Part shown: positions 1 to 64,000 of the stretch, one piece after another
How the letters are laid out: the number at the start of each line of letters is the position of its first letter
Position numbering within the stretch: position 1 is the first letter of the stretch
Source: Jiangella sp. DSM 45060
Lineage (GTDB): Bacteria; Actinomycetota; Actinomycetes; Jiangellales; Jiangellaceae
Reading direction: 5' to 3'
NCBI RefSeq assembly: GCF_900105175.1
Contig: NZ_LT629771.1
Span: 6,530,622 to 6,594,621, forward strand
Length of the DNA: 64,000 bases
The notes under the pieces: generated by a model
The model's input: only the letters and a program-made list of their open reading frames with translations
Told to the model about the DNA's origin: nothing
Database searches by the model: none
Program-made: the position numbers and the translations under genes

Positions 1-1
1 A

Positions 2-379
2 ACCGACTCGTACGTCTTTACCGTCACAGATGGTGGATTCGCCAAACGAACCGTCGTCGAGGAATATCGTGTTCAGGGACGCGGGGGTTTGGGTATCAAG
101 GCGATGAAGATCAATGAAGACCGAGGCTCTCTCGTGGGTGCCCTGGTCGTCGGCGACGGCGACGAGGTACTCGCCATCCGGGCATCCGGAGGGGTGACGC
201 GTAGTCCTGTGGCGGACGTTCCCGCCAAGGGTCGTGACACCATGGGGGTCAAGTACGTTGCGCTCGGTGGCGACGATGTGGTCGTCGCCATCGCGCACAG
301 TGCCGAGGAAGACTCGGTGGAGGAGGCCGTCGAGGACGTGACGGGCTCCGAGATCGACGCGGAGGGTGATGGCTCGTGA
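2..379 (+). CDS. gyrA: DNA gyrase subunit A, C-terminal part (partial)
   Basis: This is the last 125 codons of GyrA, open at the left edge of the window. GyrA is the breakage-reunion subunit of the cytoplasmic type II topoisomerase that adds negative supercoils. The visible part belongs to the C-terminal DNA-wrapping beta-pinwheel: it carries blade-like repeats such as [24 protein letters not shown] and [11 protein letters not shown], and ends in an acidic tail ([16 protein letters not shown]), as in actinobacterial GyrA. The catalytic N-terminal domain is outside the window. The stop overlaps the GTG start of the DUF3566 gene by 4 nt (GTGA), the usual gyrA neighbour in Actinomycetota. Identification rests on the repeats and on this gene order. 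Confidence 0.95.
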
Positions 380-1419
380 CGAGCAGCGGCGCGACCGGGC
401 GTCCGGGGTCCGACCAGGACGCGCGTAAGAAGAACGCGCCTCCTGCGGACCGCCAGGACCAGCAGGCCAATGGCGCGAAGCCCGGGGCGCCCGGCAACAA
501 CGGGTCGCCCAACGGGCAGCGCGACGCCGACCCCGCGGTCGACAACCGCCGTCAGCAGGGTGGCGGGCAGCCGCGCGGTGCTGCCGCCGCTCGCGTCGCC
601 ACGCGCAACCGCTCGCGCGAGGACACCACGCCGCGCTCCGGCGGCGACGCCACGCAGAACCCGTGGTCCCGGCCGGCCGAGCAGCCCGCGCAGAACGGCG
701 GCCCGCAGAACGGCAACGGCCAGCGTGGCGGGCAGCCGCAGGGCAACGGCCAGCGGCCCGCCGGGCCCAGCTCGCCCAACGGCGGCCAGGCCGCCACTCC
801 GAACGCGCCGGTGCCGCCGCCGTCGCTGGTGGCGAAGCAGAACGCCGCCGCTCCGGCGGCGTTTCCCGCTGCTCCCGGCACGCCGCCCGGCCCCGTCCCG
901 GCCGCGCCCGTGCCGCCGTCCGACCTCGCCGCCGACACCCAGGCCAGCCTCGAGGCGGTCCCGCCGGCCACGCCGCGCACGTCCGGCTCGGCCAAAGCGG
1001 CCGCTTCCGCCACCCCGTCGCGGTCCACCAGTTCGCGCCGTCCCGGCCGGGTCCGCAAGGCCCGTCTCCGGCTGCTGCGGGTCGACCCCTGGTCGGTCAT
1101 GAAGACGGCGTTCCTGCTGTCGGTGGCGCTCGGTATCACCATGTTCGTCGCGGTCGCCGTGCTCTGGTCGGTGCTCGACGCTGCCGGTGTGTTCAGCTCC
1201 ATCGACGAGATCGTCACCGACATGACGGCGTCCGACAGCAACTCCGGCATCGACATCAACCAGTACGTCGAGCTGTCCCGGGTGCTCGGCTTCACCACCC
1301 TCATCGCGGTGGTCGACGTCGTGCTGCTGACGGCGCTGGCCACGCTGGGCGCGTTCCTGTACAACCTCTCCGCCAGCCTGCTCGGCGGCCTCGAGCTGAC
1401 CCTCGCCGAGGACGACTGA
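376..1419 (+). CDS. DUF3566 domain membrane protein downstream of gyrA
   Basis: The protein has 347 residues. Residues 1 to about 225 are a Pro/Gln/Asn/Ala-rich, probably disordered cytoplasmic region. Residues about 230-347 form the DUF3566 domain: a basic strip ([17 protein letters not shown]), a first membrane segment ([19 protein letters not shown]), an extracellular loop with Ser/Asp residues, and a second membrane segment ([19 protein letters not shown]). It is the counterpart of the small membrane protein that follows gyrA in mycobacteria (Rv0007), whose function is unclear. The start is the GTG that overlaps the gyrA stop, so the two genes are translationally coupled. The long low-complexity N-terminus is common in this family and varies in length. 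Confidence 0.9.
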
Positions 1420-1506
1420 TCCGGCACCCGCGGCGGCGGTCAGCCGGTTTGGGTTGGCCGCCGACGGTGAGGTACGCTGGCGCGGCGCACTCGGTGCGAG
1501 ATTCCC

Positions 1507-1580
1507 GGGCCTATAGCTCAGACGGTTAGAGCGCTTCCCTGATAAGGAAGAGGTCACAGGTTCAAGTCCTGTTAGGCCCA
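1507..1580 (+). tRNA. tRNA-Ile (GAT anticodon)
   Basis: A 74-nt cloverleaf. The acceptor arms GGGCCTA (1507-1513) and TAGGCCC (1573-1579) pair fully, with discriminator A1580. The D arm contains AGCTCAGACGGTTAGAGC. The anticodon arm CTTCC-CTGATAA-GGAAG gives anticodon GAT, and the T arm contains GTTCAAGTC. CCA is not encoded. It is followed directly by a hairpin terminator. tRNA-Ile(GAT) after gyrA is a conserved actinobacterial arrangement outside the rRNA operons. Confidence 0.97.
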
Positions 1581-1590
1581 CCCAGCTCAG

Positions 1591-1622
1591 AGCCCCTATC
1601 GACACCTTCGGTAGGGGCTTTC
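1591..1622 (+). terminator. Terminator hairpin after tRNA-Ile
   Basis: AGCCCCTA and TAGGGGCT form an 8-bp stem around a short loop (tcgacaccttcgg region), followed by TTTCG. It lies 10 nt past the tRNA 3' end and looks like an intrinsic terminator with a short T tract. Confidence 0.75.
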
Positions 1623-1624
1623 GT

Positions 1625-1993
1625 GTGCCCATGCCACATGATGTGCGCATGGAGCCCGAAGAGGAAGACCCCGCGCTTCTCGTGGGATCGTTCGTGGTCG
1701 AAGCCGGCCGCCGCCAGGCCTGGCCGTTCGTCAACCTCTACAACCCGGATACCGACCGTGAGGTCAGGTTGTTCATCGACACGACCTTCTCGGTGCACCC
1801 AGGCTGGCCGGCGTTGGAGCAGGACGACGACCCGGTCCTCAACGTCCTGGATTCCCTGCAGGGGCAGACGGTCAGAGCCGTCGAGCGGCCGAACGGTGCC
1901 CTCCGCCTCGTGCTCGACGACGACTACCTCCAGATCGACGGCGTCGACAATCGCCTGACCACACACTCGCCGTGGTCGATCGGCGCTCCATAG
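1625..1993 (+). CDS. Small acidic protein of unknown function (DUF6188-like)
   Basis: The protein has up to 122 residues and no membrane segment or signal peptide. It is acidic, with alternating hydrophobic patterns expected of a beta-rich fold, and ends in a strand-like segment (GALRLVLDDDYLQIDGVDNR). This resembles short DUF6188-type proteins of actinobacteria, but I hold that match loosely. The start is uncertain: GTG at 1625, ATG at 1631 or ATG at 1649 (MEPEEEDPALL). None has a convincing Shine-Dalgarno sequence, and the first overlaps the tail of the tRNA terminator. It overlaps the upstream part of the next reading frame but ends before that gene's likely start. Confidence 0.6.
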   Translation: MPMPHDVRMEPEEEDPALLVGSFVVEAGRRQAWPFVNLYNPDTDREVRLFIDTTFSVHPGWPALEQDDDPVLNVLDSLQGQTVRAVERPNGALRLVLDDDYLQIDGVDNRLTTHSPWSIGAP

Positions 1994-2058
1994 CGCTTCG
2001 TGCTGTCCGGGCCGTCGCCCCGGGCCACCGTCCACGCACCCCCGAAGGGACCGCTTCC

Positions 2059-2589
2059 ATGCACCGTAGGCGCTTCGCCCTGCCCGCTCTCGCCCTCGTC
2101 GCCGTGGCCGCCTGCGGCTCGTCCGGCGACGGCGACGAGTTCGCCCCCGCCGACGTCGACTTCGCGCGGCAGATGATCCCGCACCACGCCCAGGCCGTCG
2201 AGATGGCCGCCATGCTGCCGGACGACGGCGTCAGCCCGGAGCTGGTCGAGCTGGCCGCCGCCATCGCCGGCGCCCAGCAGCCGGAGATCGATCAGATGAC
2301 CGCGATGCTGGACCGCTGGGGCTTCGTGCCGCCGCCGCTGGAGGGCGGTCACGCACACGAGATGGCAGGCATGCTCACCGAGGAGGACCTCGCCGCGCTG
2401 GACGCCGCCGCCGGCGCCGAGTTCGAGCGGATGTGGCTGACCATGATGATCGAGCACCACGAGGGCGCCATCGACATCGCCGAGACGCAGCTCGACGACG
2501 GTATCGACCCGGAGGCGCGCGAGCTGGCCGAGGAGATCGTCGACACCCAGCAGGCCGAGATCATGCGGATGGAGCGAATGCTGGAGTGA
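2059..2589 (+). CDS. DUF305 family lipoprotein
   Basis: The protein has 176 residues. It begins with a lipoprotein signal (basic MHRRRF, hydrophobic core, lipobox ending AAC at Cys19), so the mature protein is probably anchored on the outer face of the membrane. The rest is a DUF305 domain, a ferritin-like four-helix fold, with the duplicated hallmark MIPHHAQAVEMA (about residue 42) and MMIEHHEGAIDIA (about residue 133). The His/Met-rich helices in this family are thought to bind metal, often copper. ATG 2059 was chosen over an in-frame start 87 nt upstream because GAAGGGA precedes it and the signal peptide starts there. No copper gene is adjacent, so the metal role is inferred from the family only. 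Confidence 0.88.
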   Translation: MHRRRFALPALALVAVAACGSSGDGDEFAPADVDFARQMIPHHAQAVEMAAMLPDDGVSPELVELAAAIAGAQQPEIDQMTAMLDRWGFVPPPLEGGHAHEMAGMLTEEDLAALDAAAGAEFERMWLTMMIEHHEGAIDIAETQLDDGIDPEARELAEEIVDTQQAEIMRMERMLE

Positions 2590-2674
2590 CGTGATTCCGA
2601 TGTCGCCCTGCTGTCGCCGGGATCTCTGCGTTAACCTCACACGAGAGTCGACCACCGTCTGGAGGCGGACCATC

Positions 2675-2815
2675 GTGTTCAACAAGAAGATCCTGTTCGG
2701 AGCGGTCGTGGCCGTGGTGGGGTACCTCGGTTACCGCCGTTACCAGTCCGGACAGGCCGAGCAGGACCTGTGGGCCGAGGCAACGGATCCGATCCCGCCC
2801 GCCGACCCGCGCTGA
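2675..2815 (+). CDS. DLW-39 family small protein
   Basis: A 46-residue protein with an N-terminal hydrophobic segment (ILFGAVVAVVGYLGY), then RRYQSGQAEQDLWAEATD. The QDLWAEATD stretch is the hallmark of the DLW-39 family, tiny actinobacterial proteins found beside the gyrA/tRNA-Ile/tRNA-Ala segment, as here. It is probably a single-pass membrane protein with a short cytoplasmic tail. GTG 2675 is preferred because GGAGGCGG lies 8-14 nt upstream. Function is unknown. Confidence 0.8.
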   Translation: MFNKKILFGAVVAVVGYLGYRRYQSGQAEQDLWAEATDPIPPADPR

Positions 2816-2890
2816 CCCACCCACTGACGGCCACGTGAGTCCTCGCTCGTTCGCGGCGAGGTCTGCGTGGCCGTTCGCTGTCTCGCCGAC

Positions 2891-2920
2891 TTGAAGTTGA
2901 CGCAGCGTCAACGATTACCG
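2891..2920 (+). promoter_or_regulatory. MerR/TipA-type promoter with operator palindrome
   Basis: TTGAAG (2891-2896) and TACCGT (2915-2920) are separated by 18 bp, longer than the usual 17. The palindrome TTGACG-CAG-CGTCAA (2897-2911) lies between them. A dyad inside an over-long spacer is the signature of promoters that MerR-family regulators activate by DNA distortion. Its position just ahead of the MerR gene suggests autoregulation. Confidence 0.6.
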
Positions 2921-2948
2921 TCGTGGACGGATCGGAGAGTCCGGTCCG

Positions 2949-3719
2949 GTGAACGACACGGAACAGACGATGAGCTGGTCGATCAACGAGGTGGCGCGGG
3001 CGTCCGGGGTGACGTCGCGGACGCTGCGGCACTACCACGCGATCGGGCTGCTCGAGCCCGCGTGGACGGCCGACGGCGGCCGGCGCTACTACGAGCAGGA
3101 GCAGCTGCTGCGGTTGCAGCGCATCCTGCTGCTGCGTGAGCTCGGGCTCGGGCTGGAGGCCATCGGCGAGGCACTCGCCGCACAGGACGGCGCCGGCGCC
3201 GTCGACGTGTTGCGGCGGCATCGCGCCTGGCTGCTGGCCGAGCGCGATCGGCTCGACCAGTTGGTCGCGACCGTGGAGTCCACCATGACCACCCTCGAGG
3301 AGGGAGGAACCATGACGGCGAACTCGATGTTCGAGGGGTTCGAGCAGAACCCGTACGAGGAGGAGGCGCGCTCCCGCTGGGGCGACCTCGCCGTCGACGA
3401 CGCGACCGCCCGCATCCGCGGCTGGTCGGCGGAGCAGGCGGAGCTGGCGAAGTCGGGGTTCGGTGCGGCCATGGACACCCTGCGCACGCTGCGCGCCGAC
3501 GGTGCTCCCGTCGACGACGCGCGGGTGCAGGAGGTCGTCGACCAGCATCACCGGTGGCTGTGCCTGTTCTGGACCCCGAACCGCGAGTCCTACCGCGGCC
3601 TCGCCGACCTCTACGTCGATGACGACCGCTTCCGCCAGAGCGTCGGCCAGGGCGACGATGCGCTGGTCGAGTACCTTCGCGACGCGATGAAGGCCTACGC
3701 CGACGAGCGGCTGACCTAG
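2949..3719 (+). CDS. tipA: MerR-family regulator with TipAS drug-recognition domain
   Basis: The protein has 256 residues. Residues 8-75 are a MerR winged helix (SINEVARASGVTSRTLRHYH, then LLEPAWTADGGRRYY), followed by a dimerisation helix to about residue 120. Residues about 130-256 match the TipAS ligand domain (FEGFEQNPYEEEARSRWGD), which in Streptomyces lividans captures thiopeptide antibiotics. GTG 2949 has GGAGAG 9 nt upstream; ATG 2970 is an alternative. Inside the gene a strong ribosome site (GAGGAGGGAGGAACC) stands right before ATG 3312, which would yield the ligand domain alone, as in S. lividans tipA where long and short forms are made from one gene. No drug-efflux gene adjoins it, so it may act chiefly on its own promoter. 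Confidence 0.88.
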   Translation: MNDTEQTMSWSINEVARASGVTSRTLRHYHAIGLLEPAWTADGGRRYYEQEQLLRLQRILLLRELGLGLEAIGEALAAQDGAGAVDVLRRHRAWLLAERDRLDQLVATVESTMTTLEEGGTMTANSMFEGFEQNPYEEEARSRWGDLAVDDATARIRGWSAEQAELAKSGFGAAMDTLRTLRADGAPVDDARVQEVVDQHHRWLCLFWTPNRESYRGLADLYVDDDRFRQSVGQGDDALVEYLRDAMKAYADERLT

Positions 3720-3831
3720 GGTGTAGCCGCCCGGGTTCGGGCATGAATTCGCTGTACAACGCGGTGACGCGCTATGGTTGCTGGCGCGGTCCGGCCCTGC
3801 GCCCTCGGTGCGGTGGCCGCTCCGCACCAGC

Positions 3832-3907
3832 GGGGACGTAGCTCAATTGGCAGAGCACCGCCTTTGCAAGGCGGGGGTTAGGGGTTCGATTCCCCTCGTC
3901 TCCACCA
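3832..3907 (+). tRNA. tRNA-Ala (TGC anticodon)
   Basis: Acceptor arms GGGGACG (3832-3838) and CGTCTCC (3897-3903) pair with one G-T wobble; A3904 is the discriminator and CCA (3905-3907) is encoded. The anticodon arm CCGCC-TTTGCAA-GGCGG gives TGC, and the T arm carries GGTTCGATTCC. It is the second of the paired Ile/Ala tRNA genes near gyrA. Confidence 0.97.
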
Positions 3908-4135
3908 GCGCTAACAGCGACCCCGGGCCGTGTACGGCATGCGACGGACCTTCGCCCCTGTTCGATGATCAGGTTCGGGGGTACGGATGATCATGGGTCG
4001 CCTCACGCCCAGCCCCCGCACCGAGGCGGCCAAGTCCCCGCACCGGGGTCTGTCCCCCATTTCAGCGCCCCGGTACGGGGGCGCCAGCGCCTGCGGTGAG
4101 CAGCCCGGGAATGCCGCGCTCATGCCGACCATCGG

Positions 4136-4342
4136 CTAGGCCTGGCGGGTGCGGGTCGGCCGGATGGTCGAGCCGACGATGCGCATCTCGTACTGGTCGG
4201 CGACGAACGTGGTGTGCTGGTGGGCGCCCGCGTGGTCGCGCGCCGCCGCGTCGGCCGTGGAGTAGCGGACGAACTGGCGGCCGATCCAGGCGCAGTCGAC
4301 GCAGCGACCCCGATAGCGCAGCTGGCCAGGAGCCTGGGACAT
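4136..4342 (-). CDS. Small protein of unknown function with CxxC motif
   Basis: A 68-residue frame reading toward tRNA-Ala. Near the N-terminus is RYRGRCVDCAWIGRQFVRYS, followed by an Ala/His-rich helix (AAARDHAGAHQH) and a short beta-like segment (FVADQYEMRIVGSTIR). The GxCxxCxWxG pattern and helix resemble short actinobacterial proteins of unknown role that may bind zinc, but I do not recognise a named family. Codon use is G/C at third positions as in its neighbours, which supports coding. The upstream 65 bp could hold a promoter shared with the divergent phosphotransferase gene. Confidence 0.55.
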   Translation of the reverse strand: MSQAPGQLRYRGRCVDCAWIGRQFVRYSTADAAARDHAGAHQHTTFVADQYEMRIVGSTIRPTRTRQA

Positions 4343-4407
4343 GTCGGCAGAATAACCGGCGACAATGCACTGGGCCTCAGTAGCGACTACTGGTCTATCG
4401 TGACCCG

Positions 4408-5280
4408 GTGCTGCCCGACGCCGTCCTGATGAGCCTCACCGGCCGGCCACCCGCCGACGTGGCGGAGGTCGAGGAGACGCCGCTGCGCGAGGGCACCGGC
4501 GCGGCGACCGCCGGGTTGACGCGGGTGACGGTGCGGCTGCGCGACGGCGTGACGGCGACGGCGATCCGGAAGGAGTTCCGTCCGCTGACGTCGGGGCGGC
4601 ACCGGCACGGCGCGACCGACCCGCGGCACTGGGCGTATTGGCGGCGCGAGCCGCTGGCGTACGCGTCGGGACTCCTGCCGGACGGGCCGGGGCTGCGGGC
4701 GCCGCGCTGCTACGGCGTCGTCGGCGAGGCGGTGTACCTGGAGGACGTGGGCTCCGCGCCGGTCGACGTGCGGACGGCGGCGCGGCAGCTGGGCGCGTGG
4801 CAGGCCGGCGCCGCGCTGCCTGACGTGGCCTGGCTGGGCGGTCACCAGCTGGCGCAGCGGGTCGCGGTCTCCGGGCTCGACTGGTCCGCCGTCGACGCCG
4901 ACGAGCGGGCGCGGCGGCTGTGGTCGCGCCGCGACGAGCTGCTGGCGCGGCTGGGCGCGCTACCGCACGTGCTCTCCCACGGCGACGTGCATCCGGACAA
5001 CCTGCGCGCCGACGGGCCGGACACCGTCGCGCTGGACTGGGGCACGCTGGGCGCCGCGCCGGTGGGGGCCGACCTAGCGCACCTCATGCTGGGCGCGCGG
5101 ACCGCCCTGCTGGACGACTACCTGGCCGGCGCCGGTGGGGCCGTCTCGCGCGACGACGTCGAGGCGGGCTGCCGGGCGACGCTGGGGCTGGTCGGCGCCA
5201 GCCGCGTGCACTGGATGCTCGCGACCGGCGCCGCCGTCCCGCCCGGCTACGTCGACTTCCTGTGGGCGAACCGACCGTGA
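4408..5280 (+). CDS. Aminoglycoside phosphotransferase (APH)-fold kinase
   Basis: The protein has 290 residues with an APH/choline-kinase fold. The Brenner motif HGDVHPDNL (about residue 191) supplies the catalytic Asp and Asn, and LDWGTLG (about residue 211) supplies the metal-binding Asp. The N-lobe contains IRKEFRPL with a likely ATP-binding Lys. Such proteins phosphorylate a small-molecule hydroxyl. The substrate here is unknown, and drug resistance should not be assumed. The start is GTG 4408 (ATG 4429 is possible); no clear ribosome site is visible. It meets the flavoenzyme gene tail to tail, only 3 bp apart. Confidence 0.8.
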   Translation: MLPDAVLMSLTGRPPADVAEVEETPLREGTGAATAGLTRVTVRLRDGVTATAIRKEFRPLTSGRHRHGATDPRHWAYWRREPLAYASGLLPDGPGLRAPRCYGVVGEAVYLEDVGSAPVDVRTAARQLGAWQAGAALPDVAWLGGHQLAQRVAVSGLDWSAVDADERARRLWSRRDELLARLGALPHVLSHGDVHPDNLRADGPDTVALDWGTLGAAPVGADLAHLMLGARTALLDDYLAGAGGAVSRDDVEAGCRATLGLVGASRVHWMLATGAAVPPGYVDFLWANRP

Positions 5281-5283
5281 CGG

Positions 5284-7587
5284 TCAGCTCGTCACGGCCG
5301 CCGGCGTGGCGCTGGGCGCGACGTTGAAGTTGTGGCGGAACACGTTGGCGGGGTCGTAGCGGTCCTTGACCTCGCGCAGCCGCTGCATCGTCGCCGGCGG
5401 GAAGGCCGCGGCCAGCGCCTCGGGGCTCTGGTCGGTCTCGAAGCTGAGGTACATGCCGGAGAAGAACGGCCGCAGCGTCGCCCACGCCTCGTCCAGCCGG
5501 CGGGCGTTGGCGCCCATCGCCGTCACCGAGAAGTTCGCCGACCGGTGCGCGTACGCCGTCGCGTCGGCCGGGACGTCGGAGACGGCGCCGCCCACGGCGC
5601 GGAGCTGGAAGAAGTAGATCGCGCCGCTGGTCAGAGCCGCCGCGGCCGCCGCGGCGAACTCGGGAGTGAGGTGCTCGACGAGGCCGCTGTGGGCCACCGG
5701 CTCGCCGGTCGCGACGTGGGCGGTGGCCGCGACGTTCTGCATGATGCCGGCGTACGGGGTGATCGTCACCTCCTGGTCGTAGAGCGGCGCGATCGACGCG
5801 ATCTCCTGCAGCCGCGCGATCACGACCTCGGGGTCGTCGGACTCGACGACGCTGCGGCTCTGCGCGACCGCCGGCTGGCCGTTCCGCGGCGGGCCCATGA
5901 CGAGGAAGCTGGTGAGGTCGCGGGGCGCGTTCTCGACGACGGACCCCCAGCGGACCAGGTAGTCGGCGATGTCGTCGGGCACCTGGGTGAGGAAGCCCCA
6001 GCCGACGTCGCCCACCTCGTCGGCGACGAGATCGAAGGACGTGACGATGCCGACGTTGCCGCCGGCGCCGCGCACCGCCCAGAACAGATCCGGGTGCTCC
6101 GTCTCGCTGGCCCGGACGACGGACCCGTCGGCCAGCACGACCTCGGCCGCCCGCAGGTGGTCGATGGTCAGCCCGTGCGACCGCGACAGGTACCCGATGC
6201 CCCCGGCCGTCGCCAGCCCGCCCACCCCGACGCCCCCGTAGTCGCCTGACGACAACGCCCACCCGTGCGGAGCCAGCGCCGCCGCCACGTCCGCCCACCG
6301 TGCGCCGGCCCCGACCCGCACCAGCCGCTCCGAAGCATCCAGCACCTCGATCCCGTTCAGCCCGCCGACGTCGATGACCAGTCCGCCGTCGTTCGTCGAC
6401 CGGCCGCTGATGCCGTGGCCGCCGCTGCGGACGCCGAGCGGGAGGTCGGGGTGGCGCCGCGCGTACGCCAGCGCCTCGACCACCTGGTCCGTCGTCGACG
6501 GGCGCAGCACCAGGCCGGGTGCGCCGCCGCGCAGGTAGCCACCGCGCGCCGTCCGGTAGCCGGGGTCGCCGGGCTCGACGGCGGTGTCGCGCAGCGCCTC
6601 CGGCACGCCGTCGTAGTCGATGCCGTCGCGGCGGGCCGCGGTGGCCGCCGCCGGGCGGATCCGCTCCCCGGTCGAGCCGGCCGGCAGCGCGTCGTCGACG
6701 GCCTCGCGCAGCGCCGGCATGACCTCCTCGGCGAACTGCTGCATGGTGCGCGGGTCGTCGCCCATGACGATGAAGGTGCCGATGCCGTCCTCGACCACCA
6801 TGGGCAGCAGGTCGTCGACCCAGTCCTGGCTGGTGCCCTGCAGGAAACCGGTGCGCGACGAGGCGAACCGGCCGCCGAGGTTCACCATGCGGCGGATCTC
6901 GCGCGGGTCGCGCCCGGCCGACCGCGCCGCCTCGTCGATGATCGCGTTGCCGCGCTTCAGGTCGCCCGGCTCGAGGTACGGCAGGCTCGGCAGCCAGCCG
7001 TCGCCCTTCTCGCCGATCAACCGGAGCATGCGCGGCTTCAGCGCGCCGATCCACAGCGGGATCGGGTGCTTCGGCGCCGGGCCGCGCTTGGCGCCGTCGA
7101 GCCGGTAGAACTCGCCGCCGACCCGGGCGCCGCCGCGCGCGTCGACGTCCCACAGCGCCCGGATGACGTCGATCGCCTCGCTGAGCGCCTGCACGGCCTC
7201 GCCCGGAGCGAGCCGCCGTCCGCCCATCGCCTCGATCGCGTCCCAGAAGCCGCCCGCGCCGAGCCCGAGCTCGGCCCGTCCGTCGGAGAGCAGGTCGAGG
7301 CTGGCCGCGGCCCGCGCGAGGACGGCCGGCGTGCGCAGCGGGATGCTGTGGACGTTCGCGGACAGCCGCACCCGCGACGTCCGCGCCGCGACCCAGGTGA
7401 GCAGCGTCCACGTGTCGAGGAACGCCGGCTGGTACGGGTGGTCCTGGAACGTCACGACGTCGAACCCGAGCTCTTCGCTCAGCTGCGCGAGCGTGACGGG
7501 CGTCTGGGGCGACTGGTTGGTGGGCGTGATGAAGGTGCCGAACTCGAGACGGTGGCCGTAGTTCACGCTTCTCAGTCTGCGGATCAC
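5284..7587 (-). CDS. Fused luciferase-like (LLM) flavin oxidoreductase and FAD-linked oxidase
   Basis: One uninterrupted frame of 767 codons joins two flavoenzymes. Residues about 10-300 are a luciferase-like monooxygenase domain (FGTFITPTNQSPQTPVTLAQ; ELGLGAGGFWDAIEAMGG; PIPLWIGALKPRML). Residues about 340-767 are a berberine-bridge/GlcD-type FAD oxidase (VLRPSTTDQVVEAL; PLGVRSGGHGISGRS with the His that usually carries covalent FAD; GVGVGGLATAGGIGYLSRSHG) ending in the BBE motif YDPANVFRHNFNV. The first domain would use FMN or F420, the second FAD. GTG 7587 is the longest start; GTG 7566 (MNYGHRLEF) is also plausible. It is divergent from an HxlR regulator with a palindrome between them. 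Substrate unknown. Confidence 0.85.
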   Translation of the reverse strand: MIRRLRSVNYGHRLEFGTFITPTNQSPQTPVTLAQLSEELGFDVVTFQDHPYQPAFLDTWTLLTWVAARTSRVRLSANVHSIPLRTPAVLARAAASLDLLSDGRAELGLGAGGFWDAIEAMGGRRLAPGEAVQALSEAIDVIRALWDVDARGGARVGGEFYRLDGAKRGPAPKHPIPLWIGALKPRMLRLIGEKGDGWLPSLPYLEPGDLKRGNAIIDEAARSAGRDPREIRRMVNLGGRFASSRTGFLQGTSQDWVDDLLPMVVEDGIGTFIVMGDDPRTMQQFAEEVMPALREAVDDALPAGSTGERIRPAAATAARRDGIDYDGVPEALRDTAVEPGDPGYRTARGGYLRGGAPGLVLRPSTTDQVVEALAYARRHPDLPLGVRSGGHGISGRSTNDGGLVIDVGGLNGIEVLDASERLVRVGAGARWADVAAALAPHGWALSSGDYGGVGVGGLATAGGIGYLSRSHGLTIDHLRAAEVVLADGSVVRASETEHPDLFWAVRGAGGNVGIVTSFDLVADEVGDVGWGFLTQVPDDIADYLVRWGSVVENAPRDLTSFLVMGPPRNGQPAVAQSRSVVESDDPEVVIARLQEIASIAPLYDQEVTITPYAGIMQNVAATAHVATGEPVAHSGLVEHLTPEFAAAAAAALTSGAIYFFQLRAVGGAVSDVPADATAYAHRSANFSVTAMGANARRLDEAWATLRPFFSGMYLSFETDQSPEALAAAFPPATMQRLREVKDRYDPANVFRHNFNVAPSATPAAVTS

Positions 7588-7614
7588 GAGCGTCGTTGGC
7601 CAACTGCCCGTTAG

Positions 7615-7635
7615 CGACTTACTATGAGTGAGTGG
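7615..7635. promoter_or_regulatory. Probable HxlR operator between divergent genes
   Basis: ACTTACT-ATG-AGTGAGT (7617-7633) is an inverted repeat with one mismatch, and the outer bases extend it to 7/9 matching positions. It covers the GTG start of the HxlR gene and lies about 30 bp from the flavoenzyme start, so binding could repress both. Inferred from symmetry and position. Confidence 0.5.
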
Positions 7636-8015
7636 CTATCGAGACCAGACTCGTGCCGGACCGGCCGGAGACCGGGTTCGAGCACATCGACGACGAGAAG
7701 TGCCGCCTCTTCACCGGCTATATCGAGATCATCGGTAAGAAGTGGAGCGGCGGCATCATGCTGGCCGGCGTCCGCGGCGCGCGGCGGTTCGTGGAGTACC
7801 GCGCGGCGGTGCACGGCATCTCCGACCGGCTGCTGAACCAGCGGCTCAAGGAGCTCGAGGCGGAAGGGCTGATCGAGCGGACCGTCGTGCCGACGACGCC
7901 CGTGCTCGTGCAGTACCAGCCGACCGAGCGGGGGCGGAGCCTGATGCGCGCGCTCGAGCCGTTGGTCGCCTGGGGCGTGGACGATCACGAGCGGCAGCTG
8001 CGGGAGCACGGCTAG
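7632..8015 (+). CDS. HxlR-family winged-helix regulator
   Basis: The protein has 127 residues. The HxlR domain spans most of it: CRLFTGYIEIIGKKWSGGIML is the first helix set, FVEYRAAVHGISDRLLNQRLKELEAEGLIERTV contains the recognition helix (SDRLLNQRLKELE) and wing, and the C-terminal helix includes GRSLMRALEPLVAWG. The Cys near residue 25 matches the conserved Cys of HxlR proteins that sense aldehydes or redox state. The GTG start lies within an inverted repeat and has no ribosome site, so the transcript may be leaderless. It probably controls the divergent flavoenzyme fusion and itself. Confidence 0.85.
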   Translation: MAIETRLVPDRPETGFEHIDDEKCRLFTGYIEIIGKKWSGGIMLAGVRGARRFVEYRAAVHGISDRLLNQRLKELEAEGLIERTVVPTTPVLVQYQPTERGRSLMRALEPLVAWGVDDHERQLREHG

Positions 8016-8081
8016 CCGCACTCTCGGCACGCCGCGCTGCCTACGATGGGTGAGCCCTCGGCCGCGACTCGAAGGAGACCC

Positions 8082-8942
8082 ATGCGCCTGGCGTCCATCC
8101 TCGTCGACGACGTGCCGAGGGCCGCCGTCGTGCATCCGACGAAGGGCGTGGCGGTGGTCGCCGACCTGCTGCCCGAGTTCACCGGCGACGTCATGTCGCT
8201 GATCGCCGACCGGCGCATGGACGAGGTCGAGGAGGCCGCGGCCGTGGCGGACGGCGCCGCGTTCCGGCCGGCGGACGACGTGACGTACACGGCGCCGTAC
8301 CGGAACCCGCCGAAGATCTGGGGCATCGGCCTCAACTACGTCGACCACGCCGCCGACCTCGCCGAGGTCGTGCCGGACGAGCCGGCGTCGTTCATCAAGG
8401 GCAACCACACGATCATCGGGCCGGGCGAGCCGATCCCGCTGCCCGTGCAGAGCGAGCGCGTCACAGCCGAGGCGGAGGTCGGCCTGGTCATCGGCCGCTA
8501 CTGCCGCAACGTCGAGGAGGACGCGGCGCTCGGCCACGTGTTCGGCCTGTGCGCGATCCTCGACCAGACCGCCGAGGACATCCTGCAGCGCAACCCGCGC
8601 TTCCTGACCCGCTCGAAGAACTTCCCCGGCTTCTTCTCGTTCGGCCCGCACATCGTCCCGCTGGCCGAGGCGCTCGCCGCCCAGCCGGGCGGGCCCGATC
8701 TCGCCGGCGTCGAGGTCAGTACGGTCGTGAACGGTGAGCGGCGCCGCAGCAACGTCGTCGGGCGTATGCGGTTCTCGCCCGCGTTCCTGGTCAGCTTCCA
8801 CAGCAAGGTCATGCCGCTCTACCCCGGCGACATCATCTCGACGGGTACGCCGGGCGCCGTGGTCGTCACGGCCGGCGACGTCGCCCGCTGCGAGGTGTCC
8901 GGGCTGGAGCCGCTGGTCAACCCCGTGGCCGGCCCGATGTGA
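8082..8942 (+). CDS. Fumarylacetoacetate hydrolase (FAH) family protein
   Basis: The protein has 286 residues. The C-terminal FAH fold is clear: NPPKIWGIGLNYVDHAAD (about residue 76) and AEAEVGLVIGRYCRNV (about residue 129), whose Glu/Glu/Asp residues bind divalent metal, then RSKNFPGFFSFGPHIV and PGDIISTGTPGAV. The family hydrolyses or decarboxylates acylpyruvates and related catechol-pathway products. The substrate here is unknown. ATG 8082 has GAAGGAGA 5 nt upstream. It lies between the HxlR gene and the ECF sigma gene on the same strand and is a possible partner in an aromatic degradation step, though no ring-cleavage gene is present. Confidence 0.88.
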   Translation: MRLASILVDDVPRAAVVHPTKGVAVVADLLPEFTGDVMSLIADRRMDEVEEAAAVADGAAFRPADDVTYTAPYRNPPKIWGIGLNYVDHAADLAEVVPDEPASFIKGNHTIIGPGEPIPLPVQSERVTAEAEVGLVIGRYCRNVEEDAALGHVFGLCAILDQTAEDILQRNPRFLTRSKNFPGFFSFGPHIVPLAEALAAQPGGPDLAGVEVSTVVNGERRRSNVVGRMRFSPAFLVSFHSKVMPLYPGDIISTGTPGAVVVTAGDVARCEVSGLEPLVNPVAGPM

Positions 8943-8982
8943 ACCAGCTCGTCGCGGTACCGCCGTCCTGCCGGCGACGGGC

Positions 8983-9009
8983 TGTCACATCCGGCGCCCG
9001 CCGCGCGTC
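8983..9009 (+). promoter_or_regulatory. ECF41-type promoter (TGTCACA-N16-CGTC)
   Basis: TGTCACA (8983-8989) and CGTC (9006-9009) are separated by exactly 16 bp, which is the published ECF41 sigma-factor consensus. It sits 24 bp ahead of the ATG of an ECF41-like sigma gene, so that sigma factor probably drives its own transcription. Confidence 0.75.
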
Positions 9010-9033
9010 AACGTAGTGACGACGGGAGACACC

Positions 9034-9936
9034 ATGCACGACGACGACTGGCTGGCCGAGCGGTTCGAGGAGAACCGGCCGCGGATGCATGCCGTGGCCT
9101 ACCGCATGCTCGGCTCGGCCACGGAGGCCGACGACGCCGTCCAGGAGGCCTGGATCCGGCTGAGCCGCACCGACGCCGACGACGTGCGTAACCTCGGCGG
9201 CTGGCTGACGACCGTGGTGTCGAGGGTGGCGCTGGACATGCTGCGCTCGCGGACGTCGCGGCGCGAGGACCCGTTCGACGACGCCGAGCGCGACACCGTC
9301 ACCGCCGACGACGCGGCGCCCGACCCCGAGGGCGAGGTGGTGCTGGCCGACAGCGTCGGCCCGGCGCTGCTCGTGGTGCTCGACTCGCTCGCGCCCGCCG
9401 AACGGCTGGCGTTCGTCCTGCACGACCTGTTCGCGATGCCGTTCGACGAGATCGCCGCGATCCTCGAGCGCACGCCGGCCGCCACCCGCCAGCTGGCAAG
9501 CCGGGCCCGTCGCCGCGTCCAGGGCGCGCGGTCGTCGTCGGCCGACCCGGCCCGGCAGCGGCTCGTCGTCGACGCGTTCCTGGCGGCGTCGCGCAACGGC
9601 CAGTTCCACGACCTGCTCGCCCTGCTCGACCCCGACGTCGTGCTCCGGGCCGACGAGGTCGCGATCGAGAACGCGCGGGCCGGCCGGGCGCAGGGCGCGC
9701 CGGAGCTGGTCCGGCTGCTGCGTGGCGCCGACGCCGTCGCGGGTGTCTTCTCCGGCCGCGCGGCGCACGCCGAGACCGTCCTCGTCGACGGTGTTCCGGC
9801 GGCCGCGTTCGCGCCGGGCGGGCGGCCGAAGGCGCTGTTCCGGTTCACCTTCGACCGCGACCGCATCGTTGCCATCGACATGGTCGGCGACCCCGAATCG
9901 ATCGACGCGGCGCAGGTCACGCTGCTGCGGCCGTGA
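9034..9936 (+). CDS. sigJ: ECF41/SigJ-type RNA polymerase sigma factor with SnoaL-like C-terminal domain
   Basis: The protein has 300 residues. Region sigma-2 spans about 5-75 (RPRMHAVAYRMLGSATEADDAVQEAW) and sigma-4 about 110-165 (LDSLAPAERLAFVLHDLFAMPFDEIAAILERTP, TRQLASRARRRV). Residues about 180-300 form an NTF2/SnoaL-like domain (LLDPDVVLRADE; FDRDRIVAIDMVGDPESI). This architecture defines the ECF41 group, where the C-terminal domain replaces an anti-sigma factor by modulating activity in cis. ATG 9034 follows GGGAG. An ECF41-type promoter lies directly upstream. The usual ECF41 partner (a carboxymuconolactone decarboxylase or oxidoreductase gene) is not adjacent; the upstream neighbour is an FAH-family gene. 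Confidence 0.88.
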   Translation: MHDDDWLAERFEENRPRMHAVAYRMLGSATEADDAVQEAWIRLSRTDADDVRNLGGWLTTVVSRVALDMLRSRTSRREDPFDDAERDTVTADDAAPDPEGEVVLADSVGPALLVVLDSLAPAERLAFVLHDLFAMPFDEIAAILERTPAATRQLASRARRRVQGARSSSADPARQRLVVDAFLAASRNGQFHDLLALLDPDVVLRADEVAIENARAGRAQGAPELVRLLRGADAVAGVFSGRAAHAETVLVDGVPAAAFAPGGRPKALFRFTFDRDRIVAIDMVGDPESIDAAQVTLLRP

Positions 9937-9977
9937 CGCTCTGACCGGCGCGGGCAACGGACGGCGCCGGGAGGCGA

Positions 9978-10165
9978 TAGGATCGCGAATGCCCGGGCTC
10001 CGGCCCGGGTGCGACGAGTGTCTGCGAAGTCCGGTTCGATTCCGGCGCTGTCCCGCAACTGTGAAGCCGCCCGCCTGCCGCGGACGGACGAGTCAGGTCG
10101 CCAGCCTCGTGGCCCGGATTCGTCCTCGGTAGAAGGGCGGTTCGCAGGTGGCAACCGGCCATCGG
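9978..10165 (+). promoter_or_regulatory. Cobalamin (B12) riboswitch
   Basis: The region has the conserved cobalamin aptamer blocks: a paired GCCCGGGC/GCCCGGGT arm, then GCGAAGTCCGGTTCGATTCC, GGCGCTGTCCCGCAACTGTG, and the B12 box GACGAGTCAGGTCGCCAGCC near 10088. A C-rich stretch (CCCCCTCAC, about 10169-10177) just downstream can pair with the AAGGAGG ribosome site of the next gene, so repression of translation initiation when adenosylcobalamin binds is plausible. The outer boundaries are approximate. Confidence 0.92.
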
Positions 10166-10196
10166 CGCCCCCTCACCGTCGTGAAGGAGGCGTACG

Positions 10197-11168
10197 TTGC
10201 GATCCACCCGTCCCACGCGGGCCGCCCTGCTGCTGGCCGCGCTCCCGCTCGTCCTCGTGGCCTGTGGCGACGACGACGGCGGCTCGGCAGCGCCGAGCGA
10301 CGCGCCCTCGTCGGCCCCGGCCGCCGACGCCGGCGACGCCGCGTTCCCCGTCACCGTCGACACCGCGAACGGCCCGGTCGAGCTCGCCGAGCAGCCGGAG
10401 AAGATCGTCTCGCTGTCGGCCACGGCCACCGAGATGCTGTTCGCCATCGGCGCCGGTGACGCCGTCGTCGCGGCCGACTCGTACTCGAACTACCCGGCCG
10501 ACGCGCCGACGACCGAGCTGTCCGCGTTCGAGCCGAACGTCGAGGCGATCGTCGGCTACGACCCCGACCTCGTCGTCGCCTCCAACGACCCGGGCGAGCT
10601 GGTCTCCGGCCTGTCCGCCGTCGGCATCCCCGCCATCGTCCTGCCGGCCGCGGCCACCCTCGACGACACGTACGCGCAGATCGAGCAGCTGGGCGCCGTG
10701 ACGGGCCACGTCGGCGACGCCGCCGAGGTGGTCGGCACCATGCAGTCCGACATCGACGAGCTGGTCGCGCAGGTGCCGGCCGACGCGCCGCCGGTGACGT
10801 ACTACCACGAGCTCGACGCCAACCTGTACACCGTCACCAGCGGCACGTTCATCGGCGAGATCTACGGGCTGGCCGGCCTGGCCAACGTCGCCGACGAGGC
10901 GCCCGACGCCGCCGGGGGCTACCCGCAGCTGTCGCCGGAGTTCATCGTCACCGCGAACCCGGAGATCGTCTTCTTCGCCGACGGCGGGGTCGGCGGGGTC
11001 ACCGCCGACGACATCGCCGCTCGGCCCGGCTGGGACCAGCTGAGCGCGGTGCAGCAGGACCGCATCGTCGAGGTCGACCCCGACATCGCCAGCCGCTGGG
11101 GTCCGCGCATCGTCGACTTCCTGCGTGTCGTGGTCGAGGAGCGGGCGGCGCTCGCGCCGGTCGACTGA
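10197..11168 (+). CDS. btuF: Cobalamin/corrinoid ABC transporter substrate-binding lipoprotein
   Basis: The protein has 323 residues. A lipoprotein signal ends in the lipobox VAC (LPLVLVACGDDDG), followed by a Ser/Ala-rich linker and a BtuF/FhuD-like periplasmic-binding fold (PEKIVSLSATATEMLFAIGA; IVGYDPDLVVASN; ITANPEIVFFADGG). It captures corrinoids outside the cell for BtuCD. The start is TTG 10197, chosen because AAGGAGG is 7 nt upstream; the riboswitch hairpin may mask that site. First gene of the B12 operon, 4 nt before btuC. A siderophore-binding role is possible for the fold, but riboswitch and cob genes argue for corrinoid. Confidence 0.88.
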   Translation: MRSTRPTRAALLLAALPLVLVACGDDDGGSAAPSDAPSSAPAADAGDAAFPVTVDTANGPVELAEQPEKIVSLSATATEMLFAIGAGDAVVAADSYSNYPADAPTTELSAFEPNVEAIVGYDPDLVVASNDPGELVSGLSAVGIPAIVLPAAATLDDTYAQIEQLGAVTGHVGDAAEVVGTMQSDIDELVAQVPADAPPVTYYHELDANLYTVTSGTFIGEIYGLAGLANVADEAPDAAGGYPQLSPEFIVTANPEIVFFADGGVGGVTADDIAARPGWDQLSAVQQDRIVEVDPDIASRWGPRIVDFLRVVVEERAALAPVD

Positions 11169-11172
11169 CGCC

Positions 11173-12230
11173 GTGAGCAGGGCCGTGGGCACCGACCAGC
11201 ACACCGCGACGGCGACGTTGCGGGCGGTCCGGCTGCCCCGGCGCTGGCTGTTCGGCTCGCTGGCGGTCCTGGTGGCGGCGGTCCTGCTCGGCCTGACGGT
11301 CGGGCCCGCGGGGCTGCCGCTGCGCGGCGTCGTCACCGAGATCGTCAACCTCGTCCCGGGGGTCGACCTCGCCGGCGGGCTGGACGACCGCGAGGCGGCG
11401 GTGCTCTGGCAGCTGCGCGCGCCACGGGTAGTGCTCGGCCTGCTGGTCGGCGCCATGCTGGCGCTGGCCGGGGCCGGGTACCAGGGCGTGTTCCGCAACC
11501 CGCTGGCCGACCCGTACCTGCTCGGCGTCGCCGCCGGCGCCGGGCTGGGCGCGACGTTCGCGATCGTCTCCGGCGGCAACCGCCTGCTGGTGCCGCTGGC
11601 CGCGTTCACCGGCGGCGTGCTCGGCGTGGCCGCCACCTACGCGCTGGGCCGCAGCGTCGGCGGGCGCAGCACGAACTCGCTGATCCTGGCCGGCGTCGCG
11701 GTCGCGGCGTTCCTCACGTCCGTGCAGACCTACGTGAACCAGCGCAACTCCGACTCGCTGCGCGAGGTGTACGGCTGGATCCTCGGCCGGCTGCTCACCG
11801 CCGGCTGGGACGAGGTGCTGGCGGTACTGCCGTACATCGCGGTGTCGGCGCTGGTGATCCTGGCGCACCGGCGGCTGCTCGACGTGCTCAGCGTCGGGCC
11901 CGACGAGGCCGGCACGCTCGGCGTGCCGGCCTCGCGGGTGCGGCTGGCGGTGGTGCTGGCGGCGACGCTGGGCACGGCGGCGGCGGTGTCGGTCAGCGGG
12001 CTGATCGGGTTCGTCGGCATCGTCGTCCCGCACATCGTGCGCATGCTGGCCGGGTCGTCGTACCGCATCGTGCTGCCGCTGGCGGCGGTGGTCGGTGCGA
12101 CGTTCCTGGTGGTCGCGGACCTTGTCGCCCGCACCGTCGTCTCGCCCGGCGAGCTGCCGGTGGGCGTCGTCACGGCGTTCGTGGGGGCGCCGTTCTTCAC
12201 GCTGGTGCTGCGCAGCGCACGGAGGCCGTG

Positions 12231-12234
<4 letters not shown>
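11173..12234 (+). CDS. btuC: Cobalamin ABC transporter permease (FecCD/BtuC family)
   Basis: The protein has 353 residues and about ten membrane segments. FecCD signatures include LWQLRAPRVVLGLLVGAMLALAGAGYQG, VFRNPLADPYLLGVAAGAGLGA and GFVGIVVPHIVRMLAG, the last holding the coupling helix that contacts the ATPase. GTG 11173 is just past the btuF stop; in-frame sequence upstream lies inside btuF and is not used. It overlaps btuD by 4 nt. Together with BtuF and BtuD it forms the type II corrinoid importer. Confidence 0.92.
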
Positions 12235-13039
<805 letters not shown>

Positions 13040-13043
<4 letters not shown>

Positions 13044-14008
13044 GCCCGCTTTGCAATGAGCACCGATACGCATCGATGCGTATCGGTGCTCATTGCAAGG
13101 GCCGACGGGCTGCCGCGGCCACCGTGGCTGTCGCCGCCGGTCTGGACGCCGCGTTCCGGGAGCCGCCGCTGGCCGTGCACCCGGTGCGCTGGGCCGGCCG
13201 CTACCTGACGTGGGCGGGGCGGAGGGTGCCGTCTGGTCCGCCCGCTCGCGCGGTCCTGACCGGCGGGCTGGCCTGGGCGGTGGGCGCGGCGACGGCGTAC
13301 GGCGCGGGCGTCGCGGTGGCGCGGGTGGCCGGACTGCTGCCCGGGCCGGTGCGCCCGGTCGTCACCGGCGCGGCGCTGTGGCCGCTGTTCGCGCATCGCA
13401 TGCTGCTCGACGAGGTCGCCGGGGTCGAGCGGGCCCTGGCCTCCGGCGGCGTGACGGCGGGCCGGGCGGCCGTGGCGCGCATCGTCAGCCGCGACGTGTC
13501 CGGGCTGACGGCGGACGAGGTCCGGCAGGCGGCGGTCGAGTCGCTGGGCGAGAACCTGTCCGACTCGGTCGTCGCGCCGCTCGTCTGGTACGCGGTGGGC
13601 GGGCTGCCCGCGGCTGCGACGTACCGGTTCGCCAACACCGCCGACGCTGTGTGGGGCTACCGCACGCCGCGCTGGAACCACGCCGGCCGGGTCGCGGCCC
13701 GCGCCGACGACCTGCTCAATCTGGTGCCCGCTCGGCTCACCGGCGTCCTGCTGGCCGGTCGCCGGGTGCCGTGGGCCCGGCTGCGCGCCGAGGCCGCGCT
13801 GACCCCGTCGCCGAACGCGGGCTGGCCGATGGCGGCGCTGGCCCTGCGGCTCGGGGTGCGGCTGGCCAAACCCGGTGTCTACAAGCTGGGCGCGGGCGGC
13901 CGGGCCGTCGGTCCGGCGGACGTCGCCGCTGCGCTGCGCCTGGCCCGGCGCCGCGGGTGGGCACTGGCCGCCGCTGCCGCCGTCGTCGCGGGGGTGCGGG
14001 CCCGATGA
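13040..14008 (+). CDS. cobD: Adenosylcobinamide-phosphate synthase CobD (CbiB) with palindromic N-terminal insertion
   Basis: The protein has 322 residues in the membrane-bound CobD/CbiB family, which attaches the aminopropanol arm to adenosylcobyric acid. Family motifs: LDAAFREPPLAVHPVRWAGR near the N-terminus, ESLGENLSDSVVAPLVWYA (about residue 171), RFANTADAVWGYRTPRWNHAGRVAARADDLLN and TPSPNAGWPMAALAL. Several hydrophobic segments run through it. ATG 13040 overlaps the btuD stop. Codons 5-20 come from a 48-bp perfect palindrome. Removing exactly 48 bp leaves an intact frame reading MSPLGRRAAAATV, so it looks like an in-frame insertion. It has a 4-nt overlap with cobQ. Confidence 0.9.
13051..13098. 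repeat. 48-bp perfect palindrome inside the 5' end of cobD
   Basis: The 24 bases 13051-13074 are the exact reverse complement of 13075-13098, centred on CATC/GATG, with no mismatch. The flanking pair 13050/13099 (T/G) breaks the symmetry. It begins 11 nt after the cobD start codon and adds exactly 16 codons. In RNA it would form a very stable hairpin of about 22 bp at the start of translation. Its A/T-richer composition (TTGCAATGAG, CGATACGCATCG) differs from the surrounding GC-rich sequence, which suggests an inserted element. No second copy is visible in the window. Confidence 0.97.
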
Positions 14009-15396
14009 GCGCCGTCATGGTCCAGGGCTGCACCAGCTGGGCGGGGAAGAGCCTGCTGACGACCGCGCTGTGCCGCTGGTACGCGCGTCAGGGCCTGACG
14101 GTGGCGCCGTTCAAGGCGCAGAACATGTCGAACAACGCGCGGGTCGTCGACGGCGGCGAGATCGGCGTCGCGCAGTGGCTGCAGGCGCGCGCCGCGGGCG
14201 TCGAGCCGGAGGTCCGGATGAATCCCGTCCTGCTCAAGCCCGAGTCCGGGACCAGCCAGGTCGTGCGGCTCGGCCGGGTAGACGCCGACCTGTCCCGGCG
14301 GCCGTGGCGCGACCGCAGCGAGGCGCTCTGGCCCACGGTCGAGAACGCGCTGGCCGAGTTGCTGGACGAGTACGACGTCGTCGTCATCGAGGGCGCCGGC
14401 AGCCCGGCCGAGATCAACCTCGCCGCCAACGACATCGTCAACATGCGTGTCGCCGAGCGGGCCGACGCTCCCGTGCTGCTCGCCGTCGACATCGACCGCG
14501 GCGGCGCGTTCGCGCACCTCTACGGCACGTGGGCGCTGCTTCCGCCGCGGCACCAGCAGCGCATCCGCGGCTTCGTGCTCAACCGGTTCCGCGGCGACGC
14601 GTCGCTGCTGCCGCCCGGCCCGGAGCAGCTGGAGCGGCTGACCGGCGTGCCCACCGTCGGCGTCGTCCCGATGGTCCGGCACGACCTCCCCGACGAGGAC
14701 GGCGCGGCGCTGCGGGCGCCGGTGCGCGGCGGGCTGCCGCCGGTGGCGATCGTCCGCTATCCGGCCGCGTCCAACCTCGACGAGTTCGCCCTGGTCGAGC
14801 AGGTCGCGGACGTGCGCTGGGCGACGCAGCCGTGGCACCTCGACGGCGCTGGACTGGTGCTGCTGCCCGGGTCGAAGCACGTGGCGTCCGACCTGGCGTG
14901 GCTGCGGGCGTCGGGTCTGGACGCCGCCGTCGTGGCGGCGGCGCGGGCCGGTGTGCGGGTGCTGGGCGTCTGCGGCGGGCTGCAGCTGCTCGGGCGCCGC
15001 CTGGAGGACCCGCACGGCGTCGACGGCTCCGGCGACGGGCTCGGCCTGTTGCCGCTGACCACGACGTTCGCACGCGACAAGCTGGTCCGGCGGCGGTCGC
15101 TGACGCTGCCGGCGCTGGGTCCGCCGTGGGCCGCGCTGAGCGGGCTGCCCGTGTCGGGGTACGAGATCAGGCAGGGCCGCACCGTCGACGCCTCGGGGTC
15201 CGACGCGGTCGTCGTCGCCGACGGGAACGTCGCCGCGTGGTACCCGCACGGCCTGTTCGAGGACCCCGCCGTGCTCGAGGCGCTGTTCGGCGCCCGGCCG
15301 GAGCGCACGCTGGACGCGACGTTCGAGCGGCTGGCCGACGTGGTGGAGGCGCACGTGGACACCGGGGTGCTGCGGTCGCTGGCGGGGCTGTCGTGA
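14005..15396 (+). CDS. cobQ: Cobyric acid synthase
   Basis: The protein has 463 residues. The N-terminal ATP-dependent ligase domain starts with MVQGCTSWAGKSLLTTALC (P-loop-like), followed by PFKAQNMSNNARV, and holds VVVIEGAGSPAEINLAANDIVNM and VDIDRGGAFAHLYGT. The C-terminal class I glutamine amidotransferase domain has the nucleophile in VLGVCGGLQLLGRRLEDP (about residue 325) and the His in WYPHGLFEDP near the end. It amidates four carboxylates of adenosylcobyrinic acid a,c-diamide to give cobyric acid. In the consensus CobQ motif the position before GKS is usually a Ser or Thr; here it reads SWAGKS, a mild difference. ATGA overlap with cobD and GTGA overlap with cobS. Confidence 0.95.
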   Translation: MSAVMVQGCTSWAGKSLLTTALCRWYARQGLTVAPFKAQNMSNNARVVDGGEIGVAQWLQARAAGVEPEVRMNPVLLKPESGTSQVVRLGRVDADLSRRPWRDRSEALWPTVENALAELLDEYDVVVIEGAGSPAEINLAANDIVNMRVAERADAPVLLAVDIDRGGAFAHLYGTWALLPPRHQQRIRGFVLNRFRGDASLLPPGPEQLERLTGVPTVGVVPMVRHDLPDEDGAALRAPVRGGLPPVAIVRYPAASNLDEFALVEQVADVRWATQPWHLDGAGLVLLPGSKHVASDLAWLRASGLDAAVVAAARAGVRVLGVCGGLQLLGRRLEDPHGVDGSGDGLGLLPLTTTFARDKLVRRRSLTLPALGPPWAALSGLPVSGYEIRQGRTVDASGSDAVVVADGNVAAWYPHGLFEDPAVLEALFGARPERTLDATFERLADVVEAHVDTGVLRSLAGLS

Positions 15397-16154
15397 TCGG
15401 GGCGCTGCGGGCGGCGGTCGGGTTCCTCACCCGCATCCCGGTCGGGCCGGCGCCGTTCTCCGGGCCCGCGCTGGACCGGGCGGGGGCGTGGTTCCCGCTG
15501 GTGGGCGCGGTGGTCGGGGCGGCCGGGCTGGGCGTGTGGTGGGTGGCCGACGAGCTGGCCGGTCCGCTGGTCGGCGCGGTGGTCGCGGTACTGGCGACGG
15601 TGATCGTCACCGGTGCGCTGCACGAGGACGGCCTCGCCGACACCGCCGACGGCCTCTGGGGCGGCGCGACCCGGGAGCGGCGCCTGGAGATCATGCGCGA
15701 CAGCCGGCTCGGCACGTACGGCGCGCTGGCGCTGGCCGGCGACCTGCTGCTGCGGGTCGCGTTGCTGGCCACCGTCGGTGCCGGTTCGGACGCGTTCGCC
15801 GACGTCGCCCGCGTTCTGGTCGCCGGACACGTGATCGGGCGGGCGGCGCCACTGGTGCTGGCCGCCTGGCTGCCGCCGGCCCGGACCGACGGCCAGGGCC
15901 GCCGCCTCGGCCGGCTCGGTGTGGTGGACTCGCTCGTGGCGGCCGCGACGGTGCTTGTCGTGGCCGTGCTGGCGGCCGGCTGGTGGGCGCCGGTGCTGCT
16001 CGCCGCGGCCGCCGTTCCGGTGCTCGGCCTGCGCCGCGCGGCCCGGCGGCGCATCGGCGGCGTCACCGGCGACGTGCTCGGCGCCGCCGTGGCCCTGACC
16101 ACTCTCGCGGTCGCGATCGCCGTCGCGGCCCTCGTCCAGGAGGACCTGCTGTGA
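15393..16154 (+). CDS. cobS: Adenosylcobinamide-GDP ribazoletransferase (cobalamin synthase)
   Basis: The protein has 253 residues and several membrane segments. CobS motifs: GFLTRIPVG near the start, WFPLVGAVVGAAGLGVWW, then the acidic cluster GALHEDGLADTADGLWGG (about residue 71), which binds metal, and RRLEIMRDSRLGTYGALAL. It joins adenosylcobinamide-GDP with alpha-ribazole at the membrane in the last step of B12 assembly. Its start overlaps the cobQ stop (GTGA) and its stop overlaps the next gene. Size is normal for the family. Confidence 0.95.
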   Translation: MIGALRAAVGFLTRIPVGPAPFSGPALDRAGAWFPLVGAVVGAAGLGVWWVADELAGPLVGAVVAVLATVIVTGALHEDGLADTADGLWGGATRERRLEIMRDSRLGTYGALALAGDLLLRVALLATVGAGSDAFADVARVLVAGHVIGRAAPLVLAAWLPPARTDGQGRRLGRLGVVDSLVAAATVLVVAVLAAGWWAPVLLAAAAVPVLGLRRAARRRIGGVTGDVLGAAVALTTLAVAIAVAALVQEDLL

Positions 16155-17794
16155 ACCCGTCGCCACATTCCCAGACCGGCCCGTCGCCGCGAGGGCGGCT
16201 GACGCTCGTGCTGGGCGGGCAGAAGTCGGGCAAGTCGGGGCTGGCGGCGCGCCGGGCCGAGGCCAGCGGCCGCCCGGTCGTGGTCGTCGCGCCGGCCGTC
16301 GTCCGGGACGAGGAGTTCAAGGCGCGGGTCGAGCGGCACCGCGCCGACCGCCCGCCGCACTGGCGCACGCTGGAGACGTTCGACCTGGCTGCTGCCGTCG
16401 CCGAGGCGGGCGAGGGCGCGTTCGTGCTGGTCGACGCGCTGGACACCTGGCTGGCCGAGACGCTGGAGTCGGCCGGCGTGTTCGTCGGCGACGACGTGCC
16501 CGACCCGGACCGGCGGGCTCGCGCCGAGGACGCCGTGGTGGCGGCGCTGCGGGCGTTCACCGGCGCGGTCGCCGCCCTGGACGTCGACGTGGTGGTGATC
16601 GCCGGCCAGCCCGGCCTCGGCGTGCACGCCGGCGGACCCGGCGCCCGCCTCTACGTCGACGTGCACGGACGCGCGCTGCAGACGCTGTCGGCGGCGGCGG
16701 ACGAGGCGCTGCTCGTGGTCGGCGGCCGGGTGGTCCGGCTCGAGCCCGACGCCCCGCCGGCCGCCCCCGCCGACCCGCGGTTGCGCGAGCACGGCGACAC
16801 GCAGGTCCCGCCGGGCACCACCGACCTCGCCGTCAATGTGCAGCCGGGGCCGCCGTCGTGGCTGGCCGACCGGCTGGCGGCGGCCGTGCGCGACCTCGCG
16901 GCCTATCCCGACGACCGCGCCGCCCGGGCCGCGGCGGCCGCCCGGCACGGCCGTCCACCGGAGGAGTGCCTGGTCGTCGACGGCGCCGCCGAGGCGTTCT
17001 GGCTGCTGGCCGACGTGCTCCGGCCGCGGCTGGCCGCCTGCGTGCACCCGTCGTTCACCGAGCCGGAGGCCGCGCTGCGGGCGGCCGGCGTCCCGGTCGT
17101 CCGGGTGTGGCGCCGCCCGGAGCAGGGCTGGCGGCTGGACCCGTCCGCCGTCCCGCCCGACGCCGACCTCGTCGTGCTCGGGCGGCCGGACAACCCGACC
17201 GGCGTGCTCGATCCGGTCGAGACGATCGCGGCGCTGGCCCGGCCCGGCCGCACCGTCGTCGTGGACGAAGCGTTCACCGAGTTCCTCGACGACGCCGGCG
17301 GCGTGGCTGGGCGCCGCGACCTCCCGGGCGTCGTCGCCGTACGGAGCCTGACGAAGCTGTGGGGCCTGGCCGGCCTGCGCGTCGGGTACGTCACCGGCCC
17401 GCCGGACGTCGTCGCGCGCCTCGCCGCCCGCCGTCAGCCGTGGAGCGTCAACAGCCTCGCCCTGACCGCGATCGAGGCCCTGACCTCGCCGGTCGCCGAG
17501 GACGAGCGGCGTGCCCGGGCCGCCGCGGTCGCCGAGCTGCGGGCCGAGCTGATCGCCGCGATCCGGGCGCTCGGCGGCCCGCGGGTGTGGGACGCGCACG
17601 CGAACTTCGTGCTGGTCCAGGGCGAGCGGCCGGGCCTGCGTGAGCGGCTGCTGGAGCACGGCCTGGCCGCCCGGCGGGCCGACACCTTCCCCGGCCTGGA
17701 CGACCGCGCCGTGCGGGTCGCCGTCCGGGACCGCGAGACCACCGCGCGGCTGGTCGCCGCGCTGCGCAGCATCGAGGACGGGAGCCTGGCATGA
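16151..17794 (+). CDS. cobU: Fused CobU (cobinamide kinase/guanylyltransferase) and CobC-like PLP enzyme
   Basis: The protein has 547 residues. Residues about 17-215 are CobU: P-loop LVLGGQKSGKSGLA (22-29), ERHRADRPPHWRTLE with the His expected to carry GMP, FVLVDALDTWLAE and VVIAGQPGLGVHAGG. Residues about 225-547 are a class I/II aminotransferase-fold domain like Rv2231c/CobC and HisC: VVLGRPDNPTGVLDP, VVDEAFTEFLDD, the PLP Lys402 in SLTKLWGLAGLRVGY, and a C-terminal Arg region. CobU phosphorylates and guanylates adenosylcobinamide; CobC-type enzymes decarboxylate threonine phosphate to aminopropanol phosphate used by CobD. Fusing them makes both arms of the nucleotide loop in one protein. 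Strict threonine-phosphate activity is inferred. Confidence 0.88.
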   Translation: MNPSPHSQTGPSPRGRLTLVLGGQKSGKSGLAARRAEASGRPVVVVAPAVVRDEEFKARVERHRADRPPHWRTLETFDLAAAVAEAGEGAFVLVDALDTWLAETLESAGVFVGDDVPDPDRRARAEDAVVAALRAFTGAVAALDVDVVVIAGQPGLGVHAGGPGARLYVDVHGRALQTLSAAADEALLVVGGRVVRLEPDAPPAAPADPRLREHGDTQVPPGTTDLAVNVQPGPPSWLADRLAAAVRDLAAYPDDRAARAAAAARHGRPPEECLVVDGAAEAFWLLADVLRPRLAACVHPSFTEPEAALRAAGVPVVRVWRRPEQGWRLDPSAVPPDADLVVLGRPDNPTGVLDPVETIAALARPGRTVVVDEAFTEFLDDAGGVAGRRDLPGVVAVRSLTKLWGLAGLRVGYVTGPPDVVARLAARRQPWSVNSLALTAIEALTSPVAEDERRARAAAVAELRAELIAAIRALGGPRVWDAHANFVLVQGERPGLRERLLEHGLAARRADTFPGLDDRAVRVAVRDRETTARLVAALRSIEDGSLA

Positions 17795-18843
17795 CGGTGG
17801 AGAAACTGATCGCGGCGGTGCGCCCGGTCGACCAGACGGCCCTGCGGCAGGCCCGCGACCGGCACGCCGGGCTGGCCAAGCCGCCGGGCAGCCTGGGCCG
17901 GCTGGAGGACCTCGGCGCCCGGCTGGCGGCGATGAGCGGGCGGTGCCCGCCGCCGGTGCCGTCGTCGCCCGTGGTGGTCGTGGCCGCGGCCGACCACGGC
18001 GTGCACGCCGAGGGGGTGTCGGACTGGCCGCAGGAGGTCACGGCGGCGATGGTCGCGACCGTGGCCGCCGGTGGCGCCGCCGTCAACGCCATCGCGAAGA
18101 CGGTGGGCGCGCGGGTCGTGGTGGCCGACGTCGGGACGCTGCGGCTCGGCCCGGTGCCCGACGGCGTCCGCGACGAGCGGGTGCGCAGCGGCACCCGCGA
18201 CCTCGCCGTCGAGCCGGCCATGACGCTGGACGAGTGCCGGACGGCGATCCTGGCGGGCGCCCGGGTCGCCGCGGAGCTGGTCGACGACGGCGCCGACCTG
18301 CTGGTGACCGGCGAGGTCGGCATCGGCAACACGACCGCGTCGGCCGCCCTGATCGCGGCGTACACCGGTGCCGACCCCGCCGACGTCACGGGGAAGGGCG
18401 CCAACCTCGACCACGGCCGGACGGCGCACAAGGTCGGCGTGGTGCGCACGGCGCTGGCCCGGCATGCTGGCGGACCGGACCACGGGGCCCTGGGGACCCT
18501 TGCGTCGCTGGGCGGGCTGGAGCACGCCGCCCTCGCCGGCGTCATGCTGGCCGGTGCCGCCGCCCGCGTCCCCGTCCTCGTCGACGGCGTCGTGGCCGGA
18601 GCCGCCGCGCTGGCCGCCGTCGCGCTCTGCCCGGAAGCCGGCGGCTACCTCGTCGCCGGGCACACGTCGGCCGAGCCGGGCGGGCGCACGCTGCCCGACC
18701 GACTCGGCGAACCGGCCCTGCTCGATCTGTCGCTACGCCTCGGCGAGGGCACCGGTGCACTGCTGGCGGTGCCGCTGGTGCAGGCCGCCGCCCGTGTGCT
18801 CGCCGAGATGGCGACGCTCGCCGACGTGACGAAGAACGCCTAG
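17791..18843 (+). CDS. cobT: Nicotinate-nucleotide-dimethylbenzimidazole phosphoribosyltransferase
   Basis: The protein has 350 residues. CobT motifs: HAGLAKPPGSLGRLEDLG (about residue 28), VVAAADHGVHAEGVSDWPQ, GEVGIGNTTASAALIAA (about residue 173), GKGANLDHGRTAHKVGVV and GYLVAGHTSAEPGGR near the C-terminus. It makes alpha-ribazole phosphate from dimethylbenzimidazole and nicotinate mononucleotide, the lower ligand used by CobS. ATG overlaps the stop of the CobU-CobC gene. It is the last gene of the operon; a long inverted repeat follows. Confidence 0.95.
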   Translation: MTVEKLIAAVRPVDQTALRQARDRHAGLAKPPGSLGRLEDLGARLAAMSGRCPPPVPSSPVVVVAAADHGVHAEGVSDWPQEVTAAMVATVAAGGAAVNAIAKTVGARVVVADVGTLRLGPVPDGVRDERVRSGTRDLAVEPAMTLDECRTAILAGARVAAELVDDGADLLVTGEVGIGNTTASAALIAAYTGADPADVTGKGANLDHGRTAHKVGVVRTALARHAGGPDHGALGTLASLGGLEHAALAGVMLAGAAARVPVLVDGVVAGAAALAAVALCPEAGGYLVAGHTSAEPGGRTLPDRLGEPALLDLSLRLGEGTGALLAVPLVQAAARVLAEMATLADVTKNA

Positions 18844-18849
18844 GTGGTC

Positions 18850-18948
18850 GTGGAGCGTGCGGCGGGTGCTGCGCCGGCTCCGCTTCGCGGCGGTGAAGCA
18901 TGCCGCGTGCGCTCTTGACGCCGGCTCCGCACCCGCCGCACGCTCCAC
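18850..18948. repeat. Long inverted repeat (20-bp arms) after cobT, possible two-way terminator
   Basis: GTGGAGCGTGCGGCGGGTGC (18850-18869) is repeated exactly inverted at 18929-18948, around a 59-bp interior that contains CGCCGGCTCCGC twice in direct orientation. It lies between the convergent cobT and the Lys/Ala-rich protein gene, where a shared terminator is expected. There is no T tract, so it may instead be a small mobile repeat that also blocks read-through. Confidence 0.8.
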
Positions 18949-18988
18949 ATCGACCGGACGGCGGTCGTCCAGTCGACTCGCTGGTTGG

Positions 18989-19747
18989 TTAGTTCTGGCT
19001 GCCGTCGAGGGTGCCCTGGGTGCTGTTGCCGGACGCCGAGGCGGGCGCGGACTTCTTCGCCGGAGCCTTCTTCGCGGTGGCCTTCTTGGCCGGCGCGCTC
19101 TTCTTCGCCGGCGCCTTCTTGGCGGCCGGCTTGTCGTCGCCGGGCTTCTCGGTGGCTGCCTTCTTGGCGATCGGGCCGGGCTCTTCCTCGGCGGCCGGCT
19201 CGGCGTCGGTCGCGGGAGCCGGTGCGGGGGCCCACGGACCCGTGGACGGGTCGTACGTCGTCCACTGGTCAGACTGCCCGCGGCGGCGGACCACCGCGGC
19301 CAGCGCCGCACCCGCGGCGGCGAACCCGCCCAGCACGGCGACGACCTTGCGGCGGCGCTTCTTCTTGCGCTGCTTCTCGGTCTTCTCGGCGAGGGCGGCG
19401 GTGCGCTCGGACAGATCGTGCGCGCGCTCGGAGAACTTGTCGGCCGCAACGGCCAGCGAGTCGGCGACCTTCGGGACGACGTCGTGCAGCAGCGTGTCCT
19501 TGGCCTGGTTGGCGGCCGGACCCACCTTCTCGCGGGCCGCCTGGACCTTCGGGCCCATCTTGTCGACAGCCGACTCGACCACCGGCGTCAGCTTCTCGCG
19601 TGCGGAGTCGACCACCGGTGTCGCGGCCTCACGTGCGCGCCGGCCGGCCTCACGTGCAGCCTGGCGGGCTTGTTCCGCAGCCTCCTGCGTGCGCACCTTG
19701 GCGTCGTCGGTGCCGCTGTTCCGCCGGATGCTGAATAGCCTGCTCAC
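18989..19747 (-). CDS. Membrane protein with histone-H1-like Lys/Ala/Pro tail (DUF5324-like)
   Basis: The protein has 252 residues. Residues about 10-135 are amphipathic helices with 11-residue-like periodicity (AREAGRRAREAATPVVDSAREKLTPVVESA). A basic patch (KTEKQRKKKRRRK) leads into one membrane segment (VVAVLGGFAAAGAALAAVV, about 150-168). The tail has repeated KKAPAKKSAPAKK and KKATAKK blocks like bacterial H1/HupS tails, able to bind DNA or other polyanions. The helix-membrane layout and the place next to a cyclophilin gene resemble Streptomyces DUF5324 proteins. GTG 19747 (MSRLFSIRR) is preferred because GGGAGGCCC precedes it; a longer frame upstream has no support. Function unknown. 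Confidence 0.75.
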   Translation of the reverse strand: MSRLFSIRRNSGTDDAKVRTQEAAEQARQAAREAGRRAREAATPVVDSAREKLTPVVESAVDKMGPKVQAAREKVGPAANQAKDTLLHDVVPKVADSLAVAADKFSERAHDLSERTAALAEKTEKQRKKKRRRKVVAVLGGFAAAGAALAAVVRRRGQSDQWTTYDPSTGPWAPAPAPATDAEPAAEEEPGPIAKKAATEKPGDDKPAAKKAPAKKSAPAKKATAKKAPAKKSAPASASGNSTQGTLDGSQN

Positions 19748-19894
19748 GTTGGGCCTCCCTTGTCGGATCGCGTGCAGGGCCCCTGTCCCCGTTGTCTCCC
19801 CCGATCTTGCCTTACTGACGACCGTATGCCGACATACGCCACGGCGTGCGAGGATGGAGCAAATCGAGGACATCAGACAGCGAAGGGCTTACCC

Positions 19895-20419
19895 GTGGCC
19901 GACGAGCTTCATGCCACCCTGCACACCAACCGCGGCGACATCACCGTGGCTCTGCTGCCGAACCACGCGCCGAAGACGGTGCGCAACTTCGTCGAGCTCG
20001 CGAAGGGCGAGCGCGAATGGGTCAACCCCGAGACCGGCGAGAAGACCAGCGACAAGCTGTACGACGGCACCGTCTTCCACCGCGTCATCGGCGGCTTCAT
20101 GATCCAGGGCGGCGACCCTCTGGGCAATGGCACCGGCGGCCCCGGCTACGACTTCGCCGACGAGTTCCACCCGGAGCTGGCGTTCAACAAGCCGTACCTG
20201 CTGGCCATGGCCAACGCGGGCCCCAACACCAACGGCTCGCAGTTCTTCATCACCGTCGGGCAGACGCCGCACCTCAACCGTCGTCACACCATCTTCGGTG
20301 AGGTGGCCGACCAAGCCAGCCGCGACGTCGTCGACGCCATCGCCAACACCCCCACCGACCGCGCCGACCGGCCGCTCGAGCCCGTCGTCATCGAGTCGGT
20401 CACCGTCACCGGCGGCTGA
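19895..20419 (+). CDS. ppiA: Cyclophilin-type peptidyl-prolyl cis-trans isomerase
   Basis: The protein has 174 residues and is a complete cyclophilin: NHAPKTVRNFVELAKGE, then KLYDGTVFHRVIGGFMIQGGDP with the catalytic Arg, FADEFHPELAFNKPYLLAMANAG and NTNGSQFFITVGQTPHLNRRHTIFGEV. It speeds folding at Xaa-Pro bonds in the cytoplasm (no signal peptide). GTG 19895 follows GAAGGG; earlier in-frame codons are not supported. It is the ppiA gene found near the origin in Actinomycetota, directly before the rhomboid protease gene. Confidence 0.95.
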   Translation: MADELHATLHTNRGDITVALLPNHAPKTVRNFVELAKGEREWVNPETGEKTSDKLYDGTVFHRVIGGFMIQGGDPLGNGTGGPGYDFADEFHPELAFNKPYLLAMANAGPNTNGSQFFITVGQTPHLNRRHTIFGEVADQASRDVVDAIANTPTDRADRPLEPVVIESVTVTGG

Positions 20420-20441
20420 GACCGAGAGCCGGCGTTCCCCC

Positions 20442-21371
20442 ATGACCGGAAGTGCCGGCGGTCCGGCCGGGCCGCCCACCAGCGGCGACTCGGCCGCCCC
20501 GCCGACCTGCTATCGCCACCCCGACCGCGAGACGTACATCCGGTGCTCGCGATGTGAGCGGCCGATCTGCCCCGAGTGCATGATCTCCGCGCCGGTCGGT
20601 TACCAGTGCCCCGAGTGCGTCGCCGAGGGCCGCAAGGGCGTCCGTCAGGCCCGCACCGTGCTGGGTGGCCAGCGGCGCGAGACCAGCGCCACCATCGTCA
20701 CGCTCACCCTCATCGGCATCAACGTCGCCATCTGGGTGGCGGGCCTGGTCGTCGGCACCCGCGGCGACTCGTTCTACGACCGCTACGCGCGCGGCATCGG
20801 CACCAACGAGCTGAGCGCCCGCCTCGGCCTCGTCCTCGGTGAGCGCAACGACCCGTTCTCCTTCGGCATCGTCGACGGCCAGTGGTACCGCCTCCTCACG
20901 GCGGCGTTCACGCACGAGAACGTGCTGCACATCGGGCTGAACATGGTCGCGCTGTACATGCTCGGCTCGTCGCTGGAGCCGGTGCTCGGCCGCAGCCGGT
21001 TCCTCACCCTCTATCTGTTGTCGGCCCTCGGCGGCACGGCGGCGTCGCTGCTGACCGTCGCCGACCCGTACTCGCTGTCGTACGGCGCGTCGGGCGCGGT
21101 GTACGGGCTGTTCGGCGCGCTGTTCATCATCGCCCGGCGGCTGGGACGCGACACCGGCGGCATCGTCGTGCTGCTGGGCATCAACCTGGTGTTCGGGTTC
21201 ACCGTGCCCGGTATCGACTGGCGGGCCCACCTCGGCGGCCTCGTCATCGGCACGGCGCTGGCGGCGGTGTTCGCCTACGCGCCGAAGGAACAGCGCGGAC
21301 TGTGGGGGCTGATCGGCTCACTCTGCGCCGCCATGCTCATCACCACCGCCGTCATGGTCGCTGTCGCCTGA
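20442..21371 (+). CDS. Rhomboid intramembrane serine protease with N-terminal B-box-like zinc finger
   Basis: The protein has 309 residues. Residues about 22-62 hold a B-box-type zinc finger (CYRHPDRETYIRCSRCERPICPECM...YQCPEC), common in actinobacterial rhomboids. Residues about 85-305 form the rhomboid core with about seven membrane segments: FTHENVLHIGLNMVALYMLG in segment 2, catalytic Ser217 in SYGASGAVYGLFG and the catalytic His in WRAHLGGLVIG. It cuts membrane-protein substrates within the bilayer; targets unknown. It follows ppiA by 22 bp and is probably cotranscribed. A GC hairpin at about 21424-21443 may end the transcript. Confidence 0.92.
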   Translation: MTGSAGGPAGPPTSGDSAAPPTCYRHPDRETYIRCSRCERPICPECMISAPVGYQCPECVAEGRKGVRQARTVLGGQRRETSATIVTLTLIGINVAIWVAGLVVGTRGDSFYDRYARGIGTNELSARLGLVLGERNDPFSFGIVDGQWYRLLTAAFTHENVLHIGLNMVALYMLGSSLEPVLGRSRFLTLYLLSALGGTAASLLTVADPYSLSYGASGAVYGLFGALFIIARRLGRDTGGIVVLLGINLVFGFTVPGIDWRAHLGGLVIGTALAAVFAYAPKEQRGLWGLIGSLCAAMLITTAVMVAVA

Positions 21372-21569
21372 ATTCCGCCGTCGCCGCCCGGTCGCTCGTC
21401 GCAGCGGCCGGGCGCTCGACGGCCGGCGGCGGGTCCGCCGCCGTGGCTGACCCAGGCGTCCGTCGGCCGGACGCCGGGGTGCCGACGCGTATCCCCACGC
21501 CCCGGCACGCCCTCGAACCCCACGGTCGCCGGTCCTGGCGCCATCCACACCCCACCGTCGCGGACGGAG

Positions 21570-21643
21570 TTATCCACAGGGGTTATCCCCACTGGGGAAA
21601 ATTACACCCGTGTAATCACAGCTGTGCAATAACCTGTGGACAA
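21570..21643. promoter_or_regulatory. Cluster of DnaA-box-like sites and short palindromes
   Basis: TTATCCACA (21570-21578), TTATCCCCA (21583-21591) and the reverse-strand TTGTCCACA (21635-21643) match or nearly match the DnaA box. Between them are TTACAC-CC-GTGTAA (21602-21615) and CACAGCTGTG (21617-21626). The 304-bp gap between the rhomboid gene and crgA holds no gene, and this A/T-richer 75 bp stands out from its surroundings. It could bind DnaA for regulation or titration. It is not the main oriC, which normally lies between dnaA and dnaN. Confidence 0.6.
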
Positions 21644-21675
21644 CCCCGTCCCCGCAGGTCAATGGCGGTTTGCCG

Positions 21676-21933
21676 TCACTTCCAGCGGGTTGCGGTCATG
21701 AATCCGCCGGTGATCAGGCCCATGCCGATCAACAGGTTCCAGCCGCCGAGGTCCTTGACGACCGGAATGTCGTCGCCGACGAGGTAGTAGACGACGATCC
21801 ACACCAGGCCGACGAGCAGCAGGGTGACCATGGTGGGGACGACCCAGCGACCGGAGACCGTCGGGTCCTTGAGCTCGCTCCGCTCCGGCGGGGTGTAGTC
21901 GTCGTCCTTGCGACGGCTGCGAGACTTGGGCAC
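21676..21933 (-). CDS. crgA: Cell division protein CrgA
   Basis: An 85-residue protein with a basic start (MPKSRSRRKDDDYTPP) and two membrane segments (VVPTMVTLLLVGLVWIVVYYL and LLIGMGLITGGFMTATRW) joined by a short loop (VGDDIPVVKDLGGWN). This is the full CrgA signature. CrgA is a divisome membrane protein that interacts with FtsZ-ring and peptidoglycan-synthesis partners and, in Streptomyces, restrains FtsZ assembly. It lies between the rhomboid and DUF881 genes, as in other Actinomycetota. Confidence 0.97.
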   Translation of the reverse strand: MPKSRSRRKDDDYTPPERSELKDPTVSGRWVVPTMVTLLLVGLVWIVVYYLVGDDIPVVKDLGGWNLLIGMGLITGGFMTATRWK

Positions 21934-22035
21934 GGTCGGTTCCTCTCGGTCTTGGCTGGTTGCGGTGATGCTCGGCTAGCGTAGTCGTCAGCGGGCCGAG
22001 CGCCACATCGCGGCGTGCAGTCCTGATCGTCCCAC

Positions 22036-22779
22036 TTGGAGGTGAACACCATCAGCCGGCCGTCCGACTATCCCCGAGTATGGCGCTTCCTGGCGCCTCT
22101 GGTGCTCGCCGGGTGTGGTGTCCTGCTCATCACCAGCGCCAAGGCCGCCGACGGCGAAGACCTGCGCGGCAGCGACGTCGTCGCGTTCTCCGACCTGGTC
22201 AGGGCCGAGGAGCAGCGGGTGCAGGAGCTGCAGGCGCGCATCGACGACCTCTCGTCCGACATCGACGACCTCACGGCCGGCCAGGGCGACGGCAAGTCCG
22301 CCGAGATCGACCGCCACACCGAGGAGATCATGCCGGCCGCCGGTCTCACCGCGGTGCAGGGGCCGGGGCTGACGGTCACGCTCGACGACGCGGACCTCCC
22401 GAACAACCTGGGCGAGGACTCGCCGTTCAACACCGAGGACTACCTCGTGCACCAGCAGGACCTCGAGGGCGTCATCAACGCGCTGTGGGCGGGCGGCGCC
22501 GAGGCGCTCACCGTCATGGACCAGCGCATCATCTGGACCAGCACGGTCCAGTGCGAGGGCCCGGTGCTGCTGCTCAACGGCCGCACCTTCTACCCGCCGT
22601 ACACCATCAGCGCCATCGGCGACGCCGACGCCATGCGCCGGGCGCTCGACAACGAGCCGAAGGTGCGCGAATACCGCGCCTGGGCCGACCGCATCGGGCT
22701 GTTCTACGGCGTGACCGACGACGACAACATCGCGATGCCCGCCTTCGAGGGCAGCGTTCAAGGAGGCAGGCGGTCGTGA
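22036..22779 (+). CDS. DUF881 family membrane-anchored protein
   Basis: The protein has about 240 residues. It has an N-terminal membrane anchor (FLAPLVLAGCGVLLITSAKA), then a coiled coil (VRAEEQRVQELQARIDDLSSDIDDL), then the DUF881 domain (GLTAVQGPGLTVTLDDAD; LVHQQDLEGVINALWAGGAEALTVMDQRI; NGRTFYPPYTISAIGDADAM). It is an extracytoplasmic protein of unknown role conserved between crgA and the pknB block. The start is unclear: canonical TTG 22036 and GTG 22042 lack an upstream ribosome site, while a near-perfect GGAGGTGA (22038-22045) is spaced for ATC 22051 (protein MSRPSDYPRVW). The stop overlaps the next GTG start. Confidence 0.85.
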   Translation: MEVNTISRPSDYPRVWRFLAPLVLAGCGVLLITSAKAADGEDLRGSDVVAFSDLVRAEEQRVQELQARIDDLSSDIDDLTAGQGDGKSAEIDRHTEEIMPAAGLTAVQGPGLTVTLDDADLPNNLGEDSPFNTEDYLVHQQDLEGVINALWAGGAEALTVMDQRIIWTSTVQCEGPVLLLNGRTFYPPYTISAIGDADAMRRALDNEPKVREYRAWADRIGLFYGVTDDDNIAMPAFEGSVQGGRRS

Positions 22780-23417
22780 GCCGGCGCATTCTCGTGGTGG
22801 ACAACTACGACAGCTTCGTCTTCAACCTGGTCCAGTACCTCGCGCAGCTCGGCGCCGAGTGCGACGTGCGCCGCAACGACGAGATCGGCTCGACCGACGG
22901 CTACGACGGCGTCCTGCTCTCGCCCGGGCCCGGCACGCCCGAGAAGGCCGGCGGCTGCATCGACCTCGTCCACGCTCTGGCCGGGCGCACCCCCGTCTTC
23001 GGCGTCTGTCTCGGCCTGCAGGCCATCGGCGTGGCGTACGGCGCCACCGTCGGCCGCGCGCCCGAGCTGCTGCATGGCAAGACCAGCCAGGTGCTCCACC
23101 ACGGCGACGGCGTGCTGGCCGGCCTGCCCAGCCCGTTCACCGCCACCCGGTACCACTCGCTGGCGGTCGAGCCCGGCACCGTCCCGGCCGAGCTGGAGGT
23201 CACGGCGCGCACCGCCGGCGGCGTCGTCATGGCCATGCGGCACCGCACGCTGGCGGTCGAGGGGGTCCAGTTCCACCCCGAGTCGGTGCTCACCGAGGGC
23301 GGCCACCGCATGCTCGCCAACTGGCTGGCCGTCTGCGGCGACGACGGCGCGGTGGCACGGTCCGCGGGGCTGGCCCCGGTCGTGGCGCACGGCTCGGCCA
23401 CCGACCTCCCCGCCTGA
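22776..23417 (+). CDS. pabA: Anthranilate/aminodeoxychorismate synthase glutamine amidotransferase subunit
   Basis: The protein has 213 residues, a class I glutamine amidotransferase. It starts ILVVDNYDSFVFNLVQYLAQ and carries LLSPGPGTPEKAG, the nucleophile Cys in GVCLGLQAIGVAYGATV (about residue 78) and the His-x-Glu pair in VEGVQFHPESVLTEGG. It supplies ammonia to a chorismate-using partner for folate (PabB) or tryptophan (TrpE). The partner gene is not in the window, so PabA versus TrpG cannot be settled. In actinobacteria this copy beside pknB is conserved. It is translationally coupled to the DUF881 gene (GTGA). Confidence 0.9.
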   Translation: MSRRILVVDNYDSFVFNLVQYLAQLGAECDVRRNDEIGSTDGYDGVLLSPGPGTPEKAGGCIDLVHALAGRTPVFGVCLGLQAIGVAYGATVGRAPELLHGKTSQVLHHGDGVLAGLPSPFTATRYHSLAVEPGTVPAELEVTARTAGGVVMAMRHRTLAVEGVQFHPESVLTEGGHRMLANWLAVCGDDGAVARSAGLAPVVAHGSATDLPA

Positions 23418-23431
23418 CCCCGTCACACGAA

Positions 23432-23474
23432 ACAGCCGCGCGGCCCGGGATCAGCTCCCGGGCCGCGCGGCTGT
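23432..23474. terminator. Two-way terminator hairpin between pabA and pknB
   Basis: ACAGCCGCGCGGCCCGGGA and its exact reverse complement form a perfect 19-bp stem with a 5-nt loop (TCAGC) in the 66-bp gap between two convergent genes. The position fits termination from both sides. Confidence 0.88.
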
Positions 23475-23483
23475 CGTCATCGG

Positions 23484-25373
23484 TCAAGGATTGCCGATGA
23501 TGCCGCCTTCGTCCGTGCCGGCATCGGTGCCCTGATCGGTCCCGTTCTCGGTGCCGGTGTCGGTGCCGGTGTCGGTGCCCTGCTCGCCGGACTCCGTGCC
23601 GCCCACTCCGGACTCGTTCCCGGTCGGGTCGTCGGTCGGCGTGTCCGTCTCGGTCTCCGTCGGCTCGTTCGTGGGCTCCTCCGGCGGAGCTTCGGCGACG
23701 TAGATGATGACGGTGTCGCCCTCTTCCAGCTCGGTGCCCTCGCCGGGCTCCTGCCGGAACACGTTGCCCTCGACCTGGTCGCCGGTCTCCTCGCGGCGGA
23801 CGTCGGGCTCGAGGCCGAGTCGCTGCAGCTCGTTGACCGCGGCGTCCTCGCTCATGTCGACGAGGTTCGGCACCAGAATGGCGACTTCGCCGCTGGAGAT
23901 GACCAGGTTCACCGGACTGTTGGGAGCGATCGAGGTGCCGCCCTCAGGGTCCGTGGCGAGGACGGTGCCGGCCTCTGCCTCGTCGTCCTGCTGCGTGACG
24001 TTCCCGGGTTGCAGCCCGGCGTCACGGATGGCCTGTTCCGCCTCGGCCTGCGGTCGGCCGACCACGTTGGGCACGCTGGTCATCTCGGGCGGTGCGCCGA
24101 TGACGAGCGTGACCGTGGACCCCTCGTCCAGCTGGGTCGAGGGGCGTGGGTCCTGGCGGATGACGGATCCCACCTGCGCCTCGTCGTTGGTGGGTTCGTT
24201 CTGGATCTCGGGTTCGAGTTTCTCGTCGGTGAGCCTGGCCTCGGCCTCTTCCTGCGTCATCCCGACCAGGTTCGGCACGGTGGCCTGCGCCGTTCCGCCG
24301 CCGTTGAAGACCAGGTAGCCGATGAGACCGGCGATGGCCAGCACGGCCAGCGCGCCGAGCACAACGGCCCACCAGCTGAAGCCCTTGCGCTGGTCCTCAT
24401 CCTCCTCGTCGACGAGCTCGTCGGGGTACGGGGTGTCGTCGTCGAGCGCCATGGCGCCGGCGGCCACGGTGGGCGGGCCGGCGTTCGCGATCAGCTGCGT
24501 GGCGGCGGAGGTGTCGGCGGCCGCGGCCACCGGCAGCCCGGCGGCCGCCCGCTCGAGGTCGGTGCGCATCTCGTAGGCGCTCTGGTACCGGTGCAGGCGG
24601 TCCTTGGCCAGCGACTTCATGACGATGGCGTCGAGCTCGGGCGTGATGTTCGGGTCGAGCGCGGACGGCGGCGTGGCCTGCTCGCGCACGTGCGACACCG
24701 CCACCGACACCAGCGACTCGCCGATGAACGGCGGCCGGCCGGTGAGCAGCTCGTAGAGCACGCAGCCGCTGGCGTAGAGGTCGCTGCGGGCGTCGGCCTG
24801 CTCGCCGCGGGCCTGCTCGGGCGAGATGTACTGCGCGGTGCCGACGACGGCGGCGGTCTGGGTGAGCGCCATGCCGGTGTCGGCCAGCGACCGGGCGATG
24901 CCGAAGTCGGTGACCTTGACCTCGCCGCCGCTGGTGATCATGATGTTGCCGGGCTTGATGTCGCGGTGGACGATGCCGGCGCGGTGGCTGTACTCCAGCG
25001 CGTCCAGCGTCGACACCAGGATCTCGATCGACCGCTCGGGCGTGAACCGCTGCTGCTCCTGCAGCATCTCGCGCAGCGTCTGGCCCTCGACGTACTCCAT
25101 GACGATGTACGGAATGCGGTGGCCGTCGATGTAGTCCTCGCCGGTGTCGTACACGGCGACGATGTTGCGGTGGTTCAGCGACGCCGCCGACTGCGCCTCG
25201 CGGCGGAACCGGGCCTGGAAGGTCGCGTCGCTGGCGTGATCGACCCGCAGCATCTTCAGAGCGACGATGCGGCCCAGCCTGGAGTCGCGGCCGCGGCGAA
25301 CTTCGGCCATGCCTCCCCGGCCGATCACCTCGCCCAGCTCGTAGCGATCTCCGAGGAGTCGCAACTCGTTCAT
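23484..25373 (-). CDS. pknB: PASTA-domain Ser/Thr protein kinase PknB
   Basis: The protein has 629 residues. The kinase domain is residues 10-275: glycine loop GRGGMAEVRRG, Lys40, catalytic HRDIKPGN (Asp138), DFG 156-158 and activation loop TQTAAVVGTAQYISPE. A single membrane segment (about 334-356) follows an acidic juxtamembrane stretch. Outside are three PASTA repeats (about 364-430, 432-500, 502-570), fewer than the four of M. tuberculosis PknB, then a Thr/Asp/Gly-rich tail (TDTGTDTGTENGTD). It senses muropeptides or lipid II and controls growth and division. ATG 25373 follows AAAGGG; the longer frame is not used. Last gene of the fhaA-fhaB-pstP-rodA-pbpA-pknB unit. Confidence 0.97.
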   Translation of the reverse strand: MNELRLLGDRYELGEVIGRGGMAEVRRGRDSRLGRIVALKMLRVDHASDATFQARFRREAQSAASLNHRNIVAVYDTGEDYIDGHRIPYIVMEYVEGQTLREMLQEQQRFTPERSIEILVSTLDALEYSHRAGIVHRDIKPGNIMITSGGEVKVTDFGIARSLADTGMALTQTAAVVGTAQYISPEQARGEQADARSDLYASGCVLYELLTGRPPFIGESLVSVAVSHVREQATPPSALDPNITPELDAIVMKSLAKDRLHRYQSAYEMRTDLERAAAGLPVAAAADTSAATQLIANAGPPTVAAGAMALDDDTPYPDELVDEEDEDQRKGFSWWAVVLGALAVLAIAGLIGYLVFNGGGTAQATVPNLVGMTQEEAEARLTDEKLEPEIQNEPTNDEAQVGSVIRQDPRPSTQLDEGSTVTLVIGAPPEMTSVPNVVGRPQAEAEQAIRDAGLQPGNVTQQDDEAEAGTVLATDPEGGTSIAPNSPVNLVISSGEVAILVPNLVDMSEDAAVNELQRLGLEPDVRREETGDQVEGNVFRQEPGEGTELEEGDTVIIYVAEAPPEEPTNEPTETETDTPTDDPTGNESGVGGTESGEQGTDTGTDTGTENGTDQGTDAGTDEGGIIGNP

Positions 25374-25458
25374 TGTGCGGCCCTTTCTCGACTCGACCCC
25401 GGGCAGGCTACCCGTTCCGGACCACCCGGCGCTGTACCTGACCGAACAGTGAAGATGT

Positions 25459-26928
25459 TCACGATCCCAACACCGCTTCCATGACGTCCCTGGCGATGGG
25501 CGCCGCGAGGCGGCCACCGCCGATGTCGTCGCGGGCGGTGTCGGGCGCGTCCTCGATGACGACGGCGACCGCGACGCTCGGCTCGTCGGCCGGCGCGAAC
25601 GACGTGAACCAGGCGTACGGCGGACGGTCGGCGGAGCTCTGCGCGGTGCCGGTCTTGCCGGCGACCTCGATGCCGTCGATCTGCGCGTTCCGGCCGGTGC
25701 CGTTCTCGACGACGTCGACCATCATCTGGGTCAGCTCCTCGGCGGTCTCCGGCGAGACGGCGCGGGTGCGCTCCTCGGGCTCGGTCCGCTCGATCGGGCT
25801 GACGAGGTCGGGGCCGCTGACCTCGCGGACGAGGTACGGCTCCATCAGCACGCCGTCGTTGGCGATCGCCGCGGAGACCATCGCCATCTGCAACGGCGTG
25901 GCGGCGACCTCGTACTGGCCGATCGCCGAGTAGGCCAGGAGCGCGTCGTCGAGCTCGGCCGGGAAGACGCTGGTCGCGGCGTTCATGTCGTCGTTGGTGA
26001 GCGGTTGCGTGCCGAAGCCGAACCGCTCGGCCTGCTCGCGCAGCGCCTCGTCGCCGATCTCGTTGCCGAGGTAGGCGAAGGCGGTGTTGCAGGAGACCCG
26101 GAGTGCTTCGGTGAGCGTCGGAGTGCCATCGCCGCAGGGTTGGCGGTTCTGGTTCGGCAGCGTGTTCGTGGACAGCGGCACGTCGTAGTCGGCCGGGCCG
26201 GGCACCTCGGTGTCGGGCTCGAAATCGCCGGACTCCAGCGCCGCGGCGGCGGTGACCAGCTTGAACACCGAGCCCGGTGGCAGCCGCTGCGCGATGGCGC
26301 GGTTGAGGTCGGGCTTGTTGGGGTCGGCGGCCAGCGCGTCGCGGGTCTCCTGCTGGACCTCGGTCGAGTGGCTGGCCATCGGGTTGGGGTCGTAGGACGG
26401 CGAGCTGACCATGGCCAGGATCGCGCCGGTCTCGACGTCGATGGCGACCACCGCGCCCTTGTAGCCGCCCTCGGTGAGGCCGTCCCAGGCAGCCTGCTGG
26501 GCGGCGGGGTCGATGGTCAGCCGGACGGCGCCGCCGCGCGGCTCCTCGCCGGTGACGAGGTCGATGAGGCGGCGGACGAACAGCCGGTCGTCGTCGCCGG
26601 AGAGGATGTCGTTCTGCGCCCGCTCCATGGCCGTCCGGCCGAAGAAGTACGAGTAGTAGCCGGTGACCGGGGCGTACATGGGCCCCTCGGGGTACTGCCG
26701 CTGGAACTGGTACTCGTCGTCGACCGGCACCGACTGCGCGATGGGGGTGTCGTCGGCGAGCAGGATCGGGCCGCGCTCGCGCGAGTACTCGTCGAGCAGG
26801 ACCCGGCGGTTCTCGGAGCGCGCGTTGAGATCGTCGGCCCAGAACGCCTGCACGTACGTCGCGTTGATCAGCAGCGCGACGCAGAGCAGCAGGCAACCGG
26901 CGGAGATACGGCGGATCGGGGAGTTCAT
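25459..26928 (-). CDS. pbpA: Class B penicillin-binding protein PbpA
   Basis: The protein has 489 residues. A membrane anchor (residues 8-25) is followed by a PBP dimerisation region (EYSRERGPILLADDTPIA) and a transpeptidase domain with all active-site motifs: SxxK at Ser220-Lys223 (PPGSVFKL), SCN 279-281 and KTGT 425-428. It cross-links peptidoglycan during elongation or septation together with the SEDS protein encoded just upstream, with which it overlaps by 4 nt (ATG inside the rodA end). It is the PbpA-type class B PBP of the pknB cluster. Confidence 0.95.
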   Translation of the reverse strand: MNSPIRRISAGCLLLCVALLINATYVQAFWADDLNARSENRRVLLDEYSRERGPILLADDTPIAQSVPVDDEYQFQRQYPEGPMYAPVTGYYSYFFGRTAMERAQNDILSGDDDRLFVRRLIDLVTGEEPRGGAVRLTIDPAAQQAAWDGLTEGGYKGAVVAIDVETGAILAMVSSPSYDPNPMASHSTEVQQETRDALAADPNKPDLNRAIAQRLPPGSVFKLVTAAAALESGDFEPDTEVPGPADYDVPLSTNTLPNQNRQPCGDGTPTLTEALRVSCNTAFAYLGNEIGDEALREQAERFGFGTQPLTNDDMNAATSVFPAELDDALLAYSAIGQYEVAATPLQMAMVSAAIANDGVLMEPYLVREVSGPDLVSPIERTEPEERTRAVSPETAEELTQMMVDVVENGTGRNAQIDGIEVAGKTGTAQSSADRPPYAWFTSFAPADEPSVAVAVVIEDAPDTARDDIGGGRLAAPIARDVMEAVLGS

Positions 26929-28319
26929 CTGATTCTCACGACCTGGGTGACGGCGGTGTCCGTCGTCGAGGACGACGTCGCGGACGGCGGGGCCGGCCGC
27001 CTGGCCGCGTCGGACAACCGGATGAGCAGTGCGACCAGCACCCAGTTCATCACCAGTGACGAACCACCGAGCGACAGGAACGGCGTGGTCAGGCCGGTCA
27101 GCGGGATGAGCCGGGTGACGCCGCCGAGCACGATGAAGACCTGCAGGAAGAAGCCGGCGGCCAGCCCGGCGGCCAGCAGCTTGCCGAACGGGTCGCGCAG
27201 CAGCAGGCCGGCCCGCAGGCCGCGCGACGCGAGCAGCGCGTACAGCAGGATGATCGCGATCAGCCCGGTCAGCCCCAGCTCCTCACCGAGCGCGGAGCCG
27301 ATGAAGTCGCTCTCGGCGATGGGCGTCAGCTCCGGGCGGCCCTGGCCGAGGCCGGTGCCGAGCAGGCCGCCGTACGCCAGCCCGTACAGCGACTGCGCGA
27401 CCTGGCCCTGCGGGTCGATGAACGGGTCCATCCAGAAGTCGATGCGCTCGGCGACGTGCGAGACGACGGCGTTGGCGGCGAACCCGCCGGCCAGGATCAG
27501 CAGCAGGCCGAGGATGATCCATGAGATGCGCTCGGTGGCGACGTAGATCATCAGCACGAAGATGCCGAACAGCAGCACGGATGGGCCGAGGTCGTTCTGC
27601 ACGACGAGGATGCCCAGGGCGCCGAGCCAGACCAGCAGGATCGGCCCGAGGTCGCGAGCCCGCGGCAGGTCGACGCCGAGGAACCGGCGCCCGGCCAGCG
27701 CGAGCGCGTCGCGGGTCTGGACGAGGTACGCGGCGAACGCGATGATCAGGATGATCTTCGCCGCCTCGCCCGGCTGGAACGTCATGCCCCCGACGTTGAT
27801 CCAGATGCGGGCGCCGCGGATGGAGTGGCCGATGAGCGGCAGCAGCGGCAGCACCAGCAGCAGCAGCCCGGCCAGCCCGGCGAGGTACGGCAGCCGCGAC
27901 AGCACCCGGTGGTCGCGCACGAACAGCAGCACTCCGACGAACAGGGCGACGCCGATCGCCATCCAGGTGAGCTGGGTGGACGCCCGCGTGGTGCCGTCGG
28001 CGAGGTCGAGCCGGTGGATCATCGCCAGGCCCAGCCCGCACAGCGTGACGACGATGGGCAGGATGACGGGGTCGGCGTACGGCGCCCGGAGGCGGATGAC
28101 GACGTGCGCCACCGCCGTGGCCGCCGACAGCCCGCCGAGGTAGGCCAGCGCGTTCGGCGGAACCCGGCCGAGCGCACCGAGGTCGACGCTGATGTAGGCG
28201 AAGGTCGCGATGCCGATGGCGAAGATCAGCAGCACCAGCTCGGTGCCCCGGCCGCGGCGCGGGGTGACCGTCTCGGGCGCCGGTGGTTCGGTGCGGGCGC
28301 GGGCGCGGTCGAGACTCAT
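26925..28319 (-). CDS. rodA: SEDS-family peptidoglycan glycosyltransferase (RodA/FtsW)
   Basis: The protein has 464 residues and about ten to twelve membrane segments. SEDS signatures: GARIWINVGGMTFQPGEAAKI, VVQNDLGPSVLLFGIFVLM and, near the end, GVTRLIPLTGLTTPFLSLGGSSL. It polymerises lipid II into glycan strands and pairs with PbpA. Although the frame stays open for another 620 codons upstream, the true start is ATG 28319, which overlaps the pstP stop (ATGA) and begins MSLDRARARTEPP. Place in the pknB cluster points to RodA rather than the septal FtsW. Confidence 0.95.
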   Translation of the reverse strand: MSLDRARARTEPPAPETVTPRRGRGTELVLLIFAIGIATFAYISVDLGALGRVPPNALAYLGGLSAATAVAHVVIRLRAPYADPVILPIVVTLCGLGLAMIHRLDLADGTTRASTQLTWMAIGVALFVGVLLFVRDHRVLSRLPYLAGLAGLLLLVLPLLPLIGHSIRGARIWINVGGMTFQPGEAAKIILIIAFAAYLVQTRDALALAGRRFLGVDLPRARDLGPILLVWLGALGILVVQNDLGPSVLLFGIFVLMIYVATERISWIILGLLLILAGGFAANAVVSHVAERIDFWMDPFIDPQGQVAQSLYGLAYGGLLGTGLGQGRPELTPIAESDFIGSALGEELGLTGLIAIILLYALLASRGLRAGLLLRDPFGKLLAAGLAAGFFLQVFIVLGGVTRLIPLTGLTTPFLSLGGSSLVMNWVLVALLIRLSDAARRPAPPSATSSSTTDTAVTQVVRIR

Positions 28320-29746
28320 GATGCCCCCGCACAGAGCAGGCCGGGGTAGCCGACCTCGTCGCCGAGCCAGTCGTCGCCCTCGGTGGTGCCCTCGGCAGGG
28401 TCGGTCGGCTGTTCGGTGGCCGGCGGCTCCGCCGGCGGGGTGGTGGCGGCAGCGCCGGCCTGCGGCGTCGGGGTGGGCGTGGGGGTCGGCGTCTGGCCGC
28501 CCACGCGCTGATGCGCCCGGCAGGCCTCCAGCCGCAGCCGGTCGACGACAGCGTCGGCGTCGTCGATGTCGTCGGCCGCGATGGTGTCGGTGACCTGCTC
28601 GCGGTAGATGTCGGGCAGCGCGTCGACCGGCAGCCCGCCCGGGATGTCGTGCAGCTCGGACAGCCGGATGGGGCCGATCTCCTGGCTGACGCCCTGGTAG
28701 ATGGCCACCTGGCCGTTGCTGTCGCCGACGTAGTACTGGTGGCGGACCCAGCCGCTGGCGAGGTCGAGGCCGACCCAGCCGATGGCACCGACCACGGCGA
28801 CGATGATGACCGTCCGCAGCCAGCGGCGGCGCCGCGGCGGCTGCGGCGCGTACCGCATGGCCTCGAGGTCCTCGGGGGTCGGCCGGTGCTCCTCGGCGCC
28901 GACCAGCGCCCGTAACGCCGCGCCCGGACGGCGTCGGTGCGGCCGCTCGGGCGGCGGTGCGTCGTTGCTGGCCGCAGCGCCGACGAGGAACGCCTCGGCG
29001 GTGTCGTCGGGTTGGCGCGGGGTGTCGGTCTCGACGACGTCGGCCAGCACCAGCGTGACGTTGTCGGGCGCGCCGCCGGCCAGCGCCAGCCGGATCAGCT
29101 CGTCGGCGGCGTCGTCGAGGCCCTCGACCGAGCCGAGGGTGTCCTGCAGCGTGGCGTCGGACACCACACCGGTGAGGCCGTCGCTGCAGACCAGCAGGCG
29201 GTCGCCCGGGTGGACGTCGAGCACCTGGAGGTCGGGGTCGACGTCGCCCTGGCCCTGCAGTGCCTTGAGGATCAGCGAGCGGGCCGGGTGGACGCCGGCC
29301 TCCTCGAGCGTGATGCGGCCCTCGTCGACCAGCGACTGGACGAACGTGTGGTCGTGGGTGAGCTGGCGGATGGCGCCGTCGCGCAGCAGGTAGGCGCGGG
29401 AGTCGCCGACGTGGCCGAGGCCGAGCGCCGTACCCGTCCACAGCAGCGCCGTGACCGTCGTGCCCATGCCCTCGCGGCTGGAGTCGTCGACGATGAGCTG
29501 ACGGATGCGCTTGTTCGCCGACTCGATGGCGGTGGTCAGGGTCTGCAGCGGGTCGCCGTCGTGCGGCTCGCGCTCCGTCAGCACCAGCTCGTCGATGGCC
29601 GCCTGGCTGGCCACCTCGCCGGCGGCGTGGCCGCCCATGCCGTCGGCGACGGCCAGGAGGTAGGGGCCGGCGTAGCCGGAGTCCTCGTTGCCCTCCCGGA
29701 CCAGACCGACGTCGGAGCGCGCGACGTAGCGCAGCGTCAACGGCAT
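28316..29746 (-). CDS. pstP: PP2C-family Ser/Thr phosphatase PstP
   Basis: The protein has 476 residues. The cytoplasmic PP2C domain is residues 1-240: RSDVGLVREGNEDSGYAG, LLAVADGMGGHAAGEVAS (metal-binding Asp), GHVGDSRAYLLRDG and LVCSDGLTGVVSD, GGAPDNVTLVLADVV. One membrane segment follows (TVIIVAVVGAIGWVGLDLASG, about 314-334). The extracellular part has a small domain with two Cys (LRLEACRAHQRV and GDEVGYPGLLCAG) split by a Thr/Pro linker (TPTPTPTPTP). It dephosphorylates PknB and its targets. That external domain is matched by a partial gene at the right end of the window. Confidence 0.95.
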   Translation of the reverse strand: MPLTLRYVARSDVGLVREGNEDSGYAGPYLLAVADGMGGHAAGEVASQAAIDELVLTEREPHDGDPLQTLTTAIESANKRIRQLIVDDSSREGMGTTVTALLWTGTALGLGHVGDSRAYLLRDGAIRQLTHDHTFVQSLVDEGRITLEEAGVHPARSLILKALQGQGDVDPDLQVLDVHPGDRLLVCSDGLTGVVSDATLQDTLGSVEGLDDAADELIRLALAGGAPDNVTLVLADVVETDTPRQPDDTAEAFLVGAAASNDAPPPERPHRRRPGAALRALVGAEEHRPTPEDLEAMRYAPQPPRRRRWLRTVIIVAVVGAIGWVGLDLASGWVRHQYYVGDSNGQVAIYQGVSQEIGPIRLSELHDIPGGLPVDALPDIYREQVTDTIAADDIDDADAVVDRLRLEACRAHQRVGGQTPTPTPTPTPQAGAAATTPPAEPPATEQPTDPAEGTTEGDDWLGDEVGYPGLLCAGAS

Positions 29747-29752
29747 CGAGAC

Positions 29753-30229
29753 CTACTTCCGCAGCTCGACGACGGTCTTGCCGAGCCGGAACCGGCTGCG
29801 GGCGGTGACCGGCGTGCTGCGTGTGAGCCGCTGGTTGCCGACGTAGGTGCCGTTGGTGGAGCCGAGATCCTCGACGTACCACTGGCTCTCGTGGAACCGC
29901 AGCCTGGCGTGCTGGGTGGACACGTACTCGTCGGCCAGCGGGATGGTGCAGTCGGCGCCGCGGCCGAACGTCACAGGGGTGCCGTCGAGCGCCACCGATT
30001 TCCCGGTGTCGGGCCCTTCGACGATGAACGCTCTGGTGGGCGTGCCCTTGGCGCCGCGCGGCTGACGGTTCTGCCGGGCCGCGTCGCGGGCTTCCTTCTG
30101 CGGTTTGGGTTGCTTCGGTGGTCGCACGCCGAACAGGTCGGCCCGCATGGCCGACGTGACGGAGAGGATCAGCAGCCACAGCACGGCCAGGAAGCCGAGC
30201 TTGATGACCGTGAGTGTCAGCTCCGACAC
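29753..30229 (-). CDS. fhaB: FHA-domain membrane-anchored protein FhaB (FipA)
   Basis: The protein has 158 residues. An N-terminal membrane segment (LTVIKLGFLAVLWLLILSV) is followed by a basic linker and an FHA domain (about 65-150) with the phosphothreonine-binding core FGRGADCTIPL, DEYVSTQHARLRFH and DLGSTNGTYVGNQRL. FHA domains read phosphothreonine made by PknB/PknA and recruit division and wall proteins. GTG 30229 (MSELTLTVIKL) is 4 bp after fhaA. Gene order matches fipA/fhaB of mycobacteria. Confidence 0.95.
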   Translation of the reverse strand: MSELTLTVIKLGFLAVLWLLILSVTSAMRADLFGVRPPKQPKPQKEARDAARQNRQPRGAKGTPTRAFIVEGPDTGKSVALDGTPVTFGRGADCTIPLADEYVSTQHARLRFHESQWYVEDLGSTNGTYVGNQRLTRSTPVTARSRFRLGKTVVELRK

Positions 30230-30233
30230 TCGT

Positions 30234-30953
30234 TCACCTCCCGGAACCGCGCCGACGGACGTCGATCGTGGTCGAGCCGATCACGATGCGGGAGCCGTCG
30301 GTGAGGGGCGCCTGGCCCACCCGGGCGCCGTCGACGACCGTCCCGTTGGTGGATCCGAGGTCGACGGCCACCAGCTGGGACTGCGGCCCCTGCTGGTAGA
30401 CGCGGATCTCCAGATGCCGGCGCGAGACGCCGGGATCGTCGATGCGAAGGTCGCACTCGCTCCCGCGGCCCAGGACGACCCCGGGCGGCAGCACCGGGTG
30501 CTGGGTGCCGTTGATGATGAGGACGGCGTCGGCCTGCCGCTCCGAGGTGGGCGTCGGCGCGAACGACGACCCGCGGTCGACGCCGGCCCGCACCGCGCTG
30601 CGGATGCGGAAGGCGCCGGTGCCGAGGTCTTCGTGCCGTTCGAACCCGACCCCGACCGGTCCCGTGAAGGCGTAGTGCTGCAGTTCGGCGTGCTCGCGGG
30701 CGAGCTCGACCAGCTCGGTGGCCAGCGTGCCGATGTACGCCGTCAGCCGGTCGTAGTCGCTCGGCCCCAGCTCGACGACGAAGTCGTTCGGCACGAGCGA
30801 GCGGTCGCGGCTGACGATCTGCGCGTTGTTGTCCAGCTCGCGCTGGATGGCCGCGGCGATCTCGACGGGCTGCACCTCGGAGCGGAACGCTCGGGTGAAC
30901 GCACCTTGGACCATGCTCTCGAGCCGGCGCTCGAAGCGCTGCAACACCCCCAC
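30234..30953 (-). CDS. fhaA: DUF3662 and FHA domain protein FhaA
   Basis: The protein has 239 residues. Residues 1-110 are the DUF3662 domain (GVLQRFERRLESMVQGAF; EIAAAIQRELDNNAQIVSRDRSLVPNDFVVEL) and residues about 150-239 are an FHA domain (VLGRGSECDLRI, VSRRHLEIRVYQ, DLGSTNGTVVDGARVG). GTG 30953 gives the family start MGVLQRFERR and has GGAGGTA upstream; the longer frame is rejected. M. tuberculosis FhaA has a long linker between the two domains; here it is short, so the protein is less than half that length. It binds PknB-phosphorylated partners such as MurJ. First gene of the pknB cluster. Confidence 0.95.
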   Translation of the reverse strand: MGVLQRFERRLESMVQGAFTRAFRSEVQPVEIAAAIQRELDNNAQIVSRDRSLVPNDFVVELGPSDYDRLTAYIGTLATELVELAREHAELQHYAFTGPVGVGFERHEDLGTGAFRIRSAVRAGVDRGSSFAPTPTSERQADAVLIINGTQHPVLPPGVVLGRGSECDLRIDDPGVSRRHLEIRVYQQGPQSQLVAVDLGSTNGTVVDGARVGQAPLTDGSRIVIGSTTIDVRRRGSGR

Positions 30954-31206
30954 GGGTACCTCCCTCCACGTCTCGCACCTGGTGGCCGCGGGCAAGACCC
31001 TGATCGTAACGGCGCGTAGCGTGGTGGTGCGGCTGCGCCCTGGATCGGGGCCGTGCGGAAACGGCCGTCGCAACCTTATGTGACGAAGGACGGCTGGCGG
31101 CTGGTTCCGGCGGCGCTCAATGTCTTCCCGACCATGCTGACATCCACAGGCCCGGATCGTGGAATCGACCACCCGCTGAGGCGTGTTAACCTTGGTGCCG
31201 CAGCAC

Positions 31207-31293
31207 GCGCGGGTGGCGGAATAGGCAGACGCGCACGGTTCAGGTCCGTGTGTCCGAAAGGACGTGGGGGTTCAACTCCCCCCTCGCGCACCA
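31207..31293 (+). tRNA. tRNA-Leu (CAG anticodon)
   Basis: A class II tRNA. Acceptor arms GCGCGGG (31207-31213) and CTCGCGC (31283-31289) pair with one wobble; A31290 is the discriminator and CCA (31291-31293) is encoded. The anticodon arm CACGG-TTCAGGT-CCGTG gives CAG. A variable arm (TGTCC-gaaa-GGACG) and T arm GGTTCAACTCCC follow. Divergent from fhaA. Confidence 0.97.
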
Positions 31294-31297
31294 CATC

Positions 31298-31335
31298 GAA
31301 GATCCCGGTCAGGTATTCACCTGGCCGGGATCTTC
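31298..31335 (+). terminator. Terminator hairpin after tRNA-Leu
   Basis: GAAGATCCCGG-T-CAGGT and ACCTG-G-CCGGGATCTTC form a long stem with a single internal mismatch and a 4-nt loop (ATTC), 4 nt past the CCA end. Confidence 0.85.
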
Positions 31336-31360
31336 GCGTTCGGAGCCATGGAGGCAGCAC

Positions 31361-31957
31361 GTGAAGATCGTGGTCATCGGGGCGAGCGGCATCGTGGGGT
31401 CGGCGGTGGCCGAGGAGCTGGCCGGGCGCGGGCACGAGGTGGTGCGGGCGGCGCGGCGCGGGCCGGTGGTCGTCGACCTGGCCGAGCCGGCCACGGTGGA
31501 CGAGCTGTTCCGGGCGGTGCCCGGCCTCGACGGCGTGGTGTGTTGTGCGGCCAACGCGCCGACCGCCGACCTGGTCGAGGCCCGCGACGACGAGTTCCTG
31601 GCCGGGCTGCAAGGCAAACTGCTCGGTCAGGTGCGGCTGGCGCGCACGGCGCTGCACCACGTTCGCGACGGCGGTTCCGTCACGCTCACCGGCGGCACGT
31701 TCGTCGAGCCGCTGCCGGGCGGGTCGTTCGGCGCTCTGGTCAACGCGGGGCTGGCGGCGTTCGTCGAGGCCGCGGCGGGTGAGCTGCCGCGCGGGCTGCG
31801 GCTCAACCTCGTCGCGCCGGGGTGGGTGCGCGAGTCGCTCGAGGCGTTCGGCTGGGACCCCGAGCCCGGCGTCCCGGCGGCCGATGTCGCGCGGGTCTAC
31901 GCCGACCTCGTCGACGGGACGGGGACGGGGCAGGTGGTGCCCGTCACGGCGCGCTGA
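31361..31957 (+). CDS. Short-chain dehydrogenase/reductase
   Basis: The protein has 198 residues and is a short SDR with a Rossmann start VVIGASGIVGSAVAEELAGRG, followed by VVVDLAEPATVDELF and a central VVCCAANAP strand. The usual YxxxK catalytic pair is not evident: the region LTGGTFVEPLPGGSFGALVNAGL has no Tyr, as in a subgroup of short atypical SDRs. Its reaction is therefore unknown. GTG 31361 follows GGAGG. It lies alone between tRNA-Leu and the convergent MFS gene. Confidence 0.82.
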   Translation: MKIVVIGASGIVGSAVAEELAGRGHEVVRAARRGPVVVDLAEPATVDELFRAVPGLDGVVCCAANAPTADLVEARDDEFLAGLQGKLLGQVRLARTALHHVRDGGSVTLTGGTFVEPLPGGSFGALVNAGLAAFVEAAAGELPRGLRLNLVAPGWVRESLEAFGWDPEPGVPAADVARVYADLVDGTGTGQVVPVTAR

Positions 31958-32015
31958 TGAGTGGGGTCGGCAGGCGGTCGGCCGGCTCCTGCCGAGACCG
32001 GTCGGGCCGGCCGCG

Positions 32016-33407
32016 CTACGACGTCCGCGTGCCGACGGGAGCGGTGCGGTCGGTCACGACGCGGCCCGCCGTCAGCAGTCCGGCCAGCGCCACGACGCCG
32101 CCGGCCACGAGGATGCCCGCGAACGTCGCCGGGCCGGGCGACGTCAGCGCGACCGCCGCGCCGCTGACCGCGAGCGCCGCCGCCGTGCTGAGCGATCCGG
32201 CCAGCTGCCCGGCGCTGACGTTGCGGCCCTGGTTCGTCCGGTCCGACCCGGCCAGGATCAGCAGCGACAGCACCGGTGACGTCAGCCCCATTCCGACGCC
32301 GGCCAGCGCCCAGCCCAGCAGCCCGGCCACCGGCGGCAGCGCCGGCCAGGCCAGCAGCGTCGTCACGGCGAGCCCGGCCGTCATCGCGGCCAGCCCGGCC
32401 CGCAGGACGACCGCCGGGGCGCGGCCGTGATCGCGGCCCTGCAGCCACGAGCCGAGCGCCCACGCGACGCCGGTGATCGACAGGCTCACGCCGGCCGTCG
32501 TCGCCGTGAAGCCGTGCACCAGGGTCAGCAGCAGCGGCAGCCACGCGCCCACGCCCGCGAACGCGGCCGCCGCGAACGCCCGCTGCGCCACCACGGCGGG
32601 CAGGCCGCGCCGCACGCGGAACGTCCCGCGCGGGAGCAGCCGCACCGCCGCGAGCCCGGTCCCCGCCGCGCCCAGGACGACGACCGCGACGGCCGGTACG
32701 GGCTCGGCGGCCAGGTGCTCCCCGGCCAGCGACAGCCCGAACACCGCGGCCGCCGCGATGACGGCCCACGGCAGCACCGCTCGGGGCGCTGTGCCCGCCT
32801 GCGGCGCGGCGCCGGTCCGCGGCCCGCTCTCCGACGGCGGCAGCGTCCGCAGCGCCGGGCGGAGCAGCACCCACACCGGGACCAGCACGGCGAGAGCGCC
32901 GAGGAACACCCACCGCCAGCCGATCCCCTCGGTGACGAGCCCGGTGAAGAACGGCCCGAGGACGGACGGCAGCACCCAGGCGGCCGCGAAGAGCGAGAAC
33001 ATCCGCGGCCGCAGCGCCTCCGGCAGCGCCCGCGCGATCAGCACCATGATCCCGACGTCGATCAGGCCCTCGGCGAGGCCGCTGAGCAGCCGTCCGCCGA
33101 TCACCTGGGGCATCCCGCCAGCCGTCCCGACCAGCACCTGCGCGACGGCGAACGTGACGGCGCCGGCTCGCAACGGAGGCACCGGGCCGGAGCGGTCGGC
33201 CCACGCCCCGGCCAGCGCGAGCGACACGACGTACGTCGCGATGGGCGCGGCCGTGGCCAGCCCGAAGCTGCTGACGGCGTCGAACTCGCGCACCAGCGTC
33301 GGCAGCGCCGTGCCGACCGCACGGTTCTCGAAGGCGCCGAGCGTCACCAGCGCGACCGCGCCGATCGCCAACGGCAGGTACTCCCGGCTGAACAGCGAGG
33401 ACGGCAT
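32016..33407 (-). CDS. MFS transporter (drug-efflux-like)
   Basis: The protein has about 463 residues with roughly 12-14 hydrophobic segments. It starts LPLAIGAVALVTLGAFENRAVGTALPTLVREF, followed by an MFS motif A-like loop after helix 2 (LAGAWADRSG) and the motif RLLSGLAEGLIDVGIMVLIARALPEALRPRMF. The layout resembles proton-driven drug exporters. ATG 33407 is used; TTG 33428 is an alternative. The gene lies 17 bp after the TetR gene on the same strand, so it is likely cotranscribed with and repressed by that regulator. The substrate is unknown. Confidence 0.85.
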   Translation of the reverse strand: MPSSLFSREYLPLAIGAVALVTLGAFENRAVGTALPTLVREFDAVSSFGLATAAPIATYVVSLALAGAWADRSGPVPPLRAGAVTFAVAQVLVGTAGGMPQVIGGRLLSGLAEGLIDVGIMVLIARALPEALRPRMFSLFAAAWVLPSVLGPFFTGLVTEGIGWRWVFLGALAVLVPVWVLLRPALRTLPPSESGPRTGAAPQAGTAPRAVLPWAVIAAAAVFGLSLAGEHLAAEPVPAVAVVVLGAAGTGLAAVRLLPRGTFRVRRGLPAVVAQRAFAAAAFAGVGAWLPLLLTLVHGFTATTAGVSLSITGVAWALGSWLQGRDHGRAPAVVLRAGLAAMTAGLAVTTLLAWPALPPVAGLLGWALAGVGMGLTSPVLSLLILAGSDRTNQGRNVSAGQLAGSLSTAAALAVSGAAVALTSPGPATFAGILVAGGVVALAGLLTAGRVVTDRTAPVGTRTS

Positions 33408-33424
33408 CGTCCGATGGTGCAACC

Positions 33425-34132
33425 TCAAGGTATGTTGAGGTCAAGTCCGATCAGCCGGCCGAGCGTGCGGACGTGGTGGTCGAACAGCGTCGCGCGCTCC
33501 TCGACGACGTTGGTGAGCTGGCCGAACAGCTCGAAGTTGAGGAACCCGAACAGCCCGGTCCACGCGGTGACGGCTCGTGCGACGAGGTCGTCGGGGACGC
33601 CGGGCATCAGTTCGCGGACCACCTCGGCGTCGCCCGCGAACGAGGTTGGCGGCGTGGGGAACCCACTCGGCGGGGTCAGGACTCCGTCGGCGTACGCCGC
33701 GGCGAGGATGCGCCCGTAGACGACGGTGTCGCGCACCGCCGGCCCGATGGTGTCGGCAGGCGCCTGGTAGCCCGGCACCGGCGAGCCGTAGATCAGCGCG
33801 TACTCGTTCGGGTGCGCGAGCGCCCAGTCGCGGACGGCGTGGCAGACCGCCCGCCACCGGCCGGCGTGGTCGTGGGGGTCGCAGCCGGCGTCGGCCCGCT
33901 CCACCGCCTCGCCCACCGCGTTGTACGCGTCGATGATCAGCGTGGTCAGCAGCTCGTCGCGGCTCGGGAAGTAGCGGTAGATGGCCGACGAGACCATGCC
34001 CAGCTCGCGGGCGATGGCGCGCAGGTTGAGCCCGCCCGCGCCTTCGGTGCCCAGCTGACGCCGGGCGATATCGGCGATCTCCCTGGTCAGTTCGGCGCGG
34101 GCGCGCTCGCGTGCGGTGCGTCCGGAGTTCAT
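33425..34132 (-). CDS. TetR-family repressor
   Basis: The protein has 235 residues. The N-terminal helix-turn-helix is residues about 15-60 (ELTREIADIARRQLGTEGAGGLNLRAIARELGMVSSAIYRYFPSRDELLTTL). The rest is the ligand domain with the TetR C-terminal region seen in WHG-type regulators (HPNEYALIYGSPVPGYQAP). It is encoded upstream of the MFS gene and divergent from the epimerase gene. Two palindromes in the shared intergenic region fit its operator, so it probably represses both transcription units until a ligand binds. Confidence 0.88.
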   Translation of the reverse strand: MNSGRTARERARAELTREIADIARRQLGTEGAGGLNLRAIARELGMVSSAIYRYFPSRDELLTTLIIDAYNAVGEAVERADAGCDPHDHAGRWRAVCHAVRDWALAHPNEYALIYGSPVPGYQAPADTIGPAVRDTVVYGRILAAAYADGVLTPPSGFPTPPTSFAGDAEVVRELMPGVPDDLVARAVTAWTGLFGFLNFELFGQLTNVVEERATLFDHHVRTLGRLIGLDLNIP

Positions 34133-34164
34133 GCGCCGACTCTAGCAGAGCGCTGCACTAAAAA

Positions 34165-34213
34165 GAGAGCGCTGCTCTTGACACACCTGCTCTGAACAGA
34201 GAGCATTGCTCTC
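34165..34213. promoter_or_regulatory. Two TetR operator palindromes and a promoter
   Basis: AGAGC-GCT-GCTCT (34166-34178) and GAGAGC-ATT-GCTCTC (34199-34213) have the same inverted arms and 3-bp centres, 33 bp apart. A consensus -35 TTGACA (34178-34183) starts at the end of the first, and the -10 region, at weak match, falls inside the second. A repressor on both would block the epimerase promoter. A further GAAGAGAGC half site follows. Confidence 0.65.
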
Positions 34214-34245
34214 GGAAGAGAGCGATGGACACAGAGGAGCGAGTC

Positions 34246-35172
34246 ATGGGCAAGCACGTCATCGTCGGCGCCGGCCAGATCGGCCGGCTGCTGGCCGAGC
34301 GCCTCGTCGCCGACGGCCACGAGGTCACCGTCGTCAGCCGGTCCGGTTCGGGACCCGACGGCGTCACGAAGGTCGCGGCCAGCGCCGCCGACGAGGCCCG
34401 GCTGACGCAGGTCACGCAGGGCGCCGACGTCCTCTACAACTGCGCGAACCCGCAGTACCACTGCTGGACGCAGGACTGGCCGCCGATGGCCGCCGCGCTG
34501 CTCGGCGCCGCGCAGGCCACGGGCGCCGTCCACACGACGCTCGCCAACCTGTACCCGTACGGCGCGGTCGACGGCCCGATGACCGAGGACCTGCCGTTGA
34601 CCGGCGGCGGCGTGAAGGGGCAGGTCAGGGCGCGGATGTGGGCGGACGCGCTGGCGGCGCACGAGGCCGGGCGCATCCGCATGACCGAGCTGCGCGCGTC
34701 GGACTACTACGGGCCGGGCGTGCGCGACCAGGGCCACGTCGGCGACCGGTTCTTCCCGCCGGTGCTGGCCGGCAAGCCCGCCACCTACCTGCACGACCCC
34801 GGCGTCGTCCGCAGCTGGACCTACGTGCACGACGTCGCCGCCGCGCTCGCGACGGCCGGCAGCGACGAGCGCGCCTACGGCCGGGCCTGGCACGTCCCGA
34901 CGGCGCCGCCGTTCAGCGCGCGTCGGCTGGCCGAGGCGGCGGCCGCCGCCGCGGGCACGTCGCCGGCCCGGATCCGCCGGCTGCCGTACTGGGCACAGGA
35001 CGTCGCGGGTCTGGCGGTGCCGATGATGCGCGAGCTCAAGGAGACCCGCTACCAGTTCACCCGGCCGTTCGTCATCGACTCGTCGGCCTTCGAGTCGACC
35101 TTCGGCCAGCGCCCCACCTCGTTCGACGACGCCGTCGCCGCCACGGTCAGCTGGTGGCAGGCCCAGCGCTGA
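34246..35172 (+). CDS. NAD-dependent epimerase/dehydratase (extended SDR)
   Basis: The protein has 308 residues. It begins with a Rossmann motif HVIVGAGQIGRLLAERLVADG, an atypical GxGxxG of the extended SDR group, followed by ADVLYNCANP. It lacks the clear YxxxK triad (LPLTGGGVKGQVRARMW occupies that region), as in atypical SDRs that may act as NAD(P)-binding redox sensors or reductases. The C-terminal half includes SWTYVHDVAAALATA and AWHVPTAPPFSARRLAE. ATG 34246 is preferred over ATG 34225 because GAGGAG lies 6 nt upstream. It is controlled by the divergent TetR and converges on the aldolase gene with a 26-bp overlap. Confidence 0.82.
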   Translation: MGKHVIVGAGQIGRLLAERLVADGHEVTVVSRSGSGPDGVTKVAASAADEARLTQVTQGADVLYNCANPQYHCWTQDWPPMAAALLGAAQATGAVHTTLANLYPYGAVDGPMTEDLPLTGGGVKGQVRARMWADALAAHEAGRIRMTELRASDYYGPGVRDQGHVGDRFFPPVLAGKPATYLHDPGVVRSWTYVHDVAAALATAGSDERAYGRAWHVPTAPPFSARRLAEAAAAAAGTSPARIRRLPYWAQDVAGLAVPMMRELKETRYQFTRPFVIDSSAFESTFGQRPTSFDDAVAATVSWWQAQR

Positions 35173-35743
35173 TCGGCGGCAGCTCGCGGTACGGCAGGCC
35201 GCGCAGCAGCAGCGCCAGCCGGGCGGCCGACTCTAGCTCCTCGGCGAGATCGGCCGCCAGGTCGACGTCGGCCGCGGCGACCACGCTGCCGTGGTTGGCC
35301 AGCAGTGCCGCGTGGTGGCCGGCCAGCGCGACGGCGACGCCCTCGGCCAGCGCCGCGCTGCCCGGCGGGGCGTACGGCACCAGCGGCAGCGGCCCCAGCC
35401 GCGTCACCTGGTACGGCGTCAGCGTCGGCAGCGGCTCGTCCAGGCAAGCCACCGCGACGGCGTGGACGGAGTGCAGGTGCACGATGGCCCGCGCCTCCGG
35501 CCGCACGCGGTACGCGGCCAGGTGCAGCGGGAACTCCTTCGACGGCCGCGCGCTGGACAGCGGCTCGCCGGTCAGCGACAGCACTGCCAGGTCGGCGTCG
35601 GTCACCCGGCTCAGCGCGCCTCCGGTCGGGGTGACGAACACCTGCTCGCCCACCCGCACGCTGACGTTGCCGGACCCGCCTGGTGACAACCCCAGCGCGG
35701 CCAGCCGTCGGCACGCCGCGACCAGCGCGTCGACCTCGATCAC
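35147..35743 (-). CDS. Class II aldolase/adducin-family protein (OtnC/FucA-like)
   Basis: The protein has 198 residues. Class II aldolase features: GLSPGGSGNVSVRVG, VTPTGGALSRVTDADLAVL, PSKEFPLHLAAYRVRPEARAIVHLHS with the HxH zinc ligands, and LLANHGSVVAAAD with a further His. In acid-sugar pathways this family (OtnC) decarboxylates 3-oxo-tetronate 4-phosphate to dihydroxyacetone phosphate; in others it cleaves fuculose or ribulose phosphates. GTG 35743 overlaps the stop of the DUF1537 kinase gene by 4 nt, which supports a joint pathway. Confidence 0.85.
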   Translation of the reverse strand: MIEVDALVAACRRLAALGLSPGGSGNVSVRVGEQVFVTPTGGALSRVTDADLAVLSLTGEPLSSARPSKEFPLHLAAYRVRPEARAIVHLHSVHAVAVACLDEPLPTLTPYQVTRLGPLPLVPYAPPGSAALAEGVAVALAGHHAALLANHGSVVAAADVDLAADLAEELESAARLALLLRGLPYRELPPISAGPATS

Positions 35744-37389
35744 GGTCCCACCTCCCAGGCGGTGGTGAACAGGTCGGGCGGCCCGAAGTTGCCCGACTTC
35801 AGCAGCAGCGCCACGGGCCGCGGCCCGGTGCTGACGGTCCACGGAACGCCCGGCGCGACCTGCGCGCCGATGCGCACCTGCCTGATCCCGAGCGCCTCCG
35901 TCACCGCGCCGGACGTCTCACCGCCGGCGATGAGGAACCGGCGCACGCCCGCGTCGGCGAGCGCGCGTGCGACGGCGGCGAGGGCCCGCTCGGCCAACGC
36001 CGCGGCCCGGTCCCGGCCGTGTCGCTCCTGGACGGCGCGCAGTTCCTCGGGCGGCAGCGAGGTCGCGACGACGACCGGCCCGTCCGCGAGCGCCGCCAAC
36101 GCTTCGTCGACGGCGGCCGCGACGGCGCGGGCCGGGCCGGCCGCCCGGTCGGCGGAGGTGCCGGTCGCCGAGTCGTCGACGGGCTTGGCTGCGGGCTCGG
36201 CGGCGAGATCGTCGACGGCGATCCGGATCACCGGTCCCTCGAACGCGGCGATCTGCTCGCGGGTCCGCGCGGAGCAACTGCCCGCCAGCACGACGCGGCC
36301 GCCCAGTGGCAGCATCGGCAGCCCGCCCGGCCTCCCCAGCGACCCGGTCGTCCGATCCGGCGCTGCCGCCGTTGGCTGGGGCGGGGTCGTCGGTGGTTGG
36401 ACGGAGGTGCCTGTTGGCTCGGGCGATGCGGCGGGAGGTCGCGAGGACCCGGCCGGCGGCTGGGACGTCGCGGCGGAGCGTGCCGCGGCGGACTGTGTCA
36501 GTGCCCGCCCGTAGGGTGGGCCTCCCACCCGGCCGGGCGGGGTGTCACTGTCGCCGAAACCGACGTCGACGGGACGGGCCACGTCGGGACGAGCCTCGCC
36601 ACCACGGACGTCGTCGGGACGAGGCGGGTCGGGACGGGCGGCGGTGGTGGGCACGCCGGGCGAGGGCTCGGACGACGGCGGAGTGGAGGCGGCCCAGTGC
36701 CGGGCCAGGGCGGCGGCCAGGCCGGACGCGCCGCCGAGGAGGTCGGAGCCGTCGGCGAGGGCGGCGGCGTGACGGTCGAGGTCGGCGTCGGTGAGGGCGT
36801 CCAGCAGCATGTGCGCAGCGTCCGGAACCGCCGCAACCCCCGCAACGCCCGGAATCCCCGTGGAGGGCCAGCGCACGAGCCCGACCGGCCGCGCCGTCTG
36901 GGCCGAAAGCAGCCGCACGAGGTCGGCGTCGGTCATCGGGGTCAGCGGGTGGTCGCGCAGCGGCGACTCCGACAGCAACCTGCCGTCGACGAAGAGGTGG
37001 CCCTGATAGACGGTCCGGCCGACGGCGGGCGTGGCGGGCGTCCCCACCGACCGCCCGCCGACGAGATCGGCCAGCGCGTCGGCGACCGGCCCGATGTTCC
37101 CGGCGGCCGTCGAATCGAACGTCGAGCAGTACTTCTGGTACAGCCGTCGCGCCCCGTGCTCGAGCAGCCACCGCCCGGCCGCCACCGACTCCGCGACGGC
37201 GGAGGCGACCGGCGCCGTCCGGGTCCGCAGCGCGACGACGACGCACGCGGCGCCGTCCGGGGGCACGTCCGACGGTGACGGCGGGCCGAACAGCACCGAC
37301 GCGGGCAGGCCGGCCGCCGTCACGACGCCGGCGAGGTCGCAGGCACCGGTCACGTCGTCGGCCACGACGCCGAGCCGCAGCGTCGTCAC
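35740..37389 (-). CDS. DUF1537-family four-carbon acid sugar kinase (OtnK-like) with long linker
   Basis: The protein has 549 residues; OtnK/DtnK enzymes are usually about 420. The N-terminal domain (1 to about 225) starts RLGVVADDVTGACDLAG, with VVVALRTRT and YQKYCSTFDSTAAGNIGPVADAL, all DUF1537 hallmarks. The C-terminal nucleotide domain (about 360-549) has RVVLAGSCSARTREQIAAF, FLIAGGETSGAVTEALGI and LKSGNFGPPDLFTTA. Between them is an extra Pro/Ser/Thr/Ala-rich linker of about 125 residues, into which a dispersed palindromic repeat is inserted. The family phosphorylates 2- or 3-oxo-tetronates; the substrate here is inferred. GTG 37389 overlaps the DeoR stop by 4 nt. Confidence 0.88.
   Translation of the reverse strand: MTTLRLGVVADDVTGACDLAGVVTAAGLPASVLFGPPSPSDVPPDGAACVVVALRTRTAPVASAVAESVAAGRWLLEHGARRLYQKYCSTFDSTAAGNIGPVADALADLVGGRSVGTPATPAVGRTVYQGHLFVDGRLLSESPLRDHPLTPMTDADLVRLLSAQTARPVGLVRWPSTGIPGVAGVAAVPDAAHMLLDALTDADLDRHAAALADGSDLLGGASGLAAALARHWAASTPPSSEPSPGVPTTAARPDPPRPDDVRGGEARPDVARPVDVGFGDSDTPPGRVGGPPYGRALTQSAAARSAATSQPPAGSSRPPAASPEPTGTSVQPPTTPPQPTAAAPDRTTGSLGRPGGLPMLPLGGRVVLAGSCSARTREQIAAFEGPVIRIAVDDLAAEPAAKPVDDSATGTSADRAAGPARAVAAAVDEALAALADGPVVVATSLPPEELRAVQERHGRDRAAALAERALAAVARALADAGVRRFLIAGGETSGAVTEALGIRQVRIGAQVAPGVPWTVSTGPRPVALLLKSGNFGPPDLFTTAWEVGP
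36495..36530 (-). repeat. Dispersed palindromic repeat, copy A (inside the kinase linker)
   Basis: Read on the minus strand it is GGGTGGGAGGCCCACCC then TACGGGCGGGCACTGACAC, matching the core of copies C and D. It encodes GGPPYGRALTQ within the disordered linker of the DUF1537 kinase. Confidence 0.75.
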
Positions 37390-38141
37390 GCCTGGATCAC
37401 CCGCGCCCCGGCCGCCCGAACGGCGTCGACGGCGGCGGCATCGGCGGATGAGTCGGTGACCAGCGTCGACACCGACTCCAGGGACGCGAACCGGATCGGC
37501 GCCCGCGCCGCCAGCTTGGATCCGTCGGCCGCCACGACGACCGACCGCGCCGCCGCGGCCAGCGCTCGCTTCGTCTCGGCGTCGTACGGGTCGGCGCAGA
37601 ACACGCCGGACGGCCCGACGGCGGTCGCGGACAGCACGGCGAGGTCCACCACGATGTCCGACAAAGCGGCACGCACCGCCGGCCCGCCGAACGACCGCGT
37701 CGCCGGGTTGAACACCCCGCCGAGCCCGATCAGCCGCAGTTCCGGCCGCGCCGCGCACACCGTCACGACCGGCACGGAATGGGTGACGACGGTGAGCCCG
37801 GCGGGCAGCAGCTCGGCCAGCCGGGCGACCGTCGTCCCGGAGTCCAGCGCCACCGTCGCCCCCTCGGGCAAGAGCGCCACCACCGCCCGCCCCACCGCCG
37901 CCTTCCCCGCGGCGAAGCGGTCCGCCCGCAGCTCGAACGGCACGCCGTCGCCGTCGGGCAGCCGCGCGCCGCCGGTGACCCGCACCGCGACCCCGTCCAC
38001 CTCGAGCTGGCGCAGGTCGCGCCGGATCGTCATCTCCGACACATCCAGTTCGGCCGCCGCGTGGGCCGCGGACAGATAGCCGGCCGTCCGCAGGCGTCGC
38101 AGCAGCTCGTCGCGTCGGCGCGGCGCGTCGGTGTAGCGCAC
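37386..38141 (-). CDS. DeoR-family transcriptional regulator
   Basis: The protein has 251 residues. The N-terminal helix-turn-helix (RRRDELLRRLRTAGYLSAAHAAAELDVSEMTIRRDLRQLE) is followed by a DeoRC sugar-phosphate-sensing domain (AVGRAVVALLPEGATVALDSGTTVARLAEL; VFCADPYDAETKRALAAAA; VVVAADGSKLAARAPIRFA). GTG 38141 (MRYTDAPRRRDELL) is preferred; a TTG start at 38177 would add 12 residues. It is first in the minus-strand unit with the DUF1537 kinase and class II aldolase and divergent from the YihT-like aldolase unit, so it probably represses both and is released by a pathway phosphate ester. Confidence 0.9.
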   Translation of the reverse strand: MRYTDAPRRRDELLRRLRTAGYLSAAHAAAELDVSEMTIRRDLRQLEVDGVAVRVTGGARLPDGDGVPFELRADRFAAGKAAVGRAVVALLPEGATVALDSGTTVARLAELLPAGLTVVTHSVPVVTVCAARPELRLIGLGGVFNPATRSFGGPAVRAALSDIVVDLAVLSATAVGPSGVFCADPYDAETKRALAAAARSVVVAADGSKLAARAPIRFASLESVSTLVTDSSADAAAVDAVRAAGARVIQA

Positions 38142-38228
38142 GTCCCCAGCCAACCCGTCGACCGCACAGAATGTCAAGAATCCAACACTCCTTGCATAAT
38201 CTGTGAGACTTCGAACAAACTCAGTCGC

Positions 38229-39152
38229 ATGACGGAACCCACTCTCGACGCGCTGGCCCGGCCCGGCGGCGGCCTCGCGATGGTCGCGATGGATCAGCGC
38301 GAGAGCCTGCGCACGATGTTCGACGACGCGGGCACCGGGCGTCCGCCGGACGACGTGCTGACGGCGTTCAAGCTGGCCGTCGCGCGTGAGCTCGGGCCGC
38401 TGGCCTCAGGCTTCTTGATCGACCGCCGCTACGGCTTCGACCAGCTGCGCGGCGACCGGCTGCTGCCCGACGGCTGCGGGCTGATCCTCGCCGTCGACGA
38501 CCTGACGCAGGACGACGGCGGGCCGGTCGAGGAGACCGCGCTGGACCCCGACTTCGTTGCCGAGGACAGCGACCTGGACGGCGTCGCCGCCGTGAAGCTG
38601 CTGGTCATCTGGCGCCGGGACGAGCTGCGCGAGCACCGCGTCGAGCTGGCCAGAACGTTCGTGGAGCGTGCGGCGGAGCGCGGCGTGCTGTCCGTCCTGG
38701 AGCCGGTCGTGCGGGCCACCCCGGCCGAGCTCGACCGCGGCGCGTGGGACCTGAACGCGGCGATCGCCGAGGCGGCCCGCGAGCTGTCGCCGCTCGGCCC
38801 GAGCCTGTACAAGGCGCAGGTGCCGAGCGCCGGCGCGGGCGATCCGGCCGCGCTGCTCGACGCCTGCCGGGCGCTCGACGACGCCGTCACCGGGCCGTGG
38901 GTGGTGCTGTCGCAGGGCGTGCGGCAGGACCGCTTCCCGGCCGCGGTCGAGGCCGCCTGCCGGGCCGGTGCGTCCGGGTTCCTGGCCGGCCGGGCGCTGT
39001 GGAGCGACGTGGTCGGCGGCCCGCTGACGGAGCTGGCGGCGCGCTCGGCGCCCCGGCTGCGACGGCTCACCGAGATCGTCGACGAGCACGCGACGCCGTG
39101 GTGGAAGTCGAGCCGCGGCCCGGCGCGCCAGAGCGACGGAGGACGGGCGTGA
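38229..39152 (+). CDS. YihT/LacD-like class I aldolase
   Basis: The protein has 307 residues and closely follows the E. coli sulfofructose-phosphate aldolase YihT pattern as I recall it: GGLAMVAMDQRESLRTMFDDAG, DVLTAFKLAVARELGPLASG, AAVKLLVIWRRDE with the likely Schiff-base Lys, LSVLEPVVR, PSLYKAQVP, GPWVVLSQGV and GASGFLAGRALWSDVVGGP. Members cleave sulfofructose 1-phosphate, tagatose 1,6-bisphosphate or similar ketose phosphates. No sulfosugar isomerase or kinase of the Yih type is present, so the substrate is open. ATG 38229 has no clear ribosome site; a -10-like CATAAT lies at 38195-38200. It overlaps the next gene by 4 nt (GTGA). Confidence 0.82.
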   Translation: MTEPTLDALARPGGGLAMVAMDQRESLRTMFDDAGTGRPPDDVLTAFKLAVARELGPLASGFLIDRRYGFDQLRGDRLLPDGCGLILAVDDLTQDDGGPVEETALDPDFVAEDSDLDGVAAVKLLVIWRRDELREHRVELARTFVERAAERGVLSVLEPVVRATPAELDRGAWDLNAAIAEAARELSPLGPSLYKAQVPSAGAGDPAALLDACRALDDAVTGPWVVLSQGVRQDRFPAAVEAACRAGASGFLAGRALWSDVVGGPLTELAARSAPRLRRLTEIVDEHATPWWKSSRGPARQSDGGRA

Positions 39153-39772
39153 CCCGGCTCGGGCTGGTCCACACCGTCCCGGCGCTGGCGGCGACGTTCC
39201 ACGACCTCGTGACGGAGGCGGCGCCGGCGGACGTCGAGGCGATCCACGTCGTCGACCCGTGGCTGCTCCGGACGGCGCTGTCCGGCGGCGTCGGTCCCGA
39301 GATCGTCGACCGCCTCGCCGCGCACGTCGCCCACCTGCGCGACCGCGGCGTCGCGGGTGTCCTCGTGACGTGCTCGACGCTGGGCGAGGCGACCGAGCAG
39401 GTGCCGGAGCCGGACCTCCCGGTCGTGCGGGTCGACCAGGGGATGGCCGACCGCGCCGTCGAGCTGGCCGGCGACGGCGGCCGTGTCGCCGTCCTCGCGA
39501 CGGTCGCCTCGACGCTCGGCCCGACCGAGCGGCTGCTGCACCGCAGCGCACGCCAGGCCGGCCGCGCCGTCACCGTCGAGGCCGAACTCGTGGACGGCGC
39601 CGCGACGACCGAAGCGGCGATCCGGCGGTGGGACGGCCGCGCCGACGTCGTCGTCCTGGCGCAGGCCTCGATGGCCGCCGCAGCGGCGCAGGTGGGCGTC
39701 ACGACGACCCCGGTGCTCACCTCGCCGGAGCTCGCGGCGCGCCGCCTCGTCGCGCTGACGACACCGGCCTGA
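39149..39772 (+). CDS. Aspartate/glutamate/hydantoin racemase-superfamily protein
   Basis: The protein has 207 residues. The N-terminal half carries LGLVHTVPALAATFHDLV and the first catalytic Cys region VAGVLVTCSTLGEA (about residue 75). The second half has VAVLATVASTLGPTERLLHRSARQ and ADVVVLAQASMAAAA. The second catalytic position, normally Cys, reads QASMAAA here, so a two-Cys racemase mechanism is doubtful; the fold is also used by decarboxylases and isomerases. It is coupled to the YihT-like aldolase gene and probably acts on an acid intermediate of the same pathway. Confidence 0.78.
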   Translation: MTRLGLVHTVPALAATFHDLVTEAAPADVEAIHVVDPWLLRTALSGGVGPEIVDRLAAHVAHLRDRGVAGVLVTCSTLGEATEQVPEPDLPVVRVDQGMADRAVELAGDGGRVAVLATVASTLGPTERLLHRSARQAGRAVTVEAELVDGAATTEAAIRRWDGRADVVVLAQASMAAAAAQVGVTTTPVLTSPELAARRLVALTTPA

Positions 39773-39816
39773 CCTGCGGAGGAACCGTGCGTTTCCGTTT
39801 CGTTAGGCCAGAGCCG

Positions 39817-39845
39817 TTGACGGCGTGGGACAGTGTGGGTACGTT
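39817..39845 (+). promoter_or_regulatory. Promoter of the sugar ABC-transporter operon
   Basis: TTGACG (39817-39822) and TACGTT (39840-39845) are 17 bp apart, a good sigma-70-type match. The LacI-type operator begins 6 bp downstream, over the expected start of transcription. The rest of the 235-bp gap to the binding-protein gene shows no other feature. Confidence 0.6.
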
Positions 39846-39851
39846 CTCACA

Positions 39852-39865
39852 TGGCAACGATGCCA
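39852..39865. promoter_or_regulatory. LacI-type operator, site 1
   Basis: TGGCAACGATGCCA: arms TGGCA and TGCCA around a central A-CG-A. It shares the layout TGGnAnCGATnCCA with the sites at 52232, 55815 and 55872 and sits at the start point of the ABC-transporter promoter. Confidence 0.7.
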
Positions 39866-40007
39866 CATTGGGCGCGGAGCCAGCCGTCCTCCGGCATCAG
39901 GCCGGAACGGCGCGTACTTGCGGACAACGCGACGCTCCCTCCTGGACGTCGCTACAGACGTTCGGGCGCCGCTCGCCGGCGCCTCCCTCTGGAGTGGAGG
40001 ACGGTCC

Positions 40008-41414
40008 ATGAAGACAGCAGCCGTCAGGTGGAGCGCACTGGCGCTGACGGCCGGCCTGGTGTTCGCCGGGTGCGCTCAGGGCACCAGCGATTCGTCCGAC
40101 GACGAGACCGGTGGCAGCGGCACCACGTTCGACCCCGAAGCGGAACTGAGCGGTGAGCTCGACGTCATGGGGTTCGGCGCCGGCGACGAGATCGGCCAGA
40201 CCCGCGTCGACCTCGCCAACGCGGCCATCGCTCCGGCGACGGTCAAGCTGATCGAGGGCGACCTCGACATCCAGCAGTTCCTGTCGGCCATCGCCAGCGG
40301 TGAGCCGCCGGAGCTGGTCTACGCGAACCGCGACCAGATCGGCACCTTCGCCTCCCGCGGAGCGATCATCCCGCTGGACGCGTGCATCGACGGCGAGGGC
40401 ATCGACACCTCGATCTACCGCGAGCCGGCGCTGAACCAGGTGACCTTCGACGGCAGCGTCTACGGCATCCCCGAGTTCAACCAGGTGCAGATCACCCAGG
40501 CCAACGCCGACCTGCTCGCCGCCGCCGGGCTCACCATCGACGACGTCAACGGCTCGGACTGGGACGCGATCACCGCCGCCAACCAGGCGATGTACGTCGG
40601 CAGCGGCGGCTCGCTGTCCGTCATCGGCTACGACAGCAAGCTGCCCGAGTTCCTGCCGCTGTGGGCCAAGGCCAACGGCGCCGACCTGCTCTCCGAGGAC
40701 GGCCGGACGGCGCAGCTGGACGACCCGAAGGTGGTCGAGGCGCTGGAGTGGGCCGTCGGCATCTACGACGCCCAGGGCGGCTTCGGCACGGTGAAGGCGT
40801 ACCGCGACTCCGCCGACTTCTTCGGCGCCGGCAACCAGTTCGCCACCAACGTGCTCGGCGCGATGCCGATGGAGCAGTGGTACGTCAACGTGCTCAACGA
40901 CGTCTCGCCGGACGCGCCGATGGCCTTCGACACCGTCCGTGACCGCGAGGGCGAGCCGCTGGCGTACGCGTCCGGCTCGGCGTGGGCGATCCCGAAGGGC
41001 ACCGAGAACCCCGAGGCGGCCTGCCGGTTCATCAAGACGATGACCGAGACCGACAGCTGGATCGCCGCCGCACAGGCCCGCGTCGACCTCCGCGAGGCCG
41101 AGGGCAAGCCGTTCACCGGCCTGCTCACCGGCAACGCCGAGGCGGACCAGCAGATCCAGGACCAGTTCGTCACGCCCAGCGGCGACGCCAAGTGGGACGC
41201 GGCGGTCCAGGCCACCTACGACGCCAACGACCACACGTTCACGCTGCCGGCCAACCCGGCCGACGCGGAGTTCAAGACCGCCTGGCAGGACGCCGTCAAC
41301 CGCGTCCTCAACGGGCAGCAGGAGCCCGCGGACGCCCTGGCCCAGGCCCAGGACGAGGCACAGACGGTGCTGGACGAGGCGTGGTCGACCTGGGACGAGC
41401 GGGAAGAGGGCTGA
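40008..41414 (+). CDS. Extracellular sugar-binding lipoprotein (ABC importer)
   Basis: The protein has 468 residues. The lipoprotein signal ends in the lipobox VFAGC (LTAGLVFAGCAQG), followed by a Ser/Asp-rich linker and an SBP_bac_1-type fold (VKLIEGDLDIQQFLSAIASGEPPELVYANRDQIG; YGIPEFNQVQITQANADLL; YASGSAWAIPKGTENPEAACRFIKTM). It captures an oligosaccharide for the two permeases that follow. ATG 40008 has GTGGAGGA 7 nt upstream. No ATPase gene is in the locus, so a shared MsiK-type ATPase elsewhere is likely, as is usual for actinobacterial sugar importers. Confidence 0.92.
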   Translation: MKTAAVRWSALALTAGLVFAGCAQGTSDSSDDETGGSGTTFDPEAELSGELDVMGFGAGDEIGQTRVDLANAAIAPATVKLIEGDLDIQQFLSAIASGEPPELVYANRDQIGTFASRGAIIPLDACIDGEGIDTSIYREPALNQVTFDGSVYGIPEFNQVQITQANADLLAAAGLTIDDVNGSDWDAITAANQAMYVGSGGSLSVIGYDSKLPEFLPLWAKANGADLLSEDGRTAQLDDPKVVEALEWAVGIYDAQGGFGTVKAYRDSADFFGAGNQFATNVLGAMPMEQWYVNVLNDVSPDAPMAFDTVRDREGEPLAYASGSAWAIPKGTENPEAACRFIKTMTETDSWIAAAQARVDLREAEGKPFTGLLTGNAEADQQIQDQFVTPSGDAKWDAAVQATYDANDHTFTLPANPADAEFKTAWQDAVNRVLNGQQEPADALAQAQDEAQTVLDEAWSTWDEREEG

Positions 41415-41418
41415 CGCC

Positions 41419-42381
41419 TTGGCGTCCACGCAGGTCAACGCGTCCGGGGCGCTCGGTGATGACCGAGCGGCCCGGGCGCGCCGCATCAGCCGCCGGCGGG
41501 AGACGCGTGCGGCGCTGCTGTTCATCAGCCCCTGGATCGTCGGGTTCCTGATCTTCACTCTGTGGCCGATCATCTACAGCGGCTATCTGTCGCTGACCGA
41601 CTACGACGTGATCAACAACCCGAACTTCGTCGGGCTGGAGAACTACGAGGAGCTGTTCCGCGACCCGAAGATCAGAACGGCGCTGTGGAACACGTTCATC
41701 TTCACGGTCATCCAGGTGCCGCTGTACTGCGTGGTGTCGCTGGCGCTCGCGCTGCTGCTGGACAAGGCCGGGCGGGCGTCCGGGTTCTTCCGCACGGCGT
41801 TCTTCCTGCCGAAGATGACGCCGCCGGTGGCCGTCGGGATCCTGCTCCTGCTGCTGTTCAACGGGCAGGAAGGGATGATCAACGGGGTGCTCGGCTGGTT
41901 CGGCATCGACGGGCCGGCGTGGACGACGGACCCGAACTGGGTGAAGCCCGGCCTGATCCTGATGAGCCTGTGGTCGGTCGGGTCGTCGGTGATCATCCTG
42001 CTGGCGGCGTTGCGCAACGTGCCGCAGGAGCTCTACGACTCCGCGAAGGTCGACGGCGCCGGCTGGTGGCAGCAGACCCGCAAGATCACCGTTCCGATGA
42101 TCAGCGGCGCGCTGTTCTTCATCTTCATCGTCAACACCATCGCCGGGTTCCAGACCTTCACCGAGGCGTACACGGCGTTCTTCGGGTCGGGCAACACCAC
42201 CTACAGCAACGACGCGGCGCTGTTCTACGTGATCTACCTGTTCCGCCAGGCGTTCGAGTTCCTGAACATGGGCTACGCCTCGGCGATGGCCTGGCTGCTG
42301 TTCGTGATCATCATGATCTTCACCGCGATCCAGATCAAGGTCAGCCGGCGGTTCGTCTACTACGAGGGTGAGCAGCGATGA
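41419..42381 (+). CDS. Sugar ABC transporter permease (MalF/UgpA type)
   Basis: The protein has 320 residues and six or so membrane segments, starting ALLFISPWIVGFLIFTLWPIIYSGYLS. The coupling loop that docks on the ATPase is LRNVPQELYDSAKVDGAGWWQQTRKITVPMI (EAA-like motif). TTG 41419 follows the binding-protein stop by 4 nt, and GGGAAGAGGG upstream serves as the ribosome site. The stop overlaps the second permease start (ATGA). Confidence 0.92.
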   Translation: MASTQVNASGALGDDRAARARRISRRRETRAALLFISPWIVGFLIFTLWPIIYSGYLSLTDYDVINNPNFVGLENYEELFRDPKIRTALWNTFIFTVIQVPLYCVVSLALALLLDKAGRASGFFRTAFFLPKMTPPVAVGILLLLLFNGQEGMINGVLGWFGIDGPAWTTDPNWVKPGLILMSLWSVGSSVIILLAALRNVPQELYDSAKVDGAGWWQQTRKITVPMISGALFFIFIVNTIAGFQTFTEAYTAFFGSGNTTYSNDAALFYVIYLFRQAFEFLNMGYASAMAWLLFVIIMIFTAIQIKVSRRFVYYEGEQR

Positions 42382-43277
42382 CGGCAGACACGCGGCTCGA
42401 CGCACCGGCGGAGCCGGAGACCGTCCGCAAGCCGCCCCGGCGGCGCCGCCGGATCACGCCGGTCAAGGCGCTGATCTGGACGGCGCTGATCCTGGCCACG
42501 CTGGTCTTCATCTACCCGTTCATCTGGCTGCTCAGCGCGTCGTTCAAGCCACGCGGCGAGGTCTTCGACAACAAGATCATCCCCGAGACGTTCACCTTCC
42601 AGAACTACCTGGACGTCTGGCACGAGGCGCCGATGGCGCTGTGGCTGTGGAACACCGTCCTGGTGACGGTGCTGGCCGCGGTGACGGTGACGATCAGCAG
42701 CGCGATGGTCGCGTGGGGGTTCTCGTACTTCCGGTTCCGCGGCTGCAACTTCCTGTTCGGCATCGTGCTGGCGACGATGATGCTGCCCGGCGCGGTGACG
42801 ATGATCCCGCAGTTCCTGATCTGGAACAGCCTCGGCATGGTCGACACGCTCACGCCGCTGTGGGCGCAGAACCTGTTCGGCAGCGCGTTCTACATCTTCC
42901 TGCTCAGACAGTTCTTCCTCGGCCTGCCGCGGGAGCTGTTCGACGCGGCGAAGATCGACGGCGCGAACAACTGGCGGATCTTCACCCGCATCGCGATGCC
43001 GCTGTGCAAACCGGCGCTGATCATCACGCTGATCTTCGAGTTCCAGGCGGCGTGGACGGACCTCATGCGGCCGCTGATCTACCTGCGCGACAGCGACAAC
43101 TTCACCGTGCCGCGCGGTCTGAAGGCGCTGCTGGACCAGTACGGCTTCGGCGGCGAGTGGCACTGGGAGATCGTGGTCACCGCGAGCGTCATCACGACGA
43201 TCCCGATGATCATCCTGTTCTTCCTCGGCCAGCGGCACTTCGTGCAGGGCATCGCGACGACCGGCAGCAAGGGGTGA
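42378..43277 (+). CDS. Carbohydrate ABC transporter permease (MalG/UgpE type)
   Basis: The protein has 299 residues and six membrane segments. A basic N-terminus (KPPRRRRRITPVKA) leads into TALILATLVFIYPFIWLLSASFKPRGEVF, typical of MalG. The EAA coupling loop is PRELFDAAKIDGANNWRIFTRIAMPLCKPAL. It forms the transmembrane channel with the preceding permease. The stop overlaps the GH2 start by 4 nt, so uptake and hydrolysis are coupled in one operon. Confidence 0.93.
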   Translation: MTADTRLDAPAEPETVRKPPRRRRRITPVKALIWTALILATLVFIYPFIWLLSASFKPRGEVFDNKIIPETFTFQNYLDVWHEAPMALWLWNTVLVTVLAAVTVTISSAMVAWGFSYFRFRGCNFLFGIVLATMMLPGAVTMIPQFLIWNSLGMVDTLTPLWAQNLFGSAFYIFLLRQFFLGLPRELFDAAKIDGANNWRIFTRIAMPLCKPALIITLIFEFQAAWTDLMRPLIYLRDSDNFTVPRGLKALLDQYGFGGEWHWEIVVTASVITTIPMIILFFLGQRHFVQGIATTGSKG

Positions 43278-45778
43278 CGACGGTCGACCTCGGCGGTTCG
43301 TGGTCGGTGCGGGAGGCGCTCGGCGACACCTGGCAGTGGTTCGTGGACCAGCCGGTCACGGCGCGCAACAACGCGGGCGCCGTGGCCGGTGCGGCCGCGC
43401 TGGCGCCCGGCTGGCTGCCGGCCCGCGTGCCGGGCGCGGTGATCGGCGACCTGGTCCGGGCCGGCGAGCTGCCGTCTCCGTACGTCGGCCGCAACTCGCG
43501 GGCCGCGGAGTGGGTGAGCACGCGGTCGTGGGTGTACCGGCGGACGTTCGCCGCCGCGGCACTGGCGGACGGCGAGCGCGCGGTGCTGTGCCTCGATGGC
43601 GTCGACCCGGGCGGGACGGTGTTCGTCGACGGCGTGCGGGTGGGCCGGGTGGACGGGCTGTACCGGGCCGCTCGGTTCGACGTGACGGCGCTGGTGGCTG
43701 GGGGCGGTGCGCACCGGCTGGCCGTCGTGGTCGACCCCGCGCCGACGACGGAGCCGCAGGTCGGCCGCACCGACCGGGTCCGGCTGCACGCGCCGCGGAT
43801 GGGCTACGGCTGGGACTTCTGCCCGCGGCTGGTGCACCAGGGCATCTGGCGCGGCGTCCGGCTGGAGATCGGTGCCGTGCACCTGGAGGACGTGTTGGTG
43901 CGGCCGGTGGTGTCGCCGGACCTGGTGGTGGCGACGGTGGAGGTGGCCGGCCGGGTGTCGGGGGCGGCGTCTGCCGTGGTGGAGGTCCGGTTCGGCGGTG
44001 ACGTGGTGGCGGCCGGGCCGCTGTCCGTCGACGCGTCCGGCGCTCTCGGCGGTGCCGTCGACGTGCCGGATCCGGCGCTGTGGTGGCCGAGCGGGCTCGG
44101 TGAGCAGCCGCTGTACGAGGTGGTCGTGCGGGCCGGCGACGCGGAGCGCCGGGTGGTCACCGGGTTCCGTCATGCCGCGCTGGCGCCGAACGACAGTGCG
44201 CCGTCCGGCGCACTGCCCTACACCGCGGTCGTCAACGGCCGCCGCGTCGAGCTGACCGGCTGGAACTGGGCGCCCGCCGACGCGCTGTACGGCGAGATCA
44301 CCGACGCGAGGGTCGAGCACCTGGTCGAGCTGGCCCGCCGGTCCGGGGCGCGGCTGCTGCGGGTCTGGGGCGGCGGGCTGATCGAGACACCGTCGTTCTA
44401 CGCCGCGTGCGACCGCGCCGGGCTGTTCGTCTGGCAGGAGTTCTCCCAGTCCAGCTCCGGGATGCAGAGCGCGCCCGCGGCGGACCCGGCGTTCGTCGGC
44501 CACCTGCGGGCCGAGGCGGCCGCCGTCGTGCCGGCTCGCACGCACCACCCGTCGCTGCTGCTGTGGGGCGGCGGCAACGAGTTGGAGGACGACGCCGGCC
44601 CGCTGTCGGACGACCGCTCCCCCGCGCTGGCGGCGCTGCGCGACGAGGTCGCCCGGCTGGACCCGGGCCGGTCGTGGCTGCCGACGTCGCCGACCGGGCC
44701 GAACTTCCACTTCCGCGACGGCGGGCACGACACGCACGGACCGTGGGAGCACCAGGGCCTCGCGGCGCACTACACGCTGTACAACGAGGGCAGCGCGCTG
44801 GCGCACACCGAGTTCGGCGTCGAGGGCATGGCGAACCGGCGGCTGTGGACCGCGCTGGTGCCGCCGGACGACCGCTGGCCGGTCGGCCGCGACAACCCCG
44901 TCTACCGGCACCTCGGCGACTGGTGGAACAACGCGACGCTGGTGCAGGAGTGCTTCGGCGGACGACTCGACACGCCCGACGCGTTCCGCCGGGCCAGCCA
45001 GTTCCTGCAGGCCAGCGGGCTGGCGTACGCCGTCGAGGCGGACCGGCGGCGGTGGCCGCGCTCGAGCATGGTCCTGCCGTGGCAGCTGGCGGAGTCGTAC
45101 CCGAATGCCTGGTGCACGGCCGTCGTCGACCACGCCGGCGAACCGAAGCCAGCGTACCACGCGGTCGCCCGGGCGTTCGCGGCCGAGCGGGTCACGGCCC
45201 GGCTGGACCGGCTGGCGTTCGACGGCGCGCCGGTCGAGGTGGAGGCGTGGCTCTGGTCCGGGCCCGGCCGCGCGGCCGGCGGGACGGTGACCGCTCGGCA
45301 GCTCTCCGCGTACGGCGAGGTGCTGGCCGAGGAGCGCTGGCCGGTCGCGGACCCCGTCGGCCCACCCCGTGCGATCGGGCGGCTGACCGCGTCGTCGCCG
45401 GCCGGTGTCGTGCTGGTGGAGTTGGCCTGGGCCGACGCGGACGGAACGCTGATCGACCGGGAGTGCCTGCCGCTGTCGACGGCCGCCGACCTCACCCCGC
45501 TGCTCGACCTCGAGCCCGCCAAGGTGTGGTTCCACGTGGAACATGGGGGCGCATCGGTGGAGGTCGCGCACGCCGCCGGGCCCGCCGTCATCGGCCTGCG
45601 GATCAGCGACGACCGGCCGCCGGAGTCGACCGGGTGGGCCCTCGTCGACGGAGATCCGCGGCCGCTGCTGCCCGGCGAGCGCCGCAGGTTCACCGTCGAA
45701 TGGCGCCACGACACCGGGCCGCGGCGGCTGCTGCTGGAGTCGTGGAACACCCAACCGTCTGATCTGGAGCTCGCATGA
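43274..45778 (+). CDS. Glycoside hydrolase family 2 protein, probable beta-mannosidase
   Basis: The protein has 834 residues. The N-terminal GH2 sugar-binding domain (TTVDLGGSWSVREALGDTWQW; WVYRRTFAAAAL; VFVDGVRVGRVDGLYRAARFDVT; GYGWDFCPRLVHQGIWRGV) is followed by an Ig-like domain and a TIM barrel from about residue 320 (TGWNWAPADALYGEI; LRVWGGGLIETPSFYAACDRAGLFVWQEF). The acid/base Glu is in WGGGNELED (about residue 435) and the nucleophile in AHTEFGVEG. These fit GH2 beta-mannosidases; exo-glucosaminidases are a less likely alternative. With no signal peptide it should act in the cytoplasm on imported oligosaccharide. Overlaps both neighbours by 4 nt. Confidence 0.85.
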   Translation: MTTVDLGGSWSVREALGDTWQWFVDQPVTARNNAGAVAGAAALAPGWLPARVPGAVIGDLVRAGELPSPYVGRNSRAAEWVSTRSWVYRRTFAAAALADGERAVLCLDGVDPGGTVFVDGVRVGRVDGLYRAARFDVTALVAGGGAHRLAVVVDPAPTTEPQVGRTDRVRLHAPRMGYGWDFCPRLVHQGIWRGVRLEIGAVHLEDVLVRPVVSPDLVVATVEVAGRVSGAASAVVEVRFGGDVVAAGPLSVDASGALGGAVDVPDPALWWPSGLGEQPLYEVVVRAGDAERRVVTGFRHAALAPNDSAPSGALPYTAVVNGRRVELTGWNWAPADALYGEITDARVEHLVELARRSGARLLRVWGGGLIETPSFYAACDRAGLFVWQEFSQSSSGMQSAPAADPAFVGHLRAEAAAVVPARTHHPSLLLWGGGNELEDDAGPLSDDRSPALAALRDEVARLDPGRSWLPTSPTGPNFHFRDGGHDTHGPWEHQGLAAHYTLYNEGSALAHTEFGVEGMANRRLWTALVPPDDRWPVGRDNPVYRHLGDWWNNATLVQECFGGRLDTPDAFRRASQFLQASGLAYAVEADRRRWPRSSMVLPWQLAESYPNAWCTAVVDHAGEPKPAYHAVARAFAAERVTARLDRLAFDGAPVEVEAWLWSGPGRAAGGTVTARQLSAYGEVLAEERWPVADPVGPPRAIGRLTASSPAGVVLVELAWADADGTLIDRECLPLSTAADLTPLLDLEPAKVWFHVEHGGASVEVAHAAGPAVIGLRISDDRPPESTGWALVDGDPRPLLPGERRRFTVEWRHDTGPRRLLLESWNTQPSDLELA

Positions 45779-47136
45779 CCCTCCGTTTCCCGCCGGACTT
45801 CCTGTGGGGCGCGGCCACGTCGGCCTACCAGGTCGAGGGCAGCCTCGACGCGGACGGCCGGGGCGAGTCCGTGTGGGACGTCTTCGCCCGGCGGCCGGGC
45901 GCCATCGAGGGCGGCGGCGACGGCTCGCTGGCCAGCGACTCGTACCGCCGCTGGGCCGACGACGTCGAGCTGATCGCGTCGCTGGGGCTGAACGCCTACC
46001 GGTTCTCCGTCGGTTGGTCGCGGATCCTGCCCGACGGCCGAGGCCGGGTCGAGCAGCGCGGGCTGGACCACTACGAGCGGTTCGTCGACGCGTTGCTGGC
46101 CCGCGGCGTCACGCCGGTGCTCACGCTGAACCACTGGGACATGCCGCAGGCGCTGATGGCCGACGGCGGCTGGGTCGCGCGGTCCTGCGTCGACGCGTTC
46201 GCCGAGCTCACGACCGCCGTCGCGGACCGGCTGGCCGACCGCGTCGAGTGGTGGATCACGCAGAACGAGCCGTGGATCATCGCGCTGCTCGGCTACCAGT
46301 TGGGGCTGCACGCGCCCGGCGTCCGCGACCTCAGCGCGTCGGTGACGGCCGGCCACCACGTCATGCTCGCGCACGGCGCGGGGGCGGACGTGCTGCGGGC
46401 GCACCGCGGCGTCAAGGCCGGCGTGGCGCTGAGCCTGTTCCCGTGCGACCCCGCGACGCCGTCCGAGGAGGACGCCGCGGCCGCCCGGGGCTCCGACGGC
46501 TACGTCAACCGCTGGTACCTCGACCCGCTGGCCGGCCGCGGCTACCCCGCCGACATGCGCGAGCACTACGAACGCGCGCTGGGCCGGCCGCTGAACGAGA
46601 TCCGCGACGGCGACGAGGACGCCATCGCCGGGCGCAGCGACTTCCTCGGCGTGAACTACTACACCCGCCGGGTCATGGCCGCCGCGCCGCCGGGACCGTT
46701 CCCCTGGCGCGTCGTCGGCCCGTCCGGCGACGTCGCCCGCACCGACGAGGGCTGGGAGGTCGCGCCGGACTCCTTCCGCGAGCTGCTGCTCCGCCTGCAC
46801 CGCGACTACCCGTTCCCACTGGTCGTGACGGAGAACGGCGGCGTGTTCGGCGACGCGCCGCTGCACGACGGACGCGTGCGTGACGTGCGCCGCCAGGCGT
46901 TCCTGCGCGCGCACGTGCGGGCCATGGGCGAGGCGATGGCCGGCGGCGCCGACGTGCGCGGCTACCTGCACTGGTCGCTGCTGGACAACTTCGAGTGGTC
47001 GCTGGGCTACCGGCCGCGGTTCGGGCTGGTGCACGTCGACTACCCGACCGGGCGCCGGACGGTGAAGGACTCCGGCCGGCTCTACGCCCGCATCGTCGCG
47101 GCCGGTGGGCTGGACGGCATCGAGGAGGACGCGTGA
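45775..47136 (+). CDS. Glycoside hydrolase family 1 (beta-glycosidase)
   Basis: The protein has 453 residues. GH1 hallmarks: FPPDFLWGAATSAYQVEG at the start, NAYRFSVGWSRILPDGRG, LNHWDMPQAL, acid/base Glu in WWITQNEPWII (about residue 164), nucleophile Glu in LVVTENGGVFGD (about 353) and LHWSLLDNFEWSLGYRPRFGL. It cleaves terminal beta-linked glucose, mannose, galactose or similar. The sugar cannot be read from the sequence; the context suggests beta-mannoside or beta-glucoside. Cytoplasmic. ATG lies in the GH2 stop overlap. Confidence 0.93.
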   Translation: MTLRFPPDFLWGAATSAYQVEGSLDADGRGESVWDVFARRPGAIEGGGDGSLASDSYRRWADDVELIASLGLNAYRFSVGWSRILPDGRGRVEQRGLDHYERFVDALLARGVTPVLTLNHWDMPQALMADGGWVARSCVDAFAELTTAVADRLADRVEWWITQNEPWIIALLGYQLGLHAPGVRDLSASVTAGHHVMLAHGAGADVLRAHRGVKAGVALSLFPCDPATPSEEDAAAARGSDGYVNRWYLDPLAGRGYPADMREHYERALGRPLNEIRDGDEDAIAGRSDFLGVNYYTRRVMAAAPPGPFPWRVVGPSGDVARTDEGWEVAPDSFRELLLRLHRDYPFPLVVTENGGVFGDAPLHDGRVRDVRRQAFLRAHVRAMGEAMAGGADVRGYLHWSLLDNFEWSLGYRPRFGLVHVDYPTGRRTVKDSGRLYARIVAAGGLDGIEEDA

Positions 47137-48890
47137 CCCTGACCGTCGACGGAACTACCGTGGTCGCTCCCGGCTATCGGCTGGAGGTGCACCCCGTGCA
47201 GCCGCGGGCCGTGCTGCGCGACGCCGAGGGGACGGTGTGGACCGAGCTGTCACTGCTGGCGAGCCTGGACGTCGTCGGCGTGCGGGACGAGTCGTACGAC
47301 GTCGCGCCGGCCCGGATCGTCGCCGCGACCGCTGACGCCGTCGAGCTGGTGGTCGAGGCGGCGAGCGCGGTGTGGGAGCGCAAGGCCGTGCACGTGCGCT
47401 GCGCCGACGGTGCGATCGAGGTGTGGGCGACGGCGGCCGGTCAGTCGCGTGCGGACGCCCGGCTCGGCGAGGTGACGCTGCTCGGCGGCCGCGCGGTCCT
47501 GCGCAGTGGCGCGGCCGGGACGTTCCGGTCCGCGATCCGGTTCGCGTCGCTGTTCAGCCCGGCGCCGACCGAGCCGGTGCACGTCGTGCGCCCGGCGAGT
47601 GCGGCGTCGTCACTGGGCGTCGTCGGTGACGCCGAGCCCGGGCGGCTGCACGGCATCTTCTCGCCGCCGCCGCTGTGCTGGGCGCTGGGTTCCCGTCCGG
47701 CCGAGGGTGCGACCGACCTGCCTGACGGGCCCTGGTGGGGGCTGTCGGTCCGGGCGCCGGTCGACGAGCTGACGATGACCGCCGTCCGCTACGACCCCCT
47801 CGACGGTGGCTTCCTGCTGCGGCTGGACTACGAGGGGCACACCGTCGCCGGCGCCGACGTCCGCACGCCGTCCGTCGTGCTGCGCCCGGCCGCGACGCCG
47901 TGGCAGGCGCTCGCCGACTACCGCGACGACCTGGTCGAGCGCGGGCTGGCGCCGTCCGCACCTCCGGAGCCGCGGCCGGACTGGTGGACCGAGCCGATCT
48001 TCTGCGGCTGGGGCGCCCAGTGCGCCCGCGCCGCCGCCGGTGCCGGCGTGCCGGCCGCCGATCTCGCCCGCCAGGACGTGTACGACGAGCTGCTCGGCGT
48101 CCTCTCCGCGGCGGGGGTCTCGCCTGGCACCGTCGTCATCGACGACCGCTGGCAGGCGGCCTACGGCACCGGCGAGGTCGACGCGGATCACTGGCCGGAC
48201 CTGCGCGGCTGGATCGCCGCGCAGCACGCCGCCGGGCGCCGCGTCCTGCTGTGGTGGAAGGCCTGGGACCCGGCCGGACTGCCCGCGGACGAGTGCGTCA
48301 CCGACCCGGCCGGCCACCCCGTCGCCGTCGACGTCGCCGCGCCCGCCTACCGCGCGCGGCTGACCCGCGTCGTCACCGCGTTGCTCGGCCCGGACGGCCT
48401 GGACGCCGACGGCTTCAAGGTCGACTTCACCCAGCGGGCGCCGTCGGGCGAGTCGCTGCGCGCGACCGACGGGCCGTGGGGCATCGCCGCCCTGCACACG
48501 CTGCTGGCCACCCTGACCGCGGCGGCGAAGGCGGCCAAGCCGGACGCGCTGGTCGTCACGCACACGCCGCATCCGTCGTTCGGCGACGTCACCGACATGG
48601 TCCGGCTCAACGACGTGCTCGAGCGCGACACCGCCGGTCGCCCCGTGCCCGTCGTCGACCAGCTGCGGTTCCGGCACGCCGTGACGCGCGCCGCCCTGCC
48701 GGGCCACCCGATCGACACCGACCAGTGGCCGATGCCGGACCGCGCGTCCTGGCGGGCCTACGTCGAGGCTCAGGCGTCGCTGGGCGTGCCCGCGCTGTAC
48801 TACGTGGAGTCGATCGACAACTCCGGCGAGGCCCTGACGGCCGACGACCTCGCGCTGGTCGCGCGCACGTGGGCGGAGCACCGCTCATGA
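47133..48890 (+). CDS. Alpha-galactosidase/GH31-like TIM-barrel glycosidase
   Basis: The protein has 585 residues. Residues 1 to about 265 are beta-sandwich-like. From about residue 285 a TIM barrel resembles clan GH-D and GH31 enzymes: EPIFCGWGAQCARA, TVVIDDRWQAAYGTGEVD, GRRVLLWWKAWDPAGLP, then DADGFKVDFTQRAPSG, whose Asp in FKVDF is the likely nucleophile, and VVTHTPHPSFGDVTDMVRLND. I cannot assign the exact GH family; the N-terminal half looks unlike typical alpha-galactosidases. GTG 47133 follows GAGGAGG and overlaps the GH1 stop. No signal peptide. Confidence 0.72.
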   Translation: MTLTVDGTTVVAPGYRLEVHPVQPRAVLRDAEGTVWTELSLLASLDVVGVRDESYDVAPARIVAATADAVELVVEAASAVWERKAVHVRCADGAIEVWATAAGQSRADARLGEVTLLGGRAVLRSGAAGTFRSAIRFASLFSPAPTEPVHVVRPASAASSLGVVGDAEPGRLHGIFSPPPLCWALGSRPAEGATDLPDGPWWGLSVRAPVDELTMTAVRYDPLDGGFLLRLDYEGHTVAGADVRTPSVVLRPAATPWQALADYRDDLVERGLAPSAPPEPRPDWWTEPIFCGWGAQCARAAAGAGVPAADLARQDVYDELLGVLSAAGVSPGTVVIDDRWQAAYGTGEVDADHWPDLRGWIAAQHAAGRRVLLWWKAWDPAGLPADECVTDPAGHPVAVDVAAPAYRARLTRVVTALLGPDGLDADGFKVDFTQRAPSGESLRATDGPWGIAALHTLLATLTAAAKAAKPDALVVTHTPHPSFGDVTDMVRLNDVLERDTAGRPVPVVDQLRFRHAVTRAALPGHPIDTDQWPMPDRASWRAYVEAQASLGVPALYYVESIDNSGEALTADDLALVARTWAEHRS

Positions 48891-50401
48891 CCGAAGTCGT
48901 CGTCTACGGGGCCACGTCCGGCGGGGTGTGCGCGGCCGTCGCCGCGGCCCGGGCCGGCGCGTCCGTCGTCCTGCTGGAGCCGGGGCGCCACGTCGGCGGC
49001 ATGACGTCGGGCGGGCTCGGCTACACCGACGTCGGCGATGTGCGCGTGGTCGGTGGGATGGCCGGCGAGCTGCGCCGCGCGATCGCCGACTGGTACGGCG
49101 TTCCCGTCGGGCACTACGCGGGGCCGGAGCCGCACGTCGCCGAGGCGATCTACCTGCGCTGGCTGGAGGAGGCCGGGGTCGACGTCCGGTTCGGGTCCGT
49201 CCTTGCGGCGGCGGTCGCCGTGGGCGGGTCGATCCGGTCGGTGACGCTCGCGGACGGATCGGCCGTCGCCGGCGCGGTCTTCGTCGACGCGTCGTACGAG
49301 GGCGACCTGCTCGCCGCCGCGGGCGTGCCGTACGCCGTCGGGCGCGAGGCCCGGTCGCTGTACGGCGAGCGGTACGCCGGGCGGCAGGAGCTGGTGCCCG
49401 GCATGCACACCGTCCCGCCCTGGATCTCACCGTTCACCGACGACGGCGACCTGCTGCCGCAGCTGCACGACCGCCCGCTCGCGCCGGTCGGGAGCGGCGA
49501 CGGCGGCGTCATGTCGTACGGCTACCGGGTCTGCCTGACGACCGCCTCCTCGCGGGTGCCGTTCGCACGCCGTGACGGGTACGACGACGCGCACTGGGAG
49601 CTCGGCCGGCGCCTCTTCGACCGGTGGCGGCGCGACGGCGTCGAGGTGCGGGCCGGGCGGCTGCTCGGCTTGGAGCAGAACCTGCCGAACGGCAAGTGCG
49701 ACGGGAACTCGATCGGCCCGTTCTCGCTGAGCGTGCTGGACGGGTCGGCGTGGGCGTATCCGGCGGCTAGTCGTGACGAGCGGGAACGGATCCGGCTGCA
49801 CCACCTGCACCACGCGCAGGACTTCCTGTGGTTCCTGTCCCACGACCCCGCGGTGCCGTCGTCGGTCCGGTCGGAGCTCTCGGGCTGGGGCTATGCCGCC
49901 GACGAGTTCGCCGACACCGGGCACCTGCCGCACCAGCTGTACGTCCGCGAGGCGCGCCGGATGCTCGGCGAGTACGTGCTGACCGAGCACGACCTGCTGC
50001 CCGAGCCGCGGCCGCAGCACGACGTGGTCGCGATGGGCTCCTACCACGTCGACATCCGCGAGGTGCAGCGCACGTGGCGCTGGGTGGCCGAGCACCCGAA
50101 GCCGGTCGGCATGGTGTTCACCGAGGGCTACCTGTCGGTGCCGGTGCGGCCGTACCCGATCCCGTATCGCGCCCTGGTGCCGCGGTTCGCCGACTGCACG
50201 AACCTGCTGGTCCCGGTCTGCCTGTCCGCGTCGCACGTGGCGTTCGCGTCGGTGCGGATGGAGGTGCAGTACCAGCTGCTCGGCCACGCCGCCGGCCTGG
50301 CCGCGGCCGACGCCGCCCGCACCGGGCGCCCCGTCCAGTCCGTCGACGTGGCCCGCCTGCAGGACGCCCTGCGCGACGGCGGCCAGGTGCTCGCCGTCTG
50401 A
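48887..50401 (+). CDS. FAD-dependent oxidoreductase (FAD_oxidored family)
   Basis: The protein has 504 residues. It opens with an FAD-binding Rossmann motif VVVYGATSGGVCAAVAAARAGASVVLLEPGRHVGGMTSGGLG, typical of the pfam12831 group, and includes VFVDASYEGDLLAAAGVPYAVGRE and, near the end, NLLVPVCLSASHVAFASVRMEVQYQLLGHAAGLAAADA. Family members often sit in polysaccharide-use loci, but few have known substrates; oxidation of a sugar hydroxyl is a reasonable guess. It overlaps the preceding glycosidase (ATGA) and is last in the transporter operon, converging on the GH84-like gene 13 bp away. Confidence 0.85.
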   Translation: MTEVVVYGATSGGVCAAVAAARAGASVVLLEPGRHVGGMTSGGLGYTDVGDVRVVGGMAGELRRAIADWYGVPVGHYAGPEPHVAEAIYLRWLEEAGVDVRFGSVLAAAVAVGGSIRSVTLADGSAVAGAVFVDASYEGDLLAAAGVPYAVGREARSLYGERYAGRQELVPGMHTVPPWISPFTDDGDLLPQLHDRPLAPVGSGDGGVMSYGYRVCLTTASSRVPFARRDGYDDAHWELGRRLFDRWRRDGVEVRAGRLLGLEQNLPNGKCDGNSIGPFSLSVLDGSAWAYPAASRDERERIRLHHLHHAQDFLWFLSHDPAVPSSVRSELSGWGYAADEFADTGHLPHQLYVREARRMLGEYVLTEHDLLPEPRPQHDVVAMGSYHVDIREVQRTWRWVAEHPKPVGMVFTEGYLSVPVRPYPIPYRALVPRFADCTNLLVPVCLSASHVAFASVRMEVQYQLLGHAAGLAAADAARTGRPVQSVDVARLQDALRDGGQVLAV

Positions 50402-50414
50402 GCGTCCCTGGGGC

Positions 50415-52229
50415 TCAGCGGTCGAGGACGGCGCGGACGAACGGCGGGACGACGCCGCGGAGGACGTTCTGCTCCTCGTGCGCCTCAGCGACGGCGAGCG
50501 CTTCGGCGGCCGCCGTCCGCTCCGCTTCGCCGGCTGACGGGGCGAGCGCGGCCAGGGCCGCCAGCCCAGCCCGGCCGGTGTCGGCCAGCGCGACGAGCCA
50601 GGGGCCGACCTCGCGCTCCATCCGCTCGGCCGGCCGCCGCCCTTCGTCGGACGACCGCTCCCACGCGCCGGCCGACCGTCCCCACTCGTCGGTTGTGTCT
50701 GACGCGACGGCTTGTGGCGGCGACGTGTGCTGGTAGGTGGACCCCGCCCCGGTAGGGAGGGACCCCACCCTAGGGGTGGGCTCCGACACTTGCTGTTCGC
50801 GCTGGTCAGCGGCCTGCGGCGCAGGGTCCGGCGCTCGGTCGTCGGCGGGGGCGGCGGCGACCATCGCCTCGAACCGGTCCCGCAACCGCTCCGCCGCCGC
50901 GGGCGAACCACCCAGCGTGGCCTCGATCAACGCCGACAGCTCCGGGTCCTGCGGCGCCGACGGCGGCCACGACGCACACGCGCGGGCCAGCGTCCGCACC
51001 GCCTCCGTGGCCCCGACGGCGTCCAGCGCGCGCTCGTGCGCGGCGGCCGGGTCGTACGACGCGAGGTTCCACGCCCAGTCGGCGACGGTCGCGACGGCGA
51101 TCCGCGACGCGGCCTCGTGCGGCATCGGGTTCGCCGTGATCCCGGCCAGCGGCGCGCCGTCCAGGTCCGTCGTCCGGCCGACGAGCGGGCCGAGGAACAG
51201 CCGCGGGAAGTCGAAGTCGTTGACCGGGAAGTTGTCCCAGAGCAGCAGCTCGTGCCCGTACGAGCGCGCCGCCGCGTCGATCTCGGCCCGCGTGACGTCG
51301 CCGACGACCACGCCGCGGCCGGTCCACCACACCAGCACGTCCGACGGCAGCTCGGCGGCGAGCAGGTCGCGGTGCGGCGTCGCCTCGATGCCGGCGTAGT
51401 CGGTCGGGACCATGATCAGCGGCCGGTCCAGCCGCTCGATGACGGCGCGGCAGACGGCGGCGTGCGCCCGCGCCGACGATCCCGGCGCCGCGCCGAACGC
51501 CGTCCGGTCGGCCTCGTGCTCGAGGTCCGGCGGGATGTCGTCGAACAGCAGCGCGAAGTCCTCGACGCCGACGGCGCGGACCTGCTCGAACTTCGCGAGC
51601 AGCAGGTCCACCTCGGCCGGGTCGCTGTAGACCATCGAGAGCCCGGGCGAGACGGAGAAGACGAAGCGCACGTGCGAGCTCCGCGCCGCGGCGACCAGTT
51701 CGCCGATGCGCTTCAGTTCGGCCTCGGGATACGGCTCGCGCCACTGCTTGCGGTGGTACGGGTCGTCCTTCGGCGCGTAGACGTACGTGTTGAGCTTGTG
51801 CCGGCCGGCGAACTCCAGGTGTGCCAGCCGGTCGGCGTGCGACCACGGCGGGCCGTAGAAGCCCTCGATCGTGCCGCGCCAGCGCAGGTCCGGGCGGTCC
51901 TCGACGGTCACCTGCGGCAGCACGCCGTCCACCGTCAGCGCCCGTAGCGTCTGGGCGCCGTAGAACGCGCCGGCCGGGTCCGACCCGTTGATCGTGACGT
52001 GGGTGCCGTCGACGACCAGGCGGTAGCCCTCCGGCGGTCCATCGGGCGCGGCGTCGACGGTGACCGCGACGGTGATCGGCGCGCCGCCGGGCGCCGTCGG
52101 CAGGTCCGCCAGCACGGCGGCCGCGGTGTCGCAGTGCACGCCGGCGTCGATCGCGACGGAACCGACGCGGACCCCGTCGCGCTCGGGAGCGCTGGTCGTC
52201 ACGAGGTGGTGAGGACGCGGGAGCAGCAT
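50415..52229 (-). CDS. GH84-like beta-N-acetylglucosaminidase
   Basis: The protein has 604 residues. Residues 1-115 are the N-terminal alpha/beta domain of GH20/GH84 enzymes. Residues about 118-390 are the catalytic barrel: RWRGTIEGFYGPPWSHADRL, NTYVYAPKDDPYHRKQWREPYP and FALLFDDIPPDLEHE with the adjacent Asp-Asp catalytic pair, then LVWWTGRGVV and WDNFPVNDF. Residues about 460-530 are a low-complexity linker that includes a dispersed palindromic repeat, then a helical C-terminus. It removes terminal beta-GlcNAc. No signal peptide, unlike secreted NagJ proteins, so action is probably cytoplasmic. The ATG is 3 bp from a LacI-type operator and divergent from the two-MBL protein gene. Confidence 0.88.
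   Translation of the reverse strand: MLLPRPHHLVTTSAPERDGVRVGSVAIDAGVHCDTAAAVLADLPTAPGGAPITVAVTVDAAPDGPPEGYRLVVDGTHVTINGSDPAGAFYGAQTLRALTVDGVLPQVTVEDRPDLRWRGTIEGFYGPPWSHADRLAHLEFAGRHKLNTYVYAPKDDPYHRKQWREPYPEAELKRIGELVAAARSSHVRFVFSVSPGLSMVYSDPAEVDLLLAKFEQVRAVGVEDFALLFDDIPPDLEHEADRTAFGAAPGSSARAHAAVCRAVIERLDRPLIMVPTDYAGIEATPHRDLLAAELPSDVLVWWTGRGVVVGDVTRAEIDAAARSYGHELLLWDNFPVNDFDFPRLFLGPLVGRTTDLDGAPLAGITANPMPHEAASRIAVATVADWAWNLASYDPAAAHERALDAVGATEAVRTLARACASWPPSAPQDPELSALIEATLGGSPAAAERLRDRFEAMVAAAPADDRAPDPAPQAADQREQQVSEPTPRVGSLPTGAGSTYQHTSPPQAVASDTTDEWGRSAGAWERSSDEGRRPAERMEREVGPWLVALADTGRAGLAALAALAPSAGEAERTAAAEALAVAEAHEEQNVLRGVVPPFVRAVLDR
50758..50792 (+). repeat. Dispersed palindromic repeat, copy B (inside the GH84-like gene)
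   Basis: GGGACCCCACCCTAGGGG then TGGGCTCCGACACTTG, differing from copy D at only a few positions. It falls in codons of the C-terminal linker (SEPTPRVGSLPTG on the minus strand). Confidence 0.75.
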
Positions 52230-52231
52230 TG

Positions 52232-52245
52232 TGGGAACGATACCA
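52232..52245. promoter_or_regulatory. LacI-type operator, site 2
   Basis: TGGGAACGATACCA lies in the 24-bp gap between the divergent GH84-like and two-MBL genes, 2 bp from one start and 8 bp from the other. It matches sites 1, 3 and 4, so both genes could be repressed from one site. Confidence 0.72.
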
Positions 52246-52253
52246 TCGGGTCC

Positions 52254-54074
52254 ATGTCGTGGAGTGAGATCGCGCCCGGGGTGTTCCGCGTGCGCGACAC
52301 CTGCAACGTCTACGTCGTCCGGTCGCCGAACGGACGCGACGCCATCGCCGTCGACTTCGGCTCCGGCGCCGTGCTCGATCACCTCGCCGAGATGGGCATC
52401 GAGCGGCTCACCGACGTCCTCATGACGCACCACCATCGCGATCAGGGCCAGGGCCTGCCGCGCGCCGCGGCCGCCGGCGTCGCCGTCCACGTGCCGCCGG
52501 TCGAGCAGGACCTGTTCGCGCACGTCGACGACATGTGGGCGTCACGCCCGATCGTCAACGACTACAACCTGCGCCAGGACAAGTTCTCGCTGCTGTCCTC
52601 CGTCCCCGTCGCGGGCGTCGTGCCGGAGTACCGCACCGCGACGTACGGCGGCATCGAGGTGCGGGTGCTGCCGACGCCGGGGCACACGACCGGCTCCGTG
52701 ACGTACGTCGTCGGCGGCATCGCGTTCACCGGCGACCTCATCCACGCGCCGGGCAAGGTGTGGTCGCTGGCCGCCACGCAGTGGTCGTACACCGAGAACG
52801 AGGGGCCGGCGATGACCGTCCTCTCCTGCTACCAGCTGCTCGAACAGCCGCTGGACCTGCTGCTGCCGTCGCACGGCGAGCCGATGCCCGACCCACGGGC
52901 GGCTCTGGAGCTGCTGGCCGAACGGATGCAGCGCTACGTCGACGCGCGCCGTCCGCACCCGTGGGACCTGCGCGGCCGGCTGGAGTCGCCGTTCCGGGAG
53001 CTCACCCCGCACCTGCTGCTCAACCGCACCAGCAACGCGTGCTCGTACGTGCTGCTGTCGGAGACCGGGAACGCGCTGCTCATCGACTACGGCTACGACA
53101 TGACGACGGGGCTGCCGTCGGGCACCGACCGCGCGTCGCGGCGGCCGTGGCTGGCGTCGCTGCCGGCGCTGCGCCGTCAGTACGGCGTCGCGCGGGTCGA
53201 GGTGGCGCTGCCGACGCACTACCACGACGACCACGTCGCCGGGCTGCCGCTGCTGCGCGACGTCGAGGGGACCGAGATCTGGGCGCCGTCGACGGTCGCG
53301 CCGATCCTCGAGCATCCCGAGCGCTACGACCTGCCCTGCCTCTGGTACGACCCGATCCCGGTGGACCGGTCGCTGCCGGTTGGCGAGTCGTTCCGGTGGC
53401 ACGAGTACGAGATCACGGTGCACGACCTGCCTGGTCACACGCTGTACCACGCCGGCTTCGAGTTCGAGGTCGACGGCGTGCGGGTGCTGGCGACCGGCGA
53501 CCAGCAGGAGCACCTGGGCGTGTCCGGCGGCCGGCGCGAGGTGCTGAACTACCAGTACCGCAACCTGTTCCGCGTCGGCGACTACCAGCGCAGCGCCGCC
53601 CTGTACCGCCGGGTCGCGCCCGGGCTGATGGTGAGCGGCCACTGGGAGCCGCGCTGGGTCGACGACGAGTACCTCGCCCTGCTGACGGAGCTGGGTGACG
53701 AGCTGGTCGAGCTGCACGAACAGCTGCTGCCGCTGGAGTCCGTCGACTTCGGCGCCGGCGGGGTGGCCGCGCGGATCACGCCGTACCGCAGCCGGGTGGC
53801 GACGGGCTCCACGCAGCGGCTGGACGTCGTCGTCCGCAACCCGCTGCCCGAGAAGGCCGAGGTCACCGTGCGGATGGTGATCCCGCTAGGCTGGTCCGCG
53901 GAACCGGCGGAGCAGGTGCTCACGCTGGCCGCGGGCGACGAAGGCACCGCCGCGTTCGACGTCACGGCCGGCCGCACGCCGCGCCGGCGCACACCGGTCG
54001 CGGCCGATCTGACCGTCGGAGAGCTGCGGCTCGGCCAGCACGTCGAGGCGCTGGTCGACGTCGTCGAGCCGTGA
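52254..54074 (+). CDS. Protein with two metallo-beta-lactamase domains
   Basis: The protein has 606 residues. Domain 1 (about 1-220) has DVLMTHHHRDQGQG, LPTPGHTTGSVTY, AFTGDLIH and LPSHGEPMPDP. Domain 2 (about 250-470) has NACSYVLLSETGNALLIDYG, VEVALPTHYHDDHVAGLP, VHDLPGHTLYHAGF, ATGDQQEHL and MVSGHWEPRW. The second keeps the full HxHxDH metal motif; the first has HHHRDQ, with Gln in place of the last His. Residues about 490-606 form an Ig-like beta domain (STQRLDVVVRNPLPEKAEVTV). Such tandem MBL proteins have no known reaction; hydrolysis of a sugar ester, lactone or phosphodiester is possible. No signal peptide. It precedes the LacI gene by 12 bp. Confidence 0.82.
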   Translation: MSWSEIAPGVFRVRDTCNVYVVRSPNGRDAIAVDFGSGAVLDHLAEMGIERLTDVLMTHHHRDQGQGLPRAAAAGVAVHVPPVEQDLFAHVDDMWASRPIVNDYNLRQDKFSLLSSVPVAGVVPEYRTATYGGIEVRVLPTPGHTTGSVTYVVGGIAFTGDLIHAPGKVWSLAATQWSYTENEGPAMTVLSCYQLLEQPLDLLLPSHGEPMPDPRAALELLAERMQRYVDARRPHPWDLRGRLESPFRELTPHLLLNRTSNACSYVLLSETGNALLIDYGYDMTTGLPSGTDRASRRPWLASLPALRRQYGVARVEVALPTHYHDDHVAGLPLLRDVEGTEIWAPSTVAPILEHPERYDLPCLWYDPIPVDRSLPVGESFRWHEYEITVHDLPGHTLYHAGFEFEVDGVRVLATGDQQEHLGVSGGRREVLNYQYRNLFRVGDYQRSAALYRRVAPGLMVSGHWEPRWVDDEYLALLTELGDELVELHEQLLPLESVDFGAGGVAARITPYRSRVATGSTQRLDVVVRNPLPEKAEVTVRMVIPLGWSAEPAEQVLTLAAGDEGTAAFDVTAGRTPRRRTPVAADLTVGELRLGQHVEALVDVVEP

Positions 54075-54086
54075 GGGAGGCGCAGG

Positions 54087-55130
54087 GTGGGTCGTCGGGT
54101 CAACGGTGACGGCACGGCAGCGACCGAGCTGCAGCGCCGCGCCACCATCAAGGACGTCGCCACCGCCGCCGGCGTCTCACGCTCCACGGCGTCGCGGGCG
54201 CTGACCGGCCGCGGCTACGTGGCCACCGACGTGCGCGAACGCGTGCTGGCCGCCGCCGAGGACCTGCGCTACGTGCCCGACGCCACCGCCCGGTACCTCA
54301 AGCAGCAGGTCTCGCTGTCGCTCGGCGTGCTCGTCTCGGACCTGCGCAACTCGTTCTACGCCCGCCTCGCCGCCGGCGTCGGCCAGGCGGCCCGCACCCA
54401 GGGCTACAGCCTCGTCCTCGCCGAGGACGGTGGCTCGGCCGAGGCCCAGGTCGAGGCCGCCGAGACGTTCGTCGCCACCCGCGTCGCCGGGGTCGTCGTC
54501 ACCCCCGTCTCCGCCGACGTCACCACCTACCTGTCCCGGCACCGCATCCCCGTCATCGAGGTCGACCGCCAGTTCGCGGCCGGCGTGTGCGACGCCGTCG
54601 TCGTCGACAACCATCGGGCGTCCTCACAGGTCATCGCCGAACTGATCGGGCTCGGGCACCGGCGCATCGCGCTGTTCATCGACGAGACCACGTGGACGAC
54701 CGGCCGCGACCGCCACGCCGGCTACCAGGCCGCGCTGACGGCGGCCGGCATCGCCCTCGACCCCGACCTCGTCGTCTCCTCCGGCTGGGACGTCGACGCC
54801 TCCCACGCCGCGGCGGTCGCGCTGCTCCGGCCGTCCTCGCGGCCGACCGCCGTGTTCGCCGCCAACAACGTCCTCGCCGAGGGCGTCTGGCGGGCGGCGA
54901 ACGACCTCGGGCTGCGCATCCCCGACGACCTCTCCCTCGTCTCCTTCGACGACGCGCCCTGGATGAGCCTCGTGACCCCCGGGCTCACCGCCGTCGCTCA
55001 GGACGAGGCCGCGCTGGGGGCCGCGGCGGTGCAGCGGCTGCTGGAGCGCATCGCCGACCCCGACGCCGGCCCGGAGACCGTGATGATGCCGACGCAGGTC
55101 GTGCATCGCCAGTCCACCCGCGCCGTCTGA
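54087..55130 (+). CDS. LacI-family transcriptional repressor
   Basis: The protein has 347 residues. The helix-turn-helix and hinge are residues 18-70 (ATIKDVATAAGVSRSTASRALTGRGYVATDVRERVLAAAEDLRYVPDATAR), with a longer N-terminal arm than usual. The rest is a periplasmic-binding-like sensor domain (LGVLVSDLRNSFYARLAAGVGQAA; VAGVVVTPVSADVTTYLSRHRIPVIEVDR; PTAVFAANNVLAEGVWRAANDLG; LVSFDDAPWMSLVTPGLTAVAQDE). GTG 54087 follows GAGGGAGG. Four matching palindromes in the three promoter regions of the surrounding sugar genes are its likely operators; the inducer would be an oligosaccharide or sugar phosphate of the pathway. Confidence 0.93.
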   Translation: MGRRVNGDGTAATELQRRATIKDVATAAGVSRSTASRALTGRGYVATDVRERVLAAAEDLRYVPDATARYLKQQVSLSLGVLVSDLRNSFYARLAAGVGQAARTQGYSLVLAEDGGSAEAQVEAAETFVATRVAGVVVTPVSADVTTYLSRHRIPVIEVDRQFAAGVCDAVVVDNHRASSQVIAELIGLGHRRIALFIDETTWTTGRDRHAGYQAALTAAGIALDPDLVVSSGWDVDASHAAAVALLRPSSRPTAVFAANNVLAEGVWRAANDLGLRIPDDLSLVSFDDAPWMSLVTPGLTAVAQDEAALGAAAVQRLLERIADPDAGPETVMMPTQVVHRQSTRAV

Positions 55131-55236
55131 CGGCGGTTTCGGGGCCGTTCGCGGGATTGCGGCCCGGTCTGGCTGTTGTCGCTGCCCTCGCCCGGCCACG
55201 GCTCGGCGGCGCCGGTCGAGCCTGATCGCCGCGTCC

Positions 55237-55307
55237 GGCCGTAGTGATGACCCGCCCCGTTGGGGTTGGGACCCCCCTACGGGCGGGCACCGACACTCGC
55301 CGCATCG
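55237..55307 (+). repeat. Dispersed palindromic repeat, copy C
   Basis: A 71-bp element that begins GGCCGTAGTGATGACCCGCC, contains the nested dyad GGGGT-tggg-ACCCC within CCCGCCC...GGGCGGG, and ends CACCGACACTCGCCGCATCG. It is nearly identical to copy D 280 bp downstream. Confidence 0.85.
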
Positions 55308-55331
55308 TGCGCTCGCCGTCGCACGGCCCGG

Positions 55332-55407
55332 TCGCGCCGCCGCGCTCACCGTCACCCGACCGCGTCGCGCCGCCGCGCTGACCGTCACCCGGCCGCGTCG
55401 CGCCGCC
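55332..55407 (+). repeat. Tandem repeat, 33-bp unit, two copies plus a partial third
   Basis: Units starting TCGCGCCGCCGCGCT at 55332 and 55365 are 33 bp long with few differences (CTCACC/CTGACC, CCGACC/CCGGCC); the third begins at 55398 and breaks off. A 16-bp CGCGGCTCGCCTCCGC doublet follows near 55438-55470. Non-coding. Confidence 0.75.
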
Positions 55408-55516
55408 GTCGCTCCCCCGCCGTCGCTCGCCCCCGCCGCGGCTCGCCTCCGCCGCGGCTCGCCTCCGCCGGCCGCGCCGGTCGCCGTCGCCTGGCCGGTC
55501 CGCGCTCTCGCTTTGC

Positions 55517-55589
55517 GGCCGTAGTCATGGCCCGCCCGCTTGGGGTTGGGACCCCACCCTACGGGCGGGCACCGACACTCCCCGCATCG
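55517..55589 (+). repeat. Dispersed palindromic repeat, copy D
   Basis: A 73-bp element: GCCCGCCC (55530-55537) pairs with GGGCGGGC (55563-55570), enclosing an inner stem TGGGG (55541-55545) with CCCCA (55552-55556). The tail CACCGACACTCCCCGCATCG matches copy C. Together with C it frames a repeat-rich segment inside the 812-bp gap between the LacI and ROK genes. Confidence 0.85.
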
Positions 55590-55601
55590 CGCCGCATCGC
55601 G

Positions 55602-55722
55602 CCGCCGCGCCGCCATCCGCATCACGCTGCCGCTGCTCACCGTCGCCCGGCCGGACCGTGCCGCCGTCGCCGTCGTCCGGTCGCGTCTCGCCGCCGCGCC
55701 GCCAATCGCATCACGCTGCCGC
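55602..55722 (+). repeat. 32-bp direct repeat pair
   Basis: CCGCCGCGCCGCCATCCGCA (start 55602) and CCGCCGCGCCGCCAATCGCA (start 55691) each continue into TCACGCTGCCGC, 89 bp apart with two or so mismatches. The stretch between them shows no gene. Confidence 0.6.
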
Positions 55723-55814
55723 CCGGCCGGGCCTCGCCTCCTCCGCTTCGCCGGCCTCCGCGCGTCCGGTCAAGCTCTGCCCCCGCTCCTGTCAGCCGTC
55801 GCGCCACGCACGTA

Positions 55815-55828
55815 TGGGAACGATCCCT
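55815..55828. promoter_or_regulatory. LacI-type operator, site 3
   Basis: TGGGAACGATCCCT lies immediately upstream of a TTGACT -35 element (55830-55835; -10-like CATGAT at 55854-55859). It differs from site 2 at two bases. Confidence 0.75.
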
Positions 55829-55871
55829 CTTGACTCGGTCAGGGTGCACTTGTCATGATGCGGAGGCCACC

Positions 55872-55885
55872 TGGGATCGATCCCA
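55872..55885. promoter_or_regulatory. LacI-type operator, site 4 (perfect palindrome)
   Basis: TGGGATCGATCCCA is fully symmetric. It lies 13 bp past the -10-like element and 57 bp (centre to centre) from site 3, so the promoter of the ROK operon is bracketed by two operators, a layout that favours tight repression or looping. Confidence 0.78.
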
Positions 55886-55942
55886 CGTGGAGCGGGGCGC
55901 CGAGGCCGACGTCCCTGAGACGGGGACGGAGAAGCGGACCGG

Positions 55943-57016
55943 ATGGACGAGCAGGATTCCCGCGCATCGGGGCGGGCGGTGCTGTCACTCGACATCGGCG
56001 GCACCAAGCTGGCCGTCGGCGTGGTCACGCCGGACGGCGCGGTGCACGGCCTGATCGTCGAGCCGACGCGGCGCTGGGAGGGCCCGGACGCGGTCATCCG
56101 CCGGCTGTTCGACCTCGGCCACCGTGCCGTCGCCGCGGCGGCGCTCGATGCGCCGATCGCCGCCGTCGGGATCTCGTGCGGCGGGCCGCTCGACAGCGCG
56201 ACCGGCGTGCTCATCTCGCCGCCGCACCTGCCGGGCTGGATCGACGTGCCGCTGGGCGAGCTGACGCGGCAGGAGTTCGGCGTGCCGGCGTACCTCGAGA
56301 ACGACGCGACGGCGGCCGCGCTCGGCGAGCACCGGTTCGGCGCGGCCCGCGGCCTGAGCACGATGATCTACCTCACCATCTCGACGGGCGTCGGCGGCGG
56401 CGCGGTCATCGACGGACGGCTGCACCGTGGCGCCGCGGGTAACGGCGGCGAACTGGGCCACCTCATGGTCCGTCCCGGCGGGCGGACGTGCTCGTGCGGG
56501 CGCCGCGGCTGCCTCGAGGCGTACGTGTCCGGGACGAACATCGCCGAGCGCGCGGCGGAGGGCCTGCGCGCCGGCGCGACCTCCTCCCTGCGCGCCGCCG
56601 AGGCCGACGCCGACGCAGCCGACGCCGCCTCGCTGACGGCGGCCGACGTCGCCGCGGCGGCGCGGGCCGGTGACGCGTTCGCGCGAGAGATCTGGGCCGA
56701 GACGACCGACGTGCTGGGCCAGGCGGTGACCGATCTGGTGAACGTGTTCGAGCCGGACCTCGTCGTGCTCGGCGGCGGCGTCACCCGGGCCGGCGAGATG
56801 CTGCTCGACCCGGTCGCCGAGGCGGTCGCCCGCGACGCCATGCCGCCCGCGGCAAAGGCGGCCCGCGTCGTTCTGGCCGGGCTCGGCGACGTCGTCTGCG
56901 TCGTCGGCGCCGGCGTCGTCGCATTGGACGCGCTCGGCGCAGCGGACGCGGCGAACGTGCCGCACGCGCCAGACGTGCCGCACGCGCCGCACGCACGGGA
57001 GGACCACCATGCCTGA
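55943..57016 (+). CDS. ROK-family sugar kinase
   Basis: The protein has 357 residues. ROK motifs: VLSLDIGGTKLAVGVV at the start, GISCGGPLDSATGVL, VPAYLENDATAAALGEHRFGAARG with the catalytic Asp, TISTGVGGGAVIDG, and the zinc signature CSCGRRGCLEAYVSG (about residue 186). There is no N-terminal DNA-binding domain, so it is a kinase rather than a repressor; candidates are glucose, mannose or N-acetylmannosamine. The C-terminus is extended by a His/Pro/Ala-rich tail with VPHAPDVPHAPHA repeats. The end overlaps the SIS gene by 8 nt. Confidence 0.9.
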   Translation: MDEQDSRASGRAVLSLDIGGTKLAVGVVTPDGAVHGLIVEPTRRWEGPDAVIRRLFDLGHRAVAAAALDAPIAAVGISCGGPLDSATGVLISPPHLPGWIDVPLGELTRQEFGVPAYLENDATAAALGEHRFGAARGLSTMIYLTISTGVGGGAVIDGRLHRGAAGNGGELGHLMVRPGGRTCSCGRRGCLEAYVSGTNIAERAAEGLRAGATSSLRAAEADADAADAASLTAADVAAAARAGDAFAREIWAETTDVLGQAVTDLVNVFEPDLVVLGGGVTRAGEMLLDPVAEAVARDAMPPAAKAARVVLAGLGDVVCVVGAGVVALDALGAADAANVPHAPDVPHAPHAREDHHA

Positions 57017-57605
57017 CCAGCTCGAACGGCACCTCGCCGACCACGTCGCCGCCGCCGAGGCCATGCGCGACCTGCTCGCCGGCATCCGCGACGTCGCCGA
57101 CCTCATCTGCCAGGCCTTCGCCGCCGGCGGCGTCCTCTACACGTTCGGCAACGGCGGCAGCGCGGCCGACGCCCAGCACTTCACCGGCGAGCTGATCGGC
57201 CACTACGACCGCGACCGCCGGCCGCTGCCCGCCGTCACGCTCACCACCGACGCCACGGTCATGACCTGCATCGCCAACGACTACACCTACGCCGACACCG
57301 TCGCCCGCCAGGTCGAGGCGCTGGCTCGCCCCGGCGACGTCGTCGCGGCGTTCACCACCAGCGGCCGGTCGCCGAACGTCGTCGCCGGGCTGGAGGCCGC
57401 GCGCAAGAACGGCGCCGCTACGGTGCTGTTCGGCGGCGGTGACGGCGGACCCGCCCGCGCGTACGCCGACCACGTCCTGCTGGCGCCGTCCACCCAGACA
57501 CCGCGCATCCAGGAGATGCACACGCTCGCCCTGCACCTGATCAGCGAGATCGCCGACGCCTGGGCCGCCGGCACCGAGAGCGCACCGGAGGAACCGACCG
57601 TATGA
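57009..57605 (+). CDS. SIS-domain sugar-phosphate isomerase (GmhA-like)
   Basis: The protein has 198 residues and a single SIS domain: LYTFGNGGSAADAQHFTGELIGHY, VAAFTTSGRSPNVVAGLEAARKNGA and the C-terminal PRIQEMHTLALHLISEIADAW with the Glu and His found in sedoheptulose-7-phosphate isomerase. Set between a ROK kinase and an alpha-mannosidase, it more likely isomerises a hexose phosphate of the pathway than makes heptose for LPS, which actinobacteria lack. That role is inferred. Overlaps GH38 by 4 nt (ATGA). Confidence 0.88.
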   Translation: MPDQLERHLADHVAAAEAMRDLLAGIRDVADLICQAFAAGGVLYTFGNGGSAADAQHFTGELIGHYDRDRRPLPAVTLTTDATVMTCIANDYTYADTVARQVEALARPGDVVAAFTTSGRSPNVVAGLEAARKNGAATVLFGGGDGGPARAYADHVLLAPSTQTPRIQEMHTLALHLISEIADAWAAGTESAPEEPTV

Positions 57606-60142
57606 GCCCCGACGACTTCCGGCCGCCGGCCATGCGCCGGCGCACGCTGCACATGGTGGGCAACGCGCACCTCGACCCGGTGTGGCTGTGGCCGTGGCAG
57701 GAGGGCTACCAGGAGGCGCGGGCGACGTTCTGGTCGGCGATCCAGCGCATGGACGAGTACCCGGACTTCGTCTTCACCTGCGACCAGATCGTGCTGCTGG
57801 CGTGGGTCGAGGAGCAGGACCCGGAGTTGTTCGAGCGCATCCGCGAGCGCGTCGCCGAGGGCCGCTGGGTCATGACGGGCGGCTGGTGGGTCGAGCCCGA
57901 CTGCAACGTGCCCGGCGGCGAGTCGTTCGTCCGCCAGGGCCTGTACGGGCAGCGCTACCTGCACGAGAAGTTCGGCGTCATCGCGACCGTCGGCATGAAC
58001 GCGGACCCGTTCGGCCACAACGCCATGCTGCCCGCCGTCCTGCGCGGCCAGCGGATGGACTCCTACACGTTCCTGCGCCCCGGCCCGCACGAGAGCGATC
58101 TCGACGGGACGGCGTTCTGGTGGGAGGCGCCCGACGGCAGCCGCGTGCTGGCCTACCGCATCCCGTTCGAGTACTGCAGCCCGCCCGGCGACGTCGCGCA
58201 CCAGACGGAGAAGTCGCTCGGCCAGCTGGACCGTTCGCTCGGCGACGTCATGATCTTCTACGGCGTCGGCAACCACGGCGGCGGGCCGACGAAGGCCAAC
58301 ATCGAGTCCATCCACCGCCACGACCAGCGGGGTTCGTACGGAAGGATGATCATGTCGTCGCCGCGCCGCTACTTCGACGAGCTGATCGCCCGGGGCAAGG
58401 CCTCCGGGCTGCCGGTCTGGCGCGACGACCTGCAGCATCACGCGTCAGGCTGCTATTCGGCGCACTCCGGCATCAAGCAGTGGATGCGACGGGCCCAGGC
58501 GGCGCTGCTCTCGGCGGAGCGCTGGGCCGCCGTCGGCGCCGTCGTGCACGGCGACGCCTACCCACGCGACGAGCTGGGGCACGCGTGGAAACAGCTGCTG
58601 TTCAACCAGTTCCACGACACCCTGCCGGGCTCGGCCATCGAGCCGGCGTACGACGACGCGCGCGACCAGCTCGGCGAGGCGGTCGCCATCGCGAAGCGCA
58701 TCATCACCCGCGTCCACAATCGCATCGCCCGCGACGTCGCCGTCCCGTTCGAGGACGGCACCCAGCCGGTGCTCGTCTTCAACCCGCACCCGTGGCCGGT
58801 CTCCACCGACATCGAGCTGCAGTACGGCGTGCAGCCGACCGGCGTGCACGTGGTCGACGCGGACGGCGGGCTGGTGCCGTCGCAGCGGACCCAGTCCGTG
58901 GCGACGACGAACGACAAGGGCCGCGGCGCCGTCGTGTTCCGGGCCGACCTGCCGCCGCTGGGCTACCGGCTGTTCCGGCTGCTTCCCGGGACGACCGGCG
59001 GCCTGACGTGGGCCGACGGCGCCACGCCGGGCACGCTGAGCGCGTCCGAGACGGTGCTCGAGAACGACCTGCTGCGCGCCGAGCTGGACCCGTCCACCGG
59101 CTGGCTGACGAGCCTGCTCGACAAGCGCACGGGGGCGGACCTCGTCGCCGGCGCCGCCGGTGAGCACACGCAGGTCAGCGAGGACCCGACGGACACCTGG
59201 GGCCACGGCGTCGTGACCTACGCGTGGCCGGGCGAGCCGATGAAGACGACCCGCGTCGTGTTGCGCGAGAGCGGTCCGGAGCGGGCCCGGCTGCGGGTGG
59301 AGCGGTCGTGGGGCCGGTCGACCATGACCGAGGAGTTCATCCTCCGCCAGGGCGCCGACGAGCTCGAGGTGCGGGTCACGATCGACTGGCGCGAGCAGGC
59401 GCACCTGCTCAAGCTGCGGTTCCCGGTCGCGCTGGCCGACCCTGAGGCGACCTACGAGATCCCGTTCGGGACGCTGCGGCGGCCGGTCGACGGCGCCGAG
59501 GAACCCGGGCAGTCGTGGGTCGACCTCAGCTCGGGCGGCGCGGGGCTCGCGGTGGTGAACAACGCCAAGCACGGGTACGACGTGTCGCCGGCGTCTGACG
59601 GGGCGTCGCCGTCCATCGGCATCACGGCGGTCCGCAGCCCGGTCTACTCGTGGCACGACCCGCGGCTGCTCGACCCCGACGGCGTCTACTCCTTCCAGGA
59701 CCAGGGCATACAGCGGTTCACCTACCTGCTGGTCCCGCACGCGGGCGACTGGCGTGCGGCGGGGCTGACGCGGCGGGCCGCGGTGCTCGGATCGGCGCCG
59801 CGGGCGATGCTGGAGAGCTCCCATGACGGTTCGCTGCCCGCCACCGGGAGCTTCGCCGCCGACGACGGATCGGTGCTGATCACCGCGGTCAAGGGCGGCG
59901 AGGACGGCGATCCGGCCGCGCCCGACCTCATCGTCCGCGCCGTCGAGACGACGGGGACCGCGGTGACGGGCGCGCGGCTGGCGCTGCCGCTGGTCGACCG
60001 GGTCGTCGAGGCGGACTTCGGGCCGTATCAGCTGCGGACGTTCCGGGTCCCGCGCGATCCCGCCGCGCCGGTCGTCGACGTCGACCTGCTCGAGTGGCCG
60101 GTCGACGCCGAGGTTCCCGGTTCGCCTGCCGATGACGACTGA
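57602..60142 (+). CDS. Glycoside hydrolase family 38 alpha-mannosidase
   Basis: The protein has 846 residues. The N-terminal catalytic barrel begins VGNAHLDPVWLWPWQEGYQE with the zinc ligands His and Asp, then WVEPDCNVPGGESFVRQ and GMNADPFGHNAMLPAVLRG, where the Asp of DPFGH is the nucleophile and also binds zinc, and FYGVGNHGGGPTK. The mid domain has LLFNQFHDTLPGSAI (zinc His), and the C-terminal beta domains start near FNPHPWPVSTDIEL. It removes terminal alpha-mannose. The motif set and lack of a signal peptide match cytoplasmic class II bacterial alpha-mannosidases. Confidence 0.93.
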   Translation: MSPDDFRPPAMRRRTLHMVGNAHLDPVWLWPWQEGYQEARATFWSAIQRMDEYPDFVFTCDQIVLLAWVEEQDPELFERIRERVAEGRWVMTGGWWVEPDCNVPGGESFVRQGLYGQRYLHEKFGVIATVGMNADPFGHNAMLPAVLRGQRMDSYTFLRPGPHESDLDGTAFWWEAPDGSRVLAYRIPFEYCSPPGDVAHQTEKSLGQLDRSLGDVMIFYGVGNHGGGPTKANIESIHRHDQRGSYGRMIMSSPRRYFDELIARGKASGLPVWRDDLQHHASGCYSAHSGIKQWMRRAQAALLSAERWAAVGAVVHGDAYPRDELGHAWKQLLFNQFHDTLPGSAIEPAYDDARDQLGEAVAIAKRIITRVHNRIARDVAVPFEDGTQPVLVFNPHPWPVSTDIELQYGVQPTGVHVVDADGGLVPSQRTQSVATTNDKGRGAVVFRADLPPLGYRLFRLLPGTTGGLTWADGATPGTLSASETVLENDLLRAELDPSTGWLTSLLDKRTGADLVAGAAGEHTQVSEDPTDTWGHGVVTYAWPGEPMKTTRVVLRESGPERARLRVERSWGRSTMTEEFILRQGADELEVRVTIDWREQAHLLKLRFPVALADPEATYEIPFGTLRRPVDGAEEPGQSWVDLSSGGAGLAVVNNAKHGYDVSPASDGASPSIGITAVRSPVYSWHDPRLLDPDGVYSFQDQGIQRFTYLLVPHAGDWRAAGLTRRAAVLGSAPRAMLESSHDGSLPATGSFAADDGSVLITAVKGGEDGDPAAPDLIVRAVETTGTAVTGARLALPLVDRVVEADFGPYQLRTFRVPRDPAAPVVDVDLLEWPVDAEVPGSPADDD

Positions 60143-62069
60143 GCCCGCGCCGGTCCTGCGGCTGGAGGCACTCGACGCCGGCGGGACGGTGGTGGGGACG
60201 ACGGCGGTGGGCCCGGCCGCCGGGACGGCGGCGGCCGGGACGCCGGGCGAGGTCGTCGCCGGCCCGTTCACCGTCGAGGTGACGGCCGGGCCGCCGAGCG
60301 CCGCCGGGCTGGTCGACGTCACGCTGTCCGTGGCCGTGAGCGCGCCGTTCACCGGGCACCTGCGCCTGGTCGCGGCCGTCGCCGACGCGGCCGAGCCGTG
60401 GTGGCTGATCCCCGGCCTGTTCTACGGCGAGAACCGTCCCGCCGACTGCGACCGCCGGTTCCCGCGGTTCGAGGCCGGCGCCGACGATCCGGCCGGCATG
60501 GTCAGCGACCACTGGTCGTTCCGGTCCGACCGCGCCGCGACGCCGGCGGCGTTCGCCTGGGGCGCGTCCGGCGGCGCGATGGCCGGGACGGACGAGACGT
60601 CGCCGGCCGGGCCGACCGGCGTCGGGCTCGCCCATCGCGGCGACGTCGCCGAGGTGCACGTCGTCTTCCCGTTCCGCGAGGACCCGGTCACCTACTACGG
60701 GTCCGCGACGCCGCTGCCCGCGACGTCGGCGACGTACATCTGGCGGCCCGGCGGACGGGTCGAGCTGCGGGCCGTCGTCGCGACGCTGCCAGCCGACCGC
60801 CATGCGTACGCACCGATCCTGCGCGCCGTCCACGAGCGGAGCCGGCCGCTGCACCCCGTCACACCGTGGGTGACGGTGCCCGAGGCGGCCGACATCGCCG
60901 CCGAGGGGCTGGTCCGCTGGCACTACGACCCCGATCCCGGCGTGCTGCTCGAGACCGTCGGCTTCGACCGCGAGGTCACCGGCGGCGACGGCCGCCCCGT
61001 CGACCGTCAGGCCATGCACGTCGGCTGGGTGAGCGGCATCCCGTGGGCGTACGCGCTGCTGGCGCACGGCCGGCGGACGGGATCGGCGGCGGCCGCGGAC
61101 GCGGCGACGCGGGTGATCGACTTCTGCTGCGCGAACCTGTCGCCGTCCGGCACGTTCTGGGGACGGTGGGAGCGGGACGGCGGGTGGACGCAGAGCTGGA
61201 CGCCGATCCGGGGCGGACTGCACGCGCGGACCCTCGGCGAGGCGACGCTGTTCCTGCTGCGGGCGCTGGAGGTCGACGAGCGTGCGACGTGGGCCGCCGC
61301 GGCGCGGTCCAATCTCGACGTCGTCCGCGACCGGCAGCGCACCGACGGCAACCTCGGCTCCGTCCACGACGCCGTCGACGGACGGGTGCTGTCGTGGGCC
61401 GGCGCGTCCGGGATGACCTGGATCGCGGCGTTCTGCTCGGCCGCTCGTCTGGACGACGACGGCTCGTACCTGGCGGCCGCCGTCCGAGCCGGCGAGTACT
61501 ACGCGCGGTTCGTCGAGCGCGAGTTCGTCCACGGCGCCCCCGAGGACGTCGACCTCGCGCCGACGTCGGAGGACGGCTACGCGGCGGTCATGGCGTACGT
61601 GGCGCTGTACCGGCGGACGGGCGACGCGCGCTGGCTGGACCTCGCCCAGCGGGCGGCGGACTGGATGCTGACGTTCCGCTACACCTACAACGTGCGGTTC
61701 GCCCCGCGCACCCCGCTCGGCGCCTACGGCTTCGCCACCCGCGGCGGCGACCAGGCGTCGCCGTCCAACCAGCACCTGCACGCGTACGGGCTGGTCTGCA
61801 CCCGCGAACTGGCCGAGCTGTCCGCCGCGACCGGCGACCCGCACTACCGCGAGCGCGCCGACGAGGCGCTGGACTGCTTCCGCCAGCTGCTCGCGACCGC
61901 CGACGGCGAGCTGAACTCCTACCGCGGCATGATCACCGAGCGCTACTACCAGACCGAGTGCTTCCAGCCGAAGGGCATGGTGCTGACACTGTCGCACGCG
62001 TGGAGCGCCGGGGTGCTGCTGCTGGCGTGCGAGCAGGTCATCGCCGGTGAGGGACAGCCGGACGGCTGA
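60132..62069 (+). CDS. Uncharacterised alpha/alpha-barrel protein in a glycosidase operon
   Basis: The protein has 645 residues. Residues 1-240 are beta-rich (VTLSVAVSAPFTGHLRLVAAV; WWLIPGLFYGENRP; VHVVFPFREDPVTYYG). Residues about 260-640 look like a six-hairpin alpha/alpha toroid: repeated helical pairs with Trp/Tyr-rich turns (HVGWVSGIPWAYALLAHGRRTG; RWERDGGWTQSWTP; YAAVMAYVALYRRTGDARWLDLAQ; ASPSNQHLHAYGLVCTRELAEL). This is the fold of GH family enzymes such as GH88, GH105 and GH127, but I recognise no named family. It overlaps the alpha-mannosidase gene by 11 nt and lacks a signal peptide. A new glycosidase, lyase or epimerase is plausible. Confidence 0.75.
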   Translation: MTTEPAPVLRLEALDAGGTVVGTTAVGPAAGTAAAGTPGEVVAGPFTVEVTAGPPSAAGLVDVTLSVAVSAPFTGHLRLVAAVADAAEPWWLIPGLFYGENRPADCDRRFPRFEAGADDPAGMVSDHWSFRSDRAATPAAFAWGASGGAMAGTDETSPAGPTGVGLAHRGDVAEVHVVFPFREDPVTYYGSATPLPATSATYIWRPGGRVELRAVVATLPADRHAYAPILRAVHERSRPLHPVTPWVTVPEAADIAAEGLVRWHYDPDPGVLLETVGFDREVTGGDGRPVDRQAMHVGWVSGIPWAYALLAHGRRTGSAAAADAATRVIDFCCANLSPSGTFWGRWERDGGWTQSWTPIRGGLHARTLGEATLFLLRALEVDERATWAAAARSNLDVVRDRQRTDGNLGSVHDAVDGRVLSWAGASGMTWIAAFCSAARLDDDGSYLAAAVRAGEYYARFVEREFVHGAPEDVDLAPTSEDGYAAVMAYVALYRRTGDARWLDLAQRAADWMLTFRYTYNVRFAPRTPLGAYGFATRGGDQASPSNQHLHAYGLVCTRELAELSAATGDPHYRERADEALDCFRQLLATADGELNSYRGMITERYYQTECFQPKGMVLTLSHAWSAGVLLLACEQVIAGEGQPDG

Positions 62070-62161
62070 CCGCGGGCCGCACGAGCGCCGGCCCGCGTCC
62101 GCTGGACCGGGCGGCCGCTGGGCCGGGCGAGCGCCGGCCGGGCGGTCGCTGGGCTGGGCGG

Positions 62162-62638
62162 TCAGCCGCAGCAGACCCCGTCGCGGTCCTCGATCAGCCG
62201 CCGCGGTCCCGGGCCGTGCTCCCCCAGCTCGTCGTGCATGTTCGCGAGCCTGCAGTTGCGCAGCGACAGGCAGCCGCAGCCGATGCAGTCGGTGAAGTCG
62301 TCGCGCAGCTGCTGCAGCCGCCGGATGCGCTCGTCGAGGTCGGCCTGCCACTGCGAGGACAGCTCCGCCCAGTCCTTCTGGTTGGGCGTGCGGCCGTCGG
62401 GCAGGCAGGCCAGTGCGCGGTTGATCTCGGCGAGCGGGATGCCGACCCGCTGGGCGATGCGGATCAGCGCGACCCGTCGCAGCACCGCACGCTTGTATCG
62501 TCGCTGGTTACCCGACGTGCGCCGCGACGTGATCAGGCCCTGCCGCTCGTAGAAGTGCAGCGCCGACACCGCGACGCCGCTGCGTTGTGACAGCTCGCCG
62601 ACGGTCAGCTCGGACTTGTTCCACGCGACGGTGTCCAC
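62162..62638 (-). CDS. soxR: Redox-sensing transcriptional activator SoxR
   Basis: The protein has 158 residues. MerR winged helix at residues 8-80 ([38 protein letters not shown]), dimerisation helix, then the 2Fe-2S site [12 protein letters not shown] (CX2CXCX5C, about residue 117), followed by a C-terminal tail ending CCG. It senses redox-active compounds such as quinones and phenazines through the cluster. GTG 62638 ([12 protein letters not shown]) has GAGGAGCC upstream; the longer frame is not used. A SoxR-type promoter lies between it and the divergent oxidoreductase gene. In Streptomyces SoxR regulates similar quinone reductases. Confidence 0.95.
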
Positions 62639-62651
62639 GGCGGCTCCTCGA

Positions 62652-62682
62652 TTTGACCTCAACTTTGATTCAGGTTTTAGCG
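62652..62682 (+). promoter_or_regulatory. SoxR-type promoter and operator
   Basis: TTGACC (62652-62657) and TAGCGT (62677-62682) are 19 bp apart, the long spacer used by MerR/SoxR activators. The dyad ACCTCAA-CTTTGA-TTCAGGT (62655-62674) has one mismatch per arm and overlaps the spacer. It faces the quinone-oxidoreductase gene. Confidence 0.72.
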
Positions 62683-62760
62683 TAGCGGCGACAGCATGCG
62701 AAGCCAACGGGCGCCGCACCCGCCGAACCGGTGGGCGGCGCCACGACGCGGAGGACCTGG

Positions 62761-63741
62761 ATGCACGCGATCCGTCTGCACGAGTTCGGCCCGGCCGAGA
62801 ACCTGCGCTACGAGGAGGTGCCCGATCCGGTGCCCGCGGCCGGCCAGCTGCGCGTCGCCGTCGAGGCCAGCGGCGTGCACCTGATCGACACGGCGCTGCG
62901 GTCCGGTGGGGGCGGCGGCGGTCCGTTGCCGTTGCCGGCGCTGCCGTCGATCCCCGGCCGGGAAATCGCGGGCACCGTGGACTCCGTCGGCGACGGCGTC
63001 GATCCGGCGTGGGTGGGGCGGCGGGTGGTGGCGCACCTCGGTCAGGCCGGCGCCGGGTACGCGCGGCTGGCGGTCGTGGCGGCCGAGTCGGCGCACGTGC
63101 TGCCGGACGGGCTTGGCGCCGACGCGGCGGTGGCGATGATCGGGACCGGGCGGACGACGGTCGGCGTGCTGGATCGGGCCGCTCTGACCGGTGACGACGT
63201 GGTCCTGGTGACGGCCGCGGCGGGTGGGGTGGGCAGTCTCCTCGTCCAGGCGGGGCGGGCCGCCGGCGCCGTCGTCGTCGGGTTGGCCGGGGGTTCGGCG
63301 AAGGTGCGGCAGGTGCGCGCGCTCGGCGCCACGCACGCCGTCGACTACACCGACCCGGCCTGGCCGGAGCACGTCCGCGCCGCCCTCGGCCCGCTCGCCC
63401 CGACCCTCCTCCTCGACGGCGTCGGCGGCCCGCTCGGCCGTGCGGGCATGGACCTCCTCGGCGTCGGCGGACGGCTCGTCATGTTCGGGTGGTCGTCCGG
63501 CGAGCTGCTCCCGTTCGCCTCCTCCGACCTCGTCGAACGCGCCCTGACTGCGTCGTGGCCGATCAGCCGGCACCAGGTCGGGCGGCCCGGGTTCCTGCGC
63601 GGACTGGAGACACGAGCGCTCGCCGAGGCAGCGGCCGGCCAGCTGGTCCCGCTGGTGCACCGGTTCCCGCTCGAACGCGCCGCTGACGCCCACTCCGCCC
63701 TCGAGTCCCGCCGGACCACCGGCAAGGTCGTCCTCGTCTGA
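62761..63741 (+). CDS. Quinone-oxidoreductase-like MDR dehydrogenase
   Basis: The protein has 326 residues in the medium-chain dehydrogenase/reductase superfamily. GroES-like N-domain ([50 protein letters not shown]) and a Rossmann domain ([54 protein letters not shown]). The zinc-ligand Cys residues of alcohol dehydrogenases are absent, as in NADPH:quinone reductases. ATG 62761 follows GGAGG. The SoxR-type promoter upstream suggests induction by redox-cycling compounds, which this enzyme could reduce. Confidence 0.9.
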
Positions 63742-63783
63742 CGGCGCCGTCGTACTCGGGACGCCGTGCCGCGGGAGCTGCGC

Positions 63784-64000
63784 CTACCCGGCGCAGAGCA
63801 GCCCGGGGAAGCCGACCTCGTCGCCGAGCCATTCCTCGCCGTCGCCGTTGCCGGTCTCGGTGGTCTCGCGCTGGTGCGCCCGGCAGGCGCGCAGCCGCAG
63901 CGTGTCGATCACCTGCTCGGCGTCGGAGAGGTCGCTGGCGGCGATGGTCGCGCCGACCTCGTTGCGATACACCGTCGGCAACGCGTCGAGCGGCAGACCG
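63784..64000 (-). CDS. C-terminal part of a protein with a PstP-type extracellular domain (partial)
   Basis: The frame is open at the right edge. Its last 71 codons read GLPLDALPTVYRNEVGATIA, then DLSDAEQVIDTLRLRACRAHQRE, an acidic Gly/Thr linker, and EEWLGDEVGFPGLLCAG. This matches the end of PstP (GGLPVDALPDIYREQV; VVDRLRLEACRAHQRV; DDWLGDEVGYPGLLCAG), including both Cys, but with a much shorter linker. It could be a second PP2C phosphatase or an unrelated membrane protein with the same external domain; the catalytic part lies outside the window. Confidence 0.8.
   Translation of the reverse strand, partial: GLPLDALPTVYRNEVGATIAASDLSDAEQVIDTLRLRACRAHQRETTETGNGDGEEWLGDEVGFPGLLCAG

Follow-up and report, generated by a model that had tools for sequence, protein, structure and literature searches.

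Rickettsia palindromic elements (RPEs) are approximately 150 bp long, and almost half of the copies in the first reports are located in open reading frames, according to the available part of the source (PMC10969869). In the accessible portion of a second report (PMC6649704), RPEs are said to lose their repeat identity with time; the same portion describes perfect palindromes of up to 284 bp in genes of nematomorph mitochondria, gained or lost between species. REPINs, as outlined in the available extract of PMC3116915, consist of two conserved inverted arms and a spacer, are predicted to form hairpins and occur in tandem clusters, with singlets being likely remnants. For REPs, the accessible text of PMC3733652 describes a terminal GTAG or CGTC tag. 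The orthoswitch model of REPs, in the excerpt available of PMC3686654, holds that a new variant spreads and that the originals stay and decay, and might be partly replaced.

The palindrome described here lies within cobD of Jiangella sp. DSM 45060. It is probably a copy of a palindromic repeat that is old, dispersed in the Jiangellaceae and formerly or rarely mobile.

A perfect palindrome within cobD

The stretch of DNA analysed (the window, 64,000 nucleotides) covers positions 6,530,622 to 6,594,621 of the 7.49-Mb contig of Jiangella sp. DSM 45060 (genome G000). The features relevant to the palindrome are:

9978 to 10123, plus strand: cobalamin riboswitch match upstream of the operon (31.7 bits, gathering score 31.5)
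12228 to 13043, plus strand: ABC transporter ATPase gene, its stop overlapping the cobD start, 7 nt from its stop to the element
13040 to 14008, plus strand: cobD (CobD/CbiB, PF03186 match), with the element in frame near its start
13047 to 13102, no strand: element with its 4-nt flanks, as used for covariance model R1 (family consensus CCCTTTGCAATGAGCACC..TACGCAYC and complement)
13051 to 13098, no strand: palindromic element in its 48-bp form, two perfect 24-nt arms without a loop, read from the sequence
13076 to 13078, plus strand: ATG at the palindrome centre in the cobD frame, a putative internal start, read directly

The original prediction described a perfect 48-bp palindrome, inserted in frame 11 nt into cobD, adding 16 codons and poorer in GC than its surroundings; direct reading agrees on all these points. 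The arms (13051-13074 and 13075-13098) comprise 24 nt each and are 100% complementary with no spacer between them. The start ATG of cobD is located at 13040, and the element begins 11 nt after that A. Its GC content is 50%, compared to 78% in the 500-bp flank and 74% in the window. Allowing up to 3 mismatches, the 24-mer has no occurrence in the window besides these two arms, and 100 shuffles gave no match. Since the PF03186 (CobD_Cbib) match begins at residue 30 of CobD, the inserted peptide precedes the CobD domain. The cobD frame is open in all three genomes carrying the element at this place (G000, G001 and G002; 322, 323 and 322 aa).

The B12 operon is arranged in the order cobalamin riboswitch match, periplasmic binding protein, FecCD permease, ATPase, cobD and cobQ-/cobS-like genes. 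The riboswitch match, which precedes these transport and synthesis genes, only barely clears the curated score. For RNA of the cobD stretch, a fold of -63.7 kcal/mol over 91 nt is predicted (z-score -8.8), and so stable a hairpin might affect cobD translation as a side effect. Most likely, the cobD copy is tolerated as a passenger and hardly affects CobD. Only one other hairpin in the window has perfect arms of 15 nt or more and a loop not exceeding 12 nt; it is GC-rich, with 19-nt arms and a 5-nt loop (23431-23474).

A repeat family in the Jiangellaceae

The genome search proposed with the original prediction, for the element and for half of it, returned 61 matches of the 24-nt arm with up to 2 mismatches in G000 and none for the reversed control. 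The element was present at 35 of the 36 G000 places fetched (L133, without it, was dropped); the genome thus holds at least 35 sites, 33 of them complete, a lower bound since 7 weak 2-mismatch matches stayed outside the set. The consensus is CCCTTTGCAATGAGCACC-NN-TACGCAYC, followed by a loop and the complement, where NN is a variable dinucleotide. Among 70 complete elements from three genomes, 30 are 48 bp long without a loop and 24 are 58-59 bp; the remaining 16, one of 49 bp among them, have other lengths of up to 218 bp. Where a loop is present, 10-11 nt is the commonest size and 170 nt the maximum. A solo arm was found at L127, and runs of tandem arms at L132 and L174. Such runs, in which a single arm plus loop is repeated (L132:2000-2276 in G000; L174:1695-2020 and L187:1695-1816 in G001; periods of approximately 57, 38 and 31 nt), adjoin one opposite arm, as if half the palindrome had multiplied.

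Covariance model R1 gave 64, 115 and 72 matches in G000, G001 and G002, respectively (both strands counted, up to 150 candidates scored). Altogether, 8 of 12 Jiangella genomes were matched, the five others with 2-13 matches each, and none was found in G003, G005, G006 and G009. The arm search detected 0, 1, 3 and 1 arms in these four genomes; two of the three in G006 belong to a long-looped copy at a site common to G001. R1 was also run on 296 genomes of the class, with 17 candidates scored in each, and matched 10, all from one family: the 8 Jiangella genomes and 2 of a second genus. In the latter, most arms read TTTGCAATGCACAC or TTTGCAATGCGCAC, then 1-2 variable bases and TACGCA, mostly mirrored on the opposite side (by eye). 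Relatives were named by identical loci (approximately 100 nt compared): G004, J. asiatica; G005, J. aurantiaca; G006, J. endophytica; G009, J. muralis; G010, J. rhizosphaerae; G011, J. ureilytica.

Two patterns had no match in viral contigs and none was obtained in plasmids, and carriage by phage or plasmid was therefore rejected. The exact G000 arm had no match in a genome contig collection in which near relatives of the window may be absent. A looser arm pattern retrieved 40 stretches, 12 of them from Jiangella and 28 others with one match each, of which five were looked at (L073, L079, L080, L086 and L097). No paper describing this repeat was found in the open-access library searched, as judged from listings and selected passages.

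A second palindrome family, consisting of CCATGATCATCAATGATCCAAC and its complement, was observed in G000 (L308:12450-12510 and 13500-13557, L315:10722-10769). Its arms, with up to 2 mismatches (forward/reverse), number 10/11 in G000, 18/16 in G003, 15/15 in G006 and 9/8 in G008, compared to 0-3 each way in the other eight genomes and none for the reversed control. It is thus abundant in G003 and G006, both free of R1 matches, and at L315 it occupies in G000 the place where G001 carries the first family. Intergenic repeated inverted stretches around GTCACCTGATCGT / ACGATCAGGTGAC, seen by eye at L312 and L323 (G000) and L328 (G009), perhaps represent a third family.

Genomic context and coding copies

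Of 130 sites in the three genomes, 62 lie between convergent, 53 between co-directional and 13 between divergent genes, and 2 were placed inside genes by the gene finder, a codon-usage script of our own with the window as training set (these counts omit the gene-centred loci L189, L203 and L204). In G000 alone, 16 of 33 intergenic sites are convergent. The convergent share of intergenic sites (62/128) compares to 7/29 gaps in the window and 6/81 gaps in other fetched loci (gaps of at least 48 nt), the counts not being independent since shared sites were counted once per genome. Elements are located close to gene ends: 145 of 177 distances from a stop codon are 100 nt or less (median 37 nt), and in 12 of the 177 measurements the TGA of the element itself is the gene stop. 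Looped forms are convergent in 42/70 cases, 48-bp forms in 19/53. By eye, the element at L278 (G001) replaces a gene end and supplies the stop; at L318 (G000), the gene continues to its own stop.

Three of the 35 G000 sites are coding; the gene finder counted two, its cobD start having fallen behind the element. The copies are located at the CobD N-terminus, ahead of the dimerisation domain in an M20 hydrolase and in the C-terminal tail of alanine racemase (alr), and all three use the same frame of the element. Alignment of cobD starts, suggested with the original prediction, showed the copy in G000, G001 and G002 and empty alleles in seven genomes (G004 to G009 and G011); G003 and G010, from which no cobD start was recovered, are outside this comparison. 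With copies at the same cobD place in two other genomes, the assembly artefact raised as an objection at the outset is very unlikely. The M20 copy is found in G000 and G001, and the gene is uninterrupted in 9 other genomes; the alr copy is present in G000, G001, G002 and G011 and absent in 7 genomes. Between G009 and G000, the genes differ in length by 48 nt (cobD), 48 nt (alr) and 81 nt (M20), all multiples of three.

Conservation of the arms

Arm statistics were obtained from complete elements (n = 70) or clean orthologous pairs (29, 10 and 17). For the sites that G001 and G002 have in common (34 arms), identity reaches 98.2% over the 21 fixed arm positions, compared to 71.1% in the 30-nt flanks and 60.5% after shuffling, figures partly biased since the sites in both genomes were found by their arms. 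Positions 1-5, being outside the arm search pattern, are a cleaner test: here, 0/170 cells differ between G001 and G002 and 14/310 between G000 and G001, and deviations from the consensus amount to 0/575 in G001, 2/330 in G002 and 14/325 in G000. The arms are thus kept clean in G001 and G002, whereas those of G000 appear to be under relaxation.

The variable dinucleotide is identical between both arms in 48/70 elements (shuffled mean 13.9, maximum 24), and 93.3% of the stem cells pair, compared to 89.6% in shuffles. Both observations are partly due to descent from palindromic parents in inherited subfamilies. Between G000 and G001, 28 one-arm changes of the dinucleotide stand against 9 two-arm changes; since the latter are about as frequent as one-arm rates predict, compensatory change is weakened as proof of a selected stem. 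At L139, the dinucleotide is TC/TC in G000, TA/TA in G002, TG/TG in G007 and G011 and mismatched in G001; it is thus matched in four of five species, in three kinds. No clear covariation of the flanks beyond the arms was detected at offsets 1-15, the lowest value being 38/1000 shuffles at offset 14.

Inheritance and loss of copies

The orthologous place is occupied in G001 for 34 of the 35 G000 sites and in G002 for 11; L130, the sole site without a G001 partner, pairs with a G002 site. Since no G000 site is private (0/35), nothing there shows recent movement. Of 62 G001 sites examined, 17 are common to G001 and G002. Wider sharing was found for L139 (with G007 and G011), L112 (G010), alr (G011), L147 (G008) and the G001 site L257 (G006); for most other single arms tried in wider relatives, no site matched on both flanks.

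A tree built on five gene stretches unites G009 with G000 and G001 in a clade with a support of 0.999; the pairing of G000 and G001 reaches only 0.564, and G002 is placed elsewhere. G009 is empty at the 7 G000 sites with flanks compared, 4 of which are filled in G002. Sites filled in G002 and empty in the nearer G009 call either for parallel insertion or for repeated loss. The best fit is an ancient presence followed by several losses, and parallel insertion at identical places is less favoured. Most copies thus appear to be old and inherited, and losses within individual lineages to have been heavy. No target-site duplication is visible in the 7 empty-site alignments, the borders of which have diverged. 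Filled sites exceed empty ones by 48 to 91 nt at six sites; at L113, the empty genome is the longer one. Twenty G001 sites have no G000 partner; 14 of these places were located in G000 by both flanks, most of them with intergenic borders too diverged to read, and 6 were not found.

The REP transposase family PF01797 was not found in any of the 12 Jiangella genomes (the control matched in 5/14 known genomes), and mobilisation by RAYT or IS200/IS605 was rejected on this ground. No longer element with the same ends was detected among the G000 arm matches, which at up to 1 mismatch lie singly or in groups of less than 300 bp; a longer element with more diverged ends is conceivable.

A single-base difference at arm position 23

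Position 23 is T in 62/65 G000 arms, and C in 107/115 G001 and 66/66 G002 arms; five of the 115 G001 arms carry T. At the 29 complete orthologous G000-G001 sites, it differs in 54 of 58 arms, with 24 sites being T/T versus C/C. At the same sites, the 21 fixed positions differ in 42/1218 cells, near the 4.4% (4400/100,624) of the aligned flanks. The solo arms at L113 and L127 differ at base 23 as well. Seven of the 58 arms, all of them differing at base 23, retain a shared rare variant 4-8 nt away, and the switched sites L123 and L143 retain their loop. Over all looped G000-G001 pairs, the loop is the same in 3/18 and different in 15/18; L136 is looped in G000 and loop-free in its G001 and G002 partners.

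Ordinary gene conversion does not account for the whole pattern, nor does a mutation bias tied to a short sequence context. Mutation at a short motif was rejected, as TACGCACC is not depleted outside the elements in G000 (105 in total, 1 in arms; in G001, 198 in total, 103 in the arms examined). Counter to this, C-to-T change at ACGCACC was found in 2/16 flank cases (3/17 with laxer edges), compared to 787/73,359 for C generally, and mutation at a longer recognition sequence is conceivable. Gene conversion between copies, or replacement of whole old-site elements by the type now current in the species, agrees with the near uniformity of base 23 within each species and with the five G001 arms carrying T, which a variant capable of spreading would produce; replacement would also explain the differing loops and the loop gained at L136. 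However, the variants and loops retained at switched sites would confine conversion tracts there to a few nucleotides, whole-arm replacement cannot be the full account for the same reason, and the solo arms have changed as well. We regard conversion or replacement as unlikely. Tentatively, and with somewhat more confidence, an element-specific factor may be considered to recognise the arms at the level of single bases, with base 23 changed from C to T in place in nearly all G000 copies, either through a change in specificity followed by genome-wide selection on its targets or by a copying or editing process that homogenises dispersed palindromes at single-base resolution. Such an in-place change would cover the solo arms and both arms at 24 of the 29 complete inherited sites, some of which kept their neighbouring locus-specific variants. 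Of these possibilities, a changed specificity of the putative arm-binding factor is the cause we would prefer.

Origin and possible functions

The dispersal of the copies, their shared sites, the in-frame coding copies with empty alleles, the conservation of the arms and the presence of few copies or none in several lineages are direct observations. They are consistent with a formerly or rarely mobile repeat that behaves like a miniature non-autonomous element, whose copies would have come to many gene borders, where 3' ends tolerate a palindrome. Within genes, insertions of a length divisible by three would survive where a tail or linker tolerates them, as in cobD. A putative trans-acting protein may recognise the arms, may once have moved them and may still keep their sequence.

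A function at gene 3' ends, as mRNA stabiliser, as transcription block between convergent genes or as binding site for a chromosome protein, would be compatible with a mobile origin, since the two are not exclusive. The excess of convergent sites, the short distances to gene ends, the conservation of the arms beyond that of the flanks, the matched dinucleotides at L139 and the low predicted folding z-score of the cobD stretch all speak for selection on such a function. Against it, the T run expected 3' of the GC-rich hairpin of an intrinsic terminator is absent, and the consensus goes on with AAAGGG instead; G003, G005, G006 and G009 manage with three arms at most and without an R1 match; and one-arm changes of the dinucleotide outnumber two-arm changes. 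A 3'-end function is thus a serious possibility, albeit on balance a doubtful one. Far less probable is the translational switch of cobD within the B12 operon that the original prediction offered as its second reading. The predicted hairpin does begin 11 nt after the start codon, in an operon behind a cobalamin riboswitch match, and three genomes carry it there, but seven Jiangella genomes have cobD without it and 34 further places in the G000 genome carry the element, for which reason a cobD-specific switch was rejected as the main reading. An operator of a transcription regulator would account for dozens of sites with a long and conserved inverted repeat; it is similarly improbable, as only 13 of 128 intergenic sites are divergent and the frequent match of the dinucleotide between arms is not required by dimer binding. 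The dispersed, largely inherited repeat remains the preferred reading for the cobD palindrome.

Comparison with known repeat systems

The original prediction compared the palindrome to RPEs, as a mobile element inserting in coding frames. The comparison holds for the palindromes in frame within genes of unrelated function (cobD, the M20 gene and alr), the presence of which varies between species and which have empty alleles in relatives. It does not extend to size and location, and 32 of the 35 sites are outside genes, with copies mainly inherited: approximately 54 of 70 Jiangella elements are 48-59 bp long, in contrast to the approximately 150 bp of RPEs, 3/35 sites are coding compared to nearly half, and the host is an actinobacterium. 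Moreover, the Jiangella arms stay conserved, whereas the identity of RPEs fades according to the part of the source available. The nematomorph palindromes, as far as described in that part, are likewise perfect, located in genes and gained and lost between species, but they are mitochondrial and reach 284 bp.

With REPINs, the element has in common inverted conserved arms, a variable spacer, predicted hairpin formation, a mostly extragenic location, solo arms and tandem runs. It differs in that PF01797 is absent from the Jiangella genomes and in that the consensus starts with CCCTTTGCAATGAGCACC, without the GTAG or CGTC tag that the accessible text gives for the REP foot. Terminal inverted repeats common to a full-length transposon, as in MITEs, were not found among the G000 arm matches. 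For the element, Rfam gave no match exceeding its gathering score, MIR8622 alone touching it with 33.7 bits versus 197 required. The take-over by a new repeat variant between related strains is reminiscent of the REP orthoswitch as the excerpt presents it, except that in Jiangella the new base is found at the inherited sites, where neighbouring variants have in some cases been retained. The one-base change, present at inherited sites in almost every copy, provides a natural test of the mechanisms that keep short dispersed repeats uniform in bacteria; for REPs, this question was reportedly raised long ago by Higgins et al. in 1988 (cited in PMC2267715).

By the features tested, the element is neither an RPE nor a REPIN, nor strictly a MITE. 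It resembles RPEs in its effect within genes and REPINs in its anatomy, and adds a REPIN-like palindrome family in genomes without the known REP transposase, with coding copies as in Rickettsia.
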